Below, one piece after another: positions 1 to 64,000 of a stretch of DNA of 64,000 nucleotides. Source of the DNA: Salegentibacter tibetensis (GTDB lineage Bacteria; Bacteroidota; Bacteroidia; Flavobacteriales; Flavobacteriaceae); NCBI RefSeq assembly GCF_020164485.1, contig NZ_JAIQZA010000013.1, forward strand, positions 1 to 64,000. The letters are read 5' to 3'. Positions within the stretch are counted from its first letter, which is position 1. Every line of letters starts with the position of its first letter. The position numbers and the translations under genes were made by a program. The notes below the pieces were generated by a model. It was not told the origin of the DNA. It saw only the letters and a list, made by a program, of their open reading frames with translations, and did not search any database.

Positions 1-328
1 TAGAGATTTTTGATGAAAATCTGAACTTAAGTCTGAATCGAAGTATGAATTTGTAAATTCTGAGTGTCTTTAGGGTACTTAAGTTCAGCTCTCTTCTTTT
101 AATTTAGCTTAATATAAATATATTAATGCAAGTCTAAAGGAGTGGTCCCGATGCAATCGGGATTGTATCGAGAAGTGGTAATCGTATTCCTAACCTATTC
201 TCTATACAGTGCTATTTCGCTAAGAATCAAACCCTGCTACCCAAACTGACCTACTGAATTTTTGAGGCAGGTTATTTATTTTATTACTTTCATCTCAATT
301 TTATATTTTTAGCCTTCAGATATAAACT
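1..328. other. Gene-free left edge with inverted repeats
   Basis: I see no coding region here. The stretch holds a perfect 12-bp inverted repeat (CTGAACTTAAGT at 21-32, complement at 77-88). It also holds a damaged copy of the family B element: GTATCGAGAA at 165-174 answers TTCTCTATAC at 198-207 with one mismatch, and a small hairpin TCCCGAT/ATCGGGA lies just before it at about 146-162. It is probably spacer between two transcription units. The promoter of the gene at 329 should be in here, but I could not pick a convincing one. Confidence 0.6.
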
Positions 329-1180
329 ATGGGTGCGTCAAATCTTAACCAGGATAAAAATAAACTTCATTACGAAAAGCTTTATGCCAACTACAACATA
401 AAGAATATCCTCCATTGGATCAATAATCTTGACGGTTTTCTTGCTTCGGCGACCACTACCGAAACCAGCTGGTTCGCACTTTATCAAAGAGAATTTAAGG
501 AAAGAATAAAAGGAAAGAAAGTTTTAGAAATGGGCTGCGGCGATTGTGTAAATGCAGCGGTAATGGCTGCTCTTGGCGCTGAGGTTTATGCCAATGATAT
601 AGCAGATTCCAGCGGTAAGATCGTAGAGGCTTTAAATGAAGCCTATAAATTTGAATTTTCTATTCGCTTTGTAAGTGGGGATTTTTTAGAAAATAACCTG
701 GATTCAAAGCAATTCGATTTTGTGGTGGGAAAAGCTTTTTTGCATCATTTAGAATTACCGGTGGAAGAACAATTCTTAAAAGAAACCGCCCGACTCTTAA
801 AAGAAGATGGGGAAGCCCGGTTTTTTGAACCGGCGGTAAACTCAAGATTACTCGATGAGCTTCGGTGGTATATTCCGGTTAAAAACCGGCCATCAAAATT
901 TTATAAAACCGACTTTGCTGAATGGAAAAAAAACGATCCACACCCCGACAGAAGCTTTAGTTCAACGCATTTTGAAAAAGCAGGCAGGAAGTTTTTTGCT
1001 GAAGTCGAAACCATTCCGGTAGGGACCCTGGAACGCTTTAGCCGGTTTTTTAAATGGGGAGCGCCAAAAAATAATTTTAAAAAGTGGGCTTTAAAAACGG
1101 AAACCAAACTCCCTCGAATCATAAACAGACCCCTAACCCGCAGTCAATTGATTATCTATAAAAAACCAATATCGTTCTAA
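329..1180 (+). CDS. Class I SAM-dependent methyltransferase
   Basis: This 283-residue protein carries the SAM-binding motif I (LEMGCGDC, residues 66-73). An acidic strand-2 end (ANDIA, about 88-92) follows, and a VVGKAFLHHL segment is typical of motif IV of type-11/12 methyltransferases. The family transfers a methyl group from S-adenosylmethionine to a small molecule, lipid or sugar; the acceptor cannot be told from sequence. It is predicted cytosolic, with no signal peptide or membrane segment. It stands alone upstream of a toxin-antitoxin remnant and the GDP-fucose genes, so a role in glycan modification is plausible but only inferred from position. The start is the first ATG of the frame. 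Confidence 0.75.
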   Translation: MGASNLNQDKNKLHYEKLYANYNIKNILHWINNLDGFLASATTTETSWFALYQREFKERIKGKKVLEMGCGDCVNAAVMAALGAEVYANDIADSSGKIVEALNEAYKFEFSIRFVSGDFLENNLDSKQFDFVVGKAFLHHLELPVEEQFLKETARLLKEDGEARFFEPAVNSRLLDELRWYIPVKNRPSKFYKTDFAEWKKNDPHPDRSFSSTHFEKAGRKFFAEVETIPVGTLERFSRFFKWGAPKNNFKKWALKTETKLPRIINRPLTRSQLIIYKKPISF

Positions 1181-1250
1181 ATTAAAAAGTGGCGCTTGAA
1201 AAATAGTTAGTACGGATTGTATCCTAAGTGTAGTTTTATAAGGGAATAAC

Positions 1251-1546
1251 TCAGGTTCTTTCAGATCCTATTTTGGGATCTCTTTTCGTATGTAGTACAG
1301 CGTGTATAAAAACCAAATTGTTTTCTATGGTATAGTAAACTGCAAAAGGAAAATTTTTAGTAAAGAGAAGCCTAACTTCATTATACCTTTTTTGAAAATG
1401 TTCAGGATTATGCCTTAGTAATTCAATGGCATTGTCAATTTCCTTAAAAACCGTTCAGGAAGATGAGTAGCACGGGTGTGGTACCAATCAACAGCTTCAG
1501 TTATGTCCTTTTCTGCCATTGGTTTTACAATAAGCTTATAGCTCAT
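1251..1546 (-). pseudogene. RelE/ParE-type toxin, frameshifted
   Basis: Read on the minus strand from ATG at 1546, the frame opens with SYKLIVKPMAEKDITEAVDW and continues through HLPERFL. It then runs into a stop unless one base is restored. After the shift it continues as EIDNAIELLRHNPEHFQKRY and on through FPFAVYYTIENN and HTKRDP to TGA at 1251-1253. This is the usual layout of a ~98-residue RelE/ParE ribonuclease-type toxin. The break lies in a five-A run at 1446-1450 on the plus strand, where six would keep the frame. It overlaps the antitoxin gene by 11 bp, as expected for a TA operon. Either the toxin is dead or the homopolymer is a sequencing error. Confidence 0.8.
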
Positions 1547-1760
1547 ATTGTTTTTTCAAAGTGTCCTGTATTTCCTCCCAGCTCTTTCCTTCATTTGGAT
1601 TTTCCTGATGGTATTTTAAACGTTTGTCTAAAACTTCTTTATGGGATTGTGGCAATTCATTCTCATCAGCTTCTATGATTGCATTAATAATCATCAACAT
1701 ACGCTCATCAGCATGTTCAATATATTTTTGGATCCGGTTCTTTATTGCTATTGTATCCAT
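1536..1760 (-). CDS. Antitoxin of a RelE/ParE-type addiction module
   Basis: A 74-residue acidic, helical protein lies immediately upstream of, and overlaps by 11 bp, the frameshifted RelE/ParE-type toxin gene. The N-terminus MDTIAIKNRIQKYIEHADE and the SWEEIQ segment near the C-terminus resemble the small addiction-module antitoxins common in Bacteroidetes. I prefer the ATG at 1760 because family members begin with this MDT-AIK pattern. An in-frame ATG at 1781 would add MKESSNK. Antitoxins of this type bind the cognate toxin and autoregulate the operon. With the toxin broken, this one may be a relic or may protect against related toxins elsewhere. The exact Pfam family was not verified. Confidence 0.65.
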   Translation of the reverse strand: MDTIAIKNRIQKYIEHADERMLMIINAIIEADENELPQSHKEVLDKRLKYHQENPNEGKSWEEIQDTLKKQYEL

Positions 1761-1935
1761 TTTATTACTGCTTTCTTTCAAAAATACAAAATTGTTCTAT
1801 GCTTTATTATTTTTTAGCTGAAATTAGGTATATACTCTTTACCATATATATGCCTCTAGGATCCTAAATTAATTACAAAACCCCATCTTAAATCTGGACT
1901 CCTGAATCTTACATGTTTTAAACCTTAAAACCTTG

Positions 1936-1963
1936 AACTGACAACTGACAACTGACAACTGAC
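1936..1963. repeat. 7-bp tandem repeat, four units
   Basis: Four perfect copies of AACTGAC lie head to tail in the spacer upstream of gmd. The surrounding 150 bases are similarly simple (runs such as CCAACCAACAGACC). I see no gene. It may be slippage-generated filler. Its distance from the gmd start (about 150 bp) makes an effect on transcription possible but unproven. Confidence 0.85.
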
Positions 1964-2113
1964 AAACCAACCAACAGACCCCAAACAATAAACAGGCTTA
2001 AGCCTAAACTATAGACAAAAGACCCTTTTAGAGTAAACTGAGAACTCCGGAAATAAAAATTCTTTTATCTTGGGCAGGTATTTACCGGTTTGGTTCCGGA
2101 GAATAGAAAAAGG

Positions 2114-3226
2114 ATGAAAAAAGCATTAATAACAGGAATAACCGGTCAGGATGGAGCTTATTTAAGTGAATTTCTTCTGAAAAAAGGATATGAAGTACAT
2201 GGAATTAAACGCAGATCTTCACAGTTCAATACCTCCAGGATCGACCACCTTTACCAGGATCCTCATGAGACAAATAGAAATTTTATTCTCCATTACGGAG
2301 ACATGAGCGATAGTACAAACCTAATCCGTCTCATCAAGGAGATCCAGCCCGACGAGATCTATAACCTGGCTGCGATGAGTCATGTACAGGTTTCATTTGA
2401 AATTCCGGAATACACGGGCAATACCGACGGACTCGGCGCTCTCCGGATTCTCGATGCGGTGAGATTACTGGGACTGGAGAAAAAGGTCAGGGTTTACCAG
2501 GCTTCCACATCTGAATTGTTTGGGAAGGTTCAGGAAAGTCCGCAATCGGAAACTACCCCTTTTTACCCCCGCAGTCCCTACGGTGTTGCAAAGCTTTACG
2601 CATACTGGATCACGGTTAATTACCGTGAGGCATATGGCATGTTTGCCTGTAATGGCATCCTTTTTAACCATGAATCCCCTTTAAGGGGAGAGACTTTTGT
2701 AAGCAGGAAGATTACCAGGGCAGCGGCAAGGATTGCTTTAGGGATTCAGGATAAATTCTACCTGGGGAACCTGGATGCACAAAGAGACTGGGGGCATGCA
2801 AAAGACTATGTAAGAATGATGTGGATGATCCTGCAGGCCGAAGAAGCTGAAGATTGGGTAATCGCTACCGGCACCACCACCAAAGTAAGGGATTTGGTTA
2901 AAATGGCTTTTTCAGAAGTGGGAATAGAACTGGAGTTCAGGGGGGAAGGAGTAGAGGAAAAGGCCCTGGTGAAATCCTGTAAGGATGAGCGTTTTCAGCT
3001 TGAAAAAGGAAAAGAAGTTCTGAATATCGACCCGCGATACTTCAGGCCAACCGAAGTTGATCTGCTGGTAGGTGATGCGTCAAAAGCTCATAAAAAGTTA
3101 GGCTGGAAACCGGAATATGATTTAACCGAATTGATAAAAGAAATGATGGAAAGCGATCTGATGCTGATGCAGAAGGAACAACACCTGAAAAAGGGAGGCT
3201 TTACCACTTTAAATTATTACGAGTAA
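2114..3226 (+). CDS. gmd: GDP-mannose 4,6-dehydratase
   Basis: This enzyme converts GDP-D-mannose to GDP-4-keto-6-deoxymannose, the first committed step to GDP-L-fucose and related 6-deoxyhexoses, in the cytosol with NADP(H). It belongs to the extended SDR family. The Rossmann glycines GITGQDG are at residues 8-14, the catalytic Thr132/Ser133/Glu134 lie in STSELFG, and Tyr156 and Lys160 lie in SPYGVAK. I chose ATG 2114 rather than 2090 because this start puts Thr132, Glu134 and Tyr156 at the same numbers as in E. coli Gmd. At 370 residues it has normal length. The next enzyme of the pathway, fcl, follows 53 bp downstream. A decayed second copy of the gmd 5' end lies at 20733. Confidence 0.96.
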
Positions 3227-3241
3227 ATGAAAATAGATTAC

Positions 3242-3280
3242 ACGGATTAAAACGGATTAAAACGGATTGCACGGATTAAA
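3242..3280. repeat. Tandem ~10-bp repeat abutting the fcl start
   Basis: ACGGATTAAA occurs at 3242-3251 and 3252-3261, then as the shortened variant ACGGATTGC at 3262-3270, and again as ACGGATTAAA at 3271-3280. The last A of the array is the A of the fcl ATG. It fills nearly the whole gmd-fcl spacer and leaves no Shine-Dalgarno sequence. Copy-number change would alter spacer length but not the fcl reading frame. Confidence 0.85.
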
Positions 3281-4206
3281 TGGATAGAAATAAAAAAATA
3301 TATATAGCAGGTCACAGGGGAATGGCTGGTTCGGCTATTTGGAGAAAATTGTCAGGGGCAGGATATACCAATCTTTTAGGGAGAACCTCAGGGGAACTTG
3401 ACCTCAGGGACAGGATAGCCGTAAACCGGTTTTTTGAAGAGGAAGGTCCGGAGGTGGTGATTCTGGCTGCGGCAAAGGTAGGAGGCATTTGGGCCAATAA
3501 TGAATTTCCGTATGAATTCCTTATACATAATCTGCAAATACAAAATAATGTTATTGATGCGGCCCACAGCTATGGTATAAAAAAGTTTATTTTCCTCGGA
3601 AGCTCCTGTATCTTCCCCAAATATTCTCCTCAACCCATTAAGGAGGAATACCTGTTGTCTGGCGAGCTGGAACCTACCAACCAATGGTATTCCCTGGCAA
3701 AGATCGCCGGGATTAAAGCCTGCGAGGCTTTGCGCCGACAATATCAAAAGGATTTTATATGCCTGATGCCGACAAATTTATATGGCCCGGGAGATAATTT
3801 CGACCTGAAAACCTCGCATGTGCTTCCGGCAATGTTGAGGAAATTCCATGAAGCAAAAGGTCGGGACCATGCCCCGGTAAAGCTATGGGGAACGGGAAGT
3901 CCTATGAGAGAATTTATGCATGTAGATGACCTGGCCTCGGCGGTTTTGTTTTGTCTGGAGCATCAGCTGGAAGAAACTATCTATAATGTGGGAACCGGAA
4001 AAGACCTTCGAATAGATGAACTGGCAGTTATGATTCAGCAGATTACCGGCCACAGCGGAGAAATACTCTGGGACGCCTCCAAACCCGACGGCACTCCCCG
4101 AAAGTTACTCGATGTCGAAAAGCTTAAAAACAAAGGTTGGCAGGCAGGGATAGCACTGGAAGAAGGGATTAAGCAGACTTATAAGTGGTATCAGGAATCA
4201 GTTTAG
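3280..4206 (+). CDS. fcl: GDP-L-fucose synthase (epimerase/reductase)
   Basis: This enzyme (WcaG family) performs the 3,5-epimerisation and NADPH-dependent 4-reduction of GDP-4-keto-6-deoxymannose to give GDP-L-fucose. The 308-residue protein has the SDR glycine motif GHRGMAG (11-17). The active-site segment GSSCIFP has Ser108/Ser109 and Cys110. The YSLAK segment holds the catalytic Tyr137 and Lys141, and His180 is the expected acid. All key residues are present, so the enzyme should be active. It lies in tandem with gmd and is probably co-transcribed. The pair supplies activated L-fucose to the glycosyltransferases in this window. Fcl family members also reduce related keto-sugars, but the gmd neighbour makes GDP-fucose by far the likeliest product. 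Confidence 0.95.
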   Translation: MDRNKKIYIAGHRGMAGSAIWRKLSGAGYTNLLGRTSGELDLRDRIAVNRFFEEEGPEVVILAAAKVGGIWANNEFPYEFLIHNLQIQNNVIDAAHSYGIKKFIFLGSSCIFPKYSPQPIKEEYLLSGELEPTNQWYSLAKIAGIKACEALRRQYQKDFICLMPTNLYGPGDNFDLKTSHVLPAMLRKFHEAKGRDHAPVKLWGTGSPMREFMHVDDLASAVLFCLEHQLEETIYNVGTGKDLRIDELAVMIQQITGHSGEILWDASKPDGTPRKLLDVEKLKNKGWQAGIALEEGIKQTYKWYQESV

Positions 4207-4298
4207 AAGTTGTTCCCTGATTAATGTAAACTCTTTCTTATATAAATACACACGTTGACTTCGAGTGTTTTTTATGAAGCGGTAGCAGAATAAAAAAT

Positions 4299-4420
4299 GT
4301 ATCGAGAAGTCTTTTTTAGTTCGTACTCTTAACCTGTTCTCGATACAAATTCAAAATTGCTCCCGCATTTTGAATTCACCCGCCTGTCGGCCGGGCAGGC
4401 TCGAACTCAACGGGCAGGAT
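4299..4420. repeat. Family B dispersed palindromic element
   Basis: GTATCGAGAA (4299-4308) and its perfect complement TTCTCGATAC (4337-4346) bracket a 28-nt loop. The text after it has a small palindrome (ATTCAAAAT...ATTTTGAAT) and ends with a CTCGAACT..ACGGGCAGG segment near 4400-4418. Shortened or damaged relatives occur at 139-216 and, inside a glycosyltransferase gene, at 44005-44068. It lies between fcl and the convergent higBA-like operon, so it could also act as a transcription barrier. I see no coding capacity. Confidence 0.7.
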
Positions 4421-4990
4421 TTAAACTAACTCAAAATCTTCTTTACTTAATTTTAAATTAGGGTTGTCTATTTTTTTAATAGAGGATCTTATTTTTACTC
4501 TTTCATCCTGGGGAAGGAATGTAGGAACAAGTTTAGTTAAATCAATCTTTAATAATCTATTTATTACTATTATATCTCTCAATGAAAATGGTCTAACTCC
4601 ATTCATTAATTCAGAGATGTATGATTTATTTTTATGACCAAGTAAAACTCCAAAATCTTGTTGAGTAAGACCTATTTTTTTAAGTTTTTCAAGAATTATA
4701 TCTTTTCTTCTCTGAATGAATTGTCTTTCATTCTCAGCAATTGATTCAGCAACATCACTTTCTAATATTCTCTTATTAGAAATTTTTAAGTCTTGAGACC
4801 AATTTTTTGATTCATACTTTTCAATTAAATCTCTTAACTTAGATCTAAGCTGCTTTAAAGAAGGATCTTTTTTTGATAAGATTCTAAGTTTTCTATCAGC
4901 AATTAAAGCTCTTTCGACCTCCAATTCATTTTTAATTTCTCCTTTTTTAATGAGTTCTTTTATGTCAAATTGTGTTTCCATATTATTCAA
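4421..4990 (-). CDS. HigA-like antitoxin with Xre-type HTH
   Basis: A 189-residue protein has an N-terminal helical part and a C-terminal Xre/Cro helix-turn-helix (about residues 104-150). That region includes GLTQQDFGVLLGH and SYISELMNG, the turn and recognition helix. It lies directly downstream of, and overlaps by 8 bp, a HigB-like toxin gene. Toxin-first order with an HTH antitoxin is characteristic of higBA modules. Such antitoxins neutralise the RNase toxin and repress their own promoter. The long N-terminus is unusual compared with ~100-residue HigA proteins and may carry the toxin-binding part. Function is inferred from architecture and neighbour. Confidence 0.75.
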   Translation of the reverse strand: MNNMETQFDIKELIKKGEIKNELEVERALIADRKLRILSKKDPSLKQLRSKLRDLIEKYESKNWSQDLKISNKRILESDVAESIAENERQFIQRRKDIILEKLKKIGLTQQDFGVLLGHKNKSYISELMNGVRPFSLRDIIVINRLLKIDLTKLVPTFLPQDERVKIRSSIKKIDNPNLKLSKEDFELV

Positions 4991-5327
4991 TCCAATCGTT
5001 TGATTTTAACCAGGCTTTAATAGTGTTTTTGTTGTTCTTAAAAGCTGTAGTGTAATCGTTGTGATTCCCTACCCATATTACAGTTGCTTCATTGTCATCA
5101 AATTCTATTAATATCATTGTTCTGTCTGCACGAGTAATATCAAAAAAATAAAACCCTACATTATGAACACAATCAGCGTCAATTCTTGTTTCAGTTAATT
5201 CAAGTCCATTCTTCCAGTTATTCGATTCAATAGCATCAATTAAATCAATAATTCCTTTAGAAAGGATTTTGTTGCCTCTATTCTTTCTTTTGAACTTCTC
5301 TAATTTCTTCTTGTTGATTAGTCTCAT
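4983..5327 (-). CDS. HigB-like mRNA-interferase toxin
   Basis: This 114-residue basic protein begins MRLINKKKLEKFKRKNRGNK, resembling the N-terminus of HigB toxins. It ends with IWVGNHNDYTTAF, which matches the HigB G-x-H-x-x-Y segment near the active site. HigB toxins are RelE-fold, ribosome-associated endonucleases that cut mRNA; activity is held in check by the antitoxin encoded next. The gene is the first of a two-gene operon and overlaps the antitoxin by 8 bp. It appears intact. Modules like this often sit among surface-polysaccharide genes, where they may stabilise the locus. That role is inference. Confidence 0.75.
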   Translation of the reverse strand: MRLINKKKLEKFKRKNRGNKILSKGIIDLIDAIESNNWKNGLELTETRIDADCVHNVGFYFFDITRADRTMILIEFDDNEATVIWVGNHNDYTTAFKNNKNTIKAWLKSNDWIE

Positions 5328-5647
5328 TAGTAAGACAAAAATAACAAAAGTTCTTATATAAACTGAACTTTATTCTTTAATATTCCTGTCGAGGTCTGGC
5401 CTAATGACCAGTGGCGCTGTCTTAGGAAAGCCTACAACTTAACAGAGTATGTCTTCAGCTTAACCGTAGTTTCTTCTAAGTTTCTTCGTTTCTCCCCCGT
5501 AAATACGGACTTTTTACGGAGAAACTTCGAAGAAGTTACGAGGGAGTTATGGAGAAACATAAAGCAAAGTCAAATGCTGAAACGATTAAAATCTAACTTA
5601 GGCATAATTACTAAAGGTGAAAAATTATCTATTTTACCGCAAAAATA
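5328..5647. other. Spacer with a large imperfect hairpin
   Basis: I find no gene in this 320-bp stretch. It contains a nested imperfect palindrome: GTTTCTCCCCCGTAAA (5488-5503) pairs with TTTACGGAGAAAC (5513-5525) with a small bulge, and flanking AAGTTTCTTCG/CGAAGAAGTT extends the stem to about 5478-5537. It sits between the higBA-like promoter side and the 3' end of a minus-strand glycosyltransferase operon. It could therefore work as a terminator of that operon, or it could be another dispersed palindrome. Confidence 0.5.
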
Positions 5648-6787
5648 CTACCGCCTAACGACTGACTCATAAAACCCAATATTCTCCTCCACAACAACCT
5701 CCGTAGAAAACCTCTCAACAACTCTTTTCCTCGCTGCTTTCCCCATCTTTTCTGCAAGTTCATTATTCTCAAGAAGTTTCAAGACCTTATTTGCATAAGT
5801 AGCGTGGTCTTTAGGATCTACGGTATATCCTGTCTCCCCATCAATCATCACTTCCTTTGCCCAGCCTACATTGGAGGTTACCAGTGCTTTCTCCATTGCC
5901 ATTGCTTCCAGCCAGGTCATAGGTAAGGCTTCAGCAAAGCTGGGAAGCACAATCACTGCCGCTTTGGAGATTTGTGCTTTTATTTCTTCGTAGGGCAAAC
6001 TCCCCGTCCAGGTAACTTTTTCCCGACTCTCATCATCCAGGATGTCTTCAAACAAGGCACGGGTAGATTTTTCGGTTTTTATATCGAGTACATCCCTGCC
6101 GGCCATGATCAAGCTGGTACTGGGATTTTCTTTATTGATGAGGTTAAAGATTTCCGCCAGCTCCAATACCCCTTTTTTTCTGATGACACTCCCAAAATAA
6201 AGAATGCTATCTGGCAGCACCTTTTCTCCTGTTGGTTTAAAAACCTCTACATCTACCGAGTTAGGGATAACCTTTATTTCCTTTTTTAGTTCAAAAATCT
6301 CTTTGGTTTTTTTAGCTGTAAATTCGCTGACTGAGAGCAGGTGATCTGCATCTTTTAAAGCCAGTTTTTCAAACCAAAAATTTTTCTTTTTCTGCGGCCG
6401 ACTCTCCAGCCGACAAAAATAGGAGTCGCTGCCGTTCATTCTTATTACCAGCGGACACTTCAGCTTCATAAAAGCACTTATCCCTGTCCAGTCCGGGGCT
6501 TCGAGAGCATCTATTTTCTGCTCTTTTATTACCTTATTAATATAGAATTCCAGGTATTTCCTGTACCGATACCAGCCAAAGAAACTATAATGCAGCTGCT
6601 TGATAAAATGAAAGCCTATCCCGTTTTTTTGAAAGACCTGATCTTTTTCCTGTCCGTAAACAAAAACCGTGATACGCACATCCCTTTTTACCAACTGATC
6701 GGCCAGGTTTTTAATACTGGTGCCAAGACCGCCGGAAGGGGTGGAGTGGGGGTGGGGGTATTCGGGAGTAAGGAAGGATACATGCAT
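5648..6787 (-). CDS. Glycosyltransferase, family 4-like (GT-B)
   Basis: This is a 379-residue GT-B enzyme. The N-terminal acceptor domain begins MHVSFLTPEYPHPHSTPSGG with a GGLGTSI loop. The C-terminal nucleotide-sugar domain contains ILYFGSVIRKKGV and the E-x7-E motif around SFAEALPMTWLEAMAM. Such enzymes are retaining transferases that add a sugar from a nucleotide donor on the cytosolic face of the membrane; donor and acceptor cannot be predicted. It is the last gene of the minus-strand glycan operon, one base after the SGNH-like gene, which points to translational coupling. Length and motifs are normal. Confidence 0.85.
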   Translation of the reverse strand: MHVSFLTPEYPHPHSTPSGGLGTSIKNLADQLVKRDVRITVFVYGQEKDQVFQKNGIGFHFIKQLHYSFFGWYRYRKYLEFYINKVIKEQKIDALEAPDWTGISAFMKLKCPLVIRMNGSDSYFCRLESRPQKKKNFWFEKLALKDADHLLSVSEFTAKKTKEIFELKKEIKVIPNSVDVEVFKPTGEKVLPDSILYFGSVIRKKGVLELAEIFNLINKENPSTSLIMAGRDVLDIKTEKSTRALFEDILDDESREKVTWTGSLPYEEIKAQISKAAVIVLPSFAEALPMTWLEAMAMEKALVTSNVGWAKEVMIDGETGYTVDPKDHATYANKVLKLLENNELAEKMGKAARKRVVERFSTEVVVEENIGFYESVVRR

Positions 6788-6788
6788 A

Positions 6789-7667
6789 TTAATTAAGTAT
6801 CAAGTCTTCTGTAATGATTTTTGTAAATTCTTGTGCTCCTTCTTTATTCAAATGACCACAATTGAAATAATTTTCTTCTTTATTGTCAAAGATTGAAATA
6901 TAATTTTTCCAATTGGGAAGTCGCTTTTCAAGAGAATGGATAATATGACGGTTTTCTACTTCATCGCAGTATGGAGCGGTAAAAAAGAGTAATTTGGTGC
7001 CACTTTTTTCACTTAAACTAATCATTTTATCTAAATCATTATTATTTCTCTTTAATTTTGAAGGAAAACTTCCTGATACAGCAGTTCCCTGTCCAATTTT
7101 AGGGGTAAAACCTAGTGAAAAATCAAGATTATTTTTTCTATTCATTAAAGAAGCTATTAATTCTCTTGTTCCTAAAACTTTATTATAAATTAAGTATCGG
7201 TAAAAAGGAATTTTAAAGTATGCGTCTTTTCTGTCTTGACTTGGAATTAAACTTCTAATATCCGATTTATTAATAAATGGGATGATCCCTGCTTTAAAGA
7301 AATTTGTTAAGCCAGTATGATTATAATTGTAATCAATTTGCATAAAAGCTTTATCAAATTTTATGTTGTTTAATTCAGCAAATTCCATTAAGATATACAT
7401 ATCCGTAATTGAAGCACCTGATATCCCTAAATTGATACAGGATTTACCTGTGACTCTTTCTACCAATTCACAATCTATATGATTTTCTGTACGAGAAGAT
7501 CCAAAAAATGCCACATCGTAATGTGTGTTTTTTAACTGTAAAATCTTCTGAACTTTTAAACGTGGTTTCGAGTTCTGATATATATATGAATAAATATGAT
7601 CCAGACTTACTGCCAGCACAGTGATTAGAATAAGAATTTGCGCAATATATTTTAGAAATTTTCTCAT
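6789..7667 (-). CDS. SGNH-like protein paired with MBOAT
   Basis: The 292-residue protein has one N-terminal membrane helix (about residues 7-25) and a probable periplasmic domain. SGNH-hydrolase-like blocks are visible: FFGSSRTENHID (block I with the nucleophile-type Ser), NLGISGAS (block II) and CGHLNKEGA (block V with His). The residue three before that His, usually the Asp of the triad, is Asn here. The gene directly abuts the MBOAT acyltransferase, like the AlgI/AlgX-AlgJ arrangement in which an MBOAT moves acetyl groups across the membrane and an SGNH protein transfers them to a polysaccharide. Role: probable partner in glycan O-acylation. The Asn substitution makes activity uncertain. 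Confidence 0.65.
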   Translation of the reverse strand: MRKFLKYIAQILILITVLAVSLDHIYSYIYQNSKPRLKVQKILQLKNTHYDVAFFGSSRTENHIDCELVERVTGKSCINLGISGASITDMYILMEFAELNNIKFDKAFMQIDYNYNHTGLTNFFKAGIIPFINKSDIRSLIPSQDRKDAYFKIPFYRYLIYNKVLGTRELIASLMNRKNNLDFSLGFTPKIGQGTAVSGSFPSKLKRNNNDLDKMISLSEKSGTKLLFFTAPYCDEVENRHIIHSLEKRLPNWKNYISIFDNKEENYFNCGHLNKEGAQEFTKIITEDLILN

Positions 7668-9101
7668 CTAAAATTGAAAATAAATAAATTCCTGATAATC
7701 AGAAAATACTCCCAGGCTTAATATCAATAATAGGATAAGGATGATCTTCAAAAATTTAAATCGACCAATAAATGGATGCTCTTCATTTCTTTGAAACCAT
7801 TCAAGAACCACGAATAAGAAGATTAATAATATAAGTTCAATATTATACCTTTCAATAGATAAATACTGTAATTTAAAATTTTCAAAAGCTATGATTCGCT
7901 TGAGGTAATTAATTGCAGTGGAAAATGAGTCAGCACGAAAAAAAATCCAACCTATACTAACTATTCCAAAAGTATAGAGCATTTGAAATGTCTCTTTGAT
8001 ACCTGGTAAGTATCGATTTTTACCCGCAGTGTCCAGATACTTTCTATTTCTGCTTACCAGCAATATAGGTATAAAAAATAAAGCGTGTAGTCCACCCCAA
8101 ACTATAAAGGCCCAATTTGCACCATGCCATAAACCACTGACCAGAAATATCACAAAAACATTTCTAATAGTATGAATGCGATTATTTCTGGAGCCTCCCA
8201 AAGGGATATATAAGTAGTCCCTAAACCAGGTTGAAAGAGAAATATGCCACCTCCTCCAAAATTCTCCAATGTTTCGTGAAAAGTAAGGATAATTGAAATT
8301 TTGCATTAATTTTATTCCAAATAAGCGGGCAGTTCCAATTGCCATATCGCTGTATCCTGAGAAATCCCCATAGATTTGAAATGCAAAATAGACTGCTCCT
8401 AAAATCAGGCTTAGCGAATTCATGTCTTCATGGTTATCGAATATTTCATTTACATAAATCGCACAACTATCGGCAATTACTACTTTTTTGAAAAGTCCCC
8501 AAATAATTAAATGTACACCTTCCCGGGCCTGATAGAAATTAAAATTTCTTTTTTTATTTAATTGTGGCAAGAGGTTTTGAGCTCTTTCTATTGGGCCTGC
8601 AATCAGTTGCGGGAAAAAGGCAACATACAAGCTGAAGTTGAAAAAATTCCTCGTAGGTTGCATCCTTTCTTTGTAAACTTCGATGGTATAACTTAAAGTC
8701 TGAAAGGTATAAAATGAAATCCCAACCGGGAGGATGATACTCCAGCTTGAATAGTTCATTTCGAAGCCCATTTTTGACCAGGCCTCAGTCCAACTTTCCA
8801 GAAAAAAATTAAAATATTTAAAATAAGCAAGTAAGCCTAAATTGGAAATTAAGCTTATTCCTAACCAGGCTTTGCGGGTTTGTTTTCTGGTGCTATGAAC
8901 GATTTTTAAACTTAAGGTGTAATCTACTAAGCTACTAAAAATGATTAATCCCAGAAACCTGTAATCCCACCAGGCATAGAAAAAATAACTTGCTGCCAAA
9001 AGCAGGTAATTTTGAAACTTAGCAGATTTTGTGAATACCTTCCAGTATAGTATAAAAACGACTGGTAAAAATATTAAATAGGGTATGGAGTTAAATAGCA
9101 T
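7668..9101 (-). CDS. MBOAT-family O-acyltransferase (AlgI-like)
   Basis: A polytopic membrane protein of 477 residues with the AlgI/DltB-type MBOAT signature. FWRRWHISLSTWFRDYLYIP spans residues 281-300, and SGLWHGANW (322-330) carries His326, the conserved catalytic histidine. Family members pass an acyl, usually acetyl, group from a cytosolic donor through the membrane to an extracytoplasmic glycan. An SGNH-like gene abuts its 3' end and probably completes the machine. Both lie inside a glycosyltransferase operon, so the substrate is likely the polysaccharide made here. Length is normal and all expected motifs are present. Confidence 0.92.
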   Translation of the reverse strand: MLFNSIPYLIFLPVVFILYWKVFTKSAKFQNYLLLAASYFFYAWWDYRFLGLIIFSSLVDYTLSLKIVHSTRKQTRKAWLGISLISNLGLLAYFKYFNFFLESWTEAWSKMGFEMNYSSWSIILPVGISFYTFQTLSYTIEVYKERMQPTRNFFNFSLYVAFFPQLIAGPIERAQNLLPQLNKKRNFNFYQAREGVHLIIWGLFKKVVIADSCAIYVNEIFDNHEDMNSLSLILGAVYFAFQIYGDFSGYSDMAIGTARLFGIKLMQNFNYPYFSRNIGEFWRRWHISLSTWFRDYLYIPLGGSRNNRIHTIRNVFVIFLVSGLWHGANWAFIVWGGLHALFFIPILLVSRNRKYLDTAGKNRYLPGIKETFQMLYTFGIVSIGWIFFRADSFSTAINYLKRIIAFENFKLQYLSIERYNIELILLIFLFVVLEWFQRNEEHPFIGRFKFLKIILILLLILSLGVFSDYQEFIYFQF

Positions 9102-9107
9102 CCTGAT

Positions 9108-10502
9108 TTATTGATTACCGACCACCTTAACAAAATCCCATATCCTTACCGAAGCCTTATCGGCCGGTTCCTGGTTTATTCTATTAAACCATTCCAGAGC
9201 TTTTTGTGCTTTCTCGTTTGGATCTTTTAAGGCCTCTTCTAATTTAGACGGGATTTCATCTTTTGAATTCAGCCAGTAAACCTCCTCCCTGATAGGCATC
9301 GATCTAAAATGCACAAATTTATAGACCTTTTTGGGATTCCAGTCAACCTGGATTTTTTTTGTTACCTCATAATTAAGATATAAACAGGGCTTATCGAAGA
9401 TCGCGAAATCGAAGACCATTGAGGAACCTACATTGACCACGGCTTCTGAGTGAAAAATAGTATTGATCTGTAAGCTCAGATCTTCCCTGGTGGGAAGAAT
9501 GGTGTTCCATTGTTCGCCGGCCTTTTCCCACTTTGGTGTAATTGGGGTTATTAGATTTTTATATTTTTCTAATACTTTATCATATCTATCGGAAAAATCT
9601 ACAGGACAACGCCTAAAAATAATCCCCAGCTTATGTCCTCTGGAATTTAGGTGCCTTACAGCTTCCGCCAGGTCTTTAAGGTATTGTGGGTCGTGTGGGG
9701 AAGTAGTGATATCATCCCCGCTAAAACATATGTATTTTTTAGAAAGCTCCAACCCATGCTCTTTAAAAAATTCTTCCCGGCTATGTCTTAAACTAAGATC
9801 GTAATGCGGTTCGAACTGAGGACTCCCGCTTGTAAAAACCTGTTTCTCATAAATATGTGGATAGTAGGTAAGTAATTCCTTTTTCATATAATCGCTCCAA
9901 ACAAAATAGTGATCGGTTTCCACTACCATTGTGGCTTTTGGCAGGTTATCCCAGGAAAAAATAAAAGAAGCGGTAGAGATACCCAGGTCCTGTGCAGCAG
10001 TCAAAGGAGCGATAGCATTAACCGGGCGTTGATTCGTACAAAATACTAGGTCGGGTTGCTCTTTTTCCAGCACAGCTTTGCAATCCCTATAGAGTTCTCC
10101 TTTTCTTTCCGAAAGTCTCATCTTTTTTCTAAGTCTCTGTAAACCAGATTCTCCTTTATGAGTTTTAGTCAGGGACCTGACAATCGTATTTTTAACAATG
10201 GCTTTAAAACCTTTTTGGGAGTTAGGAAATTTATAGCTTTGGTAAACCGGATCATTAAACTTCTGGCTAAAATGATCAAGTTCTACTTCTATTTTTGCTC
10301 TTTTAAGCAAATCGGTTTGAGACCTGGGTTTTCCTTTTAGTTTTATTTCCTTATAATCTAAACCGGTAAGATCAAAAGGGGTATGATTCCAGAATACTAC
10401 CTCCCAGCCCAATTCTTCTCCTATTTTCACAAAAGAGGTAAAAGCGAAATTCCTAAGGCCAACGCCATCGGGAAGGAGGATAAATATTTTTTTTAGTTTC
10501 AA
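9108..10502 (-). CDS. Putative GT-B glycosyl/glycerophosphotransferase
   Basis: I do not recognise this 464-residue protein with certainty. It starts KLKKIFILLPDGVGLRNFAF, a Rossmann-like opening, and has the middle segment ASFIFSWDNLPKATM. Near the C-terminus NVGSSMVFDFAIFDKPCLYL resembles the S-S-x-x-x-D-x-A-x-x-x-K-P motif of TagF/CDP-glycerol glycerophosphotransferases and other GT-B enzymes. No membrane segment is evident. It is the fifth gene of the minus-strand operon, 7 bp upstream of the MBOAT gene, so a role in assembling or decorating the same polysaccharide is likely. Donor and product are unknown. Confidence 0.6.
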   Translation of the reverse strand: MKLKKIFILLPDGVGLRNFAFTSFVKIGEELGWEVVFWNHTPFDLTGLDYKEIKLKGKPRSQTDLLKRAKIEVELDHFSQKFNDPVYQSYKFPNSQKGFKAIVKNTIVRSLTKTHKGESGLQRLRKKMRLSERKGELYRDCKAVLEKEQPDLVFCTNQRPVNAIAPLTAAQDLGISTASFIFSWDNLPKATMVVETDHYFVWSDYMKKELLTYYPHIYEKQVFTSGSPQFEPHYDLSLRHSREEFFKEHGLELSKKYICFSGDDITTSPHDPQYLKDLAEAVRHLNSRGHKLGIIFRRCPVDFSDRYDKVLEKYKNLITPITPKWEKAGEQWNTILPTREDLSLQINTIFHSEAVVNVGSSMVFDFAIFDKPCLYLNYEVTKKIQVDWNPKKVYKFVHFRSMPIREEVYWLNSKDEIPSKLEEALKDPNEKAQKALEWFNRINQEPADKASVRIWDFVKVVGNQ

Positions 10503-10589
10503 TTCAGAAGTTAATGTTAGGTATTTCCAAATATATCAATTTTGAATTGACCCGAGGTTTGAGAATACTAACCTTTTAATGAAAATAAT

Positions 10590-11879
10590 TTATTTTAAAG
10601 ATTGGCTGGACGTAAATCCAGTCATTTTTTTTATCATATCATTTATTACAAAGGCGATAAAAAGTAATTCAAGACCCACCTGAGGCATTCTAAATCTAAA
10701 CCCGGAATAAGTTAGAATGGTAATGCCTACTGTAGATAATATCAGGCCAATAGCAAGAGAATATATGAGTTTATTTCTGGTAAAAATTAGTATATATAAC
10801 AATGCTAATAAAGCAAAAAACTGGAAAAGCCACCTGCCAGTTTCGAGTATGCCAGGCTTTTCGGTTTCAGGAAAGGGGTTAAAAGCACTAAGCAATTTCT
10901 GACTTATGATGGGGAAAATTAAGTCTAGATTTGATTTGATAAAATGAATAGTCGCGTTTTTATATAATTGCATTCTTTCTACCTCACCGTAATTTTTTCT
11001 CCTGTCATATTCATAATCCAACAACACCAACTCCTCATCTGCAAGATCGCCTTGTGTATTAGTATGTTCTTCCGAAACTTTTGGATTCCAGCCTTTTGCC
11101 AGAACCGCCCCAGAGGAAGTGGTAAGAACAATCTCATTGGTCTCCAGAATCACCAAATTCCTGATGATCCAGGTTGAAACTATAGAAGCACAAATAAGCG
11201 ATGACAGGATGAATATTTTTAATTTAACCTCTTTTTTAAGGTACAATACCATCCAGATAGAAAACGGTAAGAGAATATAATAGGGATGAGATAAAATAAG
11301 CACACCTCCTACCACTGCCTGGGGTAAAAACCCGGACTTATTTCTTGCAAATCGTATTAATAAATACAGCCATAAAGTAATAAAGAAAAGGGTAATTGGT
11401 TCTGAAAGGAAAACCCGGGAATAAAGCTGCCAGGCGGGGCTTATTCCATATAGAAAACTTGCCGCAATAATAACTGCCTCCTGAAGTTTTAATAATTTAA
11501 GAGTCTTATAAAATATGTATAATCCAAGACTGTGTAGTAAGAACTTAAAAATTATAATATAAGTGAGATTATAACCAAAAATGAGAAATATTCCTGAAAT
11601 TATTAGTGGCCAAACAGGAGGTCTAAAAGCAGTGGAATTAGTGAAAGAGTAATTTTTGGTATTTATCTGGCCAAGTTTAAAATCTTCCAACAGTGAGTCT
11701 CTTGATGCATTTAAATGACCGTAATTACCCGTTTTTGCCAGAGTTAGGCCCAGATGAATATAATCCCACGGATCTCCACCAGCCTCATATTTATAATCAT
11801 TGGCTATTTTAAAATTATACAATAGTAAGATCAGAAAAATAGACCCTAAAACGATTTTTAATATTAGACTTTTCTTCAA
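10590..11879 (-). CDS. GT-C-type membrane glycosyltransferase-like protein
   Basis: This 429-residue protein has about ten hydrophobic helices. Its N-terminus has an acidic first loop (GGDPWDYIHLGLTLAKTG), and FRPPVWPLIISGIFLIFG follows in the next loop. Both features are typical of the GT-C/PMT-ArnT superfamily, where the loop aspartate helps catalysis on polyprenyl-phosphate-linked sugars at the outer face of the membrane. The neighbouring DPM-like GT2 could make the polyprenyl-phosphate sugar donor for it. A methyltransferase gene lies between them. Specific substrate is unknown. It might also be a membrane protein of another class with similar topology. Confidence 0.65.
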   Translation of the reverse strand: MKKSLILKIVLGSIFLILLLYNFKIANDYKYEAGGDPWDYIHLGLTLAKTGNYGHLNASRDSLLEDFKLGQINTKNYSFTNSTAFRPPVWPLIISGIFLIFGYNLTYIIIFKFLLHSLGLYIFYKTLKLLKLQEAVIIAASFLYGISPAWQLYSRVFLSEPITLFFITLWLYLLIRFARNKSGFLPQAVVGGVLILSHPYYILLPFSIWMVLYLKKEVKLKIFILSSLICASIVSTWIIRNLVILETNEIVLTTSSGAVLAKGWNPKVSEEHTNTQGDLADEELVLLDYEYDRRKNYGEVERMQLYKNATIHFIKSNLDLIFPIISQKLLSAFNPFPETEKPGILETGRWLFQFFALLALLYILIFTRNKLIYSLAIGLILSTVGITILTYSGFRFRMPQVGLELLFIAFVINDMIKKMTGFTSSQSLK

Positions 11880-11899
11880 GGGAGATTTTTATAATCTTT

Positions 11900-12625
11900 T
11901 TATTTTCTGCCTACTACTATTGTAGAAAGACCTATCCTATTTTTTAGAAGCCTGTCTACTCTTTTCCATAAAGGCACAAGCTTATTATAGATTCTCATTT
12001 GGCTAGATGGGATCGTGTCTTTTTTTAACAATCCTCCACTTATATACCATCCAAATACTCCTATAAAATTAAAATATTTCTTATGAATTATTTCTATTCC
12101 ATTTTTTTCAAAAAGATCTGAAAGGGTTTCTATAGTATATCTTCTGAAATGCCCCAGTTCTTTATCAAACCTATTATAAAGTTTCTGATAAGACGGAACT
12201 AAAATTATTAAATGACCACCTTTTCTTAATAATTTTTTGCAATTGCTTATGGCTAAATCGTCATCCTCAATATGTTCAATGACATTCAAAGCAAAAACGG
12301 TATCATACTTTTCCAGGTGATTGCTGTAGGCTTGTTCAAATTCCGGATGAATTAAATTAAGTTTATCAATACCCAGTAGATTTTGTTTGGAGCCAAATTT
12401 ATGCTGAAGAGATAAACAGTATTCTTCCCGAAGATCGGTGAGCATAATTTCATCTTCATTATTTATGAAAAATTCAGAGATATTCCCCAGGCCACTTCCT
12501 ATTTCTAATATTTTACCAGTTGAAAACGGGTAGATGGTTTGGAACATCCACTTATTAAAAAGATCTGCTTCTCCAACTACATCAAGAGTGTTTTTACCCA
12601 CTTTATCTGTCACAGGATTTTTCAT
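11900..12625 (-). CDS. Class I SAM-dependent methyltransferase
   Basis: A 241-residue protein with SAM motif I LEIGSGLGN (40-48), acidic residue at the end of strand 2 (LTDLREEY), ALNVIEHIEDDD as motif IV and LRKGGHLIILVPSYQ as motif VI. No membrane segment is obvious. Its start codon shares one base with the stop of the preceding DPM-like GT2 gene (TAATG), so the two are translationally coupled. It could methylate a polyprenyl-linked sugar or a glycan terminus. The acceptor cannot be inferred more closely. Confidence 0.82.
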   Translation of the reverse strand: MKNPVTDKVGKNTLDVVGEADLFNKWMFQTIYPFSTGKILEIGSGLGNISEFFINNEDEIMLTDLREEYCLSLQHKFGSKQNLLGIDKLNLIHPEFEQAYSNHLEKYDTVFALNVIEHIEDDDLAISNCKKLLRKGGHLIILVPSYQKLYNRFDKELGHFRRYTIETLSDLFEKNGIEIIHKKYFNFIGVFGWYISGGLLKKDTIPSSQMRIYNKLVPLWKRVDRLLKNRIGLSTIVVGRK

Positions 12626-13338
12626 TATTTAATTAAGTTGTATCTAAAGACGCAATAGATTGCTTTTACCCCATCTTTCCAGTTTATCTTTTTGCCTTCG
12701 GCATAAGTTCTTCCATAATAAGAAATTCCAACTTCATAAATTCTTATCTTGGGAATTCTGCAAATTTTTGCTGTTACTTCCGGTTCAAAACCAAAACGCT
12801 TCTCCTTTAAGTTTAAACTTTTTAGAATATCTGCTTTAAATAGCTTGTAACAGGTTTCCATGTCGGTTAGGTTAAGATTGGTAAAGGCATTGTTCAAATT
12901 AGTAAGGAATTTGTTTCCTATCGTATGCCAATAAAAAAGCACCCGATGCGGATTTCCACCCATAAAACGGGAGCCATAAACCACATCTGCCCGACCGGAG
13001 ATGATAGGTTTAAGCAATAAATTATACTCCTCTGGATCATATTCTAGGTCGGCATCCTGGATAATTATATAATCTCCGGTAGCTAACTCAATGGCTTTAT
13101 GAAGTGCTGCTCCCTTTCCCTGATTGAATTCCTGCCTGAAATAAATAATAGGTAGTTCCGGATTTCTATGAATAAACTCTTCAATTAAATCACCTGTTTT
13201 ATCACCAGAATGATCATCAATAATCACAATTTCTTTGTTCAGGTGAAAGTTAAGTTTTAAATCTTTTAAGGTTTTTAAAATAGGAATGATAGTTTCCTGT
13301 TCGTTATAAGCCGGAATAAGGATAGATATTTTTTTCAA
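12625..13338 (-). CDS. GT2 glycosyltransferase, polyprenyl-phosphate sugar synthase-like
   Basis: A 237-residue inverting GT-A enzyme. The N-terminus [16 protein letters not shown] is the classic GT2 start. The DXD-type metal site is in QDADLEYDP (94-102), and VYGSRFMGG follows, as in dolichol/undecaprenyl-phosphate mannose or glucose synthases. There is no C-terminal membrane extension, so it resembles the soluble DPM1 type. Its likely reaction is transfer of a hexose from GDP- or UDP-sugar to a polyprenyl phosphate, feeding the GT-C protein encoded two genes downstream. It is coupled to the methyltransferase gene by a one-base stop/start overlap. Confidence 0.85.
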
Positions 13339-13522
13339 GGATTGGTTAACTTTACTTCAAATATATCTTTTTTATAAATACTTGAAATATTAATTTTTTT
13401 TACTCTTTTAAATTATCCATTCAGTTTGCAATTTTTCATTAAGAGTATTTACAGATGCTTTTTGGCCCGTTGTGAAGGTGGAATAATTGCTTACAAAGTT
13501 TTAATCTATTAATAGATTTCAA

Positions 13523-14332
13523 TTAAACTTCAGAATATCGTAGTGGGAATTCTATTGAGCAAAAGCTGCCCCTACCAACATAGTTATTAGGTAAATGATG
13601 AACTGTAGCCTCGTGTGGCGTGATATAACCTTCAGTATCTTCAAGTAAGGGTACTATGGTTCCTTTATATCTATTCATATTTTTCCCATGCCATCCTATA
13701 GCAGCTTTTTCTCTAATACCGTAGGCATCGAATTCCAATTTCCATTCCGGGCTTTTAATGAATGCTTTTAATTCCTTCTTATCCATTATCCAGAAGCCGC
13801 AATATGGATTATGTCTATTCAATAAAAATTTTTGTCCCTCGAGCTCTATAATTTCTGTAAGTGGCCTGGTCACGTCAGTTAATAACCTTCTGTTTTTTTT
13901 ATCTATTTCATGCCTGAAAAATCCTAACTTATAATTATTAGACAGAGCTTTTTTATTGAACTTCAGCCAATATTCAAAGTTTTCTTTTTTAAACTCGATA
14001 TCATCTTCGAGGTAAATTTGAATATCATAGTCATCAACCATTCTTTCAATATAATTCCGGTTTTCCCAGGCCAAATAAAAAGGATGAATAAACCACTTAA
14101 TTCCGATCTTATCTAAAAAGCTTTTTTTTGAAAATCTAGATATGAGTGATTTTCTATAAGTGAAAATTTTTAAGTTGATATTAGGGATATTCTTATATAA
14201 GAGTATTTTTTTATTTGTATAGATATAGATATCAATCCTAGAGTCAATTTCCAGCAAAGCCTCAATAACTTTTTTAAGGTATTGCAATCTCGAGGGATTA
14301 TAAAAAAATGTTATATGTGCTGCTAATTTCAA
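13523..14332 (-). CDS. Uncharacterised protein, possible GT-A transferase
   Basis: I do not recognise a named family for these 269 residues. The opening KLAAHITFFYNPSRLQYL suits a GT-A Rossmann-like start. IQIYLEDDIEF (about 104-114) could be a DXD-like metal site. NRHNPYCGFWIMDKKELKAF and a C-terminal HHLPNNYVGRGS follow. No membrane segment or signal peptide is visible. It is the first gene of the minus-strand glycan operon, 184 bp upstream of the DPM-like GT2, and is divergent from the exporter genes. Most likely it is a cytosolic glycosyltransferase. The assignment rests on one motif and context only. Confidence 0.5.
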   Translation of the reverse strand: MKLAAHITFFYNPSRLQYLKKVIEALLEIDSRIDIYIYTNKKILLYKNIPNINLKIFTYRKSLISRFSKKSFLDKIGIKWFIHPFYLAWENRNYIERMVDDYDIQIYLEDDIEFKKENFEYWLKFNKKALSNNYKLGFFRHEIDKKNRRLLTDVTRPLTEIIELEGQKFLLNRHNPYCGFWIMDKKELKAFIKSPEWKLEFDAYGIREKAAIGWHGKNMNRYKGTIVPLLEDTEGYITPHEATVHHLPNNYVGRGSFCSIEFPLRYSEV

Positions 14333-14574
14333 TAATTTTTTTTGGGGACTAAAATTACAAAATATCTAGATTAAAACTTAAGGTATGACCTTTTTCCACA
14401 TAAAACCGGAACACATAAAAGCAGAGGGTAGAATGCTGAGCAAATAATTGATTAACCTTATCCAGTTTGTTTTAGCATGAAATAGCGTTTGCAAATAAAT
14501 TGGAAGGAATATTTTTTACCAGCTTCTAACACTAAAAAAATTTCTTAATTTCACACACTAAATTCATTTTTGCA

Positions 14575-15435
14575 TTGAAACAACCGGAAGATGACTGGCT
14601 TTACGAAATAAGTCCTAAACGCAAATTTATATACCTAAATTTTAAAGAGATTTGGGATTACCGGGATTTACTAATCCTATTTGTAAAGCGTGATATTGTT
14701 ACGGTATATAAGCAAACTATCCTTGGGCCGCTATGGTACTTTATTCAGCCGCTTTTTACCTCTGTGATCTTTACGTTGGTGTTTAATAACATTGCAAATA
14801 TTCCCACGGGAAATGTGCCACCTTTTCTCTTTAACCTGGCAGGGATCACCGCCTGGAATTATTTTAATCAAAGCCTCACTCAAACTTCTAATACTTTTAC
14901 TGCCAACGCGGGAATTTTCGGGAAGGTCTATTTTCCACGAGTGATCATGCCTCTAAAAACAGTAATTTCTGGCTTGTTTAAATTCGGAATTCAATTAAGC
15001 ATCCTGATTGTCTTTTATATTTATTTCCTATTTCAGGGCTATGATTTGCGGCCTAATTCTAACCTCTTACTGTTTCCAGTTTATGTTTTGATGATGGCAC
15101 TTTTAGGTTTGGGGGCAGGGATGACTATATCGGCTTTTACTACTAAATACAGGGATCTTACGGTTATGGTGGGTTTTGCCACCTCTTTGTTAATGTATAT
15201 TTCTGCGGTGCCTTATCCTTTAAGTGAGGTGTCTGAGAAGATTCCTGAGTTGGCATGGTTGGTAAAATACAACCCTTTGGCACAAATTATTGAAGGTTTT
15301 AGATACATGATTCTAGACACTGGAATTTTTACCTGGAGTGGTTTTTTCTATACCATGACTTTTTCTATTGTCTTATTTTTGGTCGGCCTTGTGGTTTTTA
15401 ATGGTACTGAGAAAAACTTTATCGATACAGTTTAA
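14575..15435 (+). CDS. wzm: Polysaccharide ABC exporter permease (Wzm)
   Basis: The 286-residue protein has the ABC2-type polysaccharide-export permease layout. A cytosolic N-terminal segment EIWDYRDLLILFVKRDI is followed by YKQTILGPLWYFIQP, then six hydrophobic helices. It forms the channel that, with the Wzt ATPase, moves an undecaprenyl-linked glycan across the inner membrane. No ATG precedes the conserved N-terminus in frame; TTG at 14575 fits best. The ATPase gene follows after 189 bp. Exporters of this type serve O-antigens and teichoic-acid-like polymers that are completed in the cytosol before export. Confidence 0.9.
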   Translation: MKQPEDDWLYEISPKRKFIYLNFKEIWDYRDLLILFVKRDIVTVYKQTILGPLWYFIQPLFTSVIFTLVFNNIANIPTGNVPPFLFNLAGITAWNYFNQSLTQTSNTFTANAGIFGKVYFPRVIMPLKTVISGLFKFGIQLSILIVFYIYFLFQGYDLRPNSNLLLFPVYVLMMALLGLGAGMTISAFTTKYRDLTVMVGFATSLLMYISAVPYPLSEVSEKIPELAWLVKYNPLAQIIEGFRYMILDTGIFTWSGFFYTMTFSIVLFLVGLVVFNGTEKNFIDTV

Positions 15436-15624
15436 ATTAGTTTATTAAACAATAGTCGATAATCCGGGAATCGTTAATTGGTTAATTCGGAAGTGTAAAG
15501 GCCAGGTGAATGAAATTATAGAGTCTGAACCTGTCAACCGCAAAAAAAAACCATAAAATTTTCTTATTTTTCCGGCGTCAATCTTAGACCGTCAACTGCT
15601 TACTTAAATACTGCGTACTAAATC

Positions 15625-16905
15625 ATGAGTGTAATCCTAAAAGCCGAAAACATTTCCAAACAATACCGCCTGGGTACTGTAGGAACCGGTACGCTTAGTC
15701 ATGATCTAAATCGCTGGTGGCACATGATTCGTGGTAAGGAAGATCCTTATTTGCAGGTGGGCGGAGTGAACGACCGTAGCGCTGTGGCTACTGAAGACTA
15801 TGTGTGGGCCTTGAGGGATATTAATTTTGAAGTGAAACAAGGAGAAGTACTTGGCATTATTGGTAAAAACGGGGCTGGAAAATCTACTTTACTGAAACTG
15901 CTTTCACGAGTGACAGCACCTACTACAGGGACTATAAAAACTAAAGGGCGTATTGCCAGTTTGCTGGAGATAGGCACCGGCTTTCACCCTGAACTCACCG
16001 GGCGGGAGAATATTTTTATGAATGGGGCGGTTTTAGGTATGAAACGGGCTGAGATAAAAGCTAAACTTGAGGAGATTATAGCCTTCTCTGGCTGCGAAAT
16101 GTATATAGATACCCCTGTAAAACGCTATAGCAGCGGGATGACGGTTAGGTTGGGCTTTGCCGTTGCTGCCCATTTAGAACCGGAAATCCTGGTGGTAGAT
16201 GAGGTGCTGGCAGTAGGAGATGCCGAATTTCAAAAAAAGGCAATTGGGAAAATGCAGGATCTTTCTATGGGGGAAGGTAGAACGGTACTATTTGTAAGTC
16301 ATAATATGGGTAGCGTGAGATCTTTATGTACCAGGGGTATTGTTCTAAATAATGGAGAATTATTCTTTGAGGGTGAATCCTCAAACGCAATTGACTTTTA
16401 TTTGAATCAGGATAGTACAGAAGTAGGTTCTGGTAGAATGAATTTTACGAAGGAGAATTTAGGAAATAAAGAACTAAAGCTTTTAGAAGCCTCTATTACT
16501 GATAAAATAGGAAGAGTAAGAACTACCTTTTCCCAATCTGAGGGTATAAGAGTACATATTAAATTTGAAGTTTTTAAATCAATTATTGGAATGCGTTTCA
16601 ATCTTAAAGTTAAAACTACTAGTGGTGAAGATGTTTTTGTGACAAGTTCTCATTTCGTGACAAAAGGCGGTGTAGAAAAAGGAGTTCATGAACTTCAACT
16701 TGAAATACCTGCTTTTTTGCTGAATATGAAGAGGTATGTTTTTAGTTTGAATGCAGGGATTCCTGGACATAAAATAATTATCGAACCGATTGATACACTT
16801 TTTGTTGATATCGTTGGTGAAAATGCAGGAGGATCTGATTTTGTTGAAAAATGGCCTGGAATAGTTTCACCTAAAATAAAATGGATTTTAAATGAGAAGA
16901 ATTAA
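15625..16905 (+). CDS. wzt: Polysaccharide ABC exporter ATPase (Wzt) with C-terminal domain
   Basis: A 426-residue ATPase. Walker A GKNGAGKST is at 80-88, signature YSSGM at 168-172 and Walker B ILVVDEV at 188-194. After about residue 245 comes a beta-rich C-terminal domain, as in Wzt proteins that recognise a terminal modification of the O-antigen before export. The nucleotide-binding domain is preceded by an insertion (about residues 21-57) common in this Bacteroidetes subgroup. The next gene, a sulfotransferase, overlaps by 14 bp. This is consistent with, but does not prove, a chain-terminating sulfate being the recognised cap. Confidence 0.92.
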   Translation: MSVILKAENISKQYRLGTVGTGTLSHDLNRWWHMIRGKEDPYLQVGGVNDRSAVATEDYVWALRDINFEVKQGEVLGIIGKNGAGKSTLLKLLSRVTAPTTGTIKTKGRIASLLEIGTGFHPELTGRENIFMNGAVLGMKRAEIKAKLEEIIAFSGCEMYIDTPVKRYSSGMTVRLGFAVAAHLEPEILVVDEVLAVGDAEFQKKAIGKMQDLSMGEGRTVLFVSHNMGSVRSLCTRGIVLNNGELFFEGESSNAIDFYLNQDSTEVGSGRMNFTKENLGNKELKLLEASITDKIGRVRTTFSQSEGIRVHIKFEVFKSIIGMRFNLKVKTTSGEDVFVTSSHFVTKGGVEKGVHELQLEIPAFLLNMKRYVFSLNAGIPGHKIIIEPIDTLFVDIVGENAGGSDFVEKWPGIVSPKIKWILNEKN

Positions 16906-17698
16906 AAAATCTCTACAAAAATTATTGCGACTAGAAGAGCAAGCTAGTGCGATTTCACTAGAAACATTAGCAAAAGAAAAATTTACTCCAATTATTGAAA
17001 CAAAAGATCATGATATATTTATTATAGGTTATCCAAAATCAGGAAATACCTGGATGCAAAATTTAATTGCAGGAGTACAATATGGCATTGAAACCTCCCT
17101 ATTACCAGATACACTTACACAGGAATTAATTCCTGATATTCACGGTAAGTATTATTATAAACGATTCTCTGAATGTATGTTTTTTAAGAGTCATAACTTA
17201 CCTCAGAAAAATATGAAACGTGTTATTCATTTAGTGAGAGATGGCAGGGACGCTATGGCATCATATTATGCGATGAACAAAGCTATGGGTAAAAATACTA
17301 CCCTTGAAGAAATGATAGTTTACGGGAAAGATATTTACCCTTCAAAGTGGCATGAACATACTAGACAATGGATAAATAACCCTTATAATGCGGAAACATT
17401 AATTGTTAAATATGAAGATTTAATAAAGGATCCTTTTACGCAAATAAAAGCTGTGCTTGCATTTGCTCAATTGGACCGTTCAGATGAGGTTATTAACAAG
17501 GCAATTCATGGTAATTCCTTTGGTCAAATGAAAAGAAAGGAAGCGGTATTTGGGTGGAACAATAAAAACTGGGATCCTCAACAAGATTTTATTAGAAAGG
17601 GAAAAATAGGCACCTATAAAAAGGAGATGCCGGAAAACTTAATCCACATTTTTGAATTAGAATCAAATAAAGAATTAGAATATTTTAATTATTTGTAA
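16892..17698 (+). CDS. PAPS-dependent sulfotransferase
   Basis: The 268-residue protein has the two PAPS-binding signatures of cytosolic-type sulfotransferases. The 5'-phosphosulfate loop is YPKSGNTW (47-54), and the 3'-phosphate motif is within VIHLVRDGRDAMASYY (111-126). FKSHNLP (98-104) holds a His101 equivalent to the catalytic base of the KTHLP motif. It should move sulfate from PAPS to a hydroxyl, here most likely a sugar or sugar-lipid. It overlaps the Wzt gene by 14 bp and so is very probably co-translated with the exporter. Sulfotransferases are uncommon in bacterial O-antigen loci, though known in marine bacteria. Confidence 0.9.
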   Translation: MRRIKKSLQKLLRLEEQASAISLETLAKEKFTPIIETKDHDIFIIGYPKSGNTWMQNLIAGVQYGIETSLLPDTLTQELIPDIHGKYYYKRFSECMFFKSHNLPQKNMKRVIHLVRDGRDAMASYYAMNKAMGKNTTLEEMIVYGKDIYPSKWHEHTRQWINNPYNAETLIVKYEDLIKDPFTQIKAVLAFAQLDRSDEVINKAIHGNSFGQMKRKEAVFGWNNKNWDPQQDFIRKGKIGTYKKEMPENLIHIFELESNKELEYFNYL

Positions 17699-17749
17699 TA
17701 TTAAACAAGAAATAAATGATTATTTAAGACTCAAATAATAACTGATGTT

Positions 17750-18586
17750 TTGATAAAATTGAAAAGATTTATTGCGCCTGAAATTAAAAGATTTATAAAA
17801 CGAAAATTAGGCTTGTTAGATAAAAACCTACAAAAAGATTCTTTTGAGGAATTGAAAAAGATTCCTCGTTACACTAAAACAAAACTGCAGTTTAAGAAAG
17901 GAGAATTAATTATTCCGGACAGTGCTTCTTTCCTTTTTATGCAAAAAGAGATTTTTGAACAACATATATATAAGTTCCAATCGGAAAACATCAAACCTTA
18001 TATAATTGATGGGGGTGCTAACATAGGTCTTGCGACAATTTATTTAAAACTTTTATATCCATCTTCTACTATTTTAGCTTTTGAACCAGATGCCGAAATT
18101 TTTAATATTTTAAAAAAGAATATAGAGTCCTTTAATTTTAAGGGGGTTGGATTAGTTCAAAAAGGGCTTTGGAATGAAGAAACAACCATTTCGTTCAAGT
18201 CTGAAGGTGCAGATGCTGGATTTATTTCCACATTAGATGAAACTGTAACCGCAACAAATTCAATAAATGTTGTTTCACTGAAACCGTATTTAAATAGGAC
18301 GATAGATTTTTTAAAGTTGGATATTGAGGGGGCTGAAACAATAGTTTTAAAGGATATCGCGAATGATTTAGGAAAGGTGAAAAGAATTTTTGTCGAGTAC
18401 CATTCTTTTGTGGGACAAGTTCAAACACTAAATGAAATTATCAATATACTTACAAAAGCAAATTTTAGAATTTATATGTCTATCCCAGGAAATAATTCTT
18501 TAAACTCTCCTTTAATGGGATTGAAAAGTTATAATAATATGGATTTTCAATTGAATATATTTGGATATAAAGAGGGCAATCAATGA
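17750..18586 (+). CDS. FkbM-family methyltransferase
   Basis: A 278-residue FkbM-type O-methyltransferase. IIDGGANIG (85-93) is the SAM loop, AFEPDAEIF the strand-2 acid, and FLKLDIEGAE (187-196) the family signature. These enzymes methylate sugar hydroxyls in polyketide and glycan pathways. No in-frame ATG lies near the expected N-terminus, so TTG at 17750 is the likely start. The stop overlaps the next gene by four bases (ATGA), indicating translational coupling. The acceptor sugar is unknown. Confidence 0.87.
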   Translation: MIKLKRFIAPEIKRFIKRKLGLLDKNLQKDSFEELKKIPRYTKTKLQFKKGELIIPDSASFLFMQKEIFEQHIYKFQSENIKPYIIDGGANIGLATIYLKLLYPSSTILAFEPDAEIFNILKKNIESFNFKGVGLVQKGLWNEETTISFKSEGADAGFISTLDETVTATNSINVVSLKPYLNRTIDFLKLDIEGAETIVLKDIANDLGKVKRIFVEYHSFVGQVQTLNEIINILTKANFRIYMSIPGNNSLNSPLMGLKSYNNMDFQLNIFGYKEGNQ

Positions 18587-19434
18587 AATTACTCAACTTA
18601 GGTTGCGGTCAGAACTATCATAAAGATTGGATAAATATTGACTTTGTTTCCAGTAGTGACTATGTTGTACCTCATAATCTCCTGGAAGGTATTCCGTTAA
18701 ATGATGAATCTGTGAGTGTAGTTTATCACTCCCATGTTTTAGAACATTTCTCGAAAATGGATGGATTAAATTTTATGAAAGAATGTTTTCGAGTTTTAAA
18801 ACCTAACGGAATTATAAGAATTGCTGTTCCAGATTTGGAAACGATAGCTAAAGAATATTTAAGGAATCTTGAATTGGCAAGTTTAGGGGACATAGGAGGA
18901 AAATATAATTACGAATGGATAAAACTAGAACTTTTAGATCAAATGGTTCGAAATGAAAGTGGAGGAGAAATGAAAGAATATTTATTCCAATCCTCAGTTC
19001 CAAACGAAAAATATATTTATAGTCGTATTGGATTAGAAGGCAAAACAATCAGGCAAGCTTTTTTGAAAAATCAAAATTTAGTTTCCACACAAATAAATAT
19101 AACAGCGCCGAAGACATCCCTCCTAAAACGTTTTATGAACAGAATAAAAAAATATATTTCCAATAAATTAAGAAAATCAAAAAACGAAATTTTAACCGTA
19201 GAACAAAGAAGAGCCCTTCGTATTGGTAAATTTAGATTGAATGGAGAGATACATCAATGGATGTATGATAGGTACTCTCTTACAGAACTTTTAGAGAAAG
19301 TAGGTTTCAAGGAAATTATACTGTGTTCTGCTTTTGAAAGTCAAATTGATAATTGGGAAAAATATCAATTGGATGTTGTTGATGGCGAAATTAGAAAACC
19401 AGATTCTCTTTTTATAGAGGCGAAAAAGTCATGA
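18583..19434 (+). CDS. Class I SAM-dependent methyltransferase
   Basis: The 283-residue protein starts directly with motif I (KLLNLGCGQNYH), then NIDF, VYHSHVLEHF and VLKPNGIIRIAVPDLE as motif VI. This is typical of type-11 methyltransferases found in O-antigen loci, where they sit between glycosyltransferases. A long middle insertion (about residues 95-210) separates the fold from a C-terminal RYSLTELLEKVGF segment that would complete the domain. It is coupled to neighbours on both sides by 4-bp ATGA overlaps. Acceptor unknown. Confidence 0.8.
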   Translation: MKLLNLGCGQNYHKDWINIDFVSSSDYVVPHNLLEGIPLNDESVSVVYHSHVLEHFSKMDGLNFMKECFRVLKPNGIIRIAVPDLETIAKEYLRNLELASLGDIGGKYNYEWIKLELLDQMVRNESGGEMKEYLFQSSVPNEKYIYSRIGLEGKTIRQAFLKNQNLVSTQINITAPKTSLLKRFMNRIKKYISNKLRKSKNEILTVEQRRALRIGKFRLNGEIHQWMYDRYSLTELLEKVGFKEIILCSAFESQIDNWEKYQLDVVDGEIRKPDSLFIEAKKS

Positions 19435-20705
19435 AAATACTCATTGTAAATTCTATCGATAAAGGAGGGGCAGCAAATGCTTGTTTAAGATTGCACGCTG
19501 GTTTATTTCAAGAAGGTATTGATTCTAAGGTGCTATTAAGAGAAAAACAAAAGGAAACACTGCACACTTATACTCTAAAGCCCCAACAAAAAAAAGTATC
19601 CAAATCTCAAAAAATAGTAAACAAGTTTATAAAAATTTTAAGATCATACGGAATATTAAAAAAAAGACCAATTCCTGAGAAACTGTCCTTTTTAAAAAAC
19701 AGGGAAAAGGGATTGGAATTTTATAGCTTTCCAGATTCTTCTTTTGATATTACTGCCTCAAAACTGTATAGGAAAGCAGATATTATAAACTTCCATTGGG
19801 TAGCTGATTTTCTTGATTTTCAATCATTTTTTAAAAAAAACACTAAACCGGTAGTGTGGACACTACATGATATGAATCCTTTTACTGGCGGTGAGCATTA
19901 TAAAGAGGAATATTTGGGGATTGACAATACTGGGCGGCCACTTAAGAGAGAAGTAACCAAAGATGAAAAAATTAGATCTGAATCGAATCTTGAATTGAAA
20001 AAAGAAGCCCTAAGTAAAATTAAAAATATGAATATAATTGCTCCCTCTCGATGGCTTGCTGATGAAGCAAAAAAAAGCGAACTTTTTAATGCATACCCTG
20101 TTCATCACATACCCTATGGTTTGGACTCCCATACTTATAAACCGCTAGATCAAACTTTTGCCCGACGCTTACTGAGTATTCCAGAAAATAAAAAAGTAAT
20201 TTTATTTGTTGCCGATTCTATAGATAATCAGCGTAAAGGGTTTATTTATTTAAAAAGAGCCTTTAGACAACTTTCTGACAAAAAAGACCTGGTTTTATGT
20301 GCAATTGGAAAAACCTCTGAGACTATAAGTGATGATTTAGATATTATAAATTTAGGAGTCATCAAGGATGAGCGGCTAATGAGCGCTGCTTATAATGCAG
20401 CAGACGCTTTTGTTATTCCTTCTTTAATGGATAATTTACCAAACACCGTTATTGAATCTTTAATGTGTGGTACACCTGTAATTGGATTTCCTGTGGGAGG
20501 TATACCCGAAATGATCAGAGATGGTGAAAATGGTTTTGTGGCAAAAGAGATAAGTGTAAACGCATTAGTTGAATCGTTAAAAACATTTTTAAATACTATG
20601 GATAACTTTAATAGGAAAAATATACGGACAAAGGCAGTAGAAAAATACGATTTAAAGATTCAAGCAGGGTCATATATTAAGTTGTTTGAGAGTATATTAA
20701 AGTAA
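19431..20705 (+). CDS. Glycosyltransferase, family 4-like
   Basis: A 424-residue GT-B enzyme. It opens with MKILIVNSIDKGGAANACLR, the GGA-type loop of GT4, and has WTLHDMNPFTGG in the acceptor domain. The donor domain carries the E-x7-E motif around SLMDNLPNTVIESLMCGTPV and GGIPEMI. It is a retaining transferase acting at the cytosolic membrane face. Start overlaps the previous stop by four bases. The next ~160 bp hold the decayed gmd fragment, so this is the 3' end of a conserved block. Confidence 0.87.
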   Translation: MKILIVNSIDKGGAANACLRLHAGLFQEGIDSKVLLREKQKETLHTYTLKPQQKKVSKSQKIVNKFIKILRSYGILKKRPIPEKLSFLKNREKGLEFYSFPDSSFDITASKLYRKADIINFHWVADFLDFQSFFKKNTKPVVWTLHDMNPFTGGEHYKEEYLGIDNTGRPLKREVTKDEKIRSESNLELKKEALSKIKNMNIIAPSRWLADEAKKSELFNAYPVHHIPYGLDSHTYKPLDQTFARRLLSIPENKKVILFVADSIDNQRKGFIYLKRAFRQLSDKKDLVLCAIGKTSETISDDLDIINLGVIKDERLMSAAYNAADAFVIPSLMDNLPNTVIESLMCGTPVIGFPVGGIPEMIRDGENGFVAKEISVNALVESLKTFLNTMDNFNRKNIRTKAVEKYDLKIQAGSYIKLFESILK

Positions 20706-20732
20706 TATAACTTATAAGGTATTCAGCTAATC

Positions 20733-20834
20733 ATGAAAAAAGCAATAATCACTGGAATCACAGGACAAGATGGTGCATAATTAGCTGAATTCCTTTTAAA
20801 ATAGAGATATATAGTTCAAAGGATTAAAAAGGAA
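20733..20834 (+). pseudogene. gmd: Remnant of gmd 5' end
   Basis: Translation from ATG at 20733 gives [15 protein letters not shown], then a stop where gmd has Tyr16, then LAEFLLK, a second stop, and RYIVQRIKKE. The full-length gmd at 2114 reads [28 protein letters not shown], so the match covers about 34 codons. Two in-frame stops and loss of the rest of the gene make it a clear relic. It marks an old recombination or gene-replacement joint inside the locus. Downstream sequence to 20867 shows no further recognisable gmd. Confidence 0.9.
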
Positions 20835-20867
20835 TAGAAAAAGTGTAAAGAGAAAATATCTATAAAG

Positions 20868-21686
20868 ATGCAGGAGAAGCCACAATTGTCAATCATCACG
20901 GTAAACCTGAATAATAGGGAAGGGTTAAAGAAAACCATGCAAAGTGTTTTTGAACAAACCTGGCAGGAGTTTGAGTTTATCATTATTGACGGCGGTTCCA
21001 CTGATGGGAGTAGGGAATATATTGAGCAACATAAGGAAAAATTAAGCTATTGGGTGAGCGAGCCTGATAAAGGGATTTATAATGCGATGAATAAGGGGAT
21101 TGATAAAGCAAATGGGGAATATCTTTTGTTTTTAAATAGTGGGGATAGTTTTAATAATAAAGAAGTTTTAAAGAATTTTAGTTTACTTAAACCTTTTGAA
21201 GATATAATTTATGGAAATTCCTTAATTATATATCCAGATAGCGAACCAGAATTAAAGGTCATGCCTTCAAATTTAGAAGGAATGACAATTTTTTATAGAA
21301 CACTTAACCATCAATCTGTATTTCATAATAAAAGAATTTTCGAGAAAGGGAAAAGATATAATGAAGAATATGAAGTTTTGGCAGATTGGGTTTTATACAA
21401 TGAAGTGGTTTTGTTTGAGAATGGGAGCTATCGACATATTGATTTAGTAATTGCAGATTATGACTTAAATGGTTTTAGCAGTAAACCTGAAAATAAGGCT
21501 GTAATGCAAAGAGATAGAAATAAATTTTATGCTGCAAATATTGATTTTTTCATAAACCACTTAATTCAAAATTATGAAGATTTAAAAGGTAAGAACAAAA
21601 TAGCCAAATCAAATTATAAAAGCAAATATTATAAAGCCTTTGTTTTGTTTAAAAAGTCATTAAGAATGATAATAAAGGGTTATTAA
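20868..21686 (+). CDS. GT2-family glycosyltransferase
   Basis: This 272-residue GT-A enzyme has SIITVNLNNREGLKKTM at the N-terminus. FIIIDGGSTDGSREYI holds the nucleotide-binding Asp, and LLFLNSGDSF (residues 86-95) the DXD-like metal site. A later motif region, YEVLADWVLYNEVV, is typical of GT2 enzymes in colanic-acid-like loci (WcaA/WcaE type). It is cytosolic, probably membrane-associated and inverting. It lies just after the gmd relic and is the first intact gene of the next block. Donor and acceptor unknown. Confidence 0.87.
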   Translation: MQEKPQLSIITVNLNNREGLKKTMQSVFEQTWQEFEFIIIDGGSTDGSREYIEQHKEKLSYWVSEPDKGIYNAMNKGIDKANGEYLLFLNSGDSFNNKEVLKNFSLLKPFEDIIYGNSLIIYPDSEPELKVMPSNLEGMTIFYRTLNHQSVFHNKRIFEKGKRYNEEYEVLADWVLYNEVVLFENGSYRHIDLVIADYDLNGFSSKPENKAVMQRDRNKFYAANIDFFINHLIQNYEDLKGKNKIAKSNYKSKYYKAFVLFKKSLRMIIKGY

Positions 21687-21704
21687 TATAGAAATAGTAT
21701 TATA

Positions 21705-22682
21705 ATGCATAAAGGCGTTTCCATAATCATCTGCACCTATAACGGAAAACCCACTTTGACCAAAACCCTGGAGCACCTGACACACCAGAAGTTTCAATGT
21801 GCTGTAGAAATTGTGTTGGTTGACAATGCCTCGAATGATGGCACCAAAACCTTTGCAGACGAATGGTGGAATTTACACGGAACGGAAAAATTAGGATATC
21901 GCTCTTATATTCAACCTATACCTGGCAAATCTTATGCTCAGGAATTGGGTTATAATAAAGCAAGCTATGAATATCTACTGATTTGTGATGACGATAATTG
22001 GCTCAGCCCTCATTATGTTCAAACGGCATTCGAAATTATGAATTCTTATGCCGAAATTGGTGCTTTGGGCGGTTGGTGCGAAGCAAAGTTTGAAGGCAAA
22101 AAACCGAAATGGTTTGATGGTTATAAAAAATATTTTGCCGTTGGAAAACAATCAGATATATCTGGAGATATTACTAAAAAAAAAGGTTGTTTATATGGAG
22201 CCGGGATGGTCATTAGAAAAAGCCATTGGGTATATTTAAAAGAGTTGGGATTTAAACCCCTTTTGACTTGTAGAAAAGGGGATTCCCTCAGTTCCGGTGG
22301 GGATACAGAATATTGTTATGCATTAAGATTATTAGGTTATAAAATATGGTATGATGATAGGCTACATTTTTTCCATTATATGTTGGCAAGAAGGGTAAAT
22401 TTGGATTATGTATCTAAAGTAAGGAAAGCAATTTCATTTTCTAATTTTGTTTGTGAAGCTTATTTGGATGAATTGGCTGGGAAAGAAAACAGTGTGAATA
22501 CATTAAATAAAAAGATTAAAAAAGAATTAAAAAACGATGTTTTCAGAAAAACTAAAAACATAATAATAGGAGATTTTGAGGCAAAAGAGAAAAGTAAAGA
22601 ATTTTTCAGGAGGTTTTATAATTTAAAATTTAGGCAAGTTGAGTATATTGAAAACAGGGGTTCCATTAAAGAATGGTTGTAA
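21705..22682 (+). CDS. GT2-family glycosyltransferase
   Basis: A 325-residue GT-A enzyme. VSIIICTYNGKPTLTKTL and EIVLVDNASNDGTKTF form the nucleotide-binding half, and CDDDN (94-98) is the metal site. GALGGWCEAKF and DTEYCYALRLLGYKIWY (ED-type acceptor region) follow. All elements of a working GT2 are visible. The C-terminal 90 residues are basic and may contact membrane or acceptor. The acceptor is not predictable. Confidence 0.87.
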   Translation: MHKGVSIIICTYNGKPTLTKTLEHLTHQKFQCAVEIVLVDNASNDGTKTFADEWWNLHGTEKLGYRSYIQPIPGKSYAQELGYNKASYEYLLICDDDNWLSPHYVQTAFEIMNSYAEIGALGGWCEAKFEGKKPKWFDGYKKYFAVGKQSDISGDITKKKGCLYGAGMVIRKSHWVYLKELGFKPLLTCRKGDSLSSGGDTEYCYALRLLGYKIWYDDRLHFFHYMLARRVNLDYVSKVRKAISFSNFVCEAYLDELAGKENSVNTLNKKIKKELKNDVFRKTKNIIIGDFEAKEKSKEFFRRFYNLKFRQVEYIENRGSIKEWL

Positions 22683-22725
22683 AAATGAACCTTTTCGTTT
22701 TTGAAACTTATGTAATCAAAACAAT

Positions 22726-23418
22726 ATGAGATTAATAAAAAAAATACTTATCAAAACCAAACTTAAAGAACCCTTTAAAAAATTACTTGGAATTAAAAAA
22801 TCCCCAGATGGATTTGCAGGATCGAAAATATATTGGGAGAACAGATATTTAAGCAACAGAGATTCAGGTCCTGGAAGTTATGGTCGATTAGCTGATTTTA
22901 AAGCAGAAGTGCTTAATGATTTTGTAATCAAAAACAACATCAAAAGTATTATAGAGTTTGGATGTGGAGACGGAAATCAATTGTCATTGGCAAATTATCC
23001 TAAATATATAGGTACAGATGTTTCAAAAACGGCAATTGAGCTATGTAAATCCAAATTCAAGACTGATACTTCAAAAAGTTTTTATTTGCTAAAAGACTTT
23101 AATGGGGAAAAAATAAAAGCAGAGTTGGTACTTTCATTAGATGTCCTTTTTCATCTTATTGAGGATAGTGTTTTTGAAATCTATATGGAAGATCTATTTA
23201 ACACATCTACGAATTACGTAATTATTTATTCCAGTAATTATGAAGGAAATATTGCTCCACATGTTAAATGCCGAAAGTTTACCGATTGGGTGGATAAATT
23301 TCAAATGAATAATTGGGAGCTAAAACAAACCATTAAAAACAAATACCCATTCAATTCTGACGACCCTAATCAAACATCAATGTGTGATTTTTATATATTC
23401 AAAAGAAAACTTACGTAA
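22726..23418 (+). CDS. Class I SAM-dependent methyltransferase
   Basis: A 230-residue protein with SAM motif I IEFGCGDG (76-83), strand-2 acid in GTDVSKTAIE and LVLSLDVLFHLIED as motif IV. The N-terminal 45 residues are basic and precede YWENRYLSNRDSG, a segment typical of small methyltransferases that act on sugar or lipid carriers. The gene lies 44 bp after a GT2 gene, likely in the same operon. Acceptor unknown. The following 269 bp hold only a short remnant. Confidence 0.78.
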   Translation: MRLIKKILIKTKLKEPFKKLLGIKKSPDGFAGSKIYWENRYLSNRDSGPGSYGRLADFKAEVLNDFVIKNNIKSIIEFGCGDGNQLSLANYPKYIGTDVSKTAIELCKSKFKTDTSKSFYLLKDFNGEKIKAELVLSLDVLFHLIEDSVFEIYMEDLFNTSTNYVIIYSSNYEGNIAPHVKCRKFTDWVDKFQMNNWELKQTIKNKYPFNSDDPNQTSMCDFYIFKRKLT

Positions 23419-23528
23419 AATAGATATAAAAAACACTCTAAGTTTAAAAAAAAGATAAATTTTAAGATTAAATTTAAAAAGCTATTAAGGGAAAATTTCT
23501 TCTTTTAAAGAGAATTACTAAACTTAGC

Positions 23529-23684
23529 CTCCAGTTTTTTATGAAAATCCGGAAGAAGTTACATATCAGGTATTAGAGCAAGAAAGAAAAATTTGTGAAT
23601 TTCTAGCTTTTATTAAAGCTTTTGATAAGTACATAAGAAATAAAAATCAGGTAACACATTTAAGGGCTGAGCATAAAGAATAAT
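23529..23684 (+). other. Short open stretch without start, possible gene remnant
   Basis: After an in-frame stop (TAG) the frame PPVFYENPEEVTYQVL continues for about 51 codons through ICEFLAFIKAFDKY and ends at TAA at 23682-23684. There is no plausible start codon. The rest of the 269-bp gap between a methyltransferase and a GT4 gene is AT-rich. I do not recognise the family. It looks like the 3' remnant of a lost gene, comparable to the gmd relic, but could be chance. Confidence 0.3.
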
Positions 23685-23687
23685 AGG

Positions 23688-24920
23688 ATGACCAACCTCA
23701 GGATCGCATTTTTAGTAACAACTTTTCCCACGGTTTCTGAGACCTTTATTGTAAATCAAATAATAGATTTAAAAAAGCGTGGCCATGAGGTGAAAATTTT
23801 TGCTTTTCAGAAGAATGAGAAGGCAATCGCGCATCGCTTAATTCCCGAGTATAATTTATTAGATCACGTTTATTATCAAAAAATACCGGAATATGGAAAA
23901 ATAGAGCGCTTTTTTAAGCTTTTTGGTTTTCTTAAACGGAAATCACTACAGATAGATTTTAGCAGATTTCTAAGAATTTTCAATTACAGCAAGTTTGGTA
24001 AAAAAGCACTTAATCTAAGTTATTTTACCCGGTATAAATGGATTCTGGATCATGATTTAGACATAATCCATGCACATTTTGGTCCTAACGGAGTTTATGC
24101 GGCCGAAATGAAAAATTTCGGATTTTTAAAAAAAACAAAACTTGTTACCACTTTTCACGGTTATGATATTCATCCTGCACGAATAGCATCTTATCAAAAC
24201 ACCTATAAAGATCTTTTTAGGTTTTCAGACGCCATTACCTGTAACACTAAATATACTGCAGATCTACTAGCGAAGTTTGACTGTTTTCAAGAGCCTATGA
24301 TTCTTCCAGTAGGTTTAGACACAGATTTTTTTAAAAGAGGACATTTTCTAAAATCTTCTAAAAACATTCGTTTAATTTTTATTGGAAGATTAATAGCTTT
24401 AAAAGGAGCTGAAATTTTAATAAGCATTTTTTATAATTTATATTCTACAGGCTATAAGGATCTTGAATTGGTGATTATAGGCGAGGGGCCTATACAAAAA
24501 AAGCTAGTTGAAAAAGTTGAAAATTTAAATTTAAAGAATAAAGTTTCATTTCTGGGAAGTCTTACACAAGAAGAAATAATAGAAGAATTAAGTAAGGCAG
24601 ATATTTTTGTATTGCCGGGGATAGTGGATGAATCAGGTCGGTCAGAAACACAAGGTTTGGTAATTCAAGAGGCGCAAGCAATGGAGTTACCAGTGGTAGT
24701 TTCGGATGCAGGTGGAATGAAATATGGTTTAATCAACGGTGAAACTGGCTACGTTATAGCGTCAGGGAATATTAGTCAATTTTCTAATAAGATTGAGGGT
24801 TTGCTTGAAAATTCTGATAAGCGGGAAAAGATGGGGAAAGCCGGAAGGAAATTTGTTGTTGAAAATTATCATTCTAAGATTCTGGGAGATCAACTAGAGA
24901 AGATTTATAGAGATCTATAA
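23688..24920 (+). CDS. Glycosyltransferase, family 4 (WcaL-like)
   Basis: A 410-residue GT4. RIAFLVTTFPTVSETFIVNQ is the N-terminus typical of colanic-acid WcaL-type and related transferases. HAHFGPNGVYAA and TTFHGYDIHPARI lie in the acceptor domain, ILPVGLDTDFF and RLIALKGAEILI in the donor domain. The E-x7-E motif is in DESGRSETQGLVIQEAQAM. The SETFI motif at the start is diagnostic of this subgroup. Probable role: adding a hexose to the lipid-linked repeating unit at the cytosolic face. Length and motifs are complete. Confidence 0.88.
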   Translation: MTNLRIAFLVTTFPTVSETFIVNQIIDLKKRGHEVKIFAFQKNEKAIAHRLIPEYNLLDHVYYQKIPEYGKIERFFKLFGFLKRKSLQIDFSRFLRIFNYSKFGKKALNLSYFTRYKWILDHDLDIIHAHFGPNGVYAAEMKNFGFLKKTKLVTTFHGYDIHPARIASYQNTYKDLFRFSDAITCNTKYTADLLAKFDCFQEPMILPVGLDTDFFKRGHFLKSSKNIRLIFIGRLIALKGAEILISIFYNLYSTGYKDLELVIIGEGPIQKKLVEKVENLNLKNKVSFLGSLTQEEIIEELSKADIFVLPGIVDESGRSETQGLVIQEAQAMELPVVVSDAGGMKYGLINGETGYVIASGNISQFSNKIEGLLENSDKREKMGKAGRKFVVENYHSKILGDQLEKIYRDL

Positions 24921-25035
24921 GATAATTGATGCTTTATACTATTAAACAACTTTTGGAAGTGCTGGAGCATTTTTACTAAAAACGAATGCCTTTTTCTGTC
25001 AAAAGATCTTAAATTGGCGGAATAAATCAGCCTTC

Positions 25036-26007
25036 ATGCAGCCCTTTGTATCTATCATTATACCCACTTTTAATCGGGTTCAATTAATTGGAGAAACCTT
25101 AGATTCGGTGCTCGCACAAAACTATACGAATTGGGAGTGTATAGTGGTGGATGATGGCTCAACTGATTATACTGATGAGCTGATGGAGTTTTATTGTAAC
25201 CGAGATTCACGTATTCAATTCCACTACCGGCCTAAAAACTGCCGCAAAGGGGCTAATGCTTGCAGGAATTATGGTTTTGAGATGAGCAAAGGTGAGTATA
25301 TTAATTGGTTTGATGATGATGATATCATGTTGGAGGATTTTTTAAAGGTGAAAATTTCCAGTTTTACAGATAAATCCAATATGGTAATTTGTTCAGGGTA
25401 TTATGTAAATGCAGTTTTATTAAACAAAGATCCTATTTTATTAAATAAAAAAATGGAATTGTTTAAAGACTATGTAAGGTGGAAACAACGTATTTTAACT
25501 CCATCGGTTTTATTTAGAAGAAGTTTTTTAGAGCAGGATGAATTATTTTCTGAAGTCCTTACAAGAGGACAAGAGGTTGAACTTTTTTCAAGATTGTTTT
25601 TTAAAATATCAGATTCAGATTTTATATTAATAAATGACCTGTTGTTTTTATATCGTCAGCATTTAAATTCGAAAACATTTAGGAATAAAAAATTTCGAAG
25701 GAATTTTGTGTACTCCCAATCACTAAATATGGCGGAAAATTATAAACGGGGGATCATATTAAGAGATACTGAAGTTATTGAACATTGTTATAAATATTTA
25801 ATGAAATTTTTTTTTAGTGCTTTAAAAAATAATGATCGAAAAATTTCATTTGATATTTGGATTAAAATTCTGAAGACCGTTCAATACCAAAAATTAATAT
25901 ATTATTTAGAAGTATTTACAGGTGGACTCTTTCTTATTTTTATTAGGAGATCAAGTGTTAAAGTTGAAAAAAGATGGAAAAACTTCAAAGCTCACAATTT
26001 TAAATAA
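25036..26007 (+). CDS. GT2-family glycosyltransferase
   Basis: The 323-residue protein opens with FVSIIIPTFNRVQLIGETLD. CIVVDDGSTDYTDEL holds the donor-binding Asp, and WFDDDDIM (91-98) the metal site. The C-terminal half is hydrophobic-basic and includes a probable membrane-associated helix (IYYLEVFTGGLFLIFI). All GT2 core elements are present. It stands between two short gene-free gaps, each of which could carry decayed sequence. Donor and acceptor unknown. Confidence 0.86.
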   Translation: MQPFVSIIIPTFNRVQLIGETLDSVLAQNYTNWECIVVDDGSTDYTDELMEFYCNRDSRIQFHYRPKNCRKGANACRNYGFEMSKGEYINWFDDDDIMLEDFLKVKISSFTDKSNMVICSGYYVNAVLLNKDPILLNKKMELFKDYVRWKQRILTPSVLFRRSFLEQDELFSEVLTRGQEVELFSRLFFKISDSDFILINDLLFLYRQHLNSKTFRNKKFRRNFVYSQSLNMAENYKRGIILRDTEVIEHCYKYLMKFFFSALKNNDRKISFDIWIKILKTVQYQKLIYYLEVFTGGLFLIFIRRSSVKVEKRWKNFKAHNFK

Positions 26008-26055
26008 TCAAAAAATAAAATTTAAGGAGCAGTAATAGTTAATTATGGTGAAGTA

Positions 26056-26273
26056 AAGCTGGAAAATAGGATATCTGGTTTTGAGGACAAAACCATTCCT
26101 AATGTTTCAAAGGTGTATGCGTGTTAAAAGGGATGAGGGAAGAATGAGACTTACACTAAAGAAGTTTAAACCCAATACCTAAATGGGTAGAAGCTGCGAA
26201 ACAAGGAGTAGAACAATTTTCTATATATCAAATTCAAATAATAGATAAAAAAGTTAGTATAGGGCTTATTTGA
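26056..26273 (+). other. Possible decayed gene before a methyltransferase
   Basis: Two short open pieces are visible in this gap: NYGEVKLENRISGFEDKTIP up to a TAA near 26127, and PKWVEAAKQGVEQF up to TGA at 26271-26273. They are in different frames and lack a credible start. The density of amino-acid-like sequence is higher than in ordinary spacers here, so a frameshifted small gene is possible. I do not recognise the family. Confidence 0.25.
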
Positions 26274-26281
26274 TCGAAATT

Positions 26282-27052
26282 ATGAGAAAAAAATTAAAGG
26301 AAATATTACATCTGTATAGATTTGGAAAGCGGGTTAAAAATGATCTTTTCCATAAGATGGGGAATGACCTCATAAGGTTAGAATTAACAAAAAGACCATC
26401 AAGAACAGATGTTATAAATTATTTAATGAGTATTTCAAAAAGAAATGCATTATATCTTGAAATAGGAGTACGTTTTCCAGAAGAAAATTTCAATAAAATA
26501 GGTTATTCGAATAAGTATGGTGTGGATCCTGGCTTGGAAAATAAGACAAACCCAGTAGATTTTAAATTAACTAGTGATGATTTTTTCGAAAAAATCAGAA
26601 TGGGTGATATTTTGAGGAAATCTATAAAATTTGATGTTATATTCATTGATGGCCTCCATCTTGCAGATCAGGTTGATAGAGATATAAAAAATTCCTTAGA
26701 GTTTTTAAAGGATGGTGGTTTTATTGTTTTGCACGACTGTAACCCGCCGTCCACTTTCCACGCAAGTGAAATCCATGATTATAAATTATCACCAGCCAAA
26801 GGTTATTGGAATGGAACTACATGGAAAGCTTTTTTTAAATACAGGCAATATAAGAATCTCTTTTCCTGCTGTATTGATTCCGATTGGGGAATTGGAGTGA
26901 TTTCAAAAAAAATAAATATTGGCGAGCCAACCAGAATTGAAAATCCTTTTTTTGAATATAAAGTATTGGAAAAGTATAGAAAGGAAAGCTTAAATTTAAT
27001 GTCATTTGAGGAATTTAAAAAAGAAATTGCTAAAAGTAGGGTAGAATATTAG
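26282..27052 (+). CDS. Class I SAM-dependent methyltransferase (Methyltransf_24-like)
   Basis: The frame opens at TTG 26270, but ATG 26282 gives a more natural 256-residue protein beginning MRKKLKEILHLYRFG. YLEIGVRF is motif I, KFDVIFIDGLHLADQV motif IV and GGFIVLHDCNPP motif V. This order (IDG...H followed by VLHDCNP) is typical of Methyltransf_24-type enzymes found in glycan loci. Probable substrate is a sugar moiety. The exact acceptor is unknown. Confidence 0.75.
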   Translation: MRKKLKEILHLYRFGKRVKNDLFHKMGNDLIRLELTKRPSRTDVINYLMSISKRNALYLEIGVRFPEENFNKIGYSNKYGVDPGLENKTNPVDFKLTSDDFFEKIRMGDILRKSIKFDVIFIDGLHLADQVDRDIKNSLEFLKDGGFIVLHDCNPPSTFHASEIHDYKLSPAKGYWNGTTWKAFFKYRQYKNLFSCCIDSDWGIGVISKKINIGEPTRIENPFFEYKVLEKYRKESLNLMSFEEFKKEIAKSRVEY

Positions 27053-27111
27053 AATTAGAAACAACTTGAAACCTTCACAGAAATCAAGTAATTTACCGTA
27101 AAACTTAAAAT

Positions 27112-27951
27112 TTGATAGACCTTTCCATCATATACGTAAATTTTAATACAAGAGAATTAACATTATCCTCAATAGCTTCTGTATATTGCTATACGACTCA
27201 ATATCGTTTTGAAATCATTGTGGTTGATAATGCATCAAGAGACAACTCCGTTTCTGAAATCCAACAAAAATTTCCGGAAGTAAGAATAATCCAAAATAAA
27301 AAAAATATTGGCTTTGGAAGAGCAAATAACAAAGGTCTTGAAATAGCAAAAGGGAAGTATGTTTTATTTTTAAATACAGATACCTACCTTGAAGAACCAG
27401 CGATTGATGGCCTTCTGTATGAAATGGAGAAAAAGGAATACCAAAAGGTCGCGGTTGCCGGCGCTAAACTTACAAAACCTGATGGCTCATATAATATTTC
27501 TTCGGGGCTTTTACCAAGTTTTCAACACTTCATAAAGGGTTCCTTTTATAAAGTGTTTTTTAAGCCTTATTTTTATGAAAATTTACCTGAACGTACTGTA
27601 CCCATAGATAATAAATCTTATAAAGTAGATTATGTTTCCGGAGCTGATTTTTTAATCAGACGAAAAGTACTAGATAAAATTGGAGGTTTCGATCCCCGCT
27701 TTTTTTTATACAATGAAGAGTCTGAATTAACTTTTAGAATTTACAAATACTTTCCGAAGATGATTTCAATGATTTTTCCACAATACAAGATTGTTCATAT
27801 CAGCCAGGGGTCAAGTCAAACTGATAAATTAGGAAAGAAATTTAAGCACCGCCAGATTAAAAGCAGAGCTATTTATTATAGTATTACCAGGAATAAATTA
27901 TCTGGTCTAATTTATTATATAACAAGTGTCAAACGCTTGTATTTAAATTGA
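27112..27951 (+). CDS. GT2-family glycosyltransferase (WbbL-like)
   Basis: A 279-residue enzyme with LSIIYVNFNTRELTLSSIAS at the start, IIVVDNASRDNSVSEI, and the signature NIGFGRANNKGLEIAKG of rhamnosyltransferase-like GT2 (WbbL type). The metal-site region is LFLNTDT (85-91). GGFDPRFFLYNEESELTFRI is the acceptor-side motif. No in-frame ATG lies near the conserved N-terminus, so TTG at 27112 is the likely start. Its 3' end overlaps the convergent wecB gene by 23 bp. Sugar specificity, possibly a 6-deoxyhexose, is inferred only. Confidence 0.86.
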   Translation: MIDLSIIYVNFNTRELTLSSIASVYCYTTQYRFEIIVVDNASRDNSVSEIQQKFPEVRIIQNKKNIGFGRANNKGLEIAKGKYVLFLNTDTYLEEPAIDGLLYEMEKKEYQKVAVAGAKLTKPDGSYNISSGLLPSFQHFIKGSFYKVFFKPYFYENLPERTVPIDNKSYKVDYVSGADFLIRRKVLDKIGGFDPRFFLYNEESELTFRIYKYFPKMISMIFPQYKIVHISQGSSQTDKLGKKFKHRQIKSRAIYYSITRNKLSGLIYYITSVKRLYLN

Positions 27952-29017
27952 GGAGGTTTTTAATAATTCGTTCGCCTGCCTTTCCCTCCCATAAATCTGG
28001 CATTTCACCTTTTTTCCATTTATCTAAAAAAAGCTTTTCTAAGGCTTCAGTAATATTTTTAGGATCAGTGCCAACAATTTGATTGGTTCCCAGGCTTACG
28101 GTTTCGGGACGTTCCGTATTTTCTCTTAAAGTAAGGCAGGGCACACCCAGTACAGTTGTTTCTTCGGTTATCCCACCGGAGTCGGTGAGGACAGCTTTAG
28201 CATTTTGAACGAGGTAGTTAAATTCCAGGTATCCCAGGGAATTAGTTAAGTACAGATTATTAGCCTCGAAGTTTAGTTTTTTTAAAATTACTGCGGTTCG
28301 GGGATGAACCGGAAAAATAACAGGTAGGTTTCTGGAGTTTTTTATGATAGCATCTATTGTGTTTTTTAATTGCTTCTCTTCATCTACATTACCCGGCCTG
28401 TGAAGAGTAAGGAGCAAATATTGTTGCGGTTTGAGATTGAGGTTTTTCCAGATTTCAGTAGTTCTAAATTTGGATTGAAATCTCAGGAGCGAATCTATCA
28501 TTGTATTGCCTACAAAATAAACCTGATTTTTATCTTTTCCAGAATCAATTAGGTTCTTTGAAGCTCCAAAAGTAGTTGTAAAAAAATAATCAGCTATACT
28601 GTCGATAAGCACCCGGTTGACTTCCTCGGGCATTGACCAGTCATAGGAACGTAACCCGGCTTCCACATGAGCTACTTTAATTCCCATTTTTTTAGCGGTT
28701 ATGGCGCAGGCCATGCTGGAAGTGACATCGCCCACCACCAGGCATAAGTCCGGTTTTTCATGCCGTAAGAGATTTTCATAGGCCAGCATAATCGCTGCCG
28801 TTTGTTCAGCCTGACTCCCACTACCCACCCCCAGGTTAAAGTGTGGTGCTGGAAGTTGCAGGTCTTTAAATATATTACCGCTTAGAGTATCGTCATAATG
28901 TTGACCGGTATGAATAAAACGATATGTAATTCCATTTCCATAATTCTCAATGGCGTGAATAATAGCCGCGATTTTTACAAAGTTAGGCCGGGTCCCGGCG
29001 ATAAGGTCAAGTTGCAT
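27929..29017 (-). CDS. wecB: UDP-N-acetylglucosamine 2-epimerase (non-hydrolysing)
   Basis: The 362-residue GT-B-fold enzyme interconverts UDP-GlcNAc and UDP-ManNAc. Visible signatures are DLIAGTRPNFVKIAAI at the N-terminus, FIHTGQHYD, VVGDVTSS, HVEAGLRSYDWSMPEEVNR (acidic catalytic region), LLTLHRPGNVDEE (conserved His) and LTDSGGITEET. Length is right for the family. It is transcribed against the surrounding glycan genes and overlaps the GT2 3' end by 23 bp. UDP-ManNAc could be a donor itself, be oxidised to ManNAcA, or feed the NeuB-family enzyme 8 kb away if the sequence is NeuC-like rather than WecB-like. Confidence 0.9.
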   Translation of the reverse strand: MQLDLIAGTRPNFVKIAAIIHAIENYGNGITYRFIHTGQHYDDTLSGNIFKDLQLPAPHFNLGVGSGSQAEQTAAIMLAYENLLRHEKPDLCLVVGDVTSSMACAITAKKMGIKVAHVEAGLRSYDWSMPEEVNRVLIDSIADYFFTTTFGASKNLIDSGKDKNQVYFVGNTMIDSLLRFQSKFRTTEIWKNLNLKPQQYLLLTLHRPGNVDEEKQLKNTIDAIIKNSRNLPVIFPVHPRTAVILKKLNFEANNLYLTNSLGYLEFNYLVQNAKAVLTDSGGITEETTVLGVPCLTLRENTERPETVSLGTNQIVGTDPKNITEALEKLFLDKWKKGEMPDLWEGKAGERIIKNLLNLNTSV

Positions 29018-29556
29018 AGGGCTAAGGTAATAAAAAAGGGGGAACGCGGGTGCTTCGACAACGCGCTTCGGCAGCGTTTGGACAGCGCTTCGACAGGCTC
29101 AGCGTGACAGTAGGTTTTAGAAAGTATGTTTTACCCTTGTTGTCAGGCTGAGCCCGACCAGCGGGAGGAGATGTCGAAGCCGGTTTTATTAGTAAAATTT
29201 TATATGAAAGTAGTTAAAGGTGATAATTGTACTGCTCTAGCGGCGCTTCGACAAGCTCAGCGAGACAGCTGTATTCAAAAATATTAGAAAGGTATACTTT
29301 CTTTCAACATTACTGTCAGGCTGAAGCCGACGTGAGGAGGAGATGTTGGAGACCTTGTTTGTGGAATAAATGGACTTTGATAGGGCCTGCCAGTTTAGAT
29401 TAATTAGAAAATTGTAACAGCGCTTCGACAAGCTCAGCATGACAATAATTGTAGAGGAGAAAAAAGGATGTTTGTTTCAATTTTACTGTCAGGCTGAGCC
29501 CGACCAGCGGGAGGAGATGTCGAAGCCCGTTTGTTTTAAATTCCTTAAATTTAATT
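29018..29556. repeat. Cluster of three family A repeat pairs
   Basis: No gene is present. Three paired units occur. Each has a left half resembling GCTTCGACAAGCTCAGCGTG (about 29053-29108, 29243-29270, 29417-29444) and a right half that reads TGTCAGGCTGAGCCCGACCA followed by GCGGGAGGAGATGTCGAAGCC (about 29141-29182, 29312-29349, 29485-29527). The halves are imperfect inverted repeats separated by 30-50 bp of AT-rich sequence. The last unit ends ~30 bp before a GIY-YIG nuclease gene. Similar units follow that gene. Confidence 0.9.
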
Positions 29557-29865
29557 ATGAAAACGTATTTCGTGTACATTCTTGAGTGTTCTGATCAATC
29601 ATTTTATACAGGAATCACCAATAATTTAGATAGAAGATTATCAGAGCATAATTCTGGTTATGATAAAAGTTGTTACACCTATTCAAGAAGGCCTGTGAGT
29701 CTACTATGGAGGGAAACATTTACTGATGTAAATGGAGCGATTCAAGCAGAAAAACAAATTAAAGGTTGGAGCAGGAGAAAAAAGTTAGCTTTAATAAATG
29801 GAAACTGGGATGATTTAATTAGATTTTCACGTAATTATACTGATTTTGGTAAACCGGAGGAGTAG
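29557..29865 (+). CDS. GIY-YIG nuclease domain protein
   Basis: This 102-residue single-domain protein has YFVYILEC (4-11, the GIY position), FYTGIT (16-21, the YIG position), Arg26/Arg27 in LDRRLSEHN, and Glu65 in AEKQIKGWSRR, the metal-binding catalytic acid. It resembles the small YhbQ/UPF0213-like group. Members cut DNA or act on DNA ends; most have no known cell function. It lies alone, flanked on both sides by family A palindromic repeats, and has a damaged paralogue in the same kind of setting at 38760-39080. That shared setting suggests the nuclease and repeats move or persist together; this is inference. Confidence 0.88.
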   Translation: MKTYFVYILECSDQSFYTGITNNLDRRLSEHNSGYDKSCYTYSRRPVSLLWRETFTDVNGAIQAEKQIKGWSRRKKLALINGNWDDLIRFSRNYTDFGKPEE

Positions 29866-30287
29866 CGCTTTGGTGACGCTTCGGCAGCGCTTCGACAAGC
29901 TCAGCGTGACAGTAAGCAAATCCTTGGTGTCAGGCTGAGCCCGACCAGCGGGAGGATTCAGCCTGACCTGAGCCTAGCCGAAGGATCGAAGCCCGGTTTT
30001 TTTAGTAAAACTTTCCTGGTAAATTTTTATATCCATATCTAATTTTAGGTGAAGTTTTATATAAAAGTAGTTCGGTAATAGTTGTATTACTTTGGTAGCG
30101 CTTCGACAGCGCTTCGACAGGCTCAGCGTGACATTTCTTGCTTTAACCGCGCTTCGATTCTTCGAGTGCTTTGCGTTCAGAAAGGCGGCTCATCTTGACA
30201 TACCTGAAAACTTTGATTAGTACTTAAAAAGAAATCAGTTGCAAAACTTTAATCAAAGTAATAGCTTTACCGCAAAGCCCGGCCAAT
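29866..30287. repeat. Family A repeat cluster after the GIY-YIG gene
   Basis: No gene here. Left-half units lie at about 29865-29912 and 30094-30133, the first immediately after the GIY-YIG stop codon. A long right-half unit at 29927-29998 carries an extra internal copy (TTCAGCCTGACCTGAGCC). A degenerate piece lies at 30150-30200. The rest is AT-rich. Together with 29018-29556 this makes the GIY-YIG gene an island inside a repeat cluster about 1.2 kb long. The promoter for the gene starting at 30288 must lie at the right end, but I could not pick one. Confidence 0.85.
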
Positions 30288-31541
30288 TTGGAAAACAATT
30301 CAATTAAAAGAATACTCGTAGTTACTGAATCCATAGATGTGGAAGACAGTAGCGGCACCAAAGGAAGGGTAGCTCTTATCAAAAACCTTCAGAAAGCGGG
30401 CTTTGAGCTACAGGTATATCATTACACACGAAAGGATATTAAGCTTCCTGGGATAACTTGTTATTCTCTTAAAGAGAACAGACGCGGCCTTTTATTTTTT
30501 TTAAGCAGGCTAGAAAGATATATGAGGTACTGGCTAAAAATTAATCCGAATAAATTTATTGAAAACCAGTTCGGATTTTCATTTACATTTTTTAATGACA
30601 GTAATAGCATTGCAGCCGGATTAAATAAAATATCAGATTTTGATCCCGACCTGGTATTGACACTGAGTAAAGGCGCCAGTTTCAGGCCTCATCATGCTCT
30701 TTTAAAAATTCCGAAATGGCATTCCAGATGGATGGCATATATACACGATCCATATCCTTTTGCCTGTTACCCCCGTCCCTATGATTACGTAGAGTCTGGT
30801 CATCAGCAGAAAAGGGACTTCTTTTTAAAAGTAGCCAGGAAAGCAAAATATGTGGCTTATCCAAGTAAACTGCTTGCCGAGTGGATGGAAGGTTATTACA
30901 GGCCATTGAAGGGTAAAAGGATAATTATTCCCCATCAAATTGATGAGGAATATACTTCGAATGCATCCCTGCCAGAATTTTTCAGGCCTGAAAAATTCAA
31001 TATTCTTCACGCGGGCACATTATTATGGGGCCGTGACCCGATGGGACTAATTAAGGGGTTTTTACAATTTTTAAAAGAAACTCCCGGAGCAAGGGAGAAT
31101 GCAAAATTGCTATTGATTGGAAATAAAAACCATTATTCAAAGGAACTTGAGAAAATAAGTGAACAACATCCTGAAATCTATGTAAGTGAAGACTATATTT
31201 CCTTTGATAGTACGCAATTATTGCAGAAAAACACTTCTGTAAATGTTATTCTGGAAGCAAATGGACCTATTAGTCCGTTTTTGCCCGGAAAGTTTCCGCA
31301 CTGTGTGCAGGCTAAAAGACCAATTTTGTTATTAGGGCCTTATTATAGTGAAAGCAAAAGAATTTTAGGAGAAAACTATAAATACTGGACTGAGATAGAT
31401 GACATAGAGGGAGTCGCAAGAAATCTGGAAACTCTTTACAATACCTGGTTAGATGAACCTGATAAACTTTATTTGAAGAAACCTGATTTGGTTGATTATT
31501 TGTCTTTGGAGCATTTAAAAGAAACCGTAGCTAATTTATAG
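30288..31541 (+). CDS. Glycosyltransferase, GT-B (family 4-like)
   Basis: A 417-residue protein with a Rossmann-like start (KRILVVTESIDVEDSSGTKG). WMAYIHDPYPFACYPRPYDY is in the acceptor domain, then YVAYPSKLLAEWMEGYY and FNILHAGTLLWGRDPMGLI as the donor-domain start. The usual E-x7-E is replaced by GPISPFLPGKFPHCVQAKRP, so it belongs to a more distant GT4-like group. The start is TTG 30288; no ATG lies upstream in frame. It begins the second plus-strand glycan run directly after the repeat cluster. Confidence 0.72.
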   Translation: MENNSIKRILVVTESIDVEDSSGTKGRVALIKNLQKAGFELQVYHYTRKDIKLPGITCYSLKENRRGLLFFLSRLERYMRYWLKINPNKFIENQFGFSFTFFNDSNSIAAGLNKISDFDPDLVLTLSKGASFRPHHALLKIPKWHSRWMAYIHDPYPFACYPRPYDYVESGHQQKRDFFLKVARKAKYVAYPSKLLAEWMEGYYRPLKGKRIIIPHQIDEEYTSNASLPEFFRPEKFNILHAGTLLWGRDPMGLIKGFLQFLKETPGARENAKLLLIGNKNHYSKELEKISEQHPEIYVSEDYISFDSTQLLQKNTSVNVILEANGPISPFLPGKFPHCVQAKRPILLLGPYYSESKRILGENYKYWTEIDDIEGVARNLETLYNTWLDEPDKLYLKKPDLVDYLSLEHLKETVANL

Positions 31542-31549
31542 AACAAAAA

Positions 31550-32695
31550 ATGAAAATTTTAATGATTTCAATGTTCTCTAATCATTTTTTTAGGTGGACA
31601 GAGCAACTGAAAAAATCGAATTATGAGATTTATTGGGTAGATGTTTTCGATTCTAATACTAAAGTAAAAAAAATTGACTTTGTAAATCAAATTATTGGCT
31701 GGCGTAATAAGGTTAAGTATCCGGGAAAATATTTTATTAAACAAAACCTACCAGGGGTTCACAACCTAATTATTAAAATAAATCAGCGTGATCTATCGAC
31801 TACTGTTGAAAAAATTATTAATGAAATTAACCCGGACGTAGTTCATAGTTTCATAATGCAATCTGCCACTACGCCACTTATTGAAACAATGAGGAAATTT
31901 CCGGAGATTAAATGGGTGTATTCTGCCTGGGGGAATGATTTGTATTATCGACAACAAAACAAGCAAGATCTGGAGAAAATAAAAAAAACACTTCCTGAAA
32001 TTGATTACATGTTTGCTGATTGTTTAAGAGATTTTTATGTTGCTAAAGAATTCGGATTCAAGGGAACATATTTAGGTACATTTCCTACAGGAGGAGGATA
32101 TGAATTTGATATATATGATCCATATATAACACCAATAGAAGAGAGAACCACTATCCTAATTAAAGGTTATCAGGGTAAATTAGGGCGGTGCAATTCAGTT
32201 CTAAGATCAATAATACCATTACGTAATGATCTAAAAAAGTATAATATTATTGTTTTTGGGGCAACAAAAGAGGTTAGTGATTTTGTGAAAAAAACTGAAC
32301 TTAATCACTGGAGCAATTTCAAAATGCTGCTCAATATTTCGCATTTGGAAGTACTCAAATTAATGGGACTGGCAAAAATCTATATCGGAAATAATATTTC
32401 TGATGGTTTGCCAAATACTTTGCTTGAAGCAATAATAATGGGTGCTTTTCCGATACAATCAAATCCCGGGGGGGCATCAGAAGAAATTATAAATGAAGGA
32501 GTTAATGGTTTTCTTATATCTAATCCTGAAGACAGTGAAGAAATTAAAATGCAGATAATTAAAGCTGTCAACCTGCAACAGGAATTGATTAGTGCTGTTA
32601 ATTATAATTTAGAAAATATTAAACCGAAATTAGAAAGGGAGAGAGTTAAGAACGATGTTATTAAAAAATATCAGCTGATAGAGAACAGATTATGA
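31550..32695 (+). CDS. Glycosyltransferase, family 4-like
   Basis: The 381-residue GT-B enzyme begins MKILMISMFSNHFFRWTEQL. The acceptor domain carries PDVVHSFIMQSAT and WVYSAWGNDLYYR. The donor domain has GLPNTLLEAIIMGAFPIQSN with an E-type motif and PGGASEEIINEGVNG. The gene is 8 bp after the preceding one and overlaps the next by four bases (ATGA), so the three are probably co-translated. Substrate unknown. Confidence 0.82.
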   Translation: MKILMISMFSNHFFRWTEQLKKSNYEIYWVDVFDSNTKVKKIDFVNQIIGWRNKVKYPGKYFIKQNLPGVHNLIIKINQRDLSTTVEKIINEINPDVVHSFIMQSATTPLIETMRKFPEIKWVYSAWGNDLYYRQQNKQDLEKIKKTLPEIDYMFADCLRDFYVAKEFGFKGTYLGTFPTGGGYEFDIYDPYITPIEERTTILIKGYQGKLGRCNSVLRSIIPLRNDLKKYNIIVFGATKEVSDFVKKTELNHWSNFKMLLNISHLEVLKLMGLAKIYIGNNISDGLPNTLLEAIIMGAFPIQSNPGGASEEIINEGVNGFLISNPEDSEEIKMQIIKAVNLQQELISAVNYNLENIKPKLERERVKNDVIKKYQLIENRL

Positions 32696-33876
32696 TTCAA
32701 GTGGAATTGCCATCCTTACGTGAAGAAAAGAATTGTGTATTTATCACTTCTGAAATTATTGTTAGTGGAAGCCCTTTTTCATTATGGTATAAATTTCCTT
32801 TGAAGCTTAAAAATTTTTTAGTAACTGAAAATTTAGATGCATTTCTTGTCGCTATCTTAACTCTCGGATTAAAAAAAGGAGAAGATATTTATCTCAAGGG
32901 AGCGTTATCGGCCAGATTGAATTACAGTTTGAATCATTATCTTATTCCAGCTTTGTGCTTAGCAAATCCTAATTTTTCAAAGATCCGAATTTTTACAGAA
33001 GATTTAAATGAAGAAGATTTAAACGTGGGTAATATCGCAGGGACCGGTCTTTCATGTGGAATAGACTCCTTTGCTACATATTTTGATCACATAAATGAAA
33101 AAGGAGCTTATAAAATAGAATACTTCACCTTTTTTAATGTTGGTTCACACGGAGATTTTGGTGGAGAGAATTCCCGAAAATTATTTCATCGTCGCCTGAA
33201 GTCAGTAAAGGAATTTTCTGAAAAAGTAGGTAAAGAAATAATCGATGTGGATTCAAATTTAAGTGAAATTTTAAAAATGAACTTTCAAGAAGCTCATAGT
33301 TTTAGAAATATTTCATGCGCTCTACACTTACAAAAACTTTTTAAGAACTATTACTATGCATCTGCATACAGGTTAGACCACTTTCGCTTAAATTTCGCTG
33401 ATACGAGTGATTCAGATTTATTATACCTTAGTTTTCTTTCTACAGAATCCACTAATTTTTATTCCTCCGTATCTCAGTATTCAAGAGTAGAAAGAACCAA
33501 GCTTATTTCTCAATATACAGAAACCTATAATTATTTAAATGTCTGCACAGAACCTAATGAGAATAAAACTTTTATTAATTGTTCAAGGTGTTATAAATGC
33601 CTACGTACTCAACTAACCCTTGATCTATTGGGTAAACTAGACTTTTACAGTAACGTCTTTAACCTTAGAGAATACCAAAAAGCTAAAAATAGTTATATTG
33701 GTGACATCCTGGAGAAAAATTCTAAATCGCCTTTAGATATTGAACTTATTGAATACTTAAAGAACACAAAGAGTTTTAATGCTTTTTCTGTTGTGCTCTA
33801 TACTTGCAAAGCGTTTATTAATCTCAGAAAAAAAGCTCTGAGAAAGTTTTTAAAAGTTAAATTTGGTAGGAAATGA
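32692..33876 (+). CDS. QueC-like PP-loop ATP-pyrophosphatase family protein
   Basis: I do not know a named function. The 394-residue protein has a PP-loop, SCGIDSFATY (121-130), the SGGxDS-type ATP-binding motif of N-type ATP pyrophosphatases. It also has a Cys set at 285, 297, 300 and 303 (INCSRCYKC), the same CxnCxxCxxC spacing as the zinc site of QueC. That supports a QueC-fold enzyme activating a carboxylate or carbonyl with ATP. It lies between a GT4 gene and an FkbM methyltransferase gene with 4-bp ATGA overlaps on both sides. Its job is therefore probably within glycan assembly, for example making an amide or modified sugar, rather than tRNA queuosine synthesis. Confidence 0.6.
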   Translation: MIQVELPSLREEKNCVFITSEIIVSGSPFSLWYKFPLKLKNFLVTENLDAFLVAILTLGLKKGEDIYLKGALSARLNYSLNHYLIPALCLANPNFSKIRIFTEDLNEEDLNVGNIAGTGLSCGIDSFATYFDHINEKGAYKIEYFTFFNVGSHGDFGGENSRKLFHRRLKSVKEFSEKVGKEIIDVDSNLSEILKMNFQEAHSFRNISCALHLQKLFKNYYYASAYRLDHFRLNFADTSDSDLLYLSFLSTESTNFYSSVSQYSRVERTKLISQYTETYNYLNVCTEPNENKTFINCSRCYKCLRTQLTLDLLGKLDFYSNVFNLREYQKAKNSYIGDILEKNSKSPLDIELIEYLKNTKSFNAFSVVLYTCKAFINLRKKALRKFLKVKFGRK

Positions 33877-34706
33877 ATAAGTTTCAAAAGAAAATCATTA
33901 GTCGTGTAATTCAAAGGATTTACAAACATTTCCCCAACGATAGATTTCGACTTTTCTTAACGAATTTAAGTGCCAAATTAATAAGTAAGAATAATAGTGT
34001 TGAGTATGATTCGAAGGAAAACTTATACTGGCTGAAAGCCGGAAACAAATTTCTCTTTGCCGTGGAAACTCCGTATTTTGATTTCCATAGAAAAAAAATG
34101 GATTCGGTTTATGAAGATATATTTTGTTGCCATTACAAGCCTAAAGAAGGTGATACAATTGTAGATGTTGGTGCAGGTATAGGAACAGAATTAAATTATT
34201 TTGTAGAACTTATACAAGGTATGGGAAAATTTTACGGGATTGAAGCAAGTCCCAAATGCTATAATAAATTAGAACTTTTAAGTAAAAAAAACGGTTATGA
34301 TAATGTATATAACTATAACATTGCCCTCTCAGGCATCAATGGCGTACTATGGATTGAGGAACAAGAAAATTACAGGATAAGTCAAATTAACAATAATTCT
34401 AAGGGAGTAGAAATCCCTAGCTATACATTAGACAGGTTTGTTAGTGAAAATCAAATTTCCCAAATTCATTTCCTAAAGGTAAATATAGAAGGTGCAGAAT
34501 TTGATATTATAGACGGGATGAAAAATTCTATCCAAATTATAGAGAATGTAGCAATTTCATGTCACGATTTCCTTTTTTCTAATGGAAATTATAGAATAAG
34601 ATCGAAAGTGTCAAAATTTTTAATGACAAATAATTTCGAAATTTACCGAAAAGAAAGCGGTAATGAAATTATGGATAGTTGGATTTATGGAAAAAGAAAA
34701 AAATAG
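33873..34706 (+). CDS. FkbM-family methyltransferase
   Basis: The 277-residue FkbM protein has TIVDVGAGIGTELNYF as SAM loop, YGIEASPKCYNKLELL as strand-2 region, and IHFLKVNIEGAEFDII, the FkbM signature. It likely O-methylates a sugar hydroxyl. It is translationally coupled to the PP-loop gene upstream (ATGA). It is the second FkbM gene in the window. The two are related but not near-identical, which suggests two different methylation sites. Confidence 0.86.
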   Translation: MNKFQKKIISRVIQRIYKHFPNDRFRLFLTNLSAKLISKNNSVEYDSKENLYWLKAGNKFLFAVETPYFDFHRKKMDSVYEDIFCCHYKPKEGDTIVDVGAGIGTELNYFVELIQGMGKFYGIEASPKCYNKLELLSKKNGYDNVYNYNIALSGINGVLWIEEQENYRISQINNNSKGVEIPSYTLDRFVSENQISQIHFLKVNIEGAEFDIIDGMKNSIQIIENVAISCHDFLFSNGNYRIRSKVSKFLMTNNFEIYRKESGNEIMDSWIYGKRKK

Positions 34707-34714
34707 AAGTTTAA

Positions 34715-35800
34715 ATGAAGAATTCACTATCGATTATTTATCCGTATAGAAATCGGGAATTAGAACGCGTGAAAAGATCCTTGAATTCTCTACAAATGCA
34801 GGCTGTGAAAAATTTCACAGTGCTGTTCGTTGACTATGGATCCGAACCTGAAAAGGCCATTAAAGCTAAAGAACTTTGCTCAAACTTTAGTTTTGCAAAT
34901 TATAATTATCATCCAACAAGATTTCAACCCTGGAATAAAAGCAGGGCATTGAATTCAGTGATAAAAAACCTTACCTCCGATTTTTGTTTTGTAGCCGATG
35001 TGGATATGATCTTTCATCCCGATTTTGTTAAAAACGCCGTGAAACTTCAGCAACCTGAAACAACGGTTTATTTTCAGGTTGGATTTTTAAGTCCGGAGGA
35101 AGGAGTGGAAGGAAAGAAATATAATGAATTTACTAATTACCGAAATAGTACCTCAGAGGCTACCGGATTAAGTATGTTTCCGGTTAAGGTTTTACAGGAG
35201 TTAAGAGGCTTCAATGAGTTTTATCATTTCTGGGGTGCAGAAGATACCGATATGCACATCCGTTTGAAAAATGCTGGTTACCCGGTTGAATATTATGATA
35301 AAGAAATTTTAATGCTACATCAATGGCACCCATCTTATAGAAGCAAAGAATCTAAAAAGCTGACTGAAAATCTTCAAATTAACGGGATAGTCCAGTTAAA
35401 TCATCAACATCTTAAATTTACAATCGAAAATAAGATCAGGGAAACAAATATCAGGAAATGGGGAGAAATCATGTCAGAAACAGATGAGATCGAACTGGAA
35501 AATACATCTGTAAATTTCAGAATTCAAACCGAAAAAAGACAGGTGGATGATTTCCTCTACGGACAGTTGCCTGCTTTAAAGAATAAAGTTTTAAAAGTTG
35601 TAATTGAACCCGATCCGTTCCAAAATTCTAAGAAATTTCTTGCCAAAAAACTTTTTAAAAAAAAAGTGCCTGTTTATTATAGTTTAAAGGAAGTAAATGA
35701 TCTTGTGCTTTTACACCTTATATCCTTTTACCGGGATAAAGCTTATATCTATAAGGTTGAAAGTGTGAAAAAGCAAATTATCCTGGGTATTAAATTATGA
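34715..35800 (+). CDS. GT2 glycosyltransferase with galactosyltransferase-like C-terminus
   Basis: A 361-residue enzyme. NSLSIIYPYRNRELERVKRS and LFVDYGSEPEKAI form the N-terminal GT-A half, and ADVDMIF (94-100) is the metal site. GFNEFYHFWGAEDTDMHIR is the acceptor-side motif seen in Glyco_transf_7C/chondroitin-synthase-like GT2 enzymes. The last ~110 residues form an additional region of unknown role. It is coupled to the next methyltransferase-like gene by 4 bp. Donor and acceptor unknown, though the C-terminal motif is common in galactosyl- or N-acetylgalactosaminyl-transferases. Confidence 0.82.
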   Translation: MKNSLSIIYPYRNRELERVKRSLNSLQMQAVKNFTVLFVDYGSEPEKAIKAKELCSNFSFANYNYHPTRFQPWNKSRALNSVIKNLTSDFCFVADVDMIFHPDFVKNAVKLQQPETTVYFQVGFLSPEEGVEGKKYNEFTNYRNSTSEATGLSMFPVKVLQELRGFNEFYHFWGAEDTDMHIRLKNAGYPVEYYDKEILMLHQWHPSYRSKESKKLTENLQINGIVQLNHQHLKFTIENKIRETNIRKWGEIMSETDEIELENTSVNFRIQTEKRQVDDFLYGQLPALKNKVLKVVIEPDPFQNSKKFLAKKLFKKKVPVYYSLKEVNDLVLLHLISFYRDKAYIYKVESVKKQIILGIKL

Positions 35801-36417
35801 ATAAACAGGAGCAAATTTTATCTGAATATAAAGAGTTTTGTAATGCCGAGGGCAATCAGCATATCGCCAGTGAATATGCCATTCTAAAGTTACAGGAAAT
35901 AATAGAAAAATTTGGGACTGAAAATGTCCTTGAAGTAGGTTTGGGGATCGGAGCTATCGCCGGCAGCCTGCTTTCGACTAATTCATATCTGGAATATTCG
36001 GGAACCGAGCATAATAAATTTTGCCTGGACGCCCTAAAGACGAACCTTGGTGCAGATTACAGGAAATTAGGAGTGTTTTCTAAACTTGTTAAAGTGCCTC
36101 AAAGAAAATTTGACCTGATCATAATCGACGGAAAAGACCCAGACCTTGAAAAAATTCAACAGCTGGTTATGGATCGGGGAATTATCGTTATAGAAGGGGA
36201 CAGGATACCCCAGCAGGAATTGCTAAGAAAGTATTTTCCCGGTCATAAGTATGTTCACTCGATCAGTAACAAAAAAAATGCCTCCTATAGCCCTTTTCCT
36301 CTGGGGCATTGGCAGGGAGGTTTGAAGATTATTTTTGTGAACCCTGATTCCAAGCAATTATTATGGTGGGGTAAGGAAAAAATGAAAACTAAATTGAAAT
36401 ATCATTTCAGAAAATGA
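35797..36417 (+). CDS. SAM-methyltransferase-like protein
   Basis: A short protein (206 residues) with motif I NVLEVGLGIGAIAGS and motif IV FDLIIIDGKDPD. RGIIVIEGDRIPQ is at the expected place of strand 5. The N-terminal YKEFCNAEGNQH segment resembles class I methyltransferases of the Methyltransf_24 type. It overlaps the upstream GT2 by four bases. It could be a sugar O-methyltransferase or a related SAM-fold enzyme; no acceptor is apparent. Confidence 0.65.
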   Translation: MNKQEQILSEYKEFCNAEGNQHIASEYAILKLQEIIEKFGTENVLEVGLGIGAIAGSLLSTNSYLEYSGTEHNKFCLDALKTNLGADYRKLGVFSKLVKVPQRKFDLIIIDGKDPDLEKIQQLVMDRGIIVIEGDRIPQQELLRKYFPGHKYVHSISNKKNASYSPFPLGHWQGGLKIIFVNPDSKQLLWWGKEKMKTKLKYHFRK

Positions 36418-36485
36418 AGTAGAGTTAATCTTTAGTGGCATAAATCTTAAGCTAAGGATTTATATCTTACAAAAATTAATTTGAT

Positions 36486-37355
36486 ATGTCCTTGAAATTA
36501 AGACTTAAAGAACGCCTATTCCTCATCTTAGATCTGCTCCCTGAAAAACAGGGTTTTTATTTTTATCATAAAATTCAGGACACGATAAACGGGGAAAATA
36601 TGTCACAGCGCGTAAAAACCAACGAGCAAAGCTTTGAAGTTTTAAAAAGATTATTACAGCAAAAAGACTTATCCATAGAGGGAAAGAATATTTTAGAGAT
36701 CGGTTCAGGTTGGGTACCAATAATGCCATATTTCATGCTTTACCGGGGGAAAGCGAAATCAATCTCCACCTTCGATCTCAACCGGCATTTTAGTAAGAAT
36801 AAAATCAGCAGATTGAATGAAGTCTTTCAATCGGAATATGGGATAAGGGTAACTCAGGATTCAACAAATCCATACCGGTTGCCAAAAAAAATCACGTATT
36901 ATCCAAATACTGATTTGATTAATGCCGATTTACCGGAAGCAGAGCTGGTGTTTTCCCGCTTTGTGTTGGAGCACGTAAAGCCGGATGATCTTGCTCTGAT
37001 GCATGAAAAATTCAAAAGAGAATTGAAGCCCGGCAGCCTAATCGTGCACCTTATTTCCCCAAGCGATCATCGCGCTTATGTGGATAAGAATTTGAGTCTG
37101 CAAGACTTTTTACAATACAGTGAAGCTGAATGGAAAGGGAAACAAACCAAATTCGATTATCATAACCGCCTGAGACTTCCGCAATATTTGGCTATATTTA
37201 AGGCTGCGGGGCTGGAGCTCTTACATGTGGAATACGATAAACCCGGTGCTGATACATTTAAGAGGTTCAGCTCTGTGCCAATTCACGAAGATTTTAAGAA
37301 CTTTACTGATGAAGAATTGACGGCCGGATCTATTAATGTGGTTTTAAAGCTGTAA
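36486..37355 (+). CDS. Class I SAM-dependent methyltransferase
   Basis: The 289-residue protein has NILEIGSGWVPIMPYF as SAM motif I, STFDLNRHFSKN as strand 2, and AELVFSRFVLEHVKPDD as motif IV. KPGSLIVHLISPSDHRAY is motif VI, with HNRLRLPQYLAIFKAAGLEL at the C-terminus as in type-11 methyltransferases. It follows the previous gene after 68 bp. A short stem-loop at 37362-37380 follows the stop codon. Acceptor unknown. Confidence 0.8.
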   Translation: MSLKLRLKERLFLILDLLPEKQGFYFYHKIQDTINGENMSQRVKTNEQSFEVLKRLLQQKDLSIEGKNILEIGSGWVPIMPYFMLYRGKAKSISTFDLNRHFSKNKISRLNEVFQSEYGIRVTQDSTNPYRLPKKITYYPNTDLINADLPEAELVFSRFVLEHVKPDDLALMHEKFKRELKPGSLIVHLISPSDHRAYVDKNLSLQDFLQYSEAEWKGKQTKFDYHNRLRLPQYLAIFKAAGLELLHVEYDKPGADTFKRFSSVPIHEDFKNFTDEELTAGSINVVLKL

Positions 37356-37361
37356 AAGCCC

Positions 37362-37380
37362 TCCTGTTGTGAAAACAGGA
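37362..37380 (+). terminator. Weak stem-loop after methyltransferase gene
   Basis: TCCTGTT (37362-37368) pairs with AACAGGA (37374-37380) around a 5-nt loop, six bases after the TAA of the methyltransferase gene. There is no run of T after it, so intrinsic termination is doubtful. It may be a partial terminator or a chance palindrome. A degenerate family A-like fragment (GTCTGACTGCCGACAAGGCTGAGG) follows at 37393-37416. Confidence 0.35.
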
Positions 37381-37452
37381 CATGCTCCGAAGTCTGACTG
37401 CCGACAAGGCTGAGGAAAGATAAATGTAGTACTCAAATAAAATATAGAAAAT

Positions 37453-38448
37453 ATGTTTTTAATTGCCGAGATTGGTCAGGCACACGAAGGAAGTCTGGGT
37501 TTGGCTTTATCTTATGTAGAGGCCCTGGCCGAAACCGGGGTGGATGCTGTGAAATTCCAGGTGCATATAGCAGAGGCCGAAAGCAGCGAGCATGAAACTT
37601 TCCGGGTGAAATTTAGCGAGCAGGACAAAACGCGTTTCGATTACTGGAAGCGGATGGAATTCAGTCTGGAACAATGGAAACTCTTAAAGCAAAGATGTGA
37701 TAAAAAAGGGGTGGAATTCCTGGCTTCTCCTTTTAGCAATGCTGCCGTTGATCTGCTTGAAGAAGTTGGGGTAAATCGCTATAAAGTAGGTTCTGGAGAA
37801 GTGAGTAACTTTCTATTACTGGAAAAAATAGCAAAGACCGGTAAGCCGGTGATCCTTTCTTCCGGGATGAGTTCTTTGGAGGAACTGGATAAAACGACAG
37901 AGTTTCTAAAAAAACGCAAAGTGGAGTTTTCAATTTTACAATGTACCACAGCCTATCCCACAAGGCCGGAAGACTACGGATTAAATGTGATTAAGCAGCT
38001 TAAAGATCGGTACCTTGTGCCGGTGGGTTATTCCGATCATTCCGCCCGGCTTGAGACTTGCATTGCCGCCACTGCTCTGGGTGCTGAGATCCTGGAATTT
38101 CACGCGGTTTTCGACCGCCGCAGCTTCGGTCCCGATGCTACTTCTTCCCTGGAGATCGCTGAGATAAAAAACCTGGTGCAGGCGGTAAAAAGCATTGAAA
38201 CCTCCCTTCTAAATCCCGTTGATAAATCTGATAACTCACGCTTTAGTGAACTAAAGAATATCTTTGAAAAATCCCTGGCAATAAATAAAGATCTTCCCGC
38301 CGGCCATAAACTGACTTTCGAGGATCTGGAAGCAAAAAAACCTAAAGGCTATGGGATTGAAGCTTCCCACTTTGAAGAGGTGCTTGGTAAGGTGTTGAAA
38401 AGAGATAAAAAGCAGTGGGAGTTTTTGAAGGAGGAAGATGTTGTTTAG
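37453..38448 (+). CDS. NeuB-family sialic/nonulosonic acid synthase
   Basis: The 331-residue enzyme matches the NeuB/PseI/LegI synthase family. The N-terminal TIM barrel begins FLIAEIGQAHEGSLGLALSY. KFQVH, LASPFSNAAVDLLEEVGV, RYKVGSGEVSNF, VILSSGMSS and CTTAYPTRPEDYGLN are all visible, as is GYSDHS. From about residue 270 the sequence (LPAGHKLTFEDLEAKKP) is the antifreeze-like SAF domain. The reaction is condensation of phosphoenolpyruvate with a 2-acetamido-hexose or derivative to a nine-carbon acid. No CMP-sugar synthetase (NeuA type) is in the window, so the product cannot be named. Confidence 0.86.
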   Translation: MFLIAEIGQAHEGSLGLALSYVEALAETGVDAVKFQVHIAEAESSEHETFRVKFSEQDKTRFDYWKRMEFSLEQWKLLKQRCDKKGVEFLASPFSNAAVDLLEEVGVNRYKVGSGEVSNFLLLEKIAKTGKPVILSSGMSSLEELDKTTEFLKKRKVEFSILQCTTAYPTRPEDYGLNVIKQLKDRYLVPVGYSDHSARLETCIAATALGAEILEFHAVFDRRSFGPDATSSLEIAEIKNLVQAVKSIETSLLNPVDKSDNSRFSELKNIFEKSLAINKDLPAGHKLTFEDLEAKKPKGYGIEASHFEEVLGKVLKRDKKQWEFLKEEDVV

Positions 38449-38759
38449 TTGGTCGACTTTGAACACTGTCATGCTGAGCCCGACCAGAGGGAGGAAAGTC
38501 GAAGCACTTAGAAGTTTAAATGGCACTACCTCAGTACTACCTAACACTTCGATCCCTTCGACTAAGCTCAGGGCAAGCTCTTCGACTCCGCTAAAGCTGT
38601 GCTCAGGGCAGGCGCATCGTCTGCTACCGCCGCCTCCTCAGTGTTACAGCGCGTTTTAAAAGAATATTTATGAATAACCAACATTGTCAGGCTGAGCCAG
38701 TATAACCGGCCGGGAGGACGGTTTTACTGATGGTCGAAGCCCTTATTTAAAACTTCTGC
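38449..38759. repeat. Family A repeat cluster downstream of NeuB-type gene
   Basis: No gene here. A right-half-like unit (TGTCATGCTGAGCCCGACCA then GAGGGAGGAAAGTCGAAG) lies at about 38468-38507. A left-half block with two nested copies (TTCGACTAAGCTCAGGGCAAGC and then CTTCGACTCCGCTAAAGC) covers 38549-38615. A rearranged right-half containing an inserted ATAACCGGCCGGGAGGACGG lies at 38681-38742. The block ends next to a broken GIY-YIG gene, the same association as at 29-30 kb. Confidence 0.85.
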
Positions 38760-39080
38760 TTATTCTTTCGACTTTTTATCGGTCTTTCCAAACCTGCTAT
38801 AATTGCGTGAAAATTTAATTAAGTCATCCCATTCTTCATTAATCAAGGCCTGTTTTTTCCTTCTACTCCAACCTTTTATCTGCTTCTCTAGCATTATTGC
38901 ATAATTCGGATCCGTAAATTCTTCAAACCATTTTAATACTACTGGTCTTCTGGTATAGGTATATGATTTTTGATCTGAACCGGAATTATGTTCGGATAAC
39001 CTTCTATTTAGATTGTTGGTTATACCTGTGTAATAGCTAGCATCGCTACATTCAACTATGTATACATAATATAGTTACAT
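38760..39080 (-). pseudogene. GIY-YIG nuclease gene with stop at codon 2
   Basis: On the minus strand from ATG at 39080 the second codon is TAA where the intact paralogue at 29557 has AAA. After that the frame runs undisturbed: YYVYIVECSDASYYTGITNN, RRLSEHNSG, TYTRRPVVLKW, LEKQIKGWSRRKK, and stops at 38760-38762. All GIY-YIG core positions, including the catalytic Glu, are preserved, so the damage seems recent or the protein starts differently. No other in-frame ATG, GTG or TTG precedes the core. It sits between family A repeat units. About 106 codons long. Confidence 0.82.
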
Positions 39081-39392
39081 ACTTCAATTTAATTAATAAA
39101 GACGAATATGGAAAAGGATTTTCTAAACTGCTTACATAGTGGCTGCTTACTACCAAGCACTTCGACCATCGCTTCCTTCGTCAGCGGCTCAGTGTGACTC
39201 CGCTTTTTAAAATAATTATCAATAAACCAAGAACCAATCTCCAATCCCGTATTAACCAATTCCCAATCTAGGACTACCAAAACATCAATTCTCGTCTCAA
39301 GGTCTTGAGTGGCCAGAAACTAAAGACTAACAACTAAAAACTACCGACTAATCTCTAATTTATTTACATTTGTTTAAACCCAAAATACTTCC
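39081..39392. other. Spacer with degenerate repeats
   Basis: No gene. A further family A fragment (CACTTCGACCATCGCTTCC followed by GTCAGCGGCTCAGTGTGACT) lies at 39159-39198. The text from 39309 to 39353 is a run of near repeats of ACTAAAGACTAACAACTAAA type. The start of the next gene, ATG 39393, follows. No clear promoter was found. Confidence 0.55.
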
Positions 39393-41159
39393 ATGATCCT
39401 CATCATTCATCAACATGCTAAAAAGCTTGTCCGCGTTAGCTACAAAGGGGATGAGCTGAAGGTGAAGGAAACTAATCTATGCCGGGTTTTCTGGAAACTG
39501 GCTGAAGAATATCCTGATGAGATCATTGCCTGGTGCGAAGAGCAATTTGAAAGTGATATGAATCTGGATTACTGGAATCAGGTTTTTCATCATGATCTAA
39601 TTATGGCTTCTTACGCATTAAAGACAGATTATTTGCCTAAAACCATAGGATATATTGACCAACTACCATTTGTAAATGTCAACCGTGAAGTAAAATATCC
39701 TACCTGGAGAATGAGTACAGATGTTGGCGGTATAAAAGGCAGGGTCTTGTTTCAGTTCCAGGAGATGTTTGGGGTAATCAGGAATTTTGGCTTTTTGCTT
39801 AATTCAATTGCAAAATTGGGTCAGCAGAACGGGCTGTTTTGTTATTCAGTACCGGGACTTGTAAGGGAGGGGGGGCTTTCCTTCGACTTACGCTCAGGAC
39901 AGGCTACTCAGCCTGACATTCTTGGACTGTTGCTTTCAGGGGAAGCCCAGCCTGATCTAGTAAAAAGTGGGAATAAGGAAGGGCTTCGACCATTGCCTTC
40001 CAGGCAAGCTCAGCCTGACAATGGGGAAGGGATAAAAATCGCAGCTTCAAAAGAGGAATTGTTCTCTTTTGTTTACGCACATTATAAAAGCATACGGCTC
40101 TGGTTGCTGTTCTGGTGTTTTTTGAGATATGAGAAGGAATTTCCAATTGTAGCCTTTATTACTGCCCTTTTTCGGAAAAAATATTTTAAGAAGAATATAG
40201 ACCTTTCCGGAATAGAATTGCAATCGAATAGCGCCGGAAACCCGGGTAATTCCATAGATGTGATTATTCCCACGCTAGGACGGAAACCGTATCTGCTGCA
40301 GGTGCTGGAAGATCTAAAAGTACAGAGCTTGTTACCAAAAAGGGTGATAATAGTGGAACAGAACCCTGATTCCGAATCTCAAAGTGATCTCCCTGAACTA
40401 CAGACACAATCCTGGCCTTTTAAAATAGTGCATCATTTTACCCATAAGACCGGAGCCTGTAATGCAAGAAATATTGCTTTGGAAGGAGTGACAGCAGGGT
40501 GGATATTTTTTGCCGACGATGATATAAGATTTGAAGCAGATCTGCTGCAAAAAAGCCTGGAAGAATTAAAGAAACTGGGCGCAGATTGCCTTAATATTAA
40601 CTGTAAGCAGGAAGGAGAAAAAACTGTTTTCCCTAAAACTAAACAATGGGGTAGCTTTGGTTCGGGAACCAGTATAGTAAATGCCAATTACTGTAAACAT
40701 TTGAGTTTCGATGAGGTCTTTGAATATGGTTTTGGGGAAGATCAGGATTACGGGATGCAGCTTCGCAATAATGGTTGTGATATAATCTATCATCCTCATA
40801 TTGACATTCTGCATTTAAAGGCTCCCCGGGGTGGATTTAGGGATTTAAGCTTGCCTCCCTGGGAGAAGGACAAACCGAAACCTTCCCCCACTTTATTGGT
40901 CTACGCAAAGAAATACTATACTGCGGAGCAATTGAAAAGTTATAAGAATGAGCTTTTCCTCAGGTATTACTCTAGACAGCAAATAAGGAATCCTATTAAA
41001 TACCTTAAAACTATGAGGAAACGTTGGCGAAGAAGCGAGGAGTGGGCAGATAGGTTGATGCGAAATAGTGTGGTGAAAGATAGAGTGGATCGGAGAAGAG
41101 AGAATAAAGAAGAGAGAGAGAAAAGAATCAAGAATCAAGATCATCCTCATGACTTTTAG
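39393..41159 (+). CDS. GT2 glycosyltransferase with repeat-derived insert
   Basis: A 588-residue protein. The C-terminal half (about 285-520) is a normal GT2 domain: IDVIIPTLGRKPYLLQVLED, VIIVEQNPD, the metal site FFADDDIRF (372-380) and EYGFGEDQDYGMQLRN. The N-terminal half is a separate region without a named family. Between them, about residues 160-210, the DNA (39875-40020) is family A repeat sequence read in frame (SFDLRSGQATQPDI, GEAQPDL, LPSRQAQPDN). The insert keeps the frame and adds no stop. The C-terminal tail (RRRENKEEREKR) is also low-complexity repeat DNA. Function as a transferase is likely if the insert folds out as a loop. Confidence 0.78.
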   Translation: MILIIHQHAKKLVRVSYKGDELKVKETNLCRVFWKLAEEYPDEIIAWCEEQFESDMNLDYWNQVFHHDLIMASYALKTDYLPKTIGYIDQLPFVNVNREVKYPTWRMSTDVGGIKGRVLFQFQEMFGVIRNFGFLLNSIAKLGQQNGLFCYSVPGLVREGGLSFDLRSGQATQPDILGLLLSGEAQPDLVKSGNKEGLRPLPSRQAQPDNGEGIKIAASKEELFSFVYAHYKSIRLWLLFWCFLRYEKEFPIVAFITALFRKKYFKKNIDLSGIELQSNSAGNPGNSIDVIIPTLGRKPYLLQVLEDLKVQSLLPKRVIIVEQNPDSESQSDLPELQTQSWPFKIVHHFTHKTGACNARNIALEGVTAGWIFFADDDIRFEADLLQKSLEELKKLGADCLNINCKQEGEKTVFPKTKQWGSFGSGTSIVNANYCKHLSFDEVFEYGFGEDQDYGMQLRNNGCDIIYHPHIDILHLKAPRGGFRDLSLPPWEKDKPKPSPTLLVYAKKYYTAEQLKSYKNELFLRYYSRQQIRNPIKYLKTMRKRWRRSEEWADRLMRNSVVKDRVDRRRENKEEREKRIKNQDHPHDF

Positions 41160-42144
41160 TCTTATAGTATGTACCTATCAGCGTCCTAAGGCTCTACTTA
41201 ATTTATTAAATTCGGTGGCACAACAAAGCCTGTATCCACATCAAATATTAATAATAGATGGTTCTGTAGATTCTGCGACCAGGGAATCTGTAAACCAGAG
41301 AAAATTCCAAAATCTTGAATACTTTAAGGTAACCGAGCAGGATAGGGGACTCACCCGTCAGCGGAATTACGGGATTAGTAAAACTGCGAAAGATGTTGAA
41401 ACTATCTGTTTCCTGGATGATGATATCATTTTGGAGCCAGATTATTTTGAAAAGCTAATCTCTACTTATTGCACTTATCCCGATGCCATAGGGGTTGGTG
41501 GTTATATAACCAATGAAGTGACCTGGAAAGAGAGTGATAATACACCGTCCTTTGAAGAATTTAAGATGGATGGTTATTTTCGAAACCTGGGCAGTAGGAA
41601 CCTACTTCGGAAAAGGCTGGGGCTATTAAGCGACCGGGCACCGGGAGTAATGCCTGAATTTTCTAACGGGCTTTCCATCGGCTTTTTACCCCCTTCGGGG
41701 AAAACATACCCGGTGGAATTCTTTATGGGTGGGGTGGCTTCTTACCGAAAAGGCTTGTTTCAAAACATAGGTTTTTCTGAATATTTTGAGGGTTACGGAC
41801 TTTATGAGGACATGGATTTCTGTTTACGCACATCCCGGCAGGGGCAGTTATATGTTAACACCGCTGCCCGGGTGGAGCATCACCACGAACAGTCCGGGAG
41901 GCCCAATAAATTTAAATATGGCAAAATGGTGATAAGGAACGGTTGGTATGTTTGGCGTGTTAAATATCCCCGTCCCGATTTAAAGGCGAGGTTAAAGTGG
42001 CATGGCATTGCATTTTTATTAACTTTAGTGCGACTAGTAAATGTGTTCACAACGCAAAAACGAAATGAGGCATTTACCGAAAGTCTTGGCAGGATTGCCG
42101 GATGGTGGAGCCTGCTGCTAAATAAGCCCACACATGGAGTCTGA
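41149..42144 (+). CDS. GT2-family glycosyltransferase
   Basis: The 331-residue protein has FSLIVCTYQRPKALLNLLNS, ILIIDGSVDSATRES, GLTRQRNYGI (the donor-loop motif) and FLDDDIILEPDYF with the DDD metal site. VEFFMGGVASYRKGLFQNI and YEDMDFCLR are acceptor-side motifs. The start overlaps the preceding gene's tail by 11 bp, and its end overlaps the next gene by 11 bp. A hydrophobic helix near residue 285 may anchor it. Acceptor and donor unknown. Confidence 0.87.
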   Translation: MTFSLIVCTYQRPKALLNLLNSVAQQSLYPHQILIIDGSVDSATRESVNQRKFQNLEYFKVTEQDRGLTRQRNYGISKTAKDVETICFLDDDIILEPDYFEKLISTYCTYPDAIGVGGYITNEVTWKESDNTPSFEEFKMDGYFRNLGSRNLLRKRLGLLSDRAPGVMPEFSNGLSIGFLPPSGKTYPVEFFMGGVASYRKGLFQNIGFSEYFEGYGLYEDMDFCLRTSRQGQLYVNTAARVEHHHEQSGRPNKFKYGKMVIRNGWYVWRVKYPRPDLKARLKWHGIAFLLTLVRLVNVFTTQKRNEAFTESLGRIAGWWSLLLNKPTHGV

Positions 42145-42940
42145 AAAACGTAAACTTGTAAATGCGAGGCAGAAAGAATTCTACGACACCAAGCAAAAAA
42201 ATGTTGCTACCCGGCTGTGGTCTTATTTCAGAAATGGGGCTTTAAACCGCATTAAAAAAAACATTGGGGTTGAGCGGGATATTTACGAGCTTCATAAAAA
42301 CTGGTTCGGAGACCTTTCCAAAAAGAAAGTACTCGACCTGGGCTGTTATGCGGGGAACTCCCTGAGTTTTTATCTGGCACAAAATGCTAGAGAATACCTG
42401 GGAATAGACTTAAGCCCAAAGGGTATTAACGATCTGAGCCGGAGACTGGAGAAAATCTCCGGAGCAAGGGCAGAGGTTGTGGACTTCCTTTCAGAGGAGT
42501 TCAGGGAAAAGGATTTTGATTTGATATACGCCTATGGTGTCTTACATCATTTTAAGGATGTGGATGAGCTTATAGTAAAGCTTCAGGAGAAACTGAATGA
42601 GGGCGGGGAGATCGTAAGTCACGATCCCCTGCAAACCAGTCTACCTATAAAATTTATCAGAAGCATCTATCGACCCTTTCAAAGTGATAAAGCCTGGGAA
42701 TGGCCTTTTTCCGAAAAAACTTATTATAAGTTCGCAGAAGCCTTTGAGATAAAAGAACGCAGGGCGGTACTGGGTAAGGCTAAATGGAGCGCATTTATCA
42801 GTTTTATTCCGATTTCTGAAGAGAAGAGATTGCAAAAGGCTAAAGCATGGCACAGGGATGACTGGGAAAAATCGCTAAAAGAGGATGAGAAAATGTTCGA
42901 TTGCATGCATTTAAGTCTTTTAATGCAAAAAAAATCTTAG
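42134..42940 (+). CDS. Class I SAM-dependent methyltransferase
   Basis: A 268-residue protein with KVLDLGCYAGNSLSFYLA as motif I, YLGIDLSPKGI as strand 2, and DLIYAYGVLHHFKDVDEL as motif IV. LNEGGEIVSHDPLQTS is motif VI. It is a typical type-11/12 methyltransferase of glycan loci. The C-terminal part resembles KWSAFISF segments seen in these enzymes. It is followed after 2 bp by a GT4 gene. Acceptor unknown. Confidence 0.82.
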   Translation: MESEKRKLVNARQKEFYDTKQKNVATRLWSYFRNGALNRIKKNIGVERDIYELHKNWFGDLSKKKVLDLGCYAGNSLSFYLAQNAREYLGIDLSPKGINDLSRRLEKISGARAEVVDFLSEEFREKDFDLIYAYGVLHHFKDVDELIVKLQEKLNEGGEIVSHDPLQTSLPIKFIRSIYRPFQSDKAWEWPFSEKTYYKFAEAFEIKERRAVLGKAKWSAFISFIPISEEKRLQKAKAWHRDDWEKSLKEDEKMFDCMHLSLLMQKKS

Positions 42941-42942
42941 TG

Positions 42943-44208
42943 ATGCGATTCGCAGTATTTACCCACGTGATCCACCACCAACAGGAAGGCAGATTTTATG
43001 CCTACAGCCCTTATGTGCGGGAGATGAATTTGTGGATTAAGTATGCCCAAAAAATTGAGGTGGTTGCTCCTTTGGAAGAGGGAAGAATTGGGGAAAAGGA
43101 GATGAGGGAAAAAGGGGAGTTTTATGAGCACCCTTGTATTACTTTTACTAAGATTCCGTCTTTCCATCTACTGAATTTACCGGCAGTTTTAGATTCTTTT
43201 ATAAAGATTCCGGTTATATTTTTTAGGATTTTGGGTGCGATGCGCAGGGCAGATCATTTACATTTAAGGTGTCCGGGGAATATAGGTTTACTGGCGACGA
43301 TAGCCCAGATTTTTTTTCCGAAGAAAACCAAAACCGTAAAATATGCTGGAAACTGGGATCCCAAAGCTAAGCAGCCATGGACCTATAAACTTCAGAAGAA
43401 AATATTAAGCAATACTTTCCTCAGTCGAAATATAAAAGTTTTGGCATACGGGGACTGGCCGAAGCAGTCAGCTAATATATTGCCATTTTTTACCGCAAGC
43501 TTTTCAGAAGTAGAAAAAGAAGGGATTCTGAAAGATTTTAAACCTCCATACAAATTTATTTTCACCGGAAACCTGGTGGAGGGGAAAGGAGTTTTTAAAG
43601 CTATCAAACTTATCGAAGCTCTTAATAGCAAAAGAGTGAATTCAGAACTTGAGATCTATGGAGATGGACTTTTAAAAGATGACCTTAATAATTTTATTCA
43701 AAAGAAAGACTTACAAAAGTTCGTAATGCTAAAAGGCCGAAAAGGCCTGGAAGAATTAAAAGAAGCCTATAAAAAAGCCCATTTTGTGATTCTGCTCTCA
43801 AAAAGTGAGGGCTGGCCAAAAACGATTGCTGAAGGTATGTGGTATGGCTGTATTCCGGTGGCTACGGCTGTAAGCTGTGTGCCGTGGATGTTGGGAAATG
43901 GAAGCCGTGGAATAATATTCGCTGATGCAGAAAAAAGAAAAGAGAAAAAAGAGAAGAGAGAAGAGAATAAAGAGGAGGGAGGTATTTTACTGAATGATGA
44001 ATCTCAGAAAAACCTGTTCTCGATACATCCCGACTCCCGTCGGGACACTCGAACTGACGGTTTTTCTGAAACAGATATTAAAAGAATAGTTAGCCTTTTG
44101 AAAAATCCCGTAAGACTAGAGGAAATGTCCAGTGCCGCGCAGGAATGGAGTCAGGAATATACTTTGGAGAGGTTTGAAATGGCGATTCAGAATGTTCTCA
44201 CGCCTTAG
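42943..44208 (+). CDS. Glycosyltransferase family 4 with repeat-derived insert
   Basis: A TTG start at 42901 would overlap the previous gene, so ATG 42943 (421 residues) is preferred. RFAVFTHVIHHQQEGRFYAY opens the acceptor domain. The donor domain has FTGNLVEGKGVFKAIKLIEA and the E-type motif in LSKSEGWPKTIAEGMWYGC. After GNGSRGIIFADAEKR the protein contains a Lys/Glu-rich stretch (DNA 43928-43980) and then SQKNLFSIHPDSRRDTRTDG. The latter comes from the family B-related element at 44005-44068 read in frame. The canonical C-terminal helix (IKRIVSLLKNP) resumes afterwards. The insertion lies where GT4 enzymes have a variable loop before their last helix, so activity may survive. Confidence 0.8.
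   Translation: MRFAVFTHVIHHQQEGRFYAYSPYVREMNLWIKYAQKIEVVAPLEEGRIGEKEMREKGEFYEHPCITFTKIPSFHLLNLPAVLDSFIKIPVIFFRILGAMRRADHLHLRCPGNIGLLATIAQIFFPKKTKTVKYAGNWDPKAKQPWTYKLQKKILSNTFLSRNIKVLAYGDWPKQSANILPFFTASFSEVEKEGILKDFKPPYKFIFTGNLVEGKGVFKAIKLIEALNSKRVNSELEIYGDGLLKDDLNNFIQKKDLQKFVMLKGRKGLEELKEAYKKAHFVILLSKSEGWPKTIAEGMWYGCIPVATAVSCVPWMLGNGSRGIIFADAEKRKEKKEKREENKEEGGILLNDESQKNLFSIHPDSRRDTRTDGFSETDIKRIVSLLKNPVRLEEMSSAAQEWSQEYTLERFEMAIQNVLTP
44005..44068. repeat. Family B-related palindrome inside a CDS
   Basis: CAGAAAAACC (44005-44014) and GGTTTTTCTG (44059-44068) are perfect 10-bp inverted repeats. They bracket TTCTCGATAC (about 44017-44026), a TCCCGAC/GTCGGGA hairpin (44028-44034, 44039-44045), and CACTCGAACTGACGG. 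The same elements occur in intergenic copies at 139-216 and 4299-4420. In this copy the length keeps the reading frame of the GT4 gene. Confidence 0.8.
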
Positions 44209-44404
44209 CTGAAGAGGGTTCAACTGTCCCGTTCTTGGTTGAAGGTTTGTATAGATTTATTTTTTCCAGCCTCCCTTTAGGGTTGGGGTAAAGCGGGAAA
44301 AATTTTTTCAATACCACCCTGTAAAATGAATTAGCTACCTTTTAGGATATAAGGTGTGGGATGGTTTAATTTTATAAATTTAGTGTGATTATAAAAAATT
44401 GGTT
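44209..44404. other. Spacer without a recognised gene
   Basis: 196 bp of AT-rich spacer with a short T/C-rich tract (TTATTTTTTCCAGCCTCCCT) and no coding region. It contains no obvious promoter. It separates the GT4 gene from a four-helix-bundle gene that may be an insertion into the operon. Confidence 0.5.
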
Positions 44405-44797
44405 ATGGCTAAGGTTGAGCATTTTGAGGATTTGGAGGTTTGGCAACTTGGAAGGGAAATTTGTAGTGATATCGAAGAGCTTTTTTTAAATACGACACTC
44501 GGAAAACGATATAAGCTAAAGGATCAAATGGATAGTAGTTCGGGGTCTATTATGGATAATATCGCGGAAGGATTTGGAAGGGGAGGAAATTTGGAATTCC
44601 GTAATTTTCTAAGTTATTCCCGTGGTTCCTGTGCCGAGCTAAAATCGCAGTTGTATCGGGCAAAGGATAAAAACCTTATATCAGAAAAAGAGCTTAAAAA
44701 TTTATCTGAAAAATGTGAAAAGGAAATCGCCAAAATTACTTCTTTCATTTCATTTTTAAATCGATCGCAATATAAAGGATCAAAATTTAAGAAATAA
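44405..44797 (+). CDS. Four-helix-bundle (23S rRNA IVP-like) protein
   Basis: A 130-residue protein from ATG 44405. TTG 44399 is possible but less natural. HFEDLEVWQLGREICSDIEE opens the first helix, GKRYKLKDQMDSSSGSIMDN the second, and IAEGFGRGGNLEFRNFL is the characteristic loop-helix region of this family. The family was first seen as ORFs in 23S rRNA intervening sequences. Most members, like this one, occur as solitary mobile-looking genes between operons; function unknown. Two 82-bp palindromic direct repeats follow it, the first starting inside its last codons. Confidence 0.85.
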   Translation: MAKVEHFEDLEVWQLGREICSDIEELFLNTTLGKRYKLKDQMDSSSGSIMDNIAEGFGRGGNLEFRNFLSYSRGSCAELKSQLYRAKDKNLISEKELKNLSEKCEKEIAKITSFISFLNRSQYKGSKFKK

Positions 44798-44978
44798 AGA
44801 TGTTCAAGGTTCAACGTTTAACGTTTTTTGCAGTTCGACAGCACGTTAAACATTAAACGTTAAACGGGGAACAAAAGAAACGGGGAACTAAAATAAGAAA
44901 TAAAAATGTTCAAGGTTCAATGTTCAACGTTATTTGCAGTACGTTATCACATTGAACGTTAAACTTTAAACGGGAAAC
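44791..44978. repeat. Two 82-bp direct repeats, each palindromic
   Basis: Copy 1 (44791-44872) and copy 2 (44897-44978) share GAAATAAARATGTTCAAGGT at the left end and CGGGRAAC at the right end. Within each, the arms GTTCAACGTTTAACGT-like and ACGTTAAACATTAAACGTTA-like are imperfect inverted repeats around TTGCAGT. Copy 1 starts in the last codons of the four-helix-bundle gene. Copy 2 ends 17 bp before a GTG start codon. Function unknown; the layout suggests a small mobile palindrome or a duplicated one. Confidence 0.8.
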
Positions 44979-44995
44979 TAATCAAAGAAGTAAAA

Positions 44996-46111
44996 GTGAT
45001 CAATTACCAAAAGAAAAATTTACGAATTATCCAATTGGTCGATAGTTTAAACCCCGGCGGAGCCGAACGAATGGCCATAAACCTGGCGAATTCACTGTTG
45101 GGAGAAGTAGAGGCATCATATCTATGCTGCACCCGATATGAAGGAATGTTAAAAGAAGAATTGAATGAGAAGGTAGGGTATTGTTTTTTAAACAAAAAAC
45201 ATAGTTTAGACTTTCGAGCCCTTAATAAATTGAGATCTTTTATAAAAAAAGAACAGATAGATCTGGTACATGCGCATGGAACTTCCTGGTTTTGGGGAGT
45301 ATTGTTGAAGATATCGGGTTTAAAAATAAAACTGGTTTGGCACGATCATTATGGAAATAGGCTTAAGAATAAAAGCAAAAATTTTGCGTTAATACATTCT
45401 TCGGCATATTTTGACGGGGTTTTAGTATTAACTGATGAACTACAGAAATGGGCATTGAGGAAACTAAAATGTCAGAACATAATTAAACTTCCAAATTTTA
45501 TAGTTGATAAGAATAGGGTATCTTTTAAAAGTAAAGATAAGCATAGTCAAAAATTTCTGATCGTAAATGTGGCGAATTTAAGAAAACCGAAAAATCATCT
45601 GAATCTACTTAAGGCCTTTAGGGATTTTTCAAAAAAGAAACCCAATGTTTACCTTCAATTAATAGGAAAGGACTATAATGATAAGTATTCTGCAGAGCTT
45701 AAGAGATTTATTAAAAATAATTCACTTAGCAATAGAGTGGAGATAATATCCGGAATCACCAGAGTAATGCCTTATTTAAATAATGCCGATTTAGCTGTTT
45801 TGTCTTCCGATTGGGAAGCATTACCGCTAAGTGTACTGGAATATGGCCTGTCTGGCCTGCCTGTGGTAGCTACTAATGTTGGGGAATGTTCTCAAATCCT
45901 AAAAAACAGGGGATTATTGGTTACTCCGGGAAAAGTGGGAGAATTAGAAAAGGCTATTAGTGAGTATTATACCAATCCACAAAAAAGGAAAGATGACGCT
46001 TTGGCTTTACAGTCACATATAAAAAATAATTACACCCGCGCCGCGGTTTTACCAGAATTGATAGAATTTTATTTTAATGTAAGAGGAGAGAAGGAGTATG
46101 GCCACAAGTAA
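44996..46111 (+). CDS. Glycosyltransferase, family 4
   Basis: A 371-residue GT4 with LRIIQLVDSLNPGGAERMAI at the start (the GGAE loop), DLVHAHGTSWFWG in the acceptor domain, and FLIVNVANLRKPKNHLNLL in the donor domain. The E-x7-E motif is in SSDWEALPLSVLEYGLSG, followed by VATNVGECSQILK. The only reasonable start is GTG at 44996, preceded by no clear SD. It overlaps the O-antigen ligase gene downstream by 14 bp, so the two are likely made together. Donor unknown. Confidence 0.86.
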   Translation: MINYQKKNLRIIQLVDSLNPGGAERMAINLANSLLGEVEASYLCCTRYEGMLKEELNEKVGYCFLNKKHSLDFRALNKLRSFIKKEQIDLVHAHGTSWFWGVLLKISGLKIKLVWHDHYGNRLKNKSKNFALIHSSAYFDGVLVLTDELQKWALRKLKCQNIIKLPNFIVDKNRVSFKSKDKHSQKFLIVNVANLRKPKNHLNLLKAFRDFSKKKPNVYLQLIGKDYNDKYSAELKRFIKNNSLSNRVEIISGITRVMPYLNNADLAVLSSDWEALPLSVLEYGLSGLPVVATNVGECSQILKNRGLLVTPGKVGELEKAISEYYTNPQKRKDDALALQSHIKNNYTRAAVLPELIEFYFNVRGEKEYGHK

Positions 46112-47459
46112 AAAATATAGATTTAATTATATTGAATTGCTTCTCATTCATTTTGGAATAGCGTTGGCTATTTATCTTTATCGCCCGGCTTCCCAGTTTA
46201 TTTTGTTAGGGGTACTGATATATTTTACTTTCCTCATCATAATTAAAGAAAATCGCAATAATGAAGCCTTAATGGCCGCGGCATATATAGCCGGTGCCGA
46301 AGTTTTTTTTAGACAAACCGGAGGAATGGTTTTCTATGAAACCGGGAAATATATGGTGATAATTTTCCTGGTGATAGGTATGTTTTTTAAAGGCACTTCT
46401 AATCGTACGGTACCATACTGGACTTATCTTCTTATCCTTATCCCTGGCATTGTTGTAGCTTCTATAACTATGAGTTATGAAGCTGAATTCCGAAAACAAA
46501 TTGCATTTAATCTTAGTGGTCCAGTCGCCTTGGGTGTCTCGGCACTTTACTGTTATTATAAAAAGATAGCAAAAGAAGATTTTCAAAGGGTGATCTTGAT
46601 GCTTCTCCTGCCATTGCTGGCTCAGATGTTTTTTTTATACCTCTTTACCCCCAGTATGAATGATGTAAAAATTAATTTACAGGGAAACTATTCAGCTACA
46701 GCTGGGTATGGGCCAAATCAAATTTCAACGGTTATGGGGATGGGAGTTTTTTTGGTGGCTACAAGATTATTTACCATTAAACATAAGTTTATCAATGTTA
46801 TAGATTTGGTTTTATTAGGGATGATAGGTTATAGGGCTTTAATAACTTTTTCCCGGGGAGGAGTTTATACAGCAGTAGTATGTGTAATAGCTTTTATAAT
46901 CATTTACTATTATAAACAGGGACCAAAAGCACAGACAAAACTAAATTTTAAAATTATTCTTTTAGGGATTGCCAGTCTTGGAATATGGTTTTTTTCTCTT
47001 ATTCAAACCGGAGGTCTATTAAGTAACAGATATAATAATCAGGATGCAGCGGGAAGATTAAAGGAAGATATCACTACAGGAAGGGTGGAATTGTTTACTA
47101 CCGAATTAGAGGCCTTTATACATCATCCGGTTATAGGTATTGGGGTTGGTAAGGGCAAAGAATACAGGCAGGAAAATATGGGTTTAGAAATCGCTAGCCA
47201 TAATGAAATTAGTCGTTTGCTTTCTGAACATGGGCTACTTGGTTTAGTTTCATTATTCATCCTTATCTTAGTGCCCATAATTTTCTGGACAAAGTTTAAG
47301 AACAATTATTATTTTTTGGCGTTCTTAGCATTTTGGTTTTTAACCATAAATCATTCGGCTATGCGAATTGCCCTCCCGGCTTTCGTTTATGGACTGGCCT
47401 TATTATATATAGTAGATGACAAAAAGCCTCCTGTACATAGGAAACGACTTACAGATTAA
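46098..47459 (+). CDS. O-antigen ligase/polymerase family membrane protein
   Basis: The 453-residue protein has about 11-12 hydrophobic helices. A large periplasmic-type loop holds GRLKEDITTGRVELFTTELE and HHPVIGIGVGKGK. After it comes SHNEISRLLSEHGLLGL, the H-N-x-x-x-x-x-x-x-E-x-G pattern characteristic of the Wzy/WaaL (Wzy_C) superfamily, with TFSRGG in an earlier loop. It either polymerises O-units or joins the finished chain to lipid A-core. With an ABC exporter in the same locus, a ligase role (WaaL) is somewhat more likely than polymerase. Overlaps neighbours by 14 bp and 44 bp. Confidence 0.8.
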   Translation: MATSKKYRFNYIELLLIHFGIALAIYLYRPASQFILLGVLIYFTFLIIIKENRNNEALMAAAYIAGAEVFFRQTGGMVFYETGKYMVIIFLVIGMFFKGTSNRTVPYWTYLLILIPGIVVASITMSYEAEFRKQIAFNLSGPVALGVSALYCYYKKIAKEDFQRVILMLLLPLLAQMFFLYLFTPSMNDVKINLQGNYSATAGYGPNQISTVMGMGVFLVATRLFTIKHKFINVIDLVLLGMIGYRALITFSRGGVYTAVVCVIAFIIIYYYKQGPKAQTKLNFKIILLGIASLGIWFFSLIQTGGLLSNRYNNQDAAGRLKEDITTGRVELFTTELEAFIHHPVIGIGVGKGKEYRQENMGLEIASHNEISRLLSEHGLLGLVSLFILILVPIIFWTKFKNNYYFLAFLAFWFLTINHSAMRIALPAFVYGLALLYIVDDKKPPVHRKRLTD

Positions 47460-48432
47460 CAGCTTTACGGCTACCTATATCTCTTTTTTTAGCAAAATGT
47501 TGCGCAAGGAAGGTTATAAGGTAAAGACAGCTTCTACCCGAAGCAATAAAGCCCTACGCTTAATCGAGATGCTCGGGCTTATTGTGCGTTATCATAAAAC
47601 CACCGATATTGTTCTTATCGATACGTATGGGGCTATGAATTTCTACTATGCCTACCTGGTGGCAAAAACCTGCCAGGCCTATAAGGTAGAATACATTCCT
47701 ATTCTCCATGGCGGCAACCTGCCGGAACGTTTAAGCGCTACCAAAAAATATAGTCAAAGCCTCTTCGGAAAGGCAAAAGTCAATATAGCGCCTTCTGAAT
47801 TTTTATATAAAATTTTTCAGGCAGAAGGTTTTCATAACACCCGGATTATTCCGAATGCGATTCAGATGGAGAATTATCCGTTTAAAAAGCGGGAGAATTT
47901 TCAGCCGAAATTGTTATGGGTAAGACGATTTCAAAGACGCTACAATCCGGTAATGGCTTTGGAAGTGCTTTTATTGCTAAAAAAGGATTATCCCGATGCT
48001 GAACTTTGCATGGTTGGACCCGATAAAGACGGTACCATGAAAACCTGTAAAAAGTTTGCTAAAAAACATGAGCTTAACCTCAAATTTACGGGAAAGCTAA
48101 AGAAAAAAGACTGGGCGAAACTTTCAAAAAACTACGATTTCTTTATCAATACCACCAATATAGATAATACGCCAATTAGTGTGATTGAAGCAATGAGCCT
48201 GGGACTGGCCGTTATTTCCACTAATGTGGGCGGGATGCCGGTGCTGATTAAAAATGATTCCGACGGAGTCCTGGTGCCGGTTAATAATGCTAAAACTATG
48301 GCTGCTGAAATTGATAACCTCATAAAACATTCTGAAAAAGCACGATCCCTTACCGAAAATGCCCGCAACAAAGTAGAAGCTTTTGCCTGGGAAAAAGTGA
48401 AAACCGACTGGAACAGGGTTTTAAACTCATAA
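47416..48432 (+). CDS. Glycosyltransferase, family 4 (tandem copy 1)
   Basis: A 338-residue GT4. SLLYIGNDLQINSFTATYIS is the N-terminus, IPILHGGNLPERL is in the acceptor domain, and PKLLWVRRFQRRYNPVMALE and AELCMVGPDKDG are in the donor domain. NTTNIDNTPISVIEAMSLG holds the E-x7-E-type motif and STNVGGMPVLI follows. It begins inside the last 44 bp of the ligase gene. The next gene is a same-length paralogue with many identical motifs, indicating a local duplication. Substrate unknown. Confidence 0.86.
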   Translation: MTKSLLYIGNDLQINSFTATYISFFSKMLRKEGYKVKTASTRSNKALRLIEMLGLIVRYHKTTDIVLIDTYGAMNFYYAYLVAKTCQAYKVEYIPILHGGNLPERLSATKKYSQSLFGKAKVNIAPSEFLYKIFQAEGFHNTRIIPNAIQMENYPFKKRENFQPKLLWVRRFQRRYNPVMALEVLLLLKKDYPDAELCMVGPDKDGTMKTCKKFAKKHELNLKFTGKLKKKDWAKLSKNYDFFINTTNIDNTPISVIEAMSLGLAVISTNVGGMPVLIKNDSDGVLVPVNNAKTMAAEIDNLIKHSEKARSLTENARNKVEAFAWEKVKTDWNRVLNS

Positions 48433-48528
48433 AACCAGCATGATGCCGGACTCGAAAATTGGCAACACATAGTAGCATGATTATAAGCCTGTGTCTAACT
48501 CCCTTTTTGAGATAAAAATTATAAACAG

Positions 48529-49545
48529 ATGAAAAACCTGCTTTATATTGGCAATAAACTGGAATCAAGGGGCGGCGCACCCACATCTATAGATCGATTA
48601 GCTCCCTTATTTAGACAAGAAGGTTTTGAAGTAAAAACTTCTTCCTCGAAGAAAAGTCAGGTGTTGAGGTTATCTGAGATGCTGAAGGCTATAATTATAA
48701 ATAAATCCTGGGCAGATTTGGTGCTTATAGACACTTACAGCACCCGAAATTTTTGGTATGCCGTACTTACGGCAGAACTTTGCAATCAATTGAAGTTGGA
48801 TTATATACTCCTGCTTCACGGTGGTGATCTCCCGGATCGGTTAAAAAAGAACCCACAATTATCAGCTTCTTTATTTAAAAAAGCAAAACTGAATATTGCG
48901 CCTTCGCGTTACCTATTTGAAGTATTTCAAAAAGCAGGATATATTAATCTTAAGTATATTCCAAATTCCATTTTCCTGAGAAATTATCCAATTAAATCCA
49001 GAAGGGCTTTAAAGCCAAAATTGCTTTGGGTACGTGCTTTTGCTGAAATTTATAATCCAATGCTCGCCTTAAAGCTTTTGGAAGCGCTATTAAAGGAATA
49101 TCCCGAAGCTGAACTATGTATGGTCGGTCCCGAAAAGGATAAGTCTTTTGAAGAATGTGTGAATTACGCTAAGAAAAATAAGTTACCGGTCAAATTCACC
49201 GGGAAACTTACAAAATCTGAATGGATCGAGCTTTCAAAAGACTATGATATTTTTCTCAATACTACCAATGTAGATAACACCCCGGTAAGTTTAATTGAAG
49301 CCATGGCTTTGGGATTACCAGTCGTTTCCACCAATGTTGGGGGAATTCCTTATTTACTTCAGCATAAAAAAACCGGCTTGCTGGTACCGCCGGATGATAG
49401 TGGTACAATGCTAGCTGCCCTAAAACATTTACTCCAACACCCGGATTCAGCTGAAAATCTAAGCCAAAATGCCCGTGACCAGGCAGAAAAATACGATTGG
49501 GAACTGGTAAAGCAGGACTGGAAAAACATTTTGCTTTCTGATTGA
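48529..49545 (+). CDS. Glycosyltransferase, family 4 (tandem copy 2)
   Basis: The 338-residue paralogue of the preceding gene has NLLYIGNKLESRGGAPTSID (with an intact GGAP loop, unlike copy 1), LLLHGGDLPDRL, PKLLWVRAFAEIYNPMLALK and ELCMVGPEKDK. NTTNVDNTPVSLIEAMALG is the E-motif region. Length is exactly the same as copy 1. It is the last gene before the repeat tract. The different N-terminal loops suggest the copies have diverged in acceptor choice. Confidence 0.87.
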   Translation: MKNLLYIGNKLESRGGAPTSIDRLAPLFRQEGFEVKTSSSKKSQVLRLSEMLKAIIINKSWADLVLIDTYSTRNFWYAVLTAELCNQLKLDYILLLHGGDLPDRLKKNPQLSASLFKKAKLNIAPSRYLFEVFQKAGYINLKYIPNSIFLRNYPIKSRRALKPKLLWVRAFAEIYNPMLALKLLEALLKEYPEAELCMVGPEKDKSFEECVNYAKKNKLPVKFTGKLTKSEWIELSKDYDIFLNTTNVDNTPVSLIEAMALGLPVVSTNVGGIPYLLQHKKTGLLVPPDDSGTMLAALKHLLQHPDSAENLSQNARDQAEKYDWELVKQDWKNILLSD

Positions 49546-49611
49546 AGTTTTAATAAGCCGTTCCTCTGGCTTCTGTTTGACAAAAGGAGCGTGTCTGAAA
49601 AGATAATAAGG

Positions 49612-49715
49612 CGTCATCCTGAATTTATTTCAGAGCCTGTCCCGATCTTTTATCGGGGATCTAAGCTGTTATAAAGTAATTACATGTTAGAAGCTGAACC
49701 AAGTTCAGCTTGACG
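49612..49715. repeat. Family C element
   Basis: The left end CGTCATCCTGAATTTATTTC and the right end GCTGAACCAAGTTCAGCTTG followed by ACG are imperfect inverted repeats. The core contains a CCCGATCTTTTATCGGG hairpin. Related elements lie at 55534-55636, 57353-57455 and 63119-63200. Confidence 0.85.
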
Positions 49716-50228
49716 AAGATCTGTTTAACAAGAATTTGATTCACTCTACTGCGCAAAAGTCGGAGGGGTTTTTCCATTTCAAGGAAAAACATAAAAAATA
49801 TTAGTGTATTCGTGGCCCTTGGCTCATCCTTGTGAAATTAACCCCGGTTTTTTAATTCAATTCCGCTCCTCTGGAGCTCTTCTCCTCTAACACTTATTTT
49901 TCACTATAAATATATCGCCTTTCTGAGGCTGACAATTTTAAAAGCTTCTCACCTTTCAAAGGGGAGCCCGCCTGAAGGATAAAATCATGATTTTAAAAGT
50001 TGAGATTTTTTTTAAACCGTCATCCTGAACTTGTTTCAGGATCTAACATGATCTAAATTAATATCACCCTAAAATCTAGTACGATTACCTCTCGTCTCTA
50101 CTCTTCATTACGACTAAGGAGCATGGTAATCTTTTGATTCCTGTTTCTGGTTATCAGTTATCATTTCTCTGTTTTGGTTTTTTTTTTGAAGTATTAATAA
50201 TTTTTACAATTATCGAATTCACAAAAAA

Positions 50229-51322
50229 GAACCCCTCCGTCTTTTCGTTTTGCAAACGAAAATCCACCTCCCCTTGAAAAAAGGTGAGGAGCTTTTACTT
50301 TGCTAAGACCCGTTAGATCAAGCTACCGTTTAAAGACTAAGGTCTACCGACTAAACAAAAGTGTGATAATCTTTGCTCAGAAAGTTTTTTGGACTTGAAC
50401 AGATTGCTTCAGTCGTTCCTTCTTCGCAATGAAGAGTTTAGTAGATGTTAGAGCTTATTTTACAAATGATTACCGTCTAATCCATATTAACGAATTAACG
50501 AACTCCCAACTCACGAATTAACAGAAAAGAACCCCTCCGTCTTTTCGTTTTGCAAACGAAAATCCACCTCCCCTTAAAAAAAGGTGAGGAGCTTTTACTT
50601 TGAATAGGCCGGTTAGATCAAGCTACTGTCTAAAGATTAATATCTACCGACTAAGCACGAGCGTGGTAATCTTTGCTCAGAAAGTTTTCGGATTTAAACA
50701 GATTGCTTCAGTCGTTCCTCCAATGACGATTTTTTCGTAATATCAGTTTGAAGAATGAAGAGTTTAGTAGATGTTAGAGCCTATTTTACAAATGAATACC
50801 GTCTAATCCATATTAACGAATTAACGAACTCCCAACTCACGAATTAACAGAAAAGAACCCCTCCGTCTTTTCGTTTTACAAACGAAAATCCACCTCCCCT
50901 TGAAAAAAGGTGAGGAGCTTTTACTTTGCTAAAACCCGTTAGATCAAGCTACCGTCTAAAGACTAAGGTCTACCGACTAAGCAAAAGTGTGATAATCTTT
51001 GCTCAGAAAGTTTTTTGGACTTGAACAGATTGCTTCAGTCGTTCCTCCATCCAATGACGGTTTTTTTGTAACCTCATTTTAAAGAAGTATTTGAGGAAAT
51101 ACAAGCAGTTAGTCGTTAGAAGTATTAAACAAATGACTACCGTCTAATGGCCCCGATTCCATATTATCAAATTAATGAATTAACGAACTCCCAACTCACG
51201 AACTAACAAAAAAGAACCCCTCCGTCTTTTCGTTTTGCAAACGAAAATCCACCCTGCCCGACTGCGTCATTCAGGCGGGCTCCCCTTGAAAAAAGGTGAG
51301 GAGCTTTTACTTTGAATAGGCC
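50229..51322. repeat. Tandem array of ~300-360 bp units (3 full, 1 partial)
   Basis: Each unit begins GAACCCCTCCGTCTTTTCG at 50229, 50529, 50855 and 51214, giving spacings of 300, 326 and 359 bp. Near the start every unit has a palindrome TTTTCGTTT-TGC-AAACGAAAA (one base changed in copy 3) and then a second stem from CCTCCCCTT to AAGGTGAGG. Units 2 and 3 are longer through a short insertion near AATGACG..TTTTTTCGTAA. No reading frame is conserved. Copy 4 stops after about 110 bp and is interrupted by a GCCCGACTGCGTCATTCAGG insertion. Confidence 0.85.
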
Positions 51323-51795
51323 GCCTATAGTTTTTCTTACTTCCAACTGGGATTGCACATAGTAAACCAGAAAGCCACAAATTCACGAATTCTTTTAGTC
51401 TTTTCTCTTGATTCTTGTCTCTTTTTATTTTACTGCAAACCGGGACTGCGCACTGTAAACTGAAAAGCCATGAATCCACGAATAACTTTAGTCGATAGTC
51501 TTTAGTTGTTAGACGTTAAATCTATAAAAAAATAACTACCGGCTAATGACTAAAGACTTTTTCAACAAAGGTTTTCGCTACGAATCCACGAATTTTTTTA
51601 GTCTTTTCTCTTGATTCTTGTCTCTTGTTTCTTTTTATTTGAATCGGCTGTTTTTAGTTTTTATTTTACTGCAAACCGGGACTGCTCACTGTAAACTGAA
51701 AGGGCATGAATCCACGAATATTTTTAGTCTTGAATCTTGTCTCGTGAATCTTACCTCCAATTTGAAAACCCACCCGTATTTTCCTCTATTAAAAA

Positions 51796-51824
51796 TTGAA
51801 TAAATCAAAAAAATTCTATCTTTA
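51796..51824 (+). promoter_or_regulatory. Candidate Bacteroidetes promoter before WcaJ-like gene
   Basis: TTG at 51796-51798 and TATCTTTA at 51817-51824 are 18 bp apart. This fits the flavobacterial -33 TTG / -7 TAnnTTTG pattern with one mismatch in the last base of the -7 box. The ATG follows 19 bp later. The call rests only on pattern match and position. Confidence 0.45.
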
Positions 51825-51843
51825 ACCCGTAAGTAGGTAACCT

Positions 51844-53238
51844 ATGACACAACGGCCACTTCTACATTTTGAAATCTCTGAGCGTAAGATATTGTTGCGT
51901 TTGTTAGATTCTTTGTGTATCCTAACCTGCCTTAGCCTGATAGGGATTATCTTTAAATTTGATTATTTTAGAATAGATTCTCAAAACTGGCATTGGACGC
52001 TGGTATTACTCCTGTATTTTAACCTTTTTTCCAGTATTTTTGAACTTTACGATCTTCAAAAGGCTTCCAATTTTGACAGTGTTTTACAAAATTCGATATT
52101 AAGCTCCGGGGCTACGGTTTTGTTCTATATGCTTACCCCTATATTAACCCCCAGTCTTCCTGAAAATCGCTTGCAAATTCTCTTTTTCTTTCTTGCTATT
52201 TTGATTCCATTGCTTTTGTGGCGATTTATCTATATTACTTTAATTTCTTCCCCGCGATTTTATAAGCGTGTTCTGGTGGTAGGGAATTCTTTTGACATAA
52301 ATCTTATAAGTTCCGATCTTCAGAAATCTGATCCTAATTATATGGTGGTGGGTTATATTAAAACTGAAGACAGGATCCAGTCAGAAATTACCGAAGACAA
52401 CTTAATAAGGTTTGAGGTGGGGGATCTCAGGGAGGCTATAAAAGAACATCATATCAACGAAATTGTGGTGGCCAGCGGATACAAGAAGGGTTTAATGTTG
52501 CCTTTATATAATCAACTTAGTTATTTACTGAAAGCCGGCTTCCCTATTAAGGATTATAACCAGGTTTACGAGGAGGTTACCCAGCGGATCCCCGTGCAAC
52601 ACGTAGATAAGGATTTCTACAGGTATTTTCCGTTTAGTCGAAGCAACAAAAATAAATTTTACCAAATTTTCTTTAGAATATTCGATGTTGTTATCGCTTT
52701 AATAGGAATGGCTTTTTTGGTTTTGATCCTACCTCTCATTTTAGTCGCCAATTTCCTTGGAAACCGGGGGACTCTTTTTTACCGGCAGGAAAGAATTGGC
52801 AAATTTGGAGAGGCCTTCAGGATCTTAAAATTGAGAACCATGGTGAAAGATGCTGAACCAAACGGCCCTCAATATGCCGAAAAGAATGACCTGCGAACTA
52901 CTCGCTTCGGAAAATTTTTAAGAAGGTCCCGAATAGATGAAATTCCTCAGTTTTATAATGTATTAAAAGGTGAAATGAGCCTGATAGGACCAAGGCCGGA
53001 AAGACCTGTTTTTGTTAGTGAATTATCGGAAATGATCCCCTTTTACGAAACCCGGCACGTGGTAAAACCGGGACTAACCGGCTGGGCGCAGGTTAAAGCC
53101 GATTATGGAAATGGCCATACTGATAGCCTGGTAAAACTTCAGTATGATCTCTATTATATAAAACACCGCGGCATCTTTCTAGACCTGAATATTATTCTGA
53201 AAACCTTAAGTACCGTCATTTTCTTCCGAGGGCAATAG
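51844..53238 (+). CDS. Undecaprenyl-phosphate glycosylphosphotransferase (WcaJ-like)
   Basis: A 464-residue polyprenyl glycosylphosphotransferase. Four N-terminal membrane helices precede a CoA-binding-like middle domain (RVLVVGNSFDINLI). The C-terminal bacterial sugar transferase domain has a membrane-associated helix, YRQERIGKFGEAFRILKLRT, and RRSRIDEIPQFYNVLKGEMS, the basic-acidic active-site region. GPRPERPVF and KPGLTGWAQV follow. It moves a sugar-1-phosphate from a UDP-sugar to undecaprenyl phosphate and so starts the lipid-linked glycan. It is the only priming enzyme in the window, placed 2.3 kb after the glycosyltransferases. Confidence 0.93.
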   Translation: MTQRPLLHFEISERKILLRLLDSLCILTCLSLIGIIFKFDYFRIDSQNWHWTLVLLLYFNLFSSIFELYDLQKASNFDSVLQNSILSSGATVLFYMLTPILTPSLPENRLQILFFFLAILIPLLLWRFIYITLISSPRFYKRVLVVGNSFDINLISSDLQKSDPNYMVVGYIKTEDRIQSEITEDNLIRFEVGDLREAIKEHHINEIVVASGYKKGLMLPLYNQLSYLLKAGFPIKDYNQVYEEVTQRIPVQHVDKDFYRYFPFSRSNKNKFYQIFFRIFDVVIALIGMAFLVLILPLILVANFLGNRGTLFYRQERIGKFGEAFRILKLRTMVKDAEPNGPQYAEKNDLRTTRFGKFLRRSRIDEIPQFYNVLKGEMSLIGPRPERPVFVSELSEMIPFYETRHVVKPGLTGWAQVKADYGNGHTDSLVKLQYDLYYIKHRGIFLDLNIILKTLSTVIFFRGQ

Positions 53239-53423
53239 TTCAGTTGGCAGTTTTCAGTTTGCAGTGGGCAATAGCAGTTGGCAGTTAAAAATTACTGGTT
53301 GTTTCCTTAACCTTTAGACTTTGCTCAAAACAGACCAGGCCGGAGGGTTAAACATAAACGTCTCGACTGCGCTCGACGTGACATTTTTTGTTAATTTACC
53401 TTTTGCAGCTCTATAGAAAATAT
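53239..53423. other. Spacer with duplicated 3' end of the WcaJ-like gene
   Basis: GGGCAATAG(TT)CAGTTGGCAGTT, which overlaps the stop codon of the WcaJ-like gene, is nearly repeated at about 53266-53286. A short CGTCTCGACTGCGCTCGACG palindromic piece lies near 53360-53379. No gene. Confidence 0.5.
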
Positions 53424-55016
53424 TTAAGAGGGCCTGTTTCGCTTATATTTCACCACAGCAAATAAGAAAATAAACAAAGCCAGAAATTGTGCGACTCTCG
53501 CTAAATAATCTCCGTATTGCACATAGAAAGTTTTCTCTGAATTCAGGTGAATATCAGCTTTGATACTGCCTTGCTTTTCATAAGCCAGACTTTTGGTAAC
53601 TTCTCCTTTTTGATTGATGAATGCTGAAATACCTGTATTGGCACTTCGCACTATATCGCGACGGGTTTCTATAGCGCGTAATTTCGCATAACTGAGATGT
53701 TGCTGGTGGCCCTGAGTGTCATCCCACCAGGCGTCATTGGTGATAATACTAAGAAAATCGGCGCCGTTTTCTACATAACCGGTTACGTATTCTCCATAGA
53801 CAGATTCATAGCATATTATAGGACCTGTAGCCGAATTGTTATTTAAGACAAAAGCTTCCCGGTCTTCCTGCGTGGTTTTCATCGCTACGGTGCCGCCAAG
53901 ATCTATCATAACATCTCCTAAAATAGGTTTTAGGATTTCCTGGTATGGAAAATTCTCCACGCCCACCACGAGTTTAGATTTATGGTAAAGCTGCGGAATG
54001 TCTTCAGAATTCATTAAAAAAGCCGAATTATAATCGTCATACCAGTCGTTGGGACCTAACTGATTGCTTTGTTCCCGCACTTTGTCCGGATCCTGAAATC
54101 TTTCGTAAAACGAAATTCCACTAAGGAAATTCGTTTGGGGATAGCGATTGATTAATTGCCTTGCGAAGAAAGCGGCTTCAGATTTTTCAAAATTTGGCAA
54201 CACCGTACCATCCGCAAAAACGGTCTCGGGAGCTACAATAAGTTTGGTGTTTTCACTGACCTTCTCTTCACTTAATTTCAGCAGTAATTCCCCAATCCGG
54301 GTATCGGTGGTATTGTATTTTTCGGTATACGGATTAATATTTGGCTGCAGGATCATCACTTCCATAGTCTCTCCTTTTTCCTCTACCTGGCTTAGAATGA
54401 TGTAAGAAGTCCCTATCGGAATTAAAATCAGTAATCCCATTTTAAAGATTCCGCGGTAAATTAAAGTTTTGTCTTTGAATTCCCTGTAAAGCAATATGGC
54501 TTTAAAACAAGCGATGTTGACAAGCCAAATCCAAAGTGTGCCGCCAAAAGTGCCTGTATATTCATACCACTGCACCCAGTTTTGAAATTCAGAAAAAGCA
54601 TTCCCCAGGTTTAACCAGGGCCAGGAAAATTCCCAGGCAAGGTGCAGTTTTTCAAAAACCATCCAGATACTGATCAAAAAGGCGGATGCCGCACTAAATC
54701 CGGTACGTTTTGCTACAATATGATACAGCAAAAATACCAGTGCCATAAGCAGGGAGTTTACCAGCACGGCAAATGCGCCGCCAAAAGCAGTAGAAAAATA
54801 GAGCCAGTAAGTCGTGATGAGATTCCAGAGGAAAAAACTTAAATAAGCCAGCCCGAAAATCTTCCATTTTATATACTTCTTTTTAGAATTTCTTATTTTA
54901 AATTCCGCATAGAGTAGGGGAACAAAAGCAAAAAATAAAAGTAAAGGGAAGCCATAAGTTGGCCAGGCAAGTGCCAGTAACAGTCCACTTGAAATTGCGT
55001 AGAGAAGGTTTTTCAT
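53424..55016 (-). CDS. lnt: Apolipoprotein N-acyltransferase
   Basis: The 530-residue inner-membrane enzyme adds the third acyl chain to the N-terminal Cys of lipoproteins, using phospholipid as donor. Six to seven N-terminal helices precede a nitrilase-like periplasmic domain. The catalytic triad is visible: Glu264 in VAPETVFADG, Lys346 in YHKSKLVVG and Cys402 in IICYESVYG. A final membrane helix follows at about 508-525. Length and topology are those of Lnt. It stands alone on the minus strand between the glycan locus and pssA. I see no sign of damage. Confidence 0.93.
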   Translation of the reverse strand: MKNLLYAISSGLLLALAWPTYGFPLLLFFAFVPLLYAEFKIRNSKKKYIKWKIFGLAYLSFFLWNLITTYWLYFSTAFGGAFAVLVNSLLMALVFLLYHIVAKRTGFSAASAFLISIWMVFEKLHLAWEFSWPWLNLGNAFSEFQNWVQWYEYTGTFGGTLWIWLVNIACFKAILLYREFKDKTLIYRGIFKMGLLILIPIGTSYIILSQVEEKGETMEVMILQPNINPYTEKYNTTDTRIGELLLKLSEEKVSENTKLIVAPETVFADGTVLPNFEKSEAAFFARQLINRYPQTNFLSGISFYERFQDPDKVREQSNQLGPNDWYDDYNSAFLMNSEDIPQLYHKSKLVVGVENFPYQEILKPILGDVMIDLGGTVAMKTTQEDREAFVLNNNSATGPIICYESVYGEYVTGYVENGADFLSIITNDAWWDDTQGHQQHLSYAKLRAIETRRDIVRSANTGISAFINQKGEVTKSLAYEKQGSIKADIHLNSEKTFYVQYGDYLARVAQFLALFIFLFAVVKYKRNRPS

Positions 55017-55804
55017 ACTCAGGAAATTCTGTTCAAAAATAGCAAACTATTATTTTTTAATGGAATTTCATCAATTTCTTTGAAGTTAAAGCTTTTGTAA
55101 TTATTTATGCCTGAAACAAAAAACCGGGTTTTATAGTTAAAGAGTCTAGAAATTATATTAGTTCTAGTTTAGAGTAGCTATTGCATTTTAAGATTTATTC
55201 TTATCTCAAATTAAATCGTCACCCTGAGACCCGTGATAAAAAATTTTATCTAGCGTAGGTAAATGACGTTTCGAGCATAGCGAGTTTTAAACTCCGTGTG
55301 TGAGTGTAGCAAATCAGCAGCGTTAAAAATTTTTGAAGCCCTGGAAAAAATTTAGCTGCTGATTTGCGATTTTTTGGCCTTGTTGCCAAAAAAACACCTC
55401 CACATAGGACGCCTTTTTTTGTTTCGTTTTTTGGGCGAGCAAAAAATGAAAAGGAAACTTCCAAACCAGTCAAGTTTCTTTTTGAATTATAAAAATATAA
55501 AAAACAAGCCTAAATATCAGGGTTTTAAAAATACGTCAATGGTAACTTGTTTCAGTGCCTGCCCCGATTTTTATCGGGGGTCTAAGTTGAACTGAAATAC
55601 TTTCATGTTAGATGCTGAAACGAGTTCAGCATGACGTTCTCAATAATCTGTGTTTAACCTATAATATCATTGCCAGATTAAACTAAAGCCATTATATTTT
55701 AATTTCGAGGCATCACTGCTGTGTGTCTAAATCTCGATTATCGAGAAAAAAACTTGTAGAAACAAGCGGTAATTGATTAGTTTAGTATTTCAGAAATCCA
55801 ACCT
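55017..55804. repeat. 788-bp spacer with left arm of a long inverted repeat
   Basis: No gene. Position 55217-55555 is the left arm of a long inverted repeat whose partner is 57434-57792. The arm starts CGTCACCCTGAGACCCGTG, includes the perfect 13-bp hairpin GCAAATCAGCAGC (55309-55321) / GCTGCTGATTTGC (55355-55367) and ACACCTCCACATAGGACG, and ends in a family C element (55534-55636). A small minus-strand frame (55246-55473) mirrors one in the other arm but is best explained by the repeat. The pssA promoter should be near 55740-55800. Confidence 0.85.
55534..55636. repeat. Family C element, left copy of inverted pair
   Basis: Ends are CGTCAATGGTAACTTGTTTC and GCTGAAACGAGTTCAGCATG followed by ACG. 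The core reads TGCCTGCCCCGATTTTTATC then GGGGGTCTAAG. Compared with its partner at 57353-57455 the outer arms are inverted, but this core is in the same orientation on the plus strand. Confidence 0.85.
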
Positions 55805-56563
55805 ATGAGTATAAAAAGACATATTCCGAATTTAATCACGCTTTTAAATCTTCTTTGCGGAACCATCGCGGTAATCTTTGCGGTGCAGGGAAGTCTCATT
55901 ATGGCTGCAATTTTTGTAGCCGCCGGAATTTTCTTCGATTTTTTTGATGGACTGGCTGCCAGAAGTCTGAAAGTATCCAGCGAGATAGGTTTGCAGCTCG
56001 ATTCCCTGGCCGATGTGGTAACCAGCGGTGTGGTTCCCGGGATTGTGATGTATCAGTTGCTGGATAACGCCCTGCCCGGAAGTTCGGGGGTAGAGAATAC
56101 CGGCTGGGAGGTTAATCCCCTTTGGTGGGACTGGAATTTCAACCCGCTTGCCTTAATTGGTTTGCTAATTTGCCTGGCCTCGGCATACAGACTGGCAAAA
56201 TTCAATGTAGATGATCGCCAAACCGATTCTTTTATAGGCGTTCCTACCCCGGCAAATGCAATTTTAATTCTGAGTTTTCCGTTAATTCTGACTTTTCAGC
56301 CCGATAGTTTTATCACCGGTCTAATATTAAATGAATGGTTTTTAATCGCGATAACAATATTAAGCTGTTACTTGCTGAACGCCGAAATAAAACTTTTTGC
56401 CTTAAAATTTTCAAATTGGGGTTTTGCCGATAATAAGCTGAGGTATTTCTTTTTGCTTTTATGTCTGGTGCTAATCCTGGTGTTTCAGTTTGTAGCTGTA
56501 CCGCTTATTATTTTAAGCTATGTAATTTTATCGGTAGTTTTTCCGAAGAAGGAGGAGGCGTGA
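55805..56563 (+). CDS. pssA: CDP-diacylglycerol-serine O-phosphatidyltransferase
   Basis: A 252-residue polytopic membrane enzyme with the CDP-alcohol phosphatidyltransferase signature D-G-x2-A-R-x8-G-x3-D-x3-D: Asp48, Gly49, Ala52, Arg53, Gly62, Asp66 and Asp70 in FDGLAARSLKVSSEIGLQLD and beyond. It makes phosphatidylserine, the precursor of phosphatidylethanolamine. The N-terminus KRHIPNLITLLNLLCGTIAV is typical of PssA. The gene lies inside a ~1.9-kb segment bounded by a long inverted repeat. A strong stem-loop follows its stop codon. Confidence 0.93.
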   Translation: MSIKRHIPNLITLLNLLCGTIAVIFAVQGSLIMAAIFVAAGIFFDFFDGLAARSLKVSSEIGLQLDSLADVVTSGVVPGIVMYQLLDNALPGSSGVENTGWEVNPLWWDWNFNPLALIGLLICLASAYRLAKFNVDDRQTDSFIGVPTPANAILILSFPLILTFQPDSFITGLILNEWFLIAITILSCYLLNAEIKLFALKFSNWGFADNKLRYFFLLLCLVLILVFQFVAVPLIILSYVILSVVFPKKEEA

Positions 56564-56570
56564 TAAACAC

Positions 56571-56603
56571 AAACCTCACAGGTTTTTGAAACCTGTGAGG
56601 TTT
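56571..56603 (+). terminator. Strong stem-loop after pssA
   Basis: AAACCTCACAGGTTT (56571-56585) and AAACCTGTGAGGTTT (56589-56603) are perfect 15-bp arms around a 3-nt loop, 7 bp after the pssA stop codon. No T-run follows. It lies between convergent genes and may terminate both. A half-copy of the same text (AACCTCACAGGTTTCTG) recurs near 57266-57282, so it may also be a dispersed element. Confidence 0.65.
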
Positions 56604-56664
56604 AGTAATTACTTAAACAATTTTTTTCCTAAGCTCGAAGTTTTATGCGGAAATTTAAATTCGG

Positions 56665-56907
56665 CTAAACTAATTCCTTTTTGTAATCATATAGGAATTC
56701 AGGAGCAAAGTCGGCGCCATTCGGCCATTCTATGGTAAAGTGATTTAAGTTGAATTTCCTGAAATAGTCTATATCTTTTAAGGGTTCAAAGATTTCCCCA
56801 TAGAGTTCTTTCTCCAGATCAATTTTCTTTTCCAGACCATCATTAAATTTCACTTTAATTTTATAGTCTTCGAGATATTCCGCTGCTATTACTCGAATTG
56901 TTTTCAT
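56665..56907 (-). CDS. DUF2442 domain protein
   Basis: The 80-residue acidic protein MKTIRVIAAEYLEDYKIKVK has the DUF2442 layout. FNDGLEKKIDLEKELYGEIF lies in the middle, and FNLNHFTIEWPNGADFAPEF near the C-terminus (the WPNGADxxP motif is diagnostic). DUF2442 genes commonly pair with DUF4160 genes, as here, two bases apart. The pair behaves like a small toxin-antitoxin or regulatory module in comparative surveys, but no biochemical role is established to my knowledge. Both genes lie inside the long inverted repeat. Confidence 0.85.
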   Translation of the reverse strand: MKTIRVIAAEYLEDYKIKVKFNDGLEKKIDLEKELYGEIFEPLKDIDYFRKFNLNHFTIEWPNGADFAPEFLYDYKKELV

Positions 56908-56909
56908 TT

Positions 56910-57167
56910 TTAATCCAGTGGTTCTATTTTAGAAAGTGGTTTTCTTAACGTCATCTTTGTCCAGTTTTCCATAAGTTCATTTTTATGTAAATCAAGCCAC
57001 TCATAAATCATTTTTAGCGCTCTTCTCGGAAGCTGTCCCGTTACCATACCATTCTCTGTTTCGATTATAGCATCATATCCCTGATAATTCACATGAAAAT
57101 GAGGTGGGTTATGATCATTGAAGAACATGTAAATAACTATTCCATAAAATCTACTGATCTCTGGCAT
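56910..57167 (-). CDS. DUF4160 domain protein
   Basis: An 85-residue protein with the N-terminal DUF4160 signature: PEISRFYGIVIYMFFNDHNP followed by PHFHVNYQGY. The conserved His residues in FNDHNPPHFHV may bind metal or nucleic acid. It lies directly upstream of, and in the same operon as, the DUF2442 gene. The two are usually found together. Function unknown; possible toxin partner. Confidence 0.85.
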   Translation of the reverse strand: MPEISRFYGIVIYMFFNDHNPPHFHVNYQGYDAIIETENGMVTGQLPRRALKMIYEWLDLHKNELMENWTKMTLRKPLSKIEPLD

Positions 57168-57870
57168 AGTCTAATATACGAAAAAAGTAAAAAAATGATG
57201 AAATTCAATATGCGTTATTCTTATAATAATTTGATGAATTTTTTGAAATGGGAACTCAATGAAAAAACCTCACAGGTTTCTGAAAAGAATTTTTAGGTGG
57301 TAGTTTAGAGTAACTATTACCTTTTACAAATTATTGTAAACTTAAGTTAAATCGTCACCCTGAACTGGTTTCAGAGCCTGCCCCGATTTTTATCGGGGGT
57401 CTAAGATGAGCTTAAATACTTTCATGTTAGATGCTGAAACAAGTTACCATTGACGTATTTTTAAAACCCTGATATTTAGGTTTGTTTTTTTATAATTCAA
57501 AAAGCAACTTACCTGGTTTGGAAGTTTCCTTTTTCATTTTTTGCTCGCCCAAAAAACGAAACAAAAAAGTGCGCCCTATGTGGAGGTGTTTTTTTGGCAA
57601 CAAGGCCAAAAAATCGCAAATCAGCAGCTAAATTTTTTCCAGGGCCCTTCGACTCCACTCAGGACAAGCTTTCAAAAATTATTAACGCTGCTGATTTGCT
57701 ACACTCACACACGGAGTTTAAAACTCGCTATGCTCGAAACGTCATTTCCCTCCGTTAGATAAAGCTTCTTTATCACGGGTCTCAGCATGACGTAATCTCA
57801 TGCTTCCCTTTCAAAAGTTACGATAATTGCAGGATTTAAGTAGTGCGAGTATTAGAGTAAGTTCTAATTT
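57168..57870. repeat. 703-bp spacer with right arm of the long inverted repeat
   Basis: No gene. It holds a half-copy of the pssA stem-loop text (near 57266-57282), a family C element (57353-57455), then the right arm of the long inverted repeat (57434-57792). A frame of 73 codons at 57541-57762 reflects the repeat. Within this arm a 26-bp family A-type piece, CCCTTCGACTCCACTCAGGA then CAAGCT (57645-57670), interrupts the sequence. The other arm has a single base there. Confidence 0.85.
57353..57455. repeat. Family C element, right copy of inverted pair
   Basis: Ends are CGTCACCCTGAACTGGTTTC and GCTGAAACAAGTTACCATTG followed by ACG. The core reads AGCCTGCCCCGATTTTTATC then GGGGGTCTAAG, the same plus-strand orientation as the left copy although the arms are inverted. 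The last 22 bases belong to the long inverted repeat. Confidence 0.85.
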
Positions 57871-58611
57871 CTATTTAAACAATTTCTTTTTTCTTAACTC
57901 AAAATTCTGGCCCAGGTAAACTTTTCTCACCATTTGGTCTTCGGCGAGTTCCTCGGGTTGGCCATGTTTTAGGATACTTCCTTCAAACATCAGGTAAGTT
58001 CTGTCGGTAATAGCGAGGGTTTCCTGCACGTTATGATCGGTAATAAGAATTCCGATATTCTTGTCCTTTAACTGCGCAACAATTCTTTGAATATCCTCTA
58101 CCGCAACCGGGTCTACTCCCGCAAAAGGTTCATCAAGAAGTATAAAATTAGGGTCGGTGGCCAGGGCACGGGCAATTTCTGTACGCCGTCGCTCTCCACC
58201 ACTTAAAAGATCACCGCGGTTTTTCCGAATATGGCTTAATCCAAATTCTTCGATAAGGGTCTCCATTTTATGGTGGCGTTCCTCTTTAGAAAGATCGGTA
58301 AGTTCCAGCACGCTCATAATATTGTCTTCAATACTGAGTTTCCTGAAAACAGAAGCTTCCTGCGCAAGATATCCAATTCCGTGTTGAGCCCTCTTATACA
58401 TAGGGTATTTGGTGATATTAACCTGGTCTAAAACAATTTTTCCGGAATTTGGTTTTATAAGTCCCACGATCATATAAAAAGAAGTGGTTTTGCCGGCACC
58501 GTTTGGGCCCAGTAAACCAACGATCTCTCCCTGGTTAACTTCCAGGGAGATCCCTTTTACAACTTCTTTTCCTTTGTAGGCTTTAACTAAATTCTCGGCG
58601 CGTAATTTCAT
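57871..58611 (-). CDS. lptB: LPS export ABC transporter ATPase
   Basis: The 246-residue ATPase has Walker [10 protein letters not shown] (35-43), the signature [16 protein letters not shown] and Walker [14 protein letters not shown], followed by the H-loop [25 protein letters not shown] (Q-loop) is the LptB form. It powers LptFG to extract lipopolysaccharide from the inner membrane. It is the last gene of the kdsD-tatC-CMD-lptB operon on the minus strand. The association with kdsD fits LPS biogenesis. Length is normal. Confidence 0.95.
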
Positions 58612-58656
58612 TCAAAAAGCATTTTAGAGCTAAGTTACATTTTTTATGCCAGCCTG

Positions 58657-59007
58657 TTAATTGCTGGCATTCTCTAAAGCTTCCCAGTATTCGTGAGCTC
58701 TCCTAAGATGAGGAATAACAATTGTTCCGCCTATTAAAGTACCAATACTTAAAGTTTCCATAACCTGTTCCCGGGTTAATCCTTCTTTATAACTGGATTC
58801 TAAATGGTATTTTACACAATCGTCACAACGTAAAACCAGCGAGGCAACAAGGCCAAGTAATTCTTTGGTTTTTTTGTCTACAGCGCCCTCTGTAAAGGCA
58901 TTGGTATCTAAATTAAATATCCTTTTGAGCACTTTATTGTTCTCGCCCAGGATCTTATCGTTCATCTGCTGACGGTAAGCATTGAATTCGTCAACTTTAT
59001 CAATCAT
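58657..59007 (-). CDS. Carboxymuconolactone decarboxylase-family protein (AhpD-like)
   Basis: A 116-residue helical protein with SLVLRCDDCVKYHLESSYKE. The C-x2-C-x3-H motif is the redox or active-site set of the AhpD-like CMD family. LTREQVMETLSIGTLIGG completes the domain. The reaction is unknown for most members; AhpD-like ones have weak peroxide or disulfide reductase activity. It lies two bases after tatC and 45 bp before lptB, a common order in Flavobacteriaceae. No link to LPS transport is established. Confidence 0.87.
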   Translation of the reverse strand: MIDKVDEFNAYRQQMNDKILGENNKVLKRIFNLDTNAFTEGAVDKKTKELLGLVASLVLRCDDCVKYHLESSYKEGLTREQVMETLSIGTLIGGTIVIPHLRRAHEYWEALENASN

Positions 59008-59009
59008 AG

Positions 59010-59837
59010 CTATCTTTTATTTAATTTTCTTTGTTCTTGTTTGTAGATTACTTTTGAAATAAAAATACTTACCTCATAAAGTATCAGTACCGGAATTGCC
59101 ACAATTATCTGGCTAACAATATCGGGTGGTGTGATTATAGCTGAAAGAATCAGTACAATAACCAATGCGTATTTTCGGTATTTCTTCAGGAATTGCGGAG
59201 TTACGACACCAACCCTGGTAAGGAAATAAATTACGATGGGTAATTCAAAAATAAGTCCGCTGGCAAGGACTGAAGCCCTAACCAGGCCAATATAACTACT
59301 CAGGTCAAAATCGTTAAAAACGGCTTCACTAACCTGGTATTTTCCGAGGAAATTAATTGATAATGGTGTTACCACGTAGTATCCAAAAATCACTCCAATA
59401 AAAAACAATAAGGAAGTTATAAATATGAATCCTTTGGCGTGTTGCCGTTCATTATCGTGCATTGCAGGAGCCACAAACAGCCAAAACTGATAAATCACAT
59501 ATGGGAATGCGATAATAAAACCAGCTGTTATGGATGTCCAGACGTGTGCAGAAAATTGCCCGCCCATAGTTCTACTTTGAATTCTAAAAGGCATTTCGTC
59601 AAAACAAAATCCGGCGTCCAGACCAAGCGAAGTGGAAATTCGGCACAGCATATCGTAGGAGAAAAAATCGCCTCTACTGGGGCCGAAAAGTAAAACGTCA
59701 AAGATAAATCCCTTTAAAAGAAAAGCGATAGACCCGGCAACAACTATTGCGACAACCGACCTTATTAGGTGCCATCTTAAATCTTCTAAGTGGTCCAAAA
59801 AGGACATCTCTGGTTCAGGGGTGCCAATTTGCTTCAT
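59010..59837 (-). CDS. tatC: Sec-independent protein translocase TatC
   Basis: The 275-residue protein has the N-terminal MSFLDHLEDLRWHLIRSVVA segment with the conserved Glu that contacts twin-arginine signals. Six membrane helices follow (about 24-40, 93-112, 128-148, 182-205, 215-232, 236-255). The extracytoplasmic loop between helices 1 and 2 is extended (about residues 47-92), as in other Bacteroidetes. TatC forms the receptor of the twin-arginine translocase. Its start and the kdsD stop meet at 59837. No tatA/B is in the window. Confidence 0.94.
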   Translation of the reverse strand: MKQIGTPEPEMSFLDHLEDLRWHLIRSVVAIVVAGSIAFLLKGFIFDVLLFGPSRGDFFSYDMLCRISTSLGLDAGFCFDEMPFRIQSRTMGGQFSAHVWTSITAGFIIAFPYVIYQFWLFVAPAMHDNERQHAKGFIFITSLLFFIGVIFGYYVVTPLSINFLGKYQVSEAVFNDFDLSSYIGLVRASVLASGLIFELPIVIYFLTRVGVVTPQFLKKYRKYALVIVLILSAIITPPDIVSQIIVAIPVLILYEVSIFISKVIYKQEQRKLNKR

Positions 59838-60802
59838 TATAAAATTCCTTCTCTAATTAGGTTATGGATATGTACGACACCCGCATAGGCTTGGTTTTTC
59901 AGTGCCAGTAATTGCGAAATTTTGTTTTCTTCCAGCATTTCCAGAGCATCTACCGCCAGGGAGTCCTGGTCTATAGTTTTTGGCGTTGCGCTCATAATAT
60001 CCCGTGCAGTAAGATCTTTAAATTCGGTATTATTTTTAAGCATTCGCCTAATATCTCCATCGGTGATTATACCTATGATCTTATCATTTTCAATTACTGC
60101 TGTTACTCCAAGCATTTTTTCTGAAATTTCTATAATCGCATCGGTAACCGAAGTTTCCGGAGCAACTTGCGGTTTCATGTTTTGAGCGGTGATATCGCTT
60201 ACCCTTAAATATAACTTTTTGCCCAGAGAGCCACCGGGATGATATTTTGCGAAATCCTTTCGGGAAAAGCCTTTAAGTTTTAAAAGGCAAATTGCTAAAG
60301 CATCTCCCATTACCATTTGCGCGGTAGTACTGGTTGTAGGCGCAAGATTATTGGGACAGGCTTCTTTTTCAACATAAGAATTCAATACATAATCAGATTC
60401 CTTCCCCAGGAAGGATTCTTTATCGGCTGTAATTCCGACAAGCAGATTTTTAAAATCTTTTATGTAAGGCACCAATACTTTAATCTCGGGACTATTTCCA
60501 CTTTTGGAAATACATATTACTACATCATCTTTTTGTATGGTTCCAAGATCGCCGTGAATAGCATCTGCAGCATGCATAAAAATTGCGGGTGTACCCGTAG
60601 AATTTAGTGTAGCTACTATTTTTGTGGCAATCACAGCACTTTTTCCAATACCGGTTACAATTACCCTTCCTTTAGCTTTATAAATTTTTTCTACGGCTTC
60701 AGCAAACTCACTATCGATAAAATTTTCCAGGTTTGCAATTGCTTTGGCCTCAATGGAAATCGTTTCTTTTGCTGCAGTAAGAATTTTTTCCTTCAGTTTC
60801 AA
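59837..60802 (-). CDS. kdsD: Arabinose-5-phosphate isomerase (KdsD/KpsF/GutQ family)
   Basis: A 321-residue protein made of an N-terminal SIS domain (VIVTGIGKSAVIATKIVATL; HAADAIHGDLG; ICISKSGNSPEI) and two C-terminal CBS domains (ITAQNMKPQVAPETSVTDAI onward, then ARDIMSATPKTIDQDSLAVD). It isomerises D-ribulose-5-phosphate to D-arabinose-5-phosphate, the first step of Kdo synthesis for LPS. His in HGDLG and HPGG are the expected active-site residues. It is the first gene of the minus-strand operon and is divergent from recQ. Confidence 0.93.
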   Translation of the reverse strand: MKLKEKILTAAKETISIEAKAIANLENFIDSEFAEAVEKIYKAKGRVIVTGIGKSAVIATKIVATLNSTGTPAIFMHAADAIHGDLGTIQKDDVVICISKSGNSPEIKVLVPYIKDFKNLLVGITADKESFLGKESDYVLNSYVEKEACPNNLAPTTSTTAQMVMGDALAICLLKLKGFSRKDFAKYHPGGSLGKKLYLRVSDITAQNMKPQVAPETSVTDAIIEISEKMLGVTAVIENDKIIGIITDGDIRRMLKNNTEFKDLTARDIMSATPKTIDQDSLAVDALEMLEENKISQLLALKNQAYAGVVHIHNLIREGIL

Positions 60803-60821
60803 ATTTAGATAAAATTAAGGA

Positions 60822-60850
60822 TTGTGAGTTTAAAGAAATATGTATCTTTA
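60822..60850 (+). promoter_or_regulatory. Candidate recQ promoter
   Basis: TTG at 60822-60824 and TATCTTTA at 60843-60850 are 18 bp apart, fitting the flavobacterial TTG/TAnnTTTG pattern except the last base. The recQ ATG is 37 bp downstream. The same -7 text occurs before the WcaJ-like gene. Pattern match only. Confidence 0.45.
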
Positions 60851-60856
60851 GTTATG

Positions 60857-60864
60857 CAAATGTA
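60857..60864 (-). promoter_or_regulatory. Candidate -7 box for the kdsD operon
   Basis: On the minus strand this reads TACATTTG, a perfect TAnnTTTG, 55 bp upstream of the kdsD ATG. A TTG lies 15 bp further upstream, a little closer than the usual 17-23 bp. It overlaps the recQ leader, so divergent transcription would start within about 20 bp. Confidence 0.4.
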
Positions 60865-60886
60865 TGTAAAATTGTAACACAATTGA

Positions 60887-63085
60887 ATGAGTTTGACGGA
60901 AATTGATTTACACCAACAACTTAAGAAGTACTTTGGCTTTAGCCAGTTCAAAGGGCTTCAGGAAGAGGTGATTACCAGTATTGTGAATAAGAACAATTCC
61001 TTTGTGGTAATGCCTACCGGAGGAGGGAAATCCCTATGTTACCAACTCCCTGCGTTGATTGAAGAAGGAACCGCAATTGTGGTATCGCCCCTTATCGCTT
61101 TAATGAAAAACCAGGTAGATGCTATACGTAGTATTTCCGAAGAGCACGGGGTAGCCCATGTGCTCAATTCCTCATTGAATAAAACCGAAGTTAGGCAGGT
61201 AAAAGAAGATATCACCAATGGTGTGACCAAGTTGCTTTATGTAGCGCCCGAATCACTAACCAAAGAAGATCATGTTGAGTTTTTAAAGCAGCAAAAAATC
61301 TCTTTCCTGGCTATAGATGAGGCACATTGTATTAGTGAATGGGGCCACGATTTTAGACCGGAATACCGTAATTTGAGAAGCATTATTAAGCGGATTGGAG
61401 ATAATATTCCTATTATAGCGCTTACAGCCACGGCCACTCCAAAAGTTCAGGAAGATATTTTAAAGAATCTCGGAATTCCCGATGCAAATACATTTAAAGC
61501 GAGTTTTAACCGACCGAATTTATATTACGAGGTACGTCCAAAAACAAAGAATGTAAATGCTGATATTATTCGTTTTATAAAACAAAATCATGGTAAATCT
61601 GGGATTATCTATTGTTTAAGTAGAAAGAAGGTTGAAGAACTCGCGCAAACGCTGCAGGTAAACGGAGTAAATGCCGTGCCTTACCACGCAGGGCTGGATG
61701 CTAAAACCCGAAGTAAACACCAGGACCAGTTTCTTATGGAAGAAATTGACGTGGTGGTGGCGACTATCGCTTTTGGGATGGGAATAGACAAGCCCGATGT
61801 TCGGTTTGTAATTCACCATGATATTCCAAAAAGTATAGAAAGTTATTACCAGGAAACCGGTCGTGCCGGCAGGGATGGTGGAGAAGGCCATTGCCTTGCT
61901 TTTTATTCCTATAAAGATATTGAAAAGCTCGAGAAATTTATGAGTGGCAAGCCCGTGGCCGAACAGGAGATTGGGCACGCGCTGTTGCAGGAAGTAGTGG
62001 CTTATGCTGAAACTTCTATTTCCCGAAGAAAATTCATCCTTCACTATTTTGGAGAAGAATTTGACGGGGTAAATGGAGAAGGAGCTTCAATGGATGATAA
62101 TGTAAGGTATCCTAAAAAACAACACGAGGCCGGAGAGGAGGTAGAATTGCTTTTAAAAACCATAAAGGAAACCAAGCAGCTTTATAAGTCTAAAGAGGTG
62201 GTGAAAACGCTTATCGGTAAATCTAACGCGGTTATTTTATCACATAAAACCGATGCCCATCCGCTCTTTGGAAAAGGTAAAGACCGGGATGGGAAATACT
62301 GGATGGCTTTAATTAGACAGGCCCTGGTTGCCGGTTTACTAAAAAAAGATATTGAAACTTACGGTGTTATAAAACTAACCTCTAATGGAGAGGATTTTCT
62401 TAAAAATCCTGAATCGTTTATGATGACCGAAGATCATATTTTTGACAGTACTACTGAAGCTGTTCCTACTGCAAGTCAATCTGGAGGCGGTGGTATAGAT
62501 AAAACGCTGGTGAAGATGCTGAAAGATCTTAGGAAAAAAGTGGCTGTAAAAAATGAAGTTCCACCTTTTGTGGTATTTCAGGATCCTTCACTGGAAGATA
62601 TGGCTATCAAATACCCTATAAGCATTGAAGAGCTCACTAATATTTTTGGGGTAGGGGAGAATAAGGCCAAAAAGTTTGGAAAAGAGTTTATAGAGCTTAT
62701 TCAGCGTTATGTTGAAGAAAATGAAATTGTAAGGCCAGATGACCTGGTAGTAAAATCTACCGGGGCCAATTCGGCTTTAAAATTATATATCATCCAGAAT
62801 GTAGACCGAAAATTGCCTTTAGATGATATTGCTTCTGCCAAAGGAATGGAGATGAAGGAATTTATAAAGGAAATGGAAGCGATTGTTTACAGCGGAACTA
62901 AATTAAATATAGATTATTGGATCGATGATATTTTAGACGATGACCAGCAGGAGGAAATTCACGAGTATTTTCTGGAAGCTGAAACCGATAAAATAGATGA
63001 GGCTATTGAAGAATTTGACGGCGATTACGACGATGAAGAACTTCGGCTCTATAGAATTAAATTTATCAGTGATGTAGCGAATTAG
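60887..63085 (+). CDS. recQ: ATP-dependent DNA helicase RecQ
   Basis: The 732-residue helicase unwinds DNA 3'-5' in recombination and repair. Motif 0 is FGFSQFKGLQEEVI, Walker A VVMPTGGGKSLCYQLPAL, motif II FLAIDEAHCISEWGHDFRP, motif III ALTATATP, and motif VI QETGRAGRDG. Then comes a RQC-type region, which lacks the usual C-x2-C zinc-finger ligands. A C-terminal HRDC-like domain follows (about 520-600; ISIEELTNIFGVGENKAKKF). The last ~130 residues are acidic (DGDYDDEELR). It is divergent from kdsD. Confidence 0.94.
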   Translation: MSLTEIDLHQQLKKYFGFSQFKGLQEEVITSIVNKNNSFVVMPTGGGKSLCYQLPALIEEGTAIVVSPLIALMKNQVDAIRSISEEHGVAHVLNSSLNKTEVRQVKEDITNGVTKLLYVAPESLTKEDHVEFLKQQKISFLAIDEAHCISEWGHDFRPEYRNLRSIIKRIGDNIPIIALTATATPKVQEDILKNLGIPDANTFKASFNRPNLYYEVRPKTKNVNADIIRFIKQNHGKSGIIYCLSRKKVEELAQTLQVNGVNAVPYHAGLDAKTRSKHQDQFLMEEIDVVVATIAFGMGIDKPDVRFVIHHDIPKSIESYYQETGRAGRDGGEGHCLAFYSYKDIEKLEKFMSGKPVAEQEIGHALLQEVVAYAETSISRRKFILHYFGEEFDGVNGEGASMDDNVRYPKKQHEAGEEVELLLKTIKETKQLYKSKEVVKTLIGKSNAVILSHKTDAHPLFGKGKDRDGKYWMALIRQALVAGLLKKDIETYGVIKLTSNGEDFLKNPESFMMTEDHIFDSTTEAVPTASQSGGGGIDKTLVKMLKDLRKKVAVKNEVPPFVVFQDPSLEDMAIKYPISIEELTNIFGVGENKAKKFGKEFIELIQRYVEENEIVRPDDLVVKSTGANSALKLYIIQNVDRKLPLDDIASAKGMEMKEFIKEMEAIVYSGTKLNIDYWIDDILDDDQQEEIHEYFLEAETDKIDEAIEEFDGDYDDEELRLYRIKFISDVAN

Positions 63086-63118
63086 AGGATGAAGTGGTTA
63101 AGAGAAATGTCTTTTTAA

Positions 63119-63200
63119 CGTCAAGCTGAACTAGTTTCAGCTTCTAAGTCGTTTGGAGTTGTAACAATAGGTTAGATCCTGAAATAAATTACCATTGACG
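63119..63200. repeat. Family C element, short copy
   Basis: Ends CGTCAAGCTGAACTAGTTTC and CCTGAAATAAATTACCATTG plus ACG are imperfect inverted repeats around a shorter core than in the other copies. It lies in the 253-bp spacer between recQ and the convergent metalloprotease gene and could mark termination. The text continues TATTAAAAAACAACC, echoing the flank of the long inverted repeat. Confidence 0.75.
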
Positions 63201-63338
63201 TATTAAAAAACAACCAGACAGATTCTTCCGACTTGATTAGAATGACGTCCAAAAAACAACAGATTCTTCTAACCTGATATTGGGTTATTACGATTTGAAA
63301 TTTCGTACCCCGTACTTCAAACCTTGTACTTTAGAGAA

Positions 63339-64000
63339 CTATCTTCCCCCGGCGGCTTGCAGGTCTCTGATGCAATGTGAGCCTAAGGCAGGTACGCGGC
63401 CACCTTCAATTTCATCAATAATTCCGCTTCCAAATTCAATTGAAGCACGCATCAGGCAATCCTCAATATTGCAATGCCCTGCGTTATCTTCATCTTTATG
63501 GTCAGATTGTGGTTCAATGCCAATATCTACCAGGCCAAATAAATGCCCAAATTCGTGGTTTAAAACTGCGGCTTCAATATCGCTTTCACTTGGTGCATTG
63601 GGTCTTGCAGCAAAATCCTGTATAGTTTTTGCGTAAATAACCATAGATGTATTTCTAAATGCTGAACCTAAGGTGAACTTATTATCTTCATCTTTTTCAC
63701 TGCTTCCATCAGCTATATAAATATAAACTGCAATTTCATCTCCCGCGTTATAAATGGTTCGGGTTTCTTTTTCTATTTCCACAATATCTTCTATAGAAAA
63801 TTCGGTTTTACCCGAAGGTGAAACCGCTCTTAGGCTAATATTAATACCATCGGGTTTAAAAGTGCGTTCTTCCAGAAAATTTTTAAAATTGGCCAGGGCT
63901 GCTTCGTTGGGTGCATAACCATTAACATAAACTATTTCGATATTCATTGATGTGAAGCTCACATCGCTTAAAAGATCCTCTGCTGAGTCGCCAAGTCCCT
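63339..64000 (-). CDS. Zincin-type metalloprotease, 5' end beyond window
   Basis: The minus-strand frame is open to the window edge (the codons read ...LGDSAEDLLSDVSFTSMNIE), so the true start lies outside; GTG at 63962 is only an internal possibility. HEFGHLFGLVD is a zinc-binding H-E-x2-H-x5-D motif, as in metzincin-like membrane metalloproteases of Bacteroidetes, which usually begin with a lipoprotein signal. C-terminal Cys-containing CNIEDCLMRAS and CIRDLQAAGG follow. Probably an envelope-anchored protease or peptidase of unknown substrate. Incomplete in this window. Confidence 0.75.
   Translation of the reverse strand, partial: GLGDSAEDLLSDVSFTSMNIEIVYVNGYAPNEAALANFKNFLEERTFKPDGINISLRAVSPSGKTEFSIEDIVEIEKETRTIYNAGDEIAVYIYIADGSSEKDEDNKFTLGSAFRNTSMVIYAKTIQDFAARPNAPSESDIEAAVLNHEFGHLFGLVDIGIEPQSDHKDEDNAGHCNIEDCLMRASIEFGSGIIDEIEGGRVPALGSHCIRDLQAAGGR

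Follow-up and report, generated by a model that had tools for sequence, protein, structure and literature searches.

Does the small GIY-YIG nuclease gene that stands among short palindromic repeats in Salegentibacter tibetensis belong to those repeats, in the way that a dedicated transposase belongs to the elements it moves? The locus lies in the window analysed here, a stretch of 64,000 nucleotides (contig NZ_JAIQZA010000013.1, positions 1 to 64,000), and it touches a broader question. Most short bacterial palindromes split into GTAG-tagged REPs, which come with RAYT transposases, and CGTC-tagged REPs, whose tag often reads TGTC and whose hosts include Bacteroidetes, Alphaproteobacteria and Neisseria, where the repeat is called dRS3 (PMC3733652). 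In the survey's account of this second group, CGTC-tagged palindromes are known from five phyla and apparently come without a dedicated transposase, the transposases found next to them being a few fortuitous cases, and it closes by asking what moves them (PMC3733652). A cognate GIY-YIG gene amid such palindromes, in Bacteroidota and in Alphaproteobacteria, makes that question directly testable.

The reading preferred here, to which we give a probability of about 0.68, is that the window locus is a REPtron-like unit in which a GIY-YIG gene is bounded by inverted copies of a hairpin that its product recognises. The plan of such a unit would be TGTCA-hairpin, gene, hairpin-TGACA, with hairpins related to the CGTC-tagged REPs. 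A literature search for the repeat strings found no paper.

The nuclease gene and the hairpins of the window

The gene (29557-29865, forward strand) encodes a protein of 102 amino acids whose sole Pfam match is the GIY-YIG domain PF01541 (E 4e-18), covering residues 4-76, and the conserved family residues are kept. Across 15 relatives 19 residues are invariant, and these include Y7, Y17, G19, R27, H31 and E65, which we take to be the catalytic residues. Among solved structures, the UPF0213 proteins 1zg2 (E 3e-13) and 1ywl (E 3e-11) come nearest. NCBIfam has no family for the window protein, and the terms UPF0213, COG2827, YhbQ and YazA are absent from the 2006 survey of GIY-YIG nucleases (PMC1564403). 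Upstream of the unit lies an epimerase gene, and downstream an ORF without Pfam match.

The original prediction placed this gene among five inverted pairs of a palindrome termed family A, and the embedding itself is borne out, with inverted arms on both sides of the ORF. One type of arm reads as a hairpin followed by TGACA on the forward strand, and is assigned to the reverse strand: arm 1 (29085-29109), arm 3 (29243-29267, with the tag AGACA), arm 5 (29420-29444), arm 7 (29887-29911) and arm 9 (30109-30133). The other type, on the forward strand, reads TGTCA and then the hairpin: arm 2 (29141-29181, loop expanded), arm 4 (29314-29354, degenerate), arm 6 (29487-29528) and arm 8 (29928-29994, its loop carrying an additional insertion; z -2.7). 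All nine arms were assigned by reading the sequence; arm 2 folds as a pair with arm 1 (z -5.1). Because the two types alternate, the array resolves into four inverted pairs and one half: four of the five pairs claimed stand, and the fifth falls away since arm 9 has no clear partner. Arms 6 and 7 adjoin the gene on its 5' and 3' sides with TGTCA and TGACA outermost, the same orientation as in most classed relatives. The loops at 29141-29181, 29487-29528 and 29928-29994 are enlarged by extra sequence (CCCGACCAGCGGGAGG), and a hairpin loop in the trpG-trpD spacer of locus L250 is likewise enlarged, by a CTGAATTTATTTCAG hairpin; these loops look as if small elements were nested in them.

Pairing was examined in half-units of loop types A and BC, with tag and core as the anchors of the alignment; identical sequences within a locus were counted once, which reduced 200 to 126. 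Across these 126 distinct half-units, Watson-Crick pairing at the four positions of the outer stem reached 0.905, 0.968, 0.960 and 0.968, against means of 0.42, 0.28, 0.59 and 0.63 after shuffling the 3' arms among units, and the list holds 18 different fully paired outer stems. The constancy of the GA/GA stem part and of the loop is by construction, as both belonged to the search pattern. Among the 25 units with both halves parsed, the outer stems differ between the two sides in 24, self-pairing averages 7.68 of 8 positions compared with a cross-half identity of 4.24 of 8, and both sides are fully self-complementary in 18. Since the sides differ between halves yet pair with themselves, each half has been kept as its own hairpin, and it is very likely that each half acts as one. 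Arm-to-arm pairing of a whole cruciform was rejected as a conserved feature on the same grounds, although arms 1 and 2 together nonetheless fold well, with the z-score given above. Fold energy is uninformative for single family A halves (z about 0); a dRS3-like hairpin folds strongly (z -4.8).

The counts contradict a dispersal of family A through the genome. The core TTCGACARGCTCAG, with at most one mismatch, occurs 7 times in the whole genome of 4.21 Mb (187 contigs), 5 of these within 0.5 kb of the window gene, and the reversed core used as a control pattern occurs 0 times. The family A pattern gave 1 match in 200 kb of control stretches from the same genome, where a CTGAA-TTTCAG family gave 17. 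A dispersed family A was therefore rejected for S. tibetensis: its cores mark the window locus.

The same contig carries a damaged paralogue of the gene (38760-39080, reverse strand; PF01541 71 bits), which reads ATG TAA, with the stop at codon 2, and then 104 open codons. As had been claimed, its surroundings are those of the intact gene: family A arms, assigned by sequence reading, lie inward-facing around it at 38467-38506 (forward strand, TGTCA-hairpin), at 38685-38742 on its 3' side (forward strand, TGTCA-hairpin with expanded loop) and at 39158-39198 on its 5' side (reverse strand, hairpin with the tag TGACT). The genome holds 11 PF01541 matches, of which 8 are in small proteins as judged from reading frames, and a stop is present in 3 of these 8 small genes. 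The remaining six small genes each adjoin palindromes of families other than A: a dRS3-like palindrome, TCCCGCCTTCGCGGGA, at 87 kb on contig C2; palindromes of the form GTCATCCTGAA...TTTCAGGATC at two loci on C2; a palindrome of TCGAGAAGTG type on C101; and tRNA-Val-like repeats alongside a tandem pair on C111. The members of this pair (bases 319-1900 of locus L003, about 139.9-141.5 kb on C111) are nearly identical; the array around them also includes two tRNA-Val genes and, besides these, several degenerate tRNA-like copies in which the middle is replaced by the palindrome ATCCCGATTTTACATCGGGA.

Other repeats were noted in the window. A further GTCA-tagged palindrome family, GTCATCCTGAA...TTTCAGGATCTAAC, is found at 49607-50054, 55529-57459 and 63119-63210; palindromes of this kind also stand beside two other GIY-YIG genes in the genome. 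An inverted repeat (55238-55555 and 57434-57770; pieces of 57-120 nt, 93-98% complementary, about 2 kb apart) encloses ORFs of 252, 80 and 85 amino acids, and a tandem repeat of about 300 bp runs for three to four copies at 50128-51253. At 20733-20828, before the ORF at 20868, lies a remnant, a 75% copy, with an in-frame stop, of how the gene at 2114 begins.

Hairpins beside related genes in other genomes

Relatives were gathered from one species-level scan (79 loci, from the best 80 of 93 confirmed relatives) and from 149 genomes of the family (30 further loci), giving 109 loci in total; three with short or masked flanks and one duplicate were dropped for the flank tests, which left 105 genes. 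The original prediction expected family A to be enriched near such genes, and it is: the 129 kb closest to the genes (up to 600 bp away) hold 142 cores (at most two mismatches), compared with 25 cores in 400 kb of more distant sequence from the same loci. At least one core lies near the gene in 25 of the 109 loci. Among the 83 fetched loci without a near family A core, 62 carry a hairpin of a different class no more than 350 nt away, and in 21 no hairpin was named by the patterns used.

Nor are the repeats equally common where the gene is missing, since at least three cores are found in 31 of 102 genomes with a GIY match against 2 of 47 without (Fisher 2e-4). G015 (8 cores, in an incomplete genome) and G027 (3 cores) form these exceptions. 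Five more genomes with at least three cores have only a weak GIY match, and 19 genomes with a good match carry 0 or 1 core; the loci of 13 of these 19 comprised 10 with other hairpin classes, 2 with expanded family A loops and 1 classless. The exception genomes count against a strict rule of gene with core. Core enrichment near the gene and co-occurrence across genomes nonetheless support the expected REP/RAYT-like pairing, with a GIY-YIG domain as the enzyme.

The flanks show the same arrangement when no motif is assumed. Comparing the two 150-nt flanks of each gene (local score of at least 26; controls being ORFs in the same loci), the 5' and 3' flanks are similar in inverted orientation for 62 of 105 GIY-YIG genes and for 3 of 189 neighbouring ORFs. 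Direct similarity, too, is more frequent for the genes (53 of 105) than for the ORFs (9 of 189), which is attributed to arrays. A gene-ward TGTCA is present in the 5' flank of 71 of the 105 relatives compared with 19 of the 189 neighbouring ORFs, the mirror tag in the 3' flank of 62 compared with 28, and both in 52 compared with 4. These tags are almost wholly lacking from one related GIY clade (Omnitrophota, SAR116 and others), which was picked after the tree had been seen and to which L107 and L109, too short for the tree, were added by taxonomy: its 15 genes give 5', 3' and joint counts of 0, 1 and 0, compared with 71, 61 and 52 for the 90 genes outside it. In the opposite orientation the tag was counted in 33 and 32 flanks of the 90 and in 30 and 33 of the 189, as arrays would give. 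In the 87 loci with a classed hairpin, the nearest hairpin within 300 bp is gene-ward in 68, directed away in 14 and absent in 5 on the 5' side, and gene-ward in 58, directed away in 12 and absent in 17 on the 3' side; the nearest hairpins form an exact inward pair in 50 of the 87. It is practically certain that gene and hairpin are associated. A phage-borne element was also considered, one scan of a viral collection having confirmed 5 loci.

The kind of hairpin follows the kind of nuclease. On a tree of 110 proteins, of which 86 were classed (4 of 114 rows, with fewer than 70 residues, were left out, and the 24 classless proteins were not counted), hairpin class changes 9 times, where the minimum possible is 6 and shuffled labels gave a mean of 41.0, with 0 of 200 shuffles as low. 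Class D forms a single clade (support 97). The number of columns behind the tree is small, 50 of the 107 inner branches are open, and 5 changes each are needed for classes A and BC. For class A genes dN/dS is 0.04-0.26 where dS could be estimated. Hairpin classes that each track their own nuclease clades would form a natural set of sequence-specific nucleases.

As CGTC-tagged REPs have been reported in Alphaproteobacteria without an enzyme, the gene type was sought in 190 alphaproteobacterial genomes, and 76 of them gave a match. In 30 loci examined, among the matches listed, a gene-ward hairpin (GTC tag, at least 7 of 8 pairs, loop of 3-7) was found on the 5' side in 14, on the 3' side in 18, on both sides in 12 and on neither in 10. 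The corresponding counts were 5, 7 and 1 (5', 3' and both) for 305 control ORFs from 20 stretches of 15 of those genomes, and 2, 2 and 0 for 13 neighbouring ORFs in the loci themselves. Among the 32 alphaproteobacterial hairpins listed, 28 start with AT and 30 end with CCA, after a CGTC or TGTC tag, matching the survey's description. The Hyphomicrobium genome G162 contains 20 copies of the repeat (at most three mismatches), 4 of them within 0.8 kb of the gene.

Alternative sites in the trp operon and the M48 peptidase spacer

Two spacers of the trp operon were compared in 15 genomes of the genus of the window, trpE, the trpG-type amidotransferase and trpD having been confirmed by Pfam in the window's genome. 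The spacer before trpE holds the gene between hairpins in 5 genomes, two gene-less hairpins in 5, one hairpin in 3, a degenerate hairpin in 1 and nothing in 1, where the anchors are 15 bp apart. The trpG-trpD spacer holds the gene in 2 (one with a stop) and gene-less hairpins in 6; the flanking genes are about 3-4 bp apart in 3, and 4 have sequence without these hairpins. The edges of the trpG-trpD spacers are accurate to about one base. The class F nuclease gene is present at both sites in 0 of the 15 genomes, and many congeners have gene-less hairpin units at the other trp site. The dN/dS of the gene at the trp site, 0.04-0.17, indicates that it is under purifying selection. The trp spacers of the genus (trpE-trpG and trpD-trpC in L250; L236-L249) contain several families of palindromic elements, present or absent by species, and are thus a useful natural record of insertions.

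Class F gene copies group by trp site (support 100), and the trpE tree joins the first-site carrier G161 with a second-site carrier (support 99). On the trpE tree, presence of the gene at the first site requires 5 changes, which is not below the number for shuffled labels (mean 4.4). The sequences behind both DNA trees were cut one base out of register, a shift of little consequence for trees of this type. Among G152, G154 and G156 the dS of the gene is 0.19-0.22 compared with 0.79-1.61 for the adjacent trpE, and between G000 and these three 0.52-0.70 compared with 1.16-1.25. The trpG-trpD pair shows the reverse (gene 2.53, trpE 1.10), so that low dS is confined to the leader-site copies. In pairs of G152, G154 and G156 the gene is identical to 0.93-0.95, compared with 0.76-0.80 for the 60 bases preceding it and 0.84-0.92 for the 63 bases that follow; in the leader from -150 to -60 identity is again 0.93-0.98, and this stretch may be conserved for a function of its own. 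The dS values and the identity profile at the leader site are consistent with the gene having been transferred into this same hairpin site. However, the conflict between the trees is also explained by an ancestor with both copies followed by differential loss, and the low dS, in a contrast that rests on 98 codons, could partly reflect codon constraint. Two alternative hairpin sites, with a gene tree that follows the site, are what a homing or transposing unit would leave. When empty and filled trpG-trpD spacers (class F only, in diverged genomes) were compared by eye, no target-site duplication appeared, and no dispersed near-identical gene copies were seen, close copies being tandem (L003/L004, and pairs in G013 and G108).

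A second kind of site is the spacer before an M48 peptidase gene, whose neighbour on the other side is presumably the methyltransferase RlmB. In 30 loci, among the matches listed from 126 genomes with the peptidase, the gene is present in 4, a lone hairpin in 1 and a clean spacer of 5-15 bp in 7. In one of these 4, L187, the first part of the gene is lost and both hairpins are kept. In L173, L175, L185 and L189 this spacer contains an unrelated GTCATTRCGA... element where other genera have the GIY-YIG unit.

What the nuclease may do, and comparison with known systems

A REPtron-like unit of this kind would probably work in four steps. In a single-stranded region, such as would arise on the lagging strand or during DNA uptake, each half would close on itself as a small hairpin, leaving its GTCA tag unpaired; the covariation observed demonstrates the pairing, and the single-stranded setting is presumed. 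The cognate nuclease would then read loop and tag and nick there, a step suggested by the match between nuclease clade and hairpin class, by the kept family residues and by the activity reported for Ssn nucleases; the nuclease probably cuts the hairpin in single strands. Repair of the break from another copy would carry gene-bearing or gene-less units into cognate hairpin sites, as the alternative sites and the patchy distribution suggest. Finally, genes would decay into stop-bearing copies and then into gene-less remnants; stop-bearing and shortened copies are seen in the window paralogue and at L187, and their order is presumed. The original prediction had offered mobilisation or processing of the repeats by the nuclease as an inference, and as such it has gained indirect support from the alternative sites, the patchy presence and a gene tree unlike that of the host gene. 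That cutting by the nuclease spreads the unit is nevertheless a proposition for which we see even odds. That enzyme family and hairpin go together in distant bacteria as well suggests that a widespread class of bacterial palindromes has its missing partner in this small GIY-YIG enzyme. A broader and more tentative proposal, which falls somewhat short of even odds, is that small GIY-YIG nucleases mobilise a whole CGTC-REP superfamily, nicking GTCA-tagged hairpins and copying them into cognate sites, and that this system would have arisen independently of HUH enzymes, with loop and nuclease co-evolving in several phyla.

Ssn, reportedly described from Neisseria in Nature Communications in 2025, is said to be a GIY-YIG family of site-specific single-strand nucleases. 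The neisserial enzyme reportedly acts on dRS3-like repeats and modulates transformation, and specificities are said to vary within the family. The window protein resembles Ssn, as reportedly described, in being a small stand-alone GIY-YIG protein (here of 102 amino acids) with cognate repeats near its gene, and it most likely belongs with these single-strand nucleases. It might be a modulator of DNA uptake or single-strand processing that has the hairpins as targets but does not spread them, its gene being placed among them for regulation or through selection. The reported action of Ssn on such repeats favours this account, as does the resemblance of class F hairpins to the dRS3 pattern ATTCCC(N8)GGGAAT (PMC3898611), dRS3 being CGTC-1 in the survey's classification (PMC3733652). 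However, inverted flanking, alternative sites, patchy presence and a site-following tree would be unexpected of a fixed regulator. We regard a purely modulatory role as rather unlikely, and it is not exclusive of the REPtron-like reading.

The palindromes might instead be spread by another enzyme, with GIY-YIG genes merely settling in repeat-rich spacers, as the other element families in the trp spacers and the different palindrome in the M48 peptidase spacer of other genera could suggest. This is improbable, given that hairpin class specifically matches nuclease clade, that neighbouring ORFs and the related GIY clade (chosen after the tree) are without the hairpins, and that the 2013 survey describes only few fortuitous transposases beside CGTC REPs (PMC3733652). 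Still less probable is that the hairpins are RNA elements, terminators or stabilisers of mRNA, that stand beside the gene incidentally. Stem covariation holds for RNA as for single-stranded DNA, some hairpins lie at gene ends, and T-rich sequence trails several of the TGTCA-hairpin arms in the window. However, a conserved tag, outermost on both sides in 50 of the 87 classed loci, is not a feature of terminators, and a terminator scan of 29018-30287 found 0 (shuffles 1.0). Chance, or an artefact of a repeat-rich region, to which the confinement of family A to this contig in this genome might point, is refuted by the controls (reversed core 0, neighbouring ORFs 3 of 189, alphaproteobacterial ORFs 1 of 305, 25 cores in 400 kb).

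The REPtron-like reading can be set against several known systems. The UPF0213 proteins 1zg2 and 1ywl share the domain and a similar length with the window protein. GIY-YIG homing endonucleases are likewise present or absent at one site in congeners and have gene trees unlike that of the host; here, in contrast, there is no intron, the protein of 102 residues has no second domain, and the target would be the flanking hairpin, not a host gene. As regards IS or MITE elements with a DDE transposase, one of the two ORFs adjoining the window unit is the epimerase and the other has no Pfam match, and the comparison of trpG-trpD spacers by eye showed no target-site duplication.

The CGTC REPs (Di Nocera 2013), among them dRS3 of Neisseria and RPE-4 and RPE-6 of Rickettsia, share with the units described here the CGTC or TGTC tag, the hairpin and, in the survey's description, dimers of opposite orientation. 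They are described there as having a stem of 8-9 bp starting with AT, a loop of 4-5 nt and a CCA tail. The alphaproteobacterial units agree with this in tag, stem, loop and tail, and class F in tag, stem and loop but not in the tail. Family A has the unpaired tag at the hairpin end, TGTCA being outermost in the window, but its outer stem is of 4 bp, followed by a GA/GA mismatch and often an expanded loop, and the CCA tail is missing. Because stem and tail differ, family A is CGTC-REP-like and not a strict member. Moreover, where the survey's account of these repeats reports no dedicated enzyme (PMC3733652), a GIY-YIG gene stands in the middle here.

The closest likeness in arrangement is to REPtrons, the units of RAYT (TnpA-REP) genes, in which a dedicated enzyme gene is flanked by short hairpins with an unpaired tag of 4 nt, gene-less dimers occur elsewhere, and the enzymes are repeat-specific where several families share a genome, as the survey describes them (PMC3733652). 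A gene between inverted copies of a repeat, which defines such units, is found here in the 50 of 87 inward pairs and the 62 of 105 genes with inverted-similar flanks. The enzyme, however, is an HUH/Y1 tyrosine transposase in REPtrons and a GIY-YIG protein here, the tag is GTAG there and GTCA here, and family A is not dispersed genome-wide. As enzyme and tag differ, the window unit is REPtron-like by arrangement and not a REPtron. If one enzyme does both cut and spread these repeats, the unit would represent a second, independent invention of the REP lifestyle.
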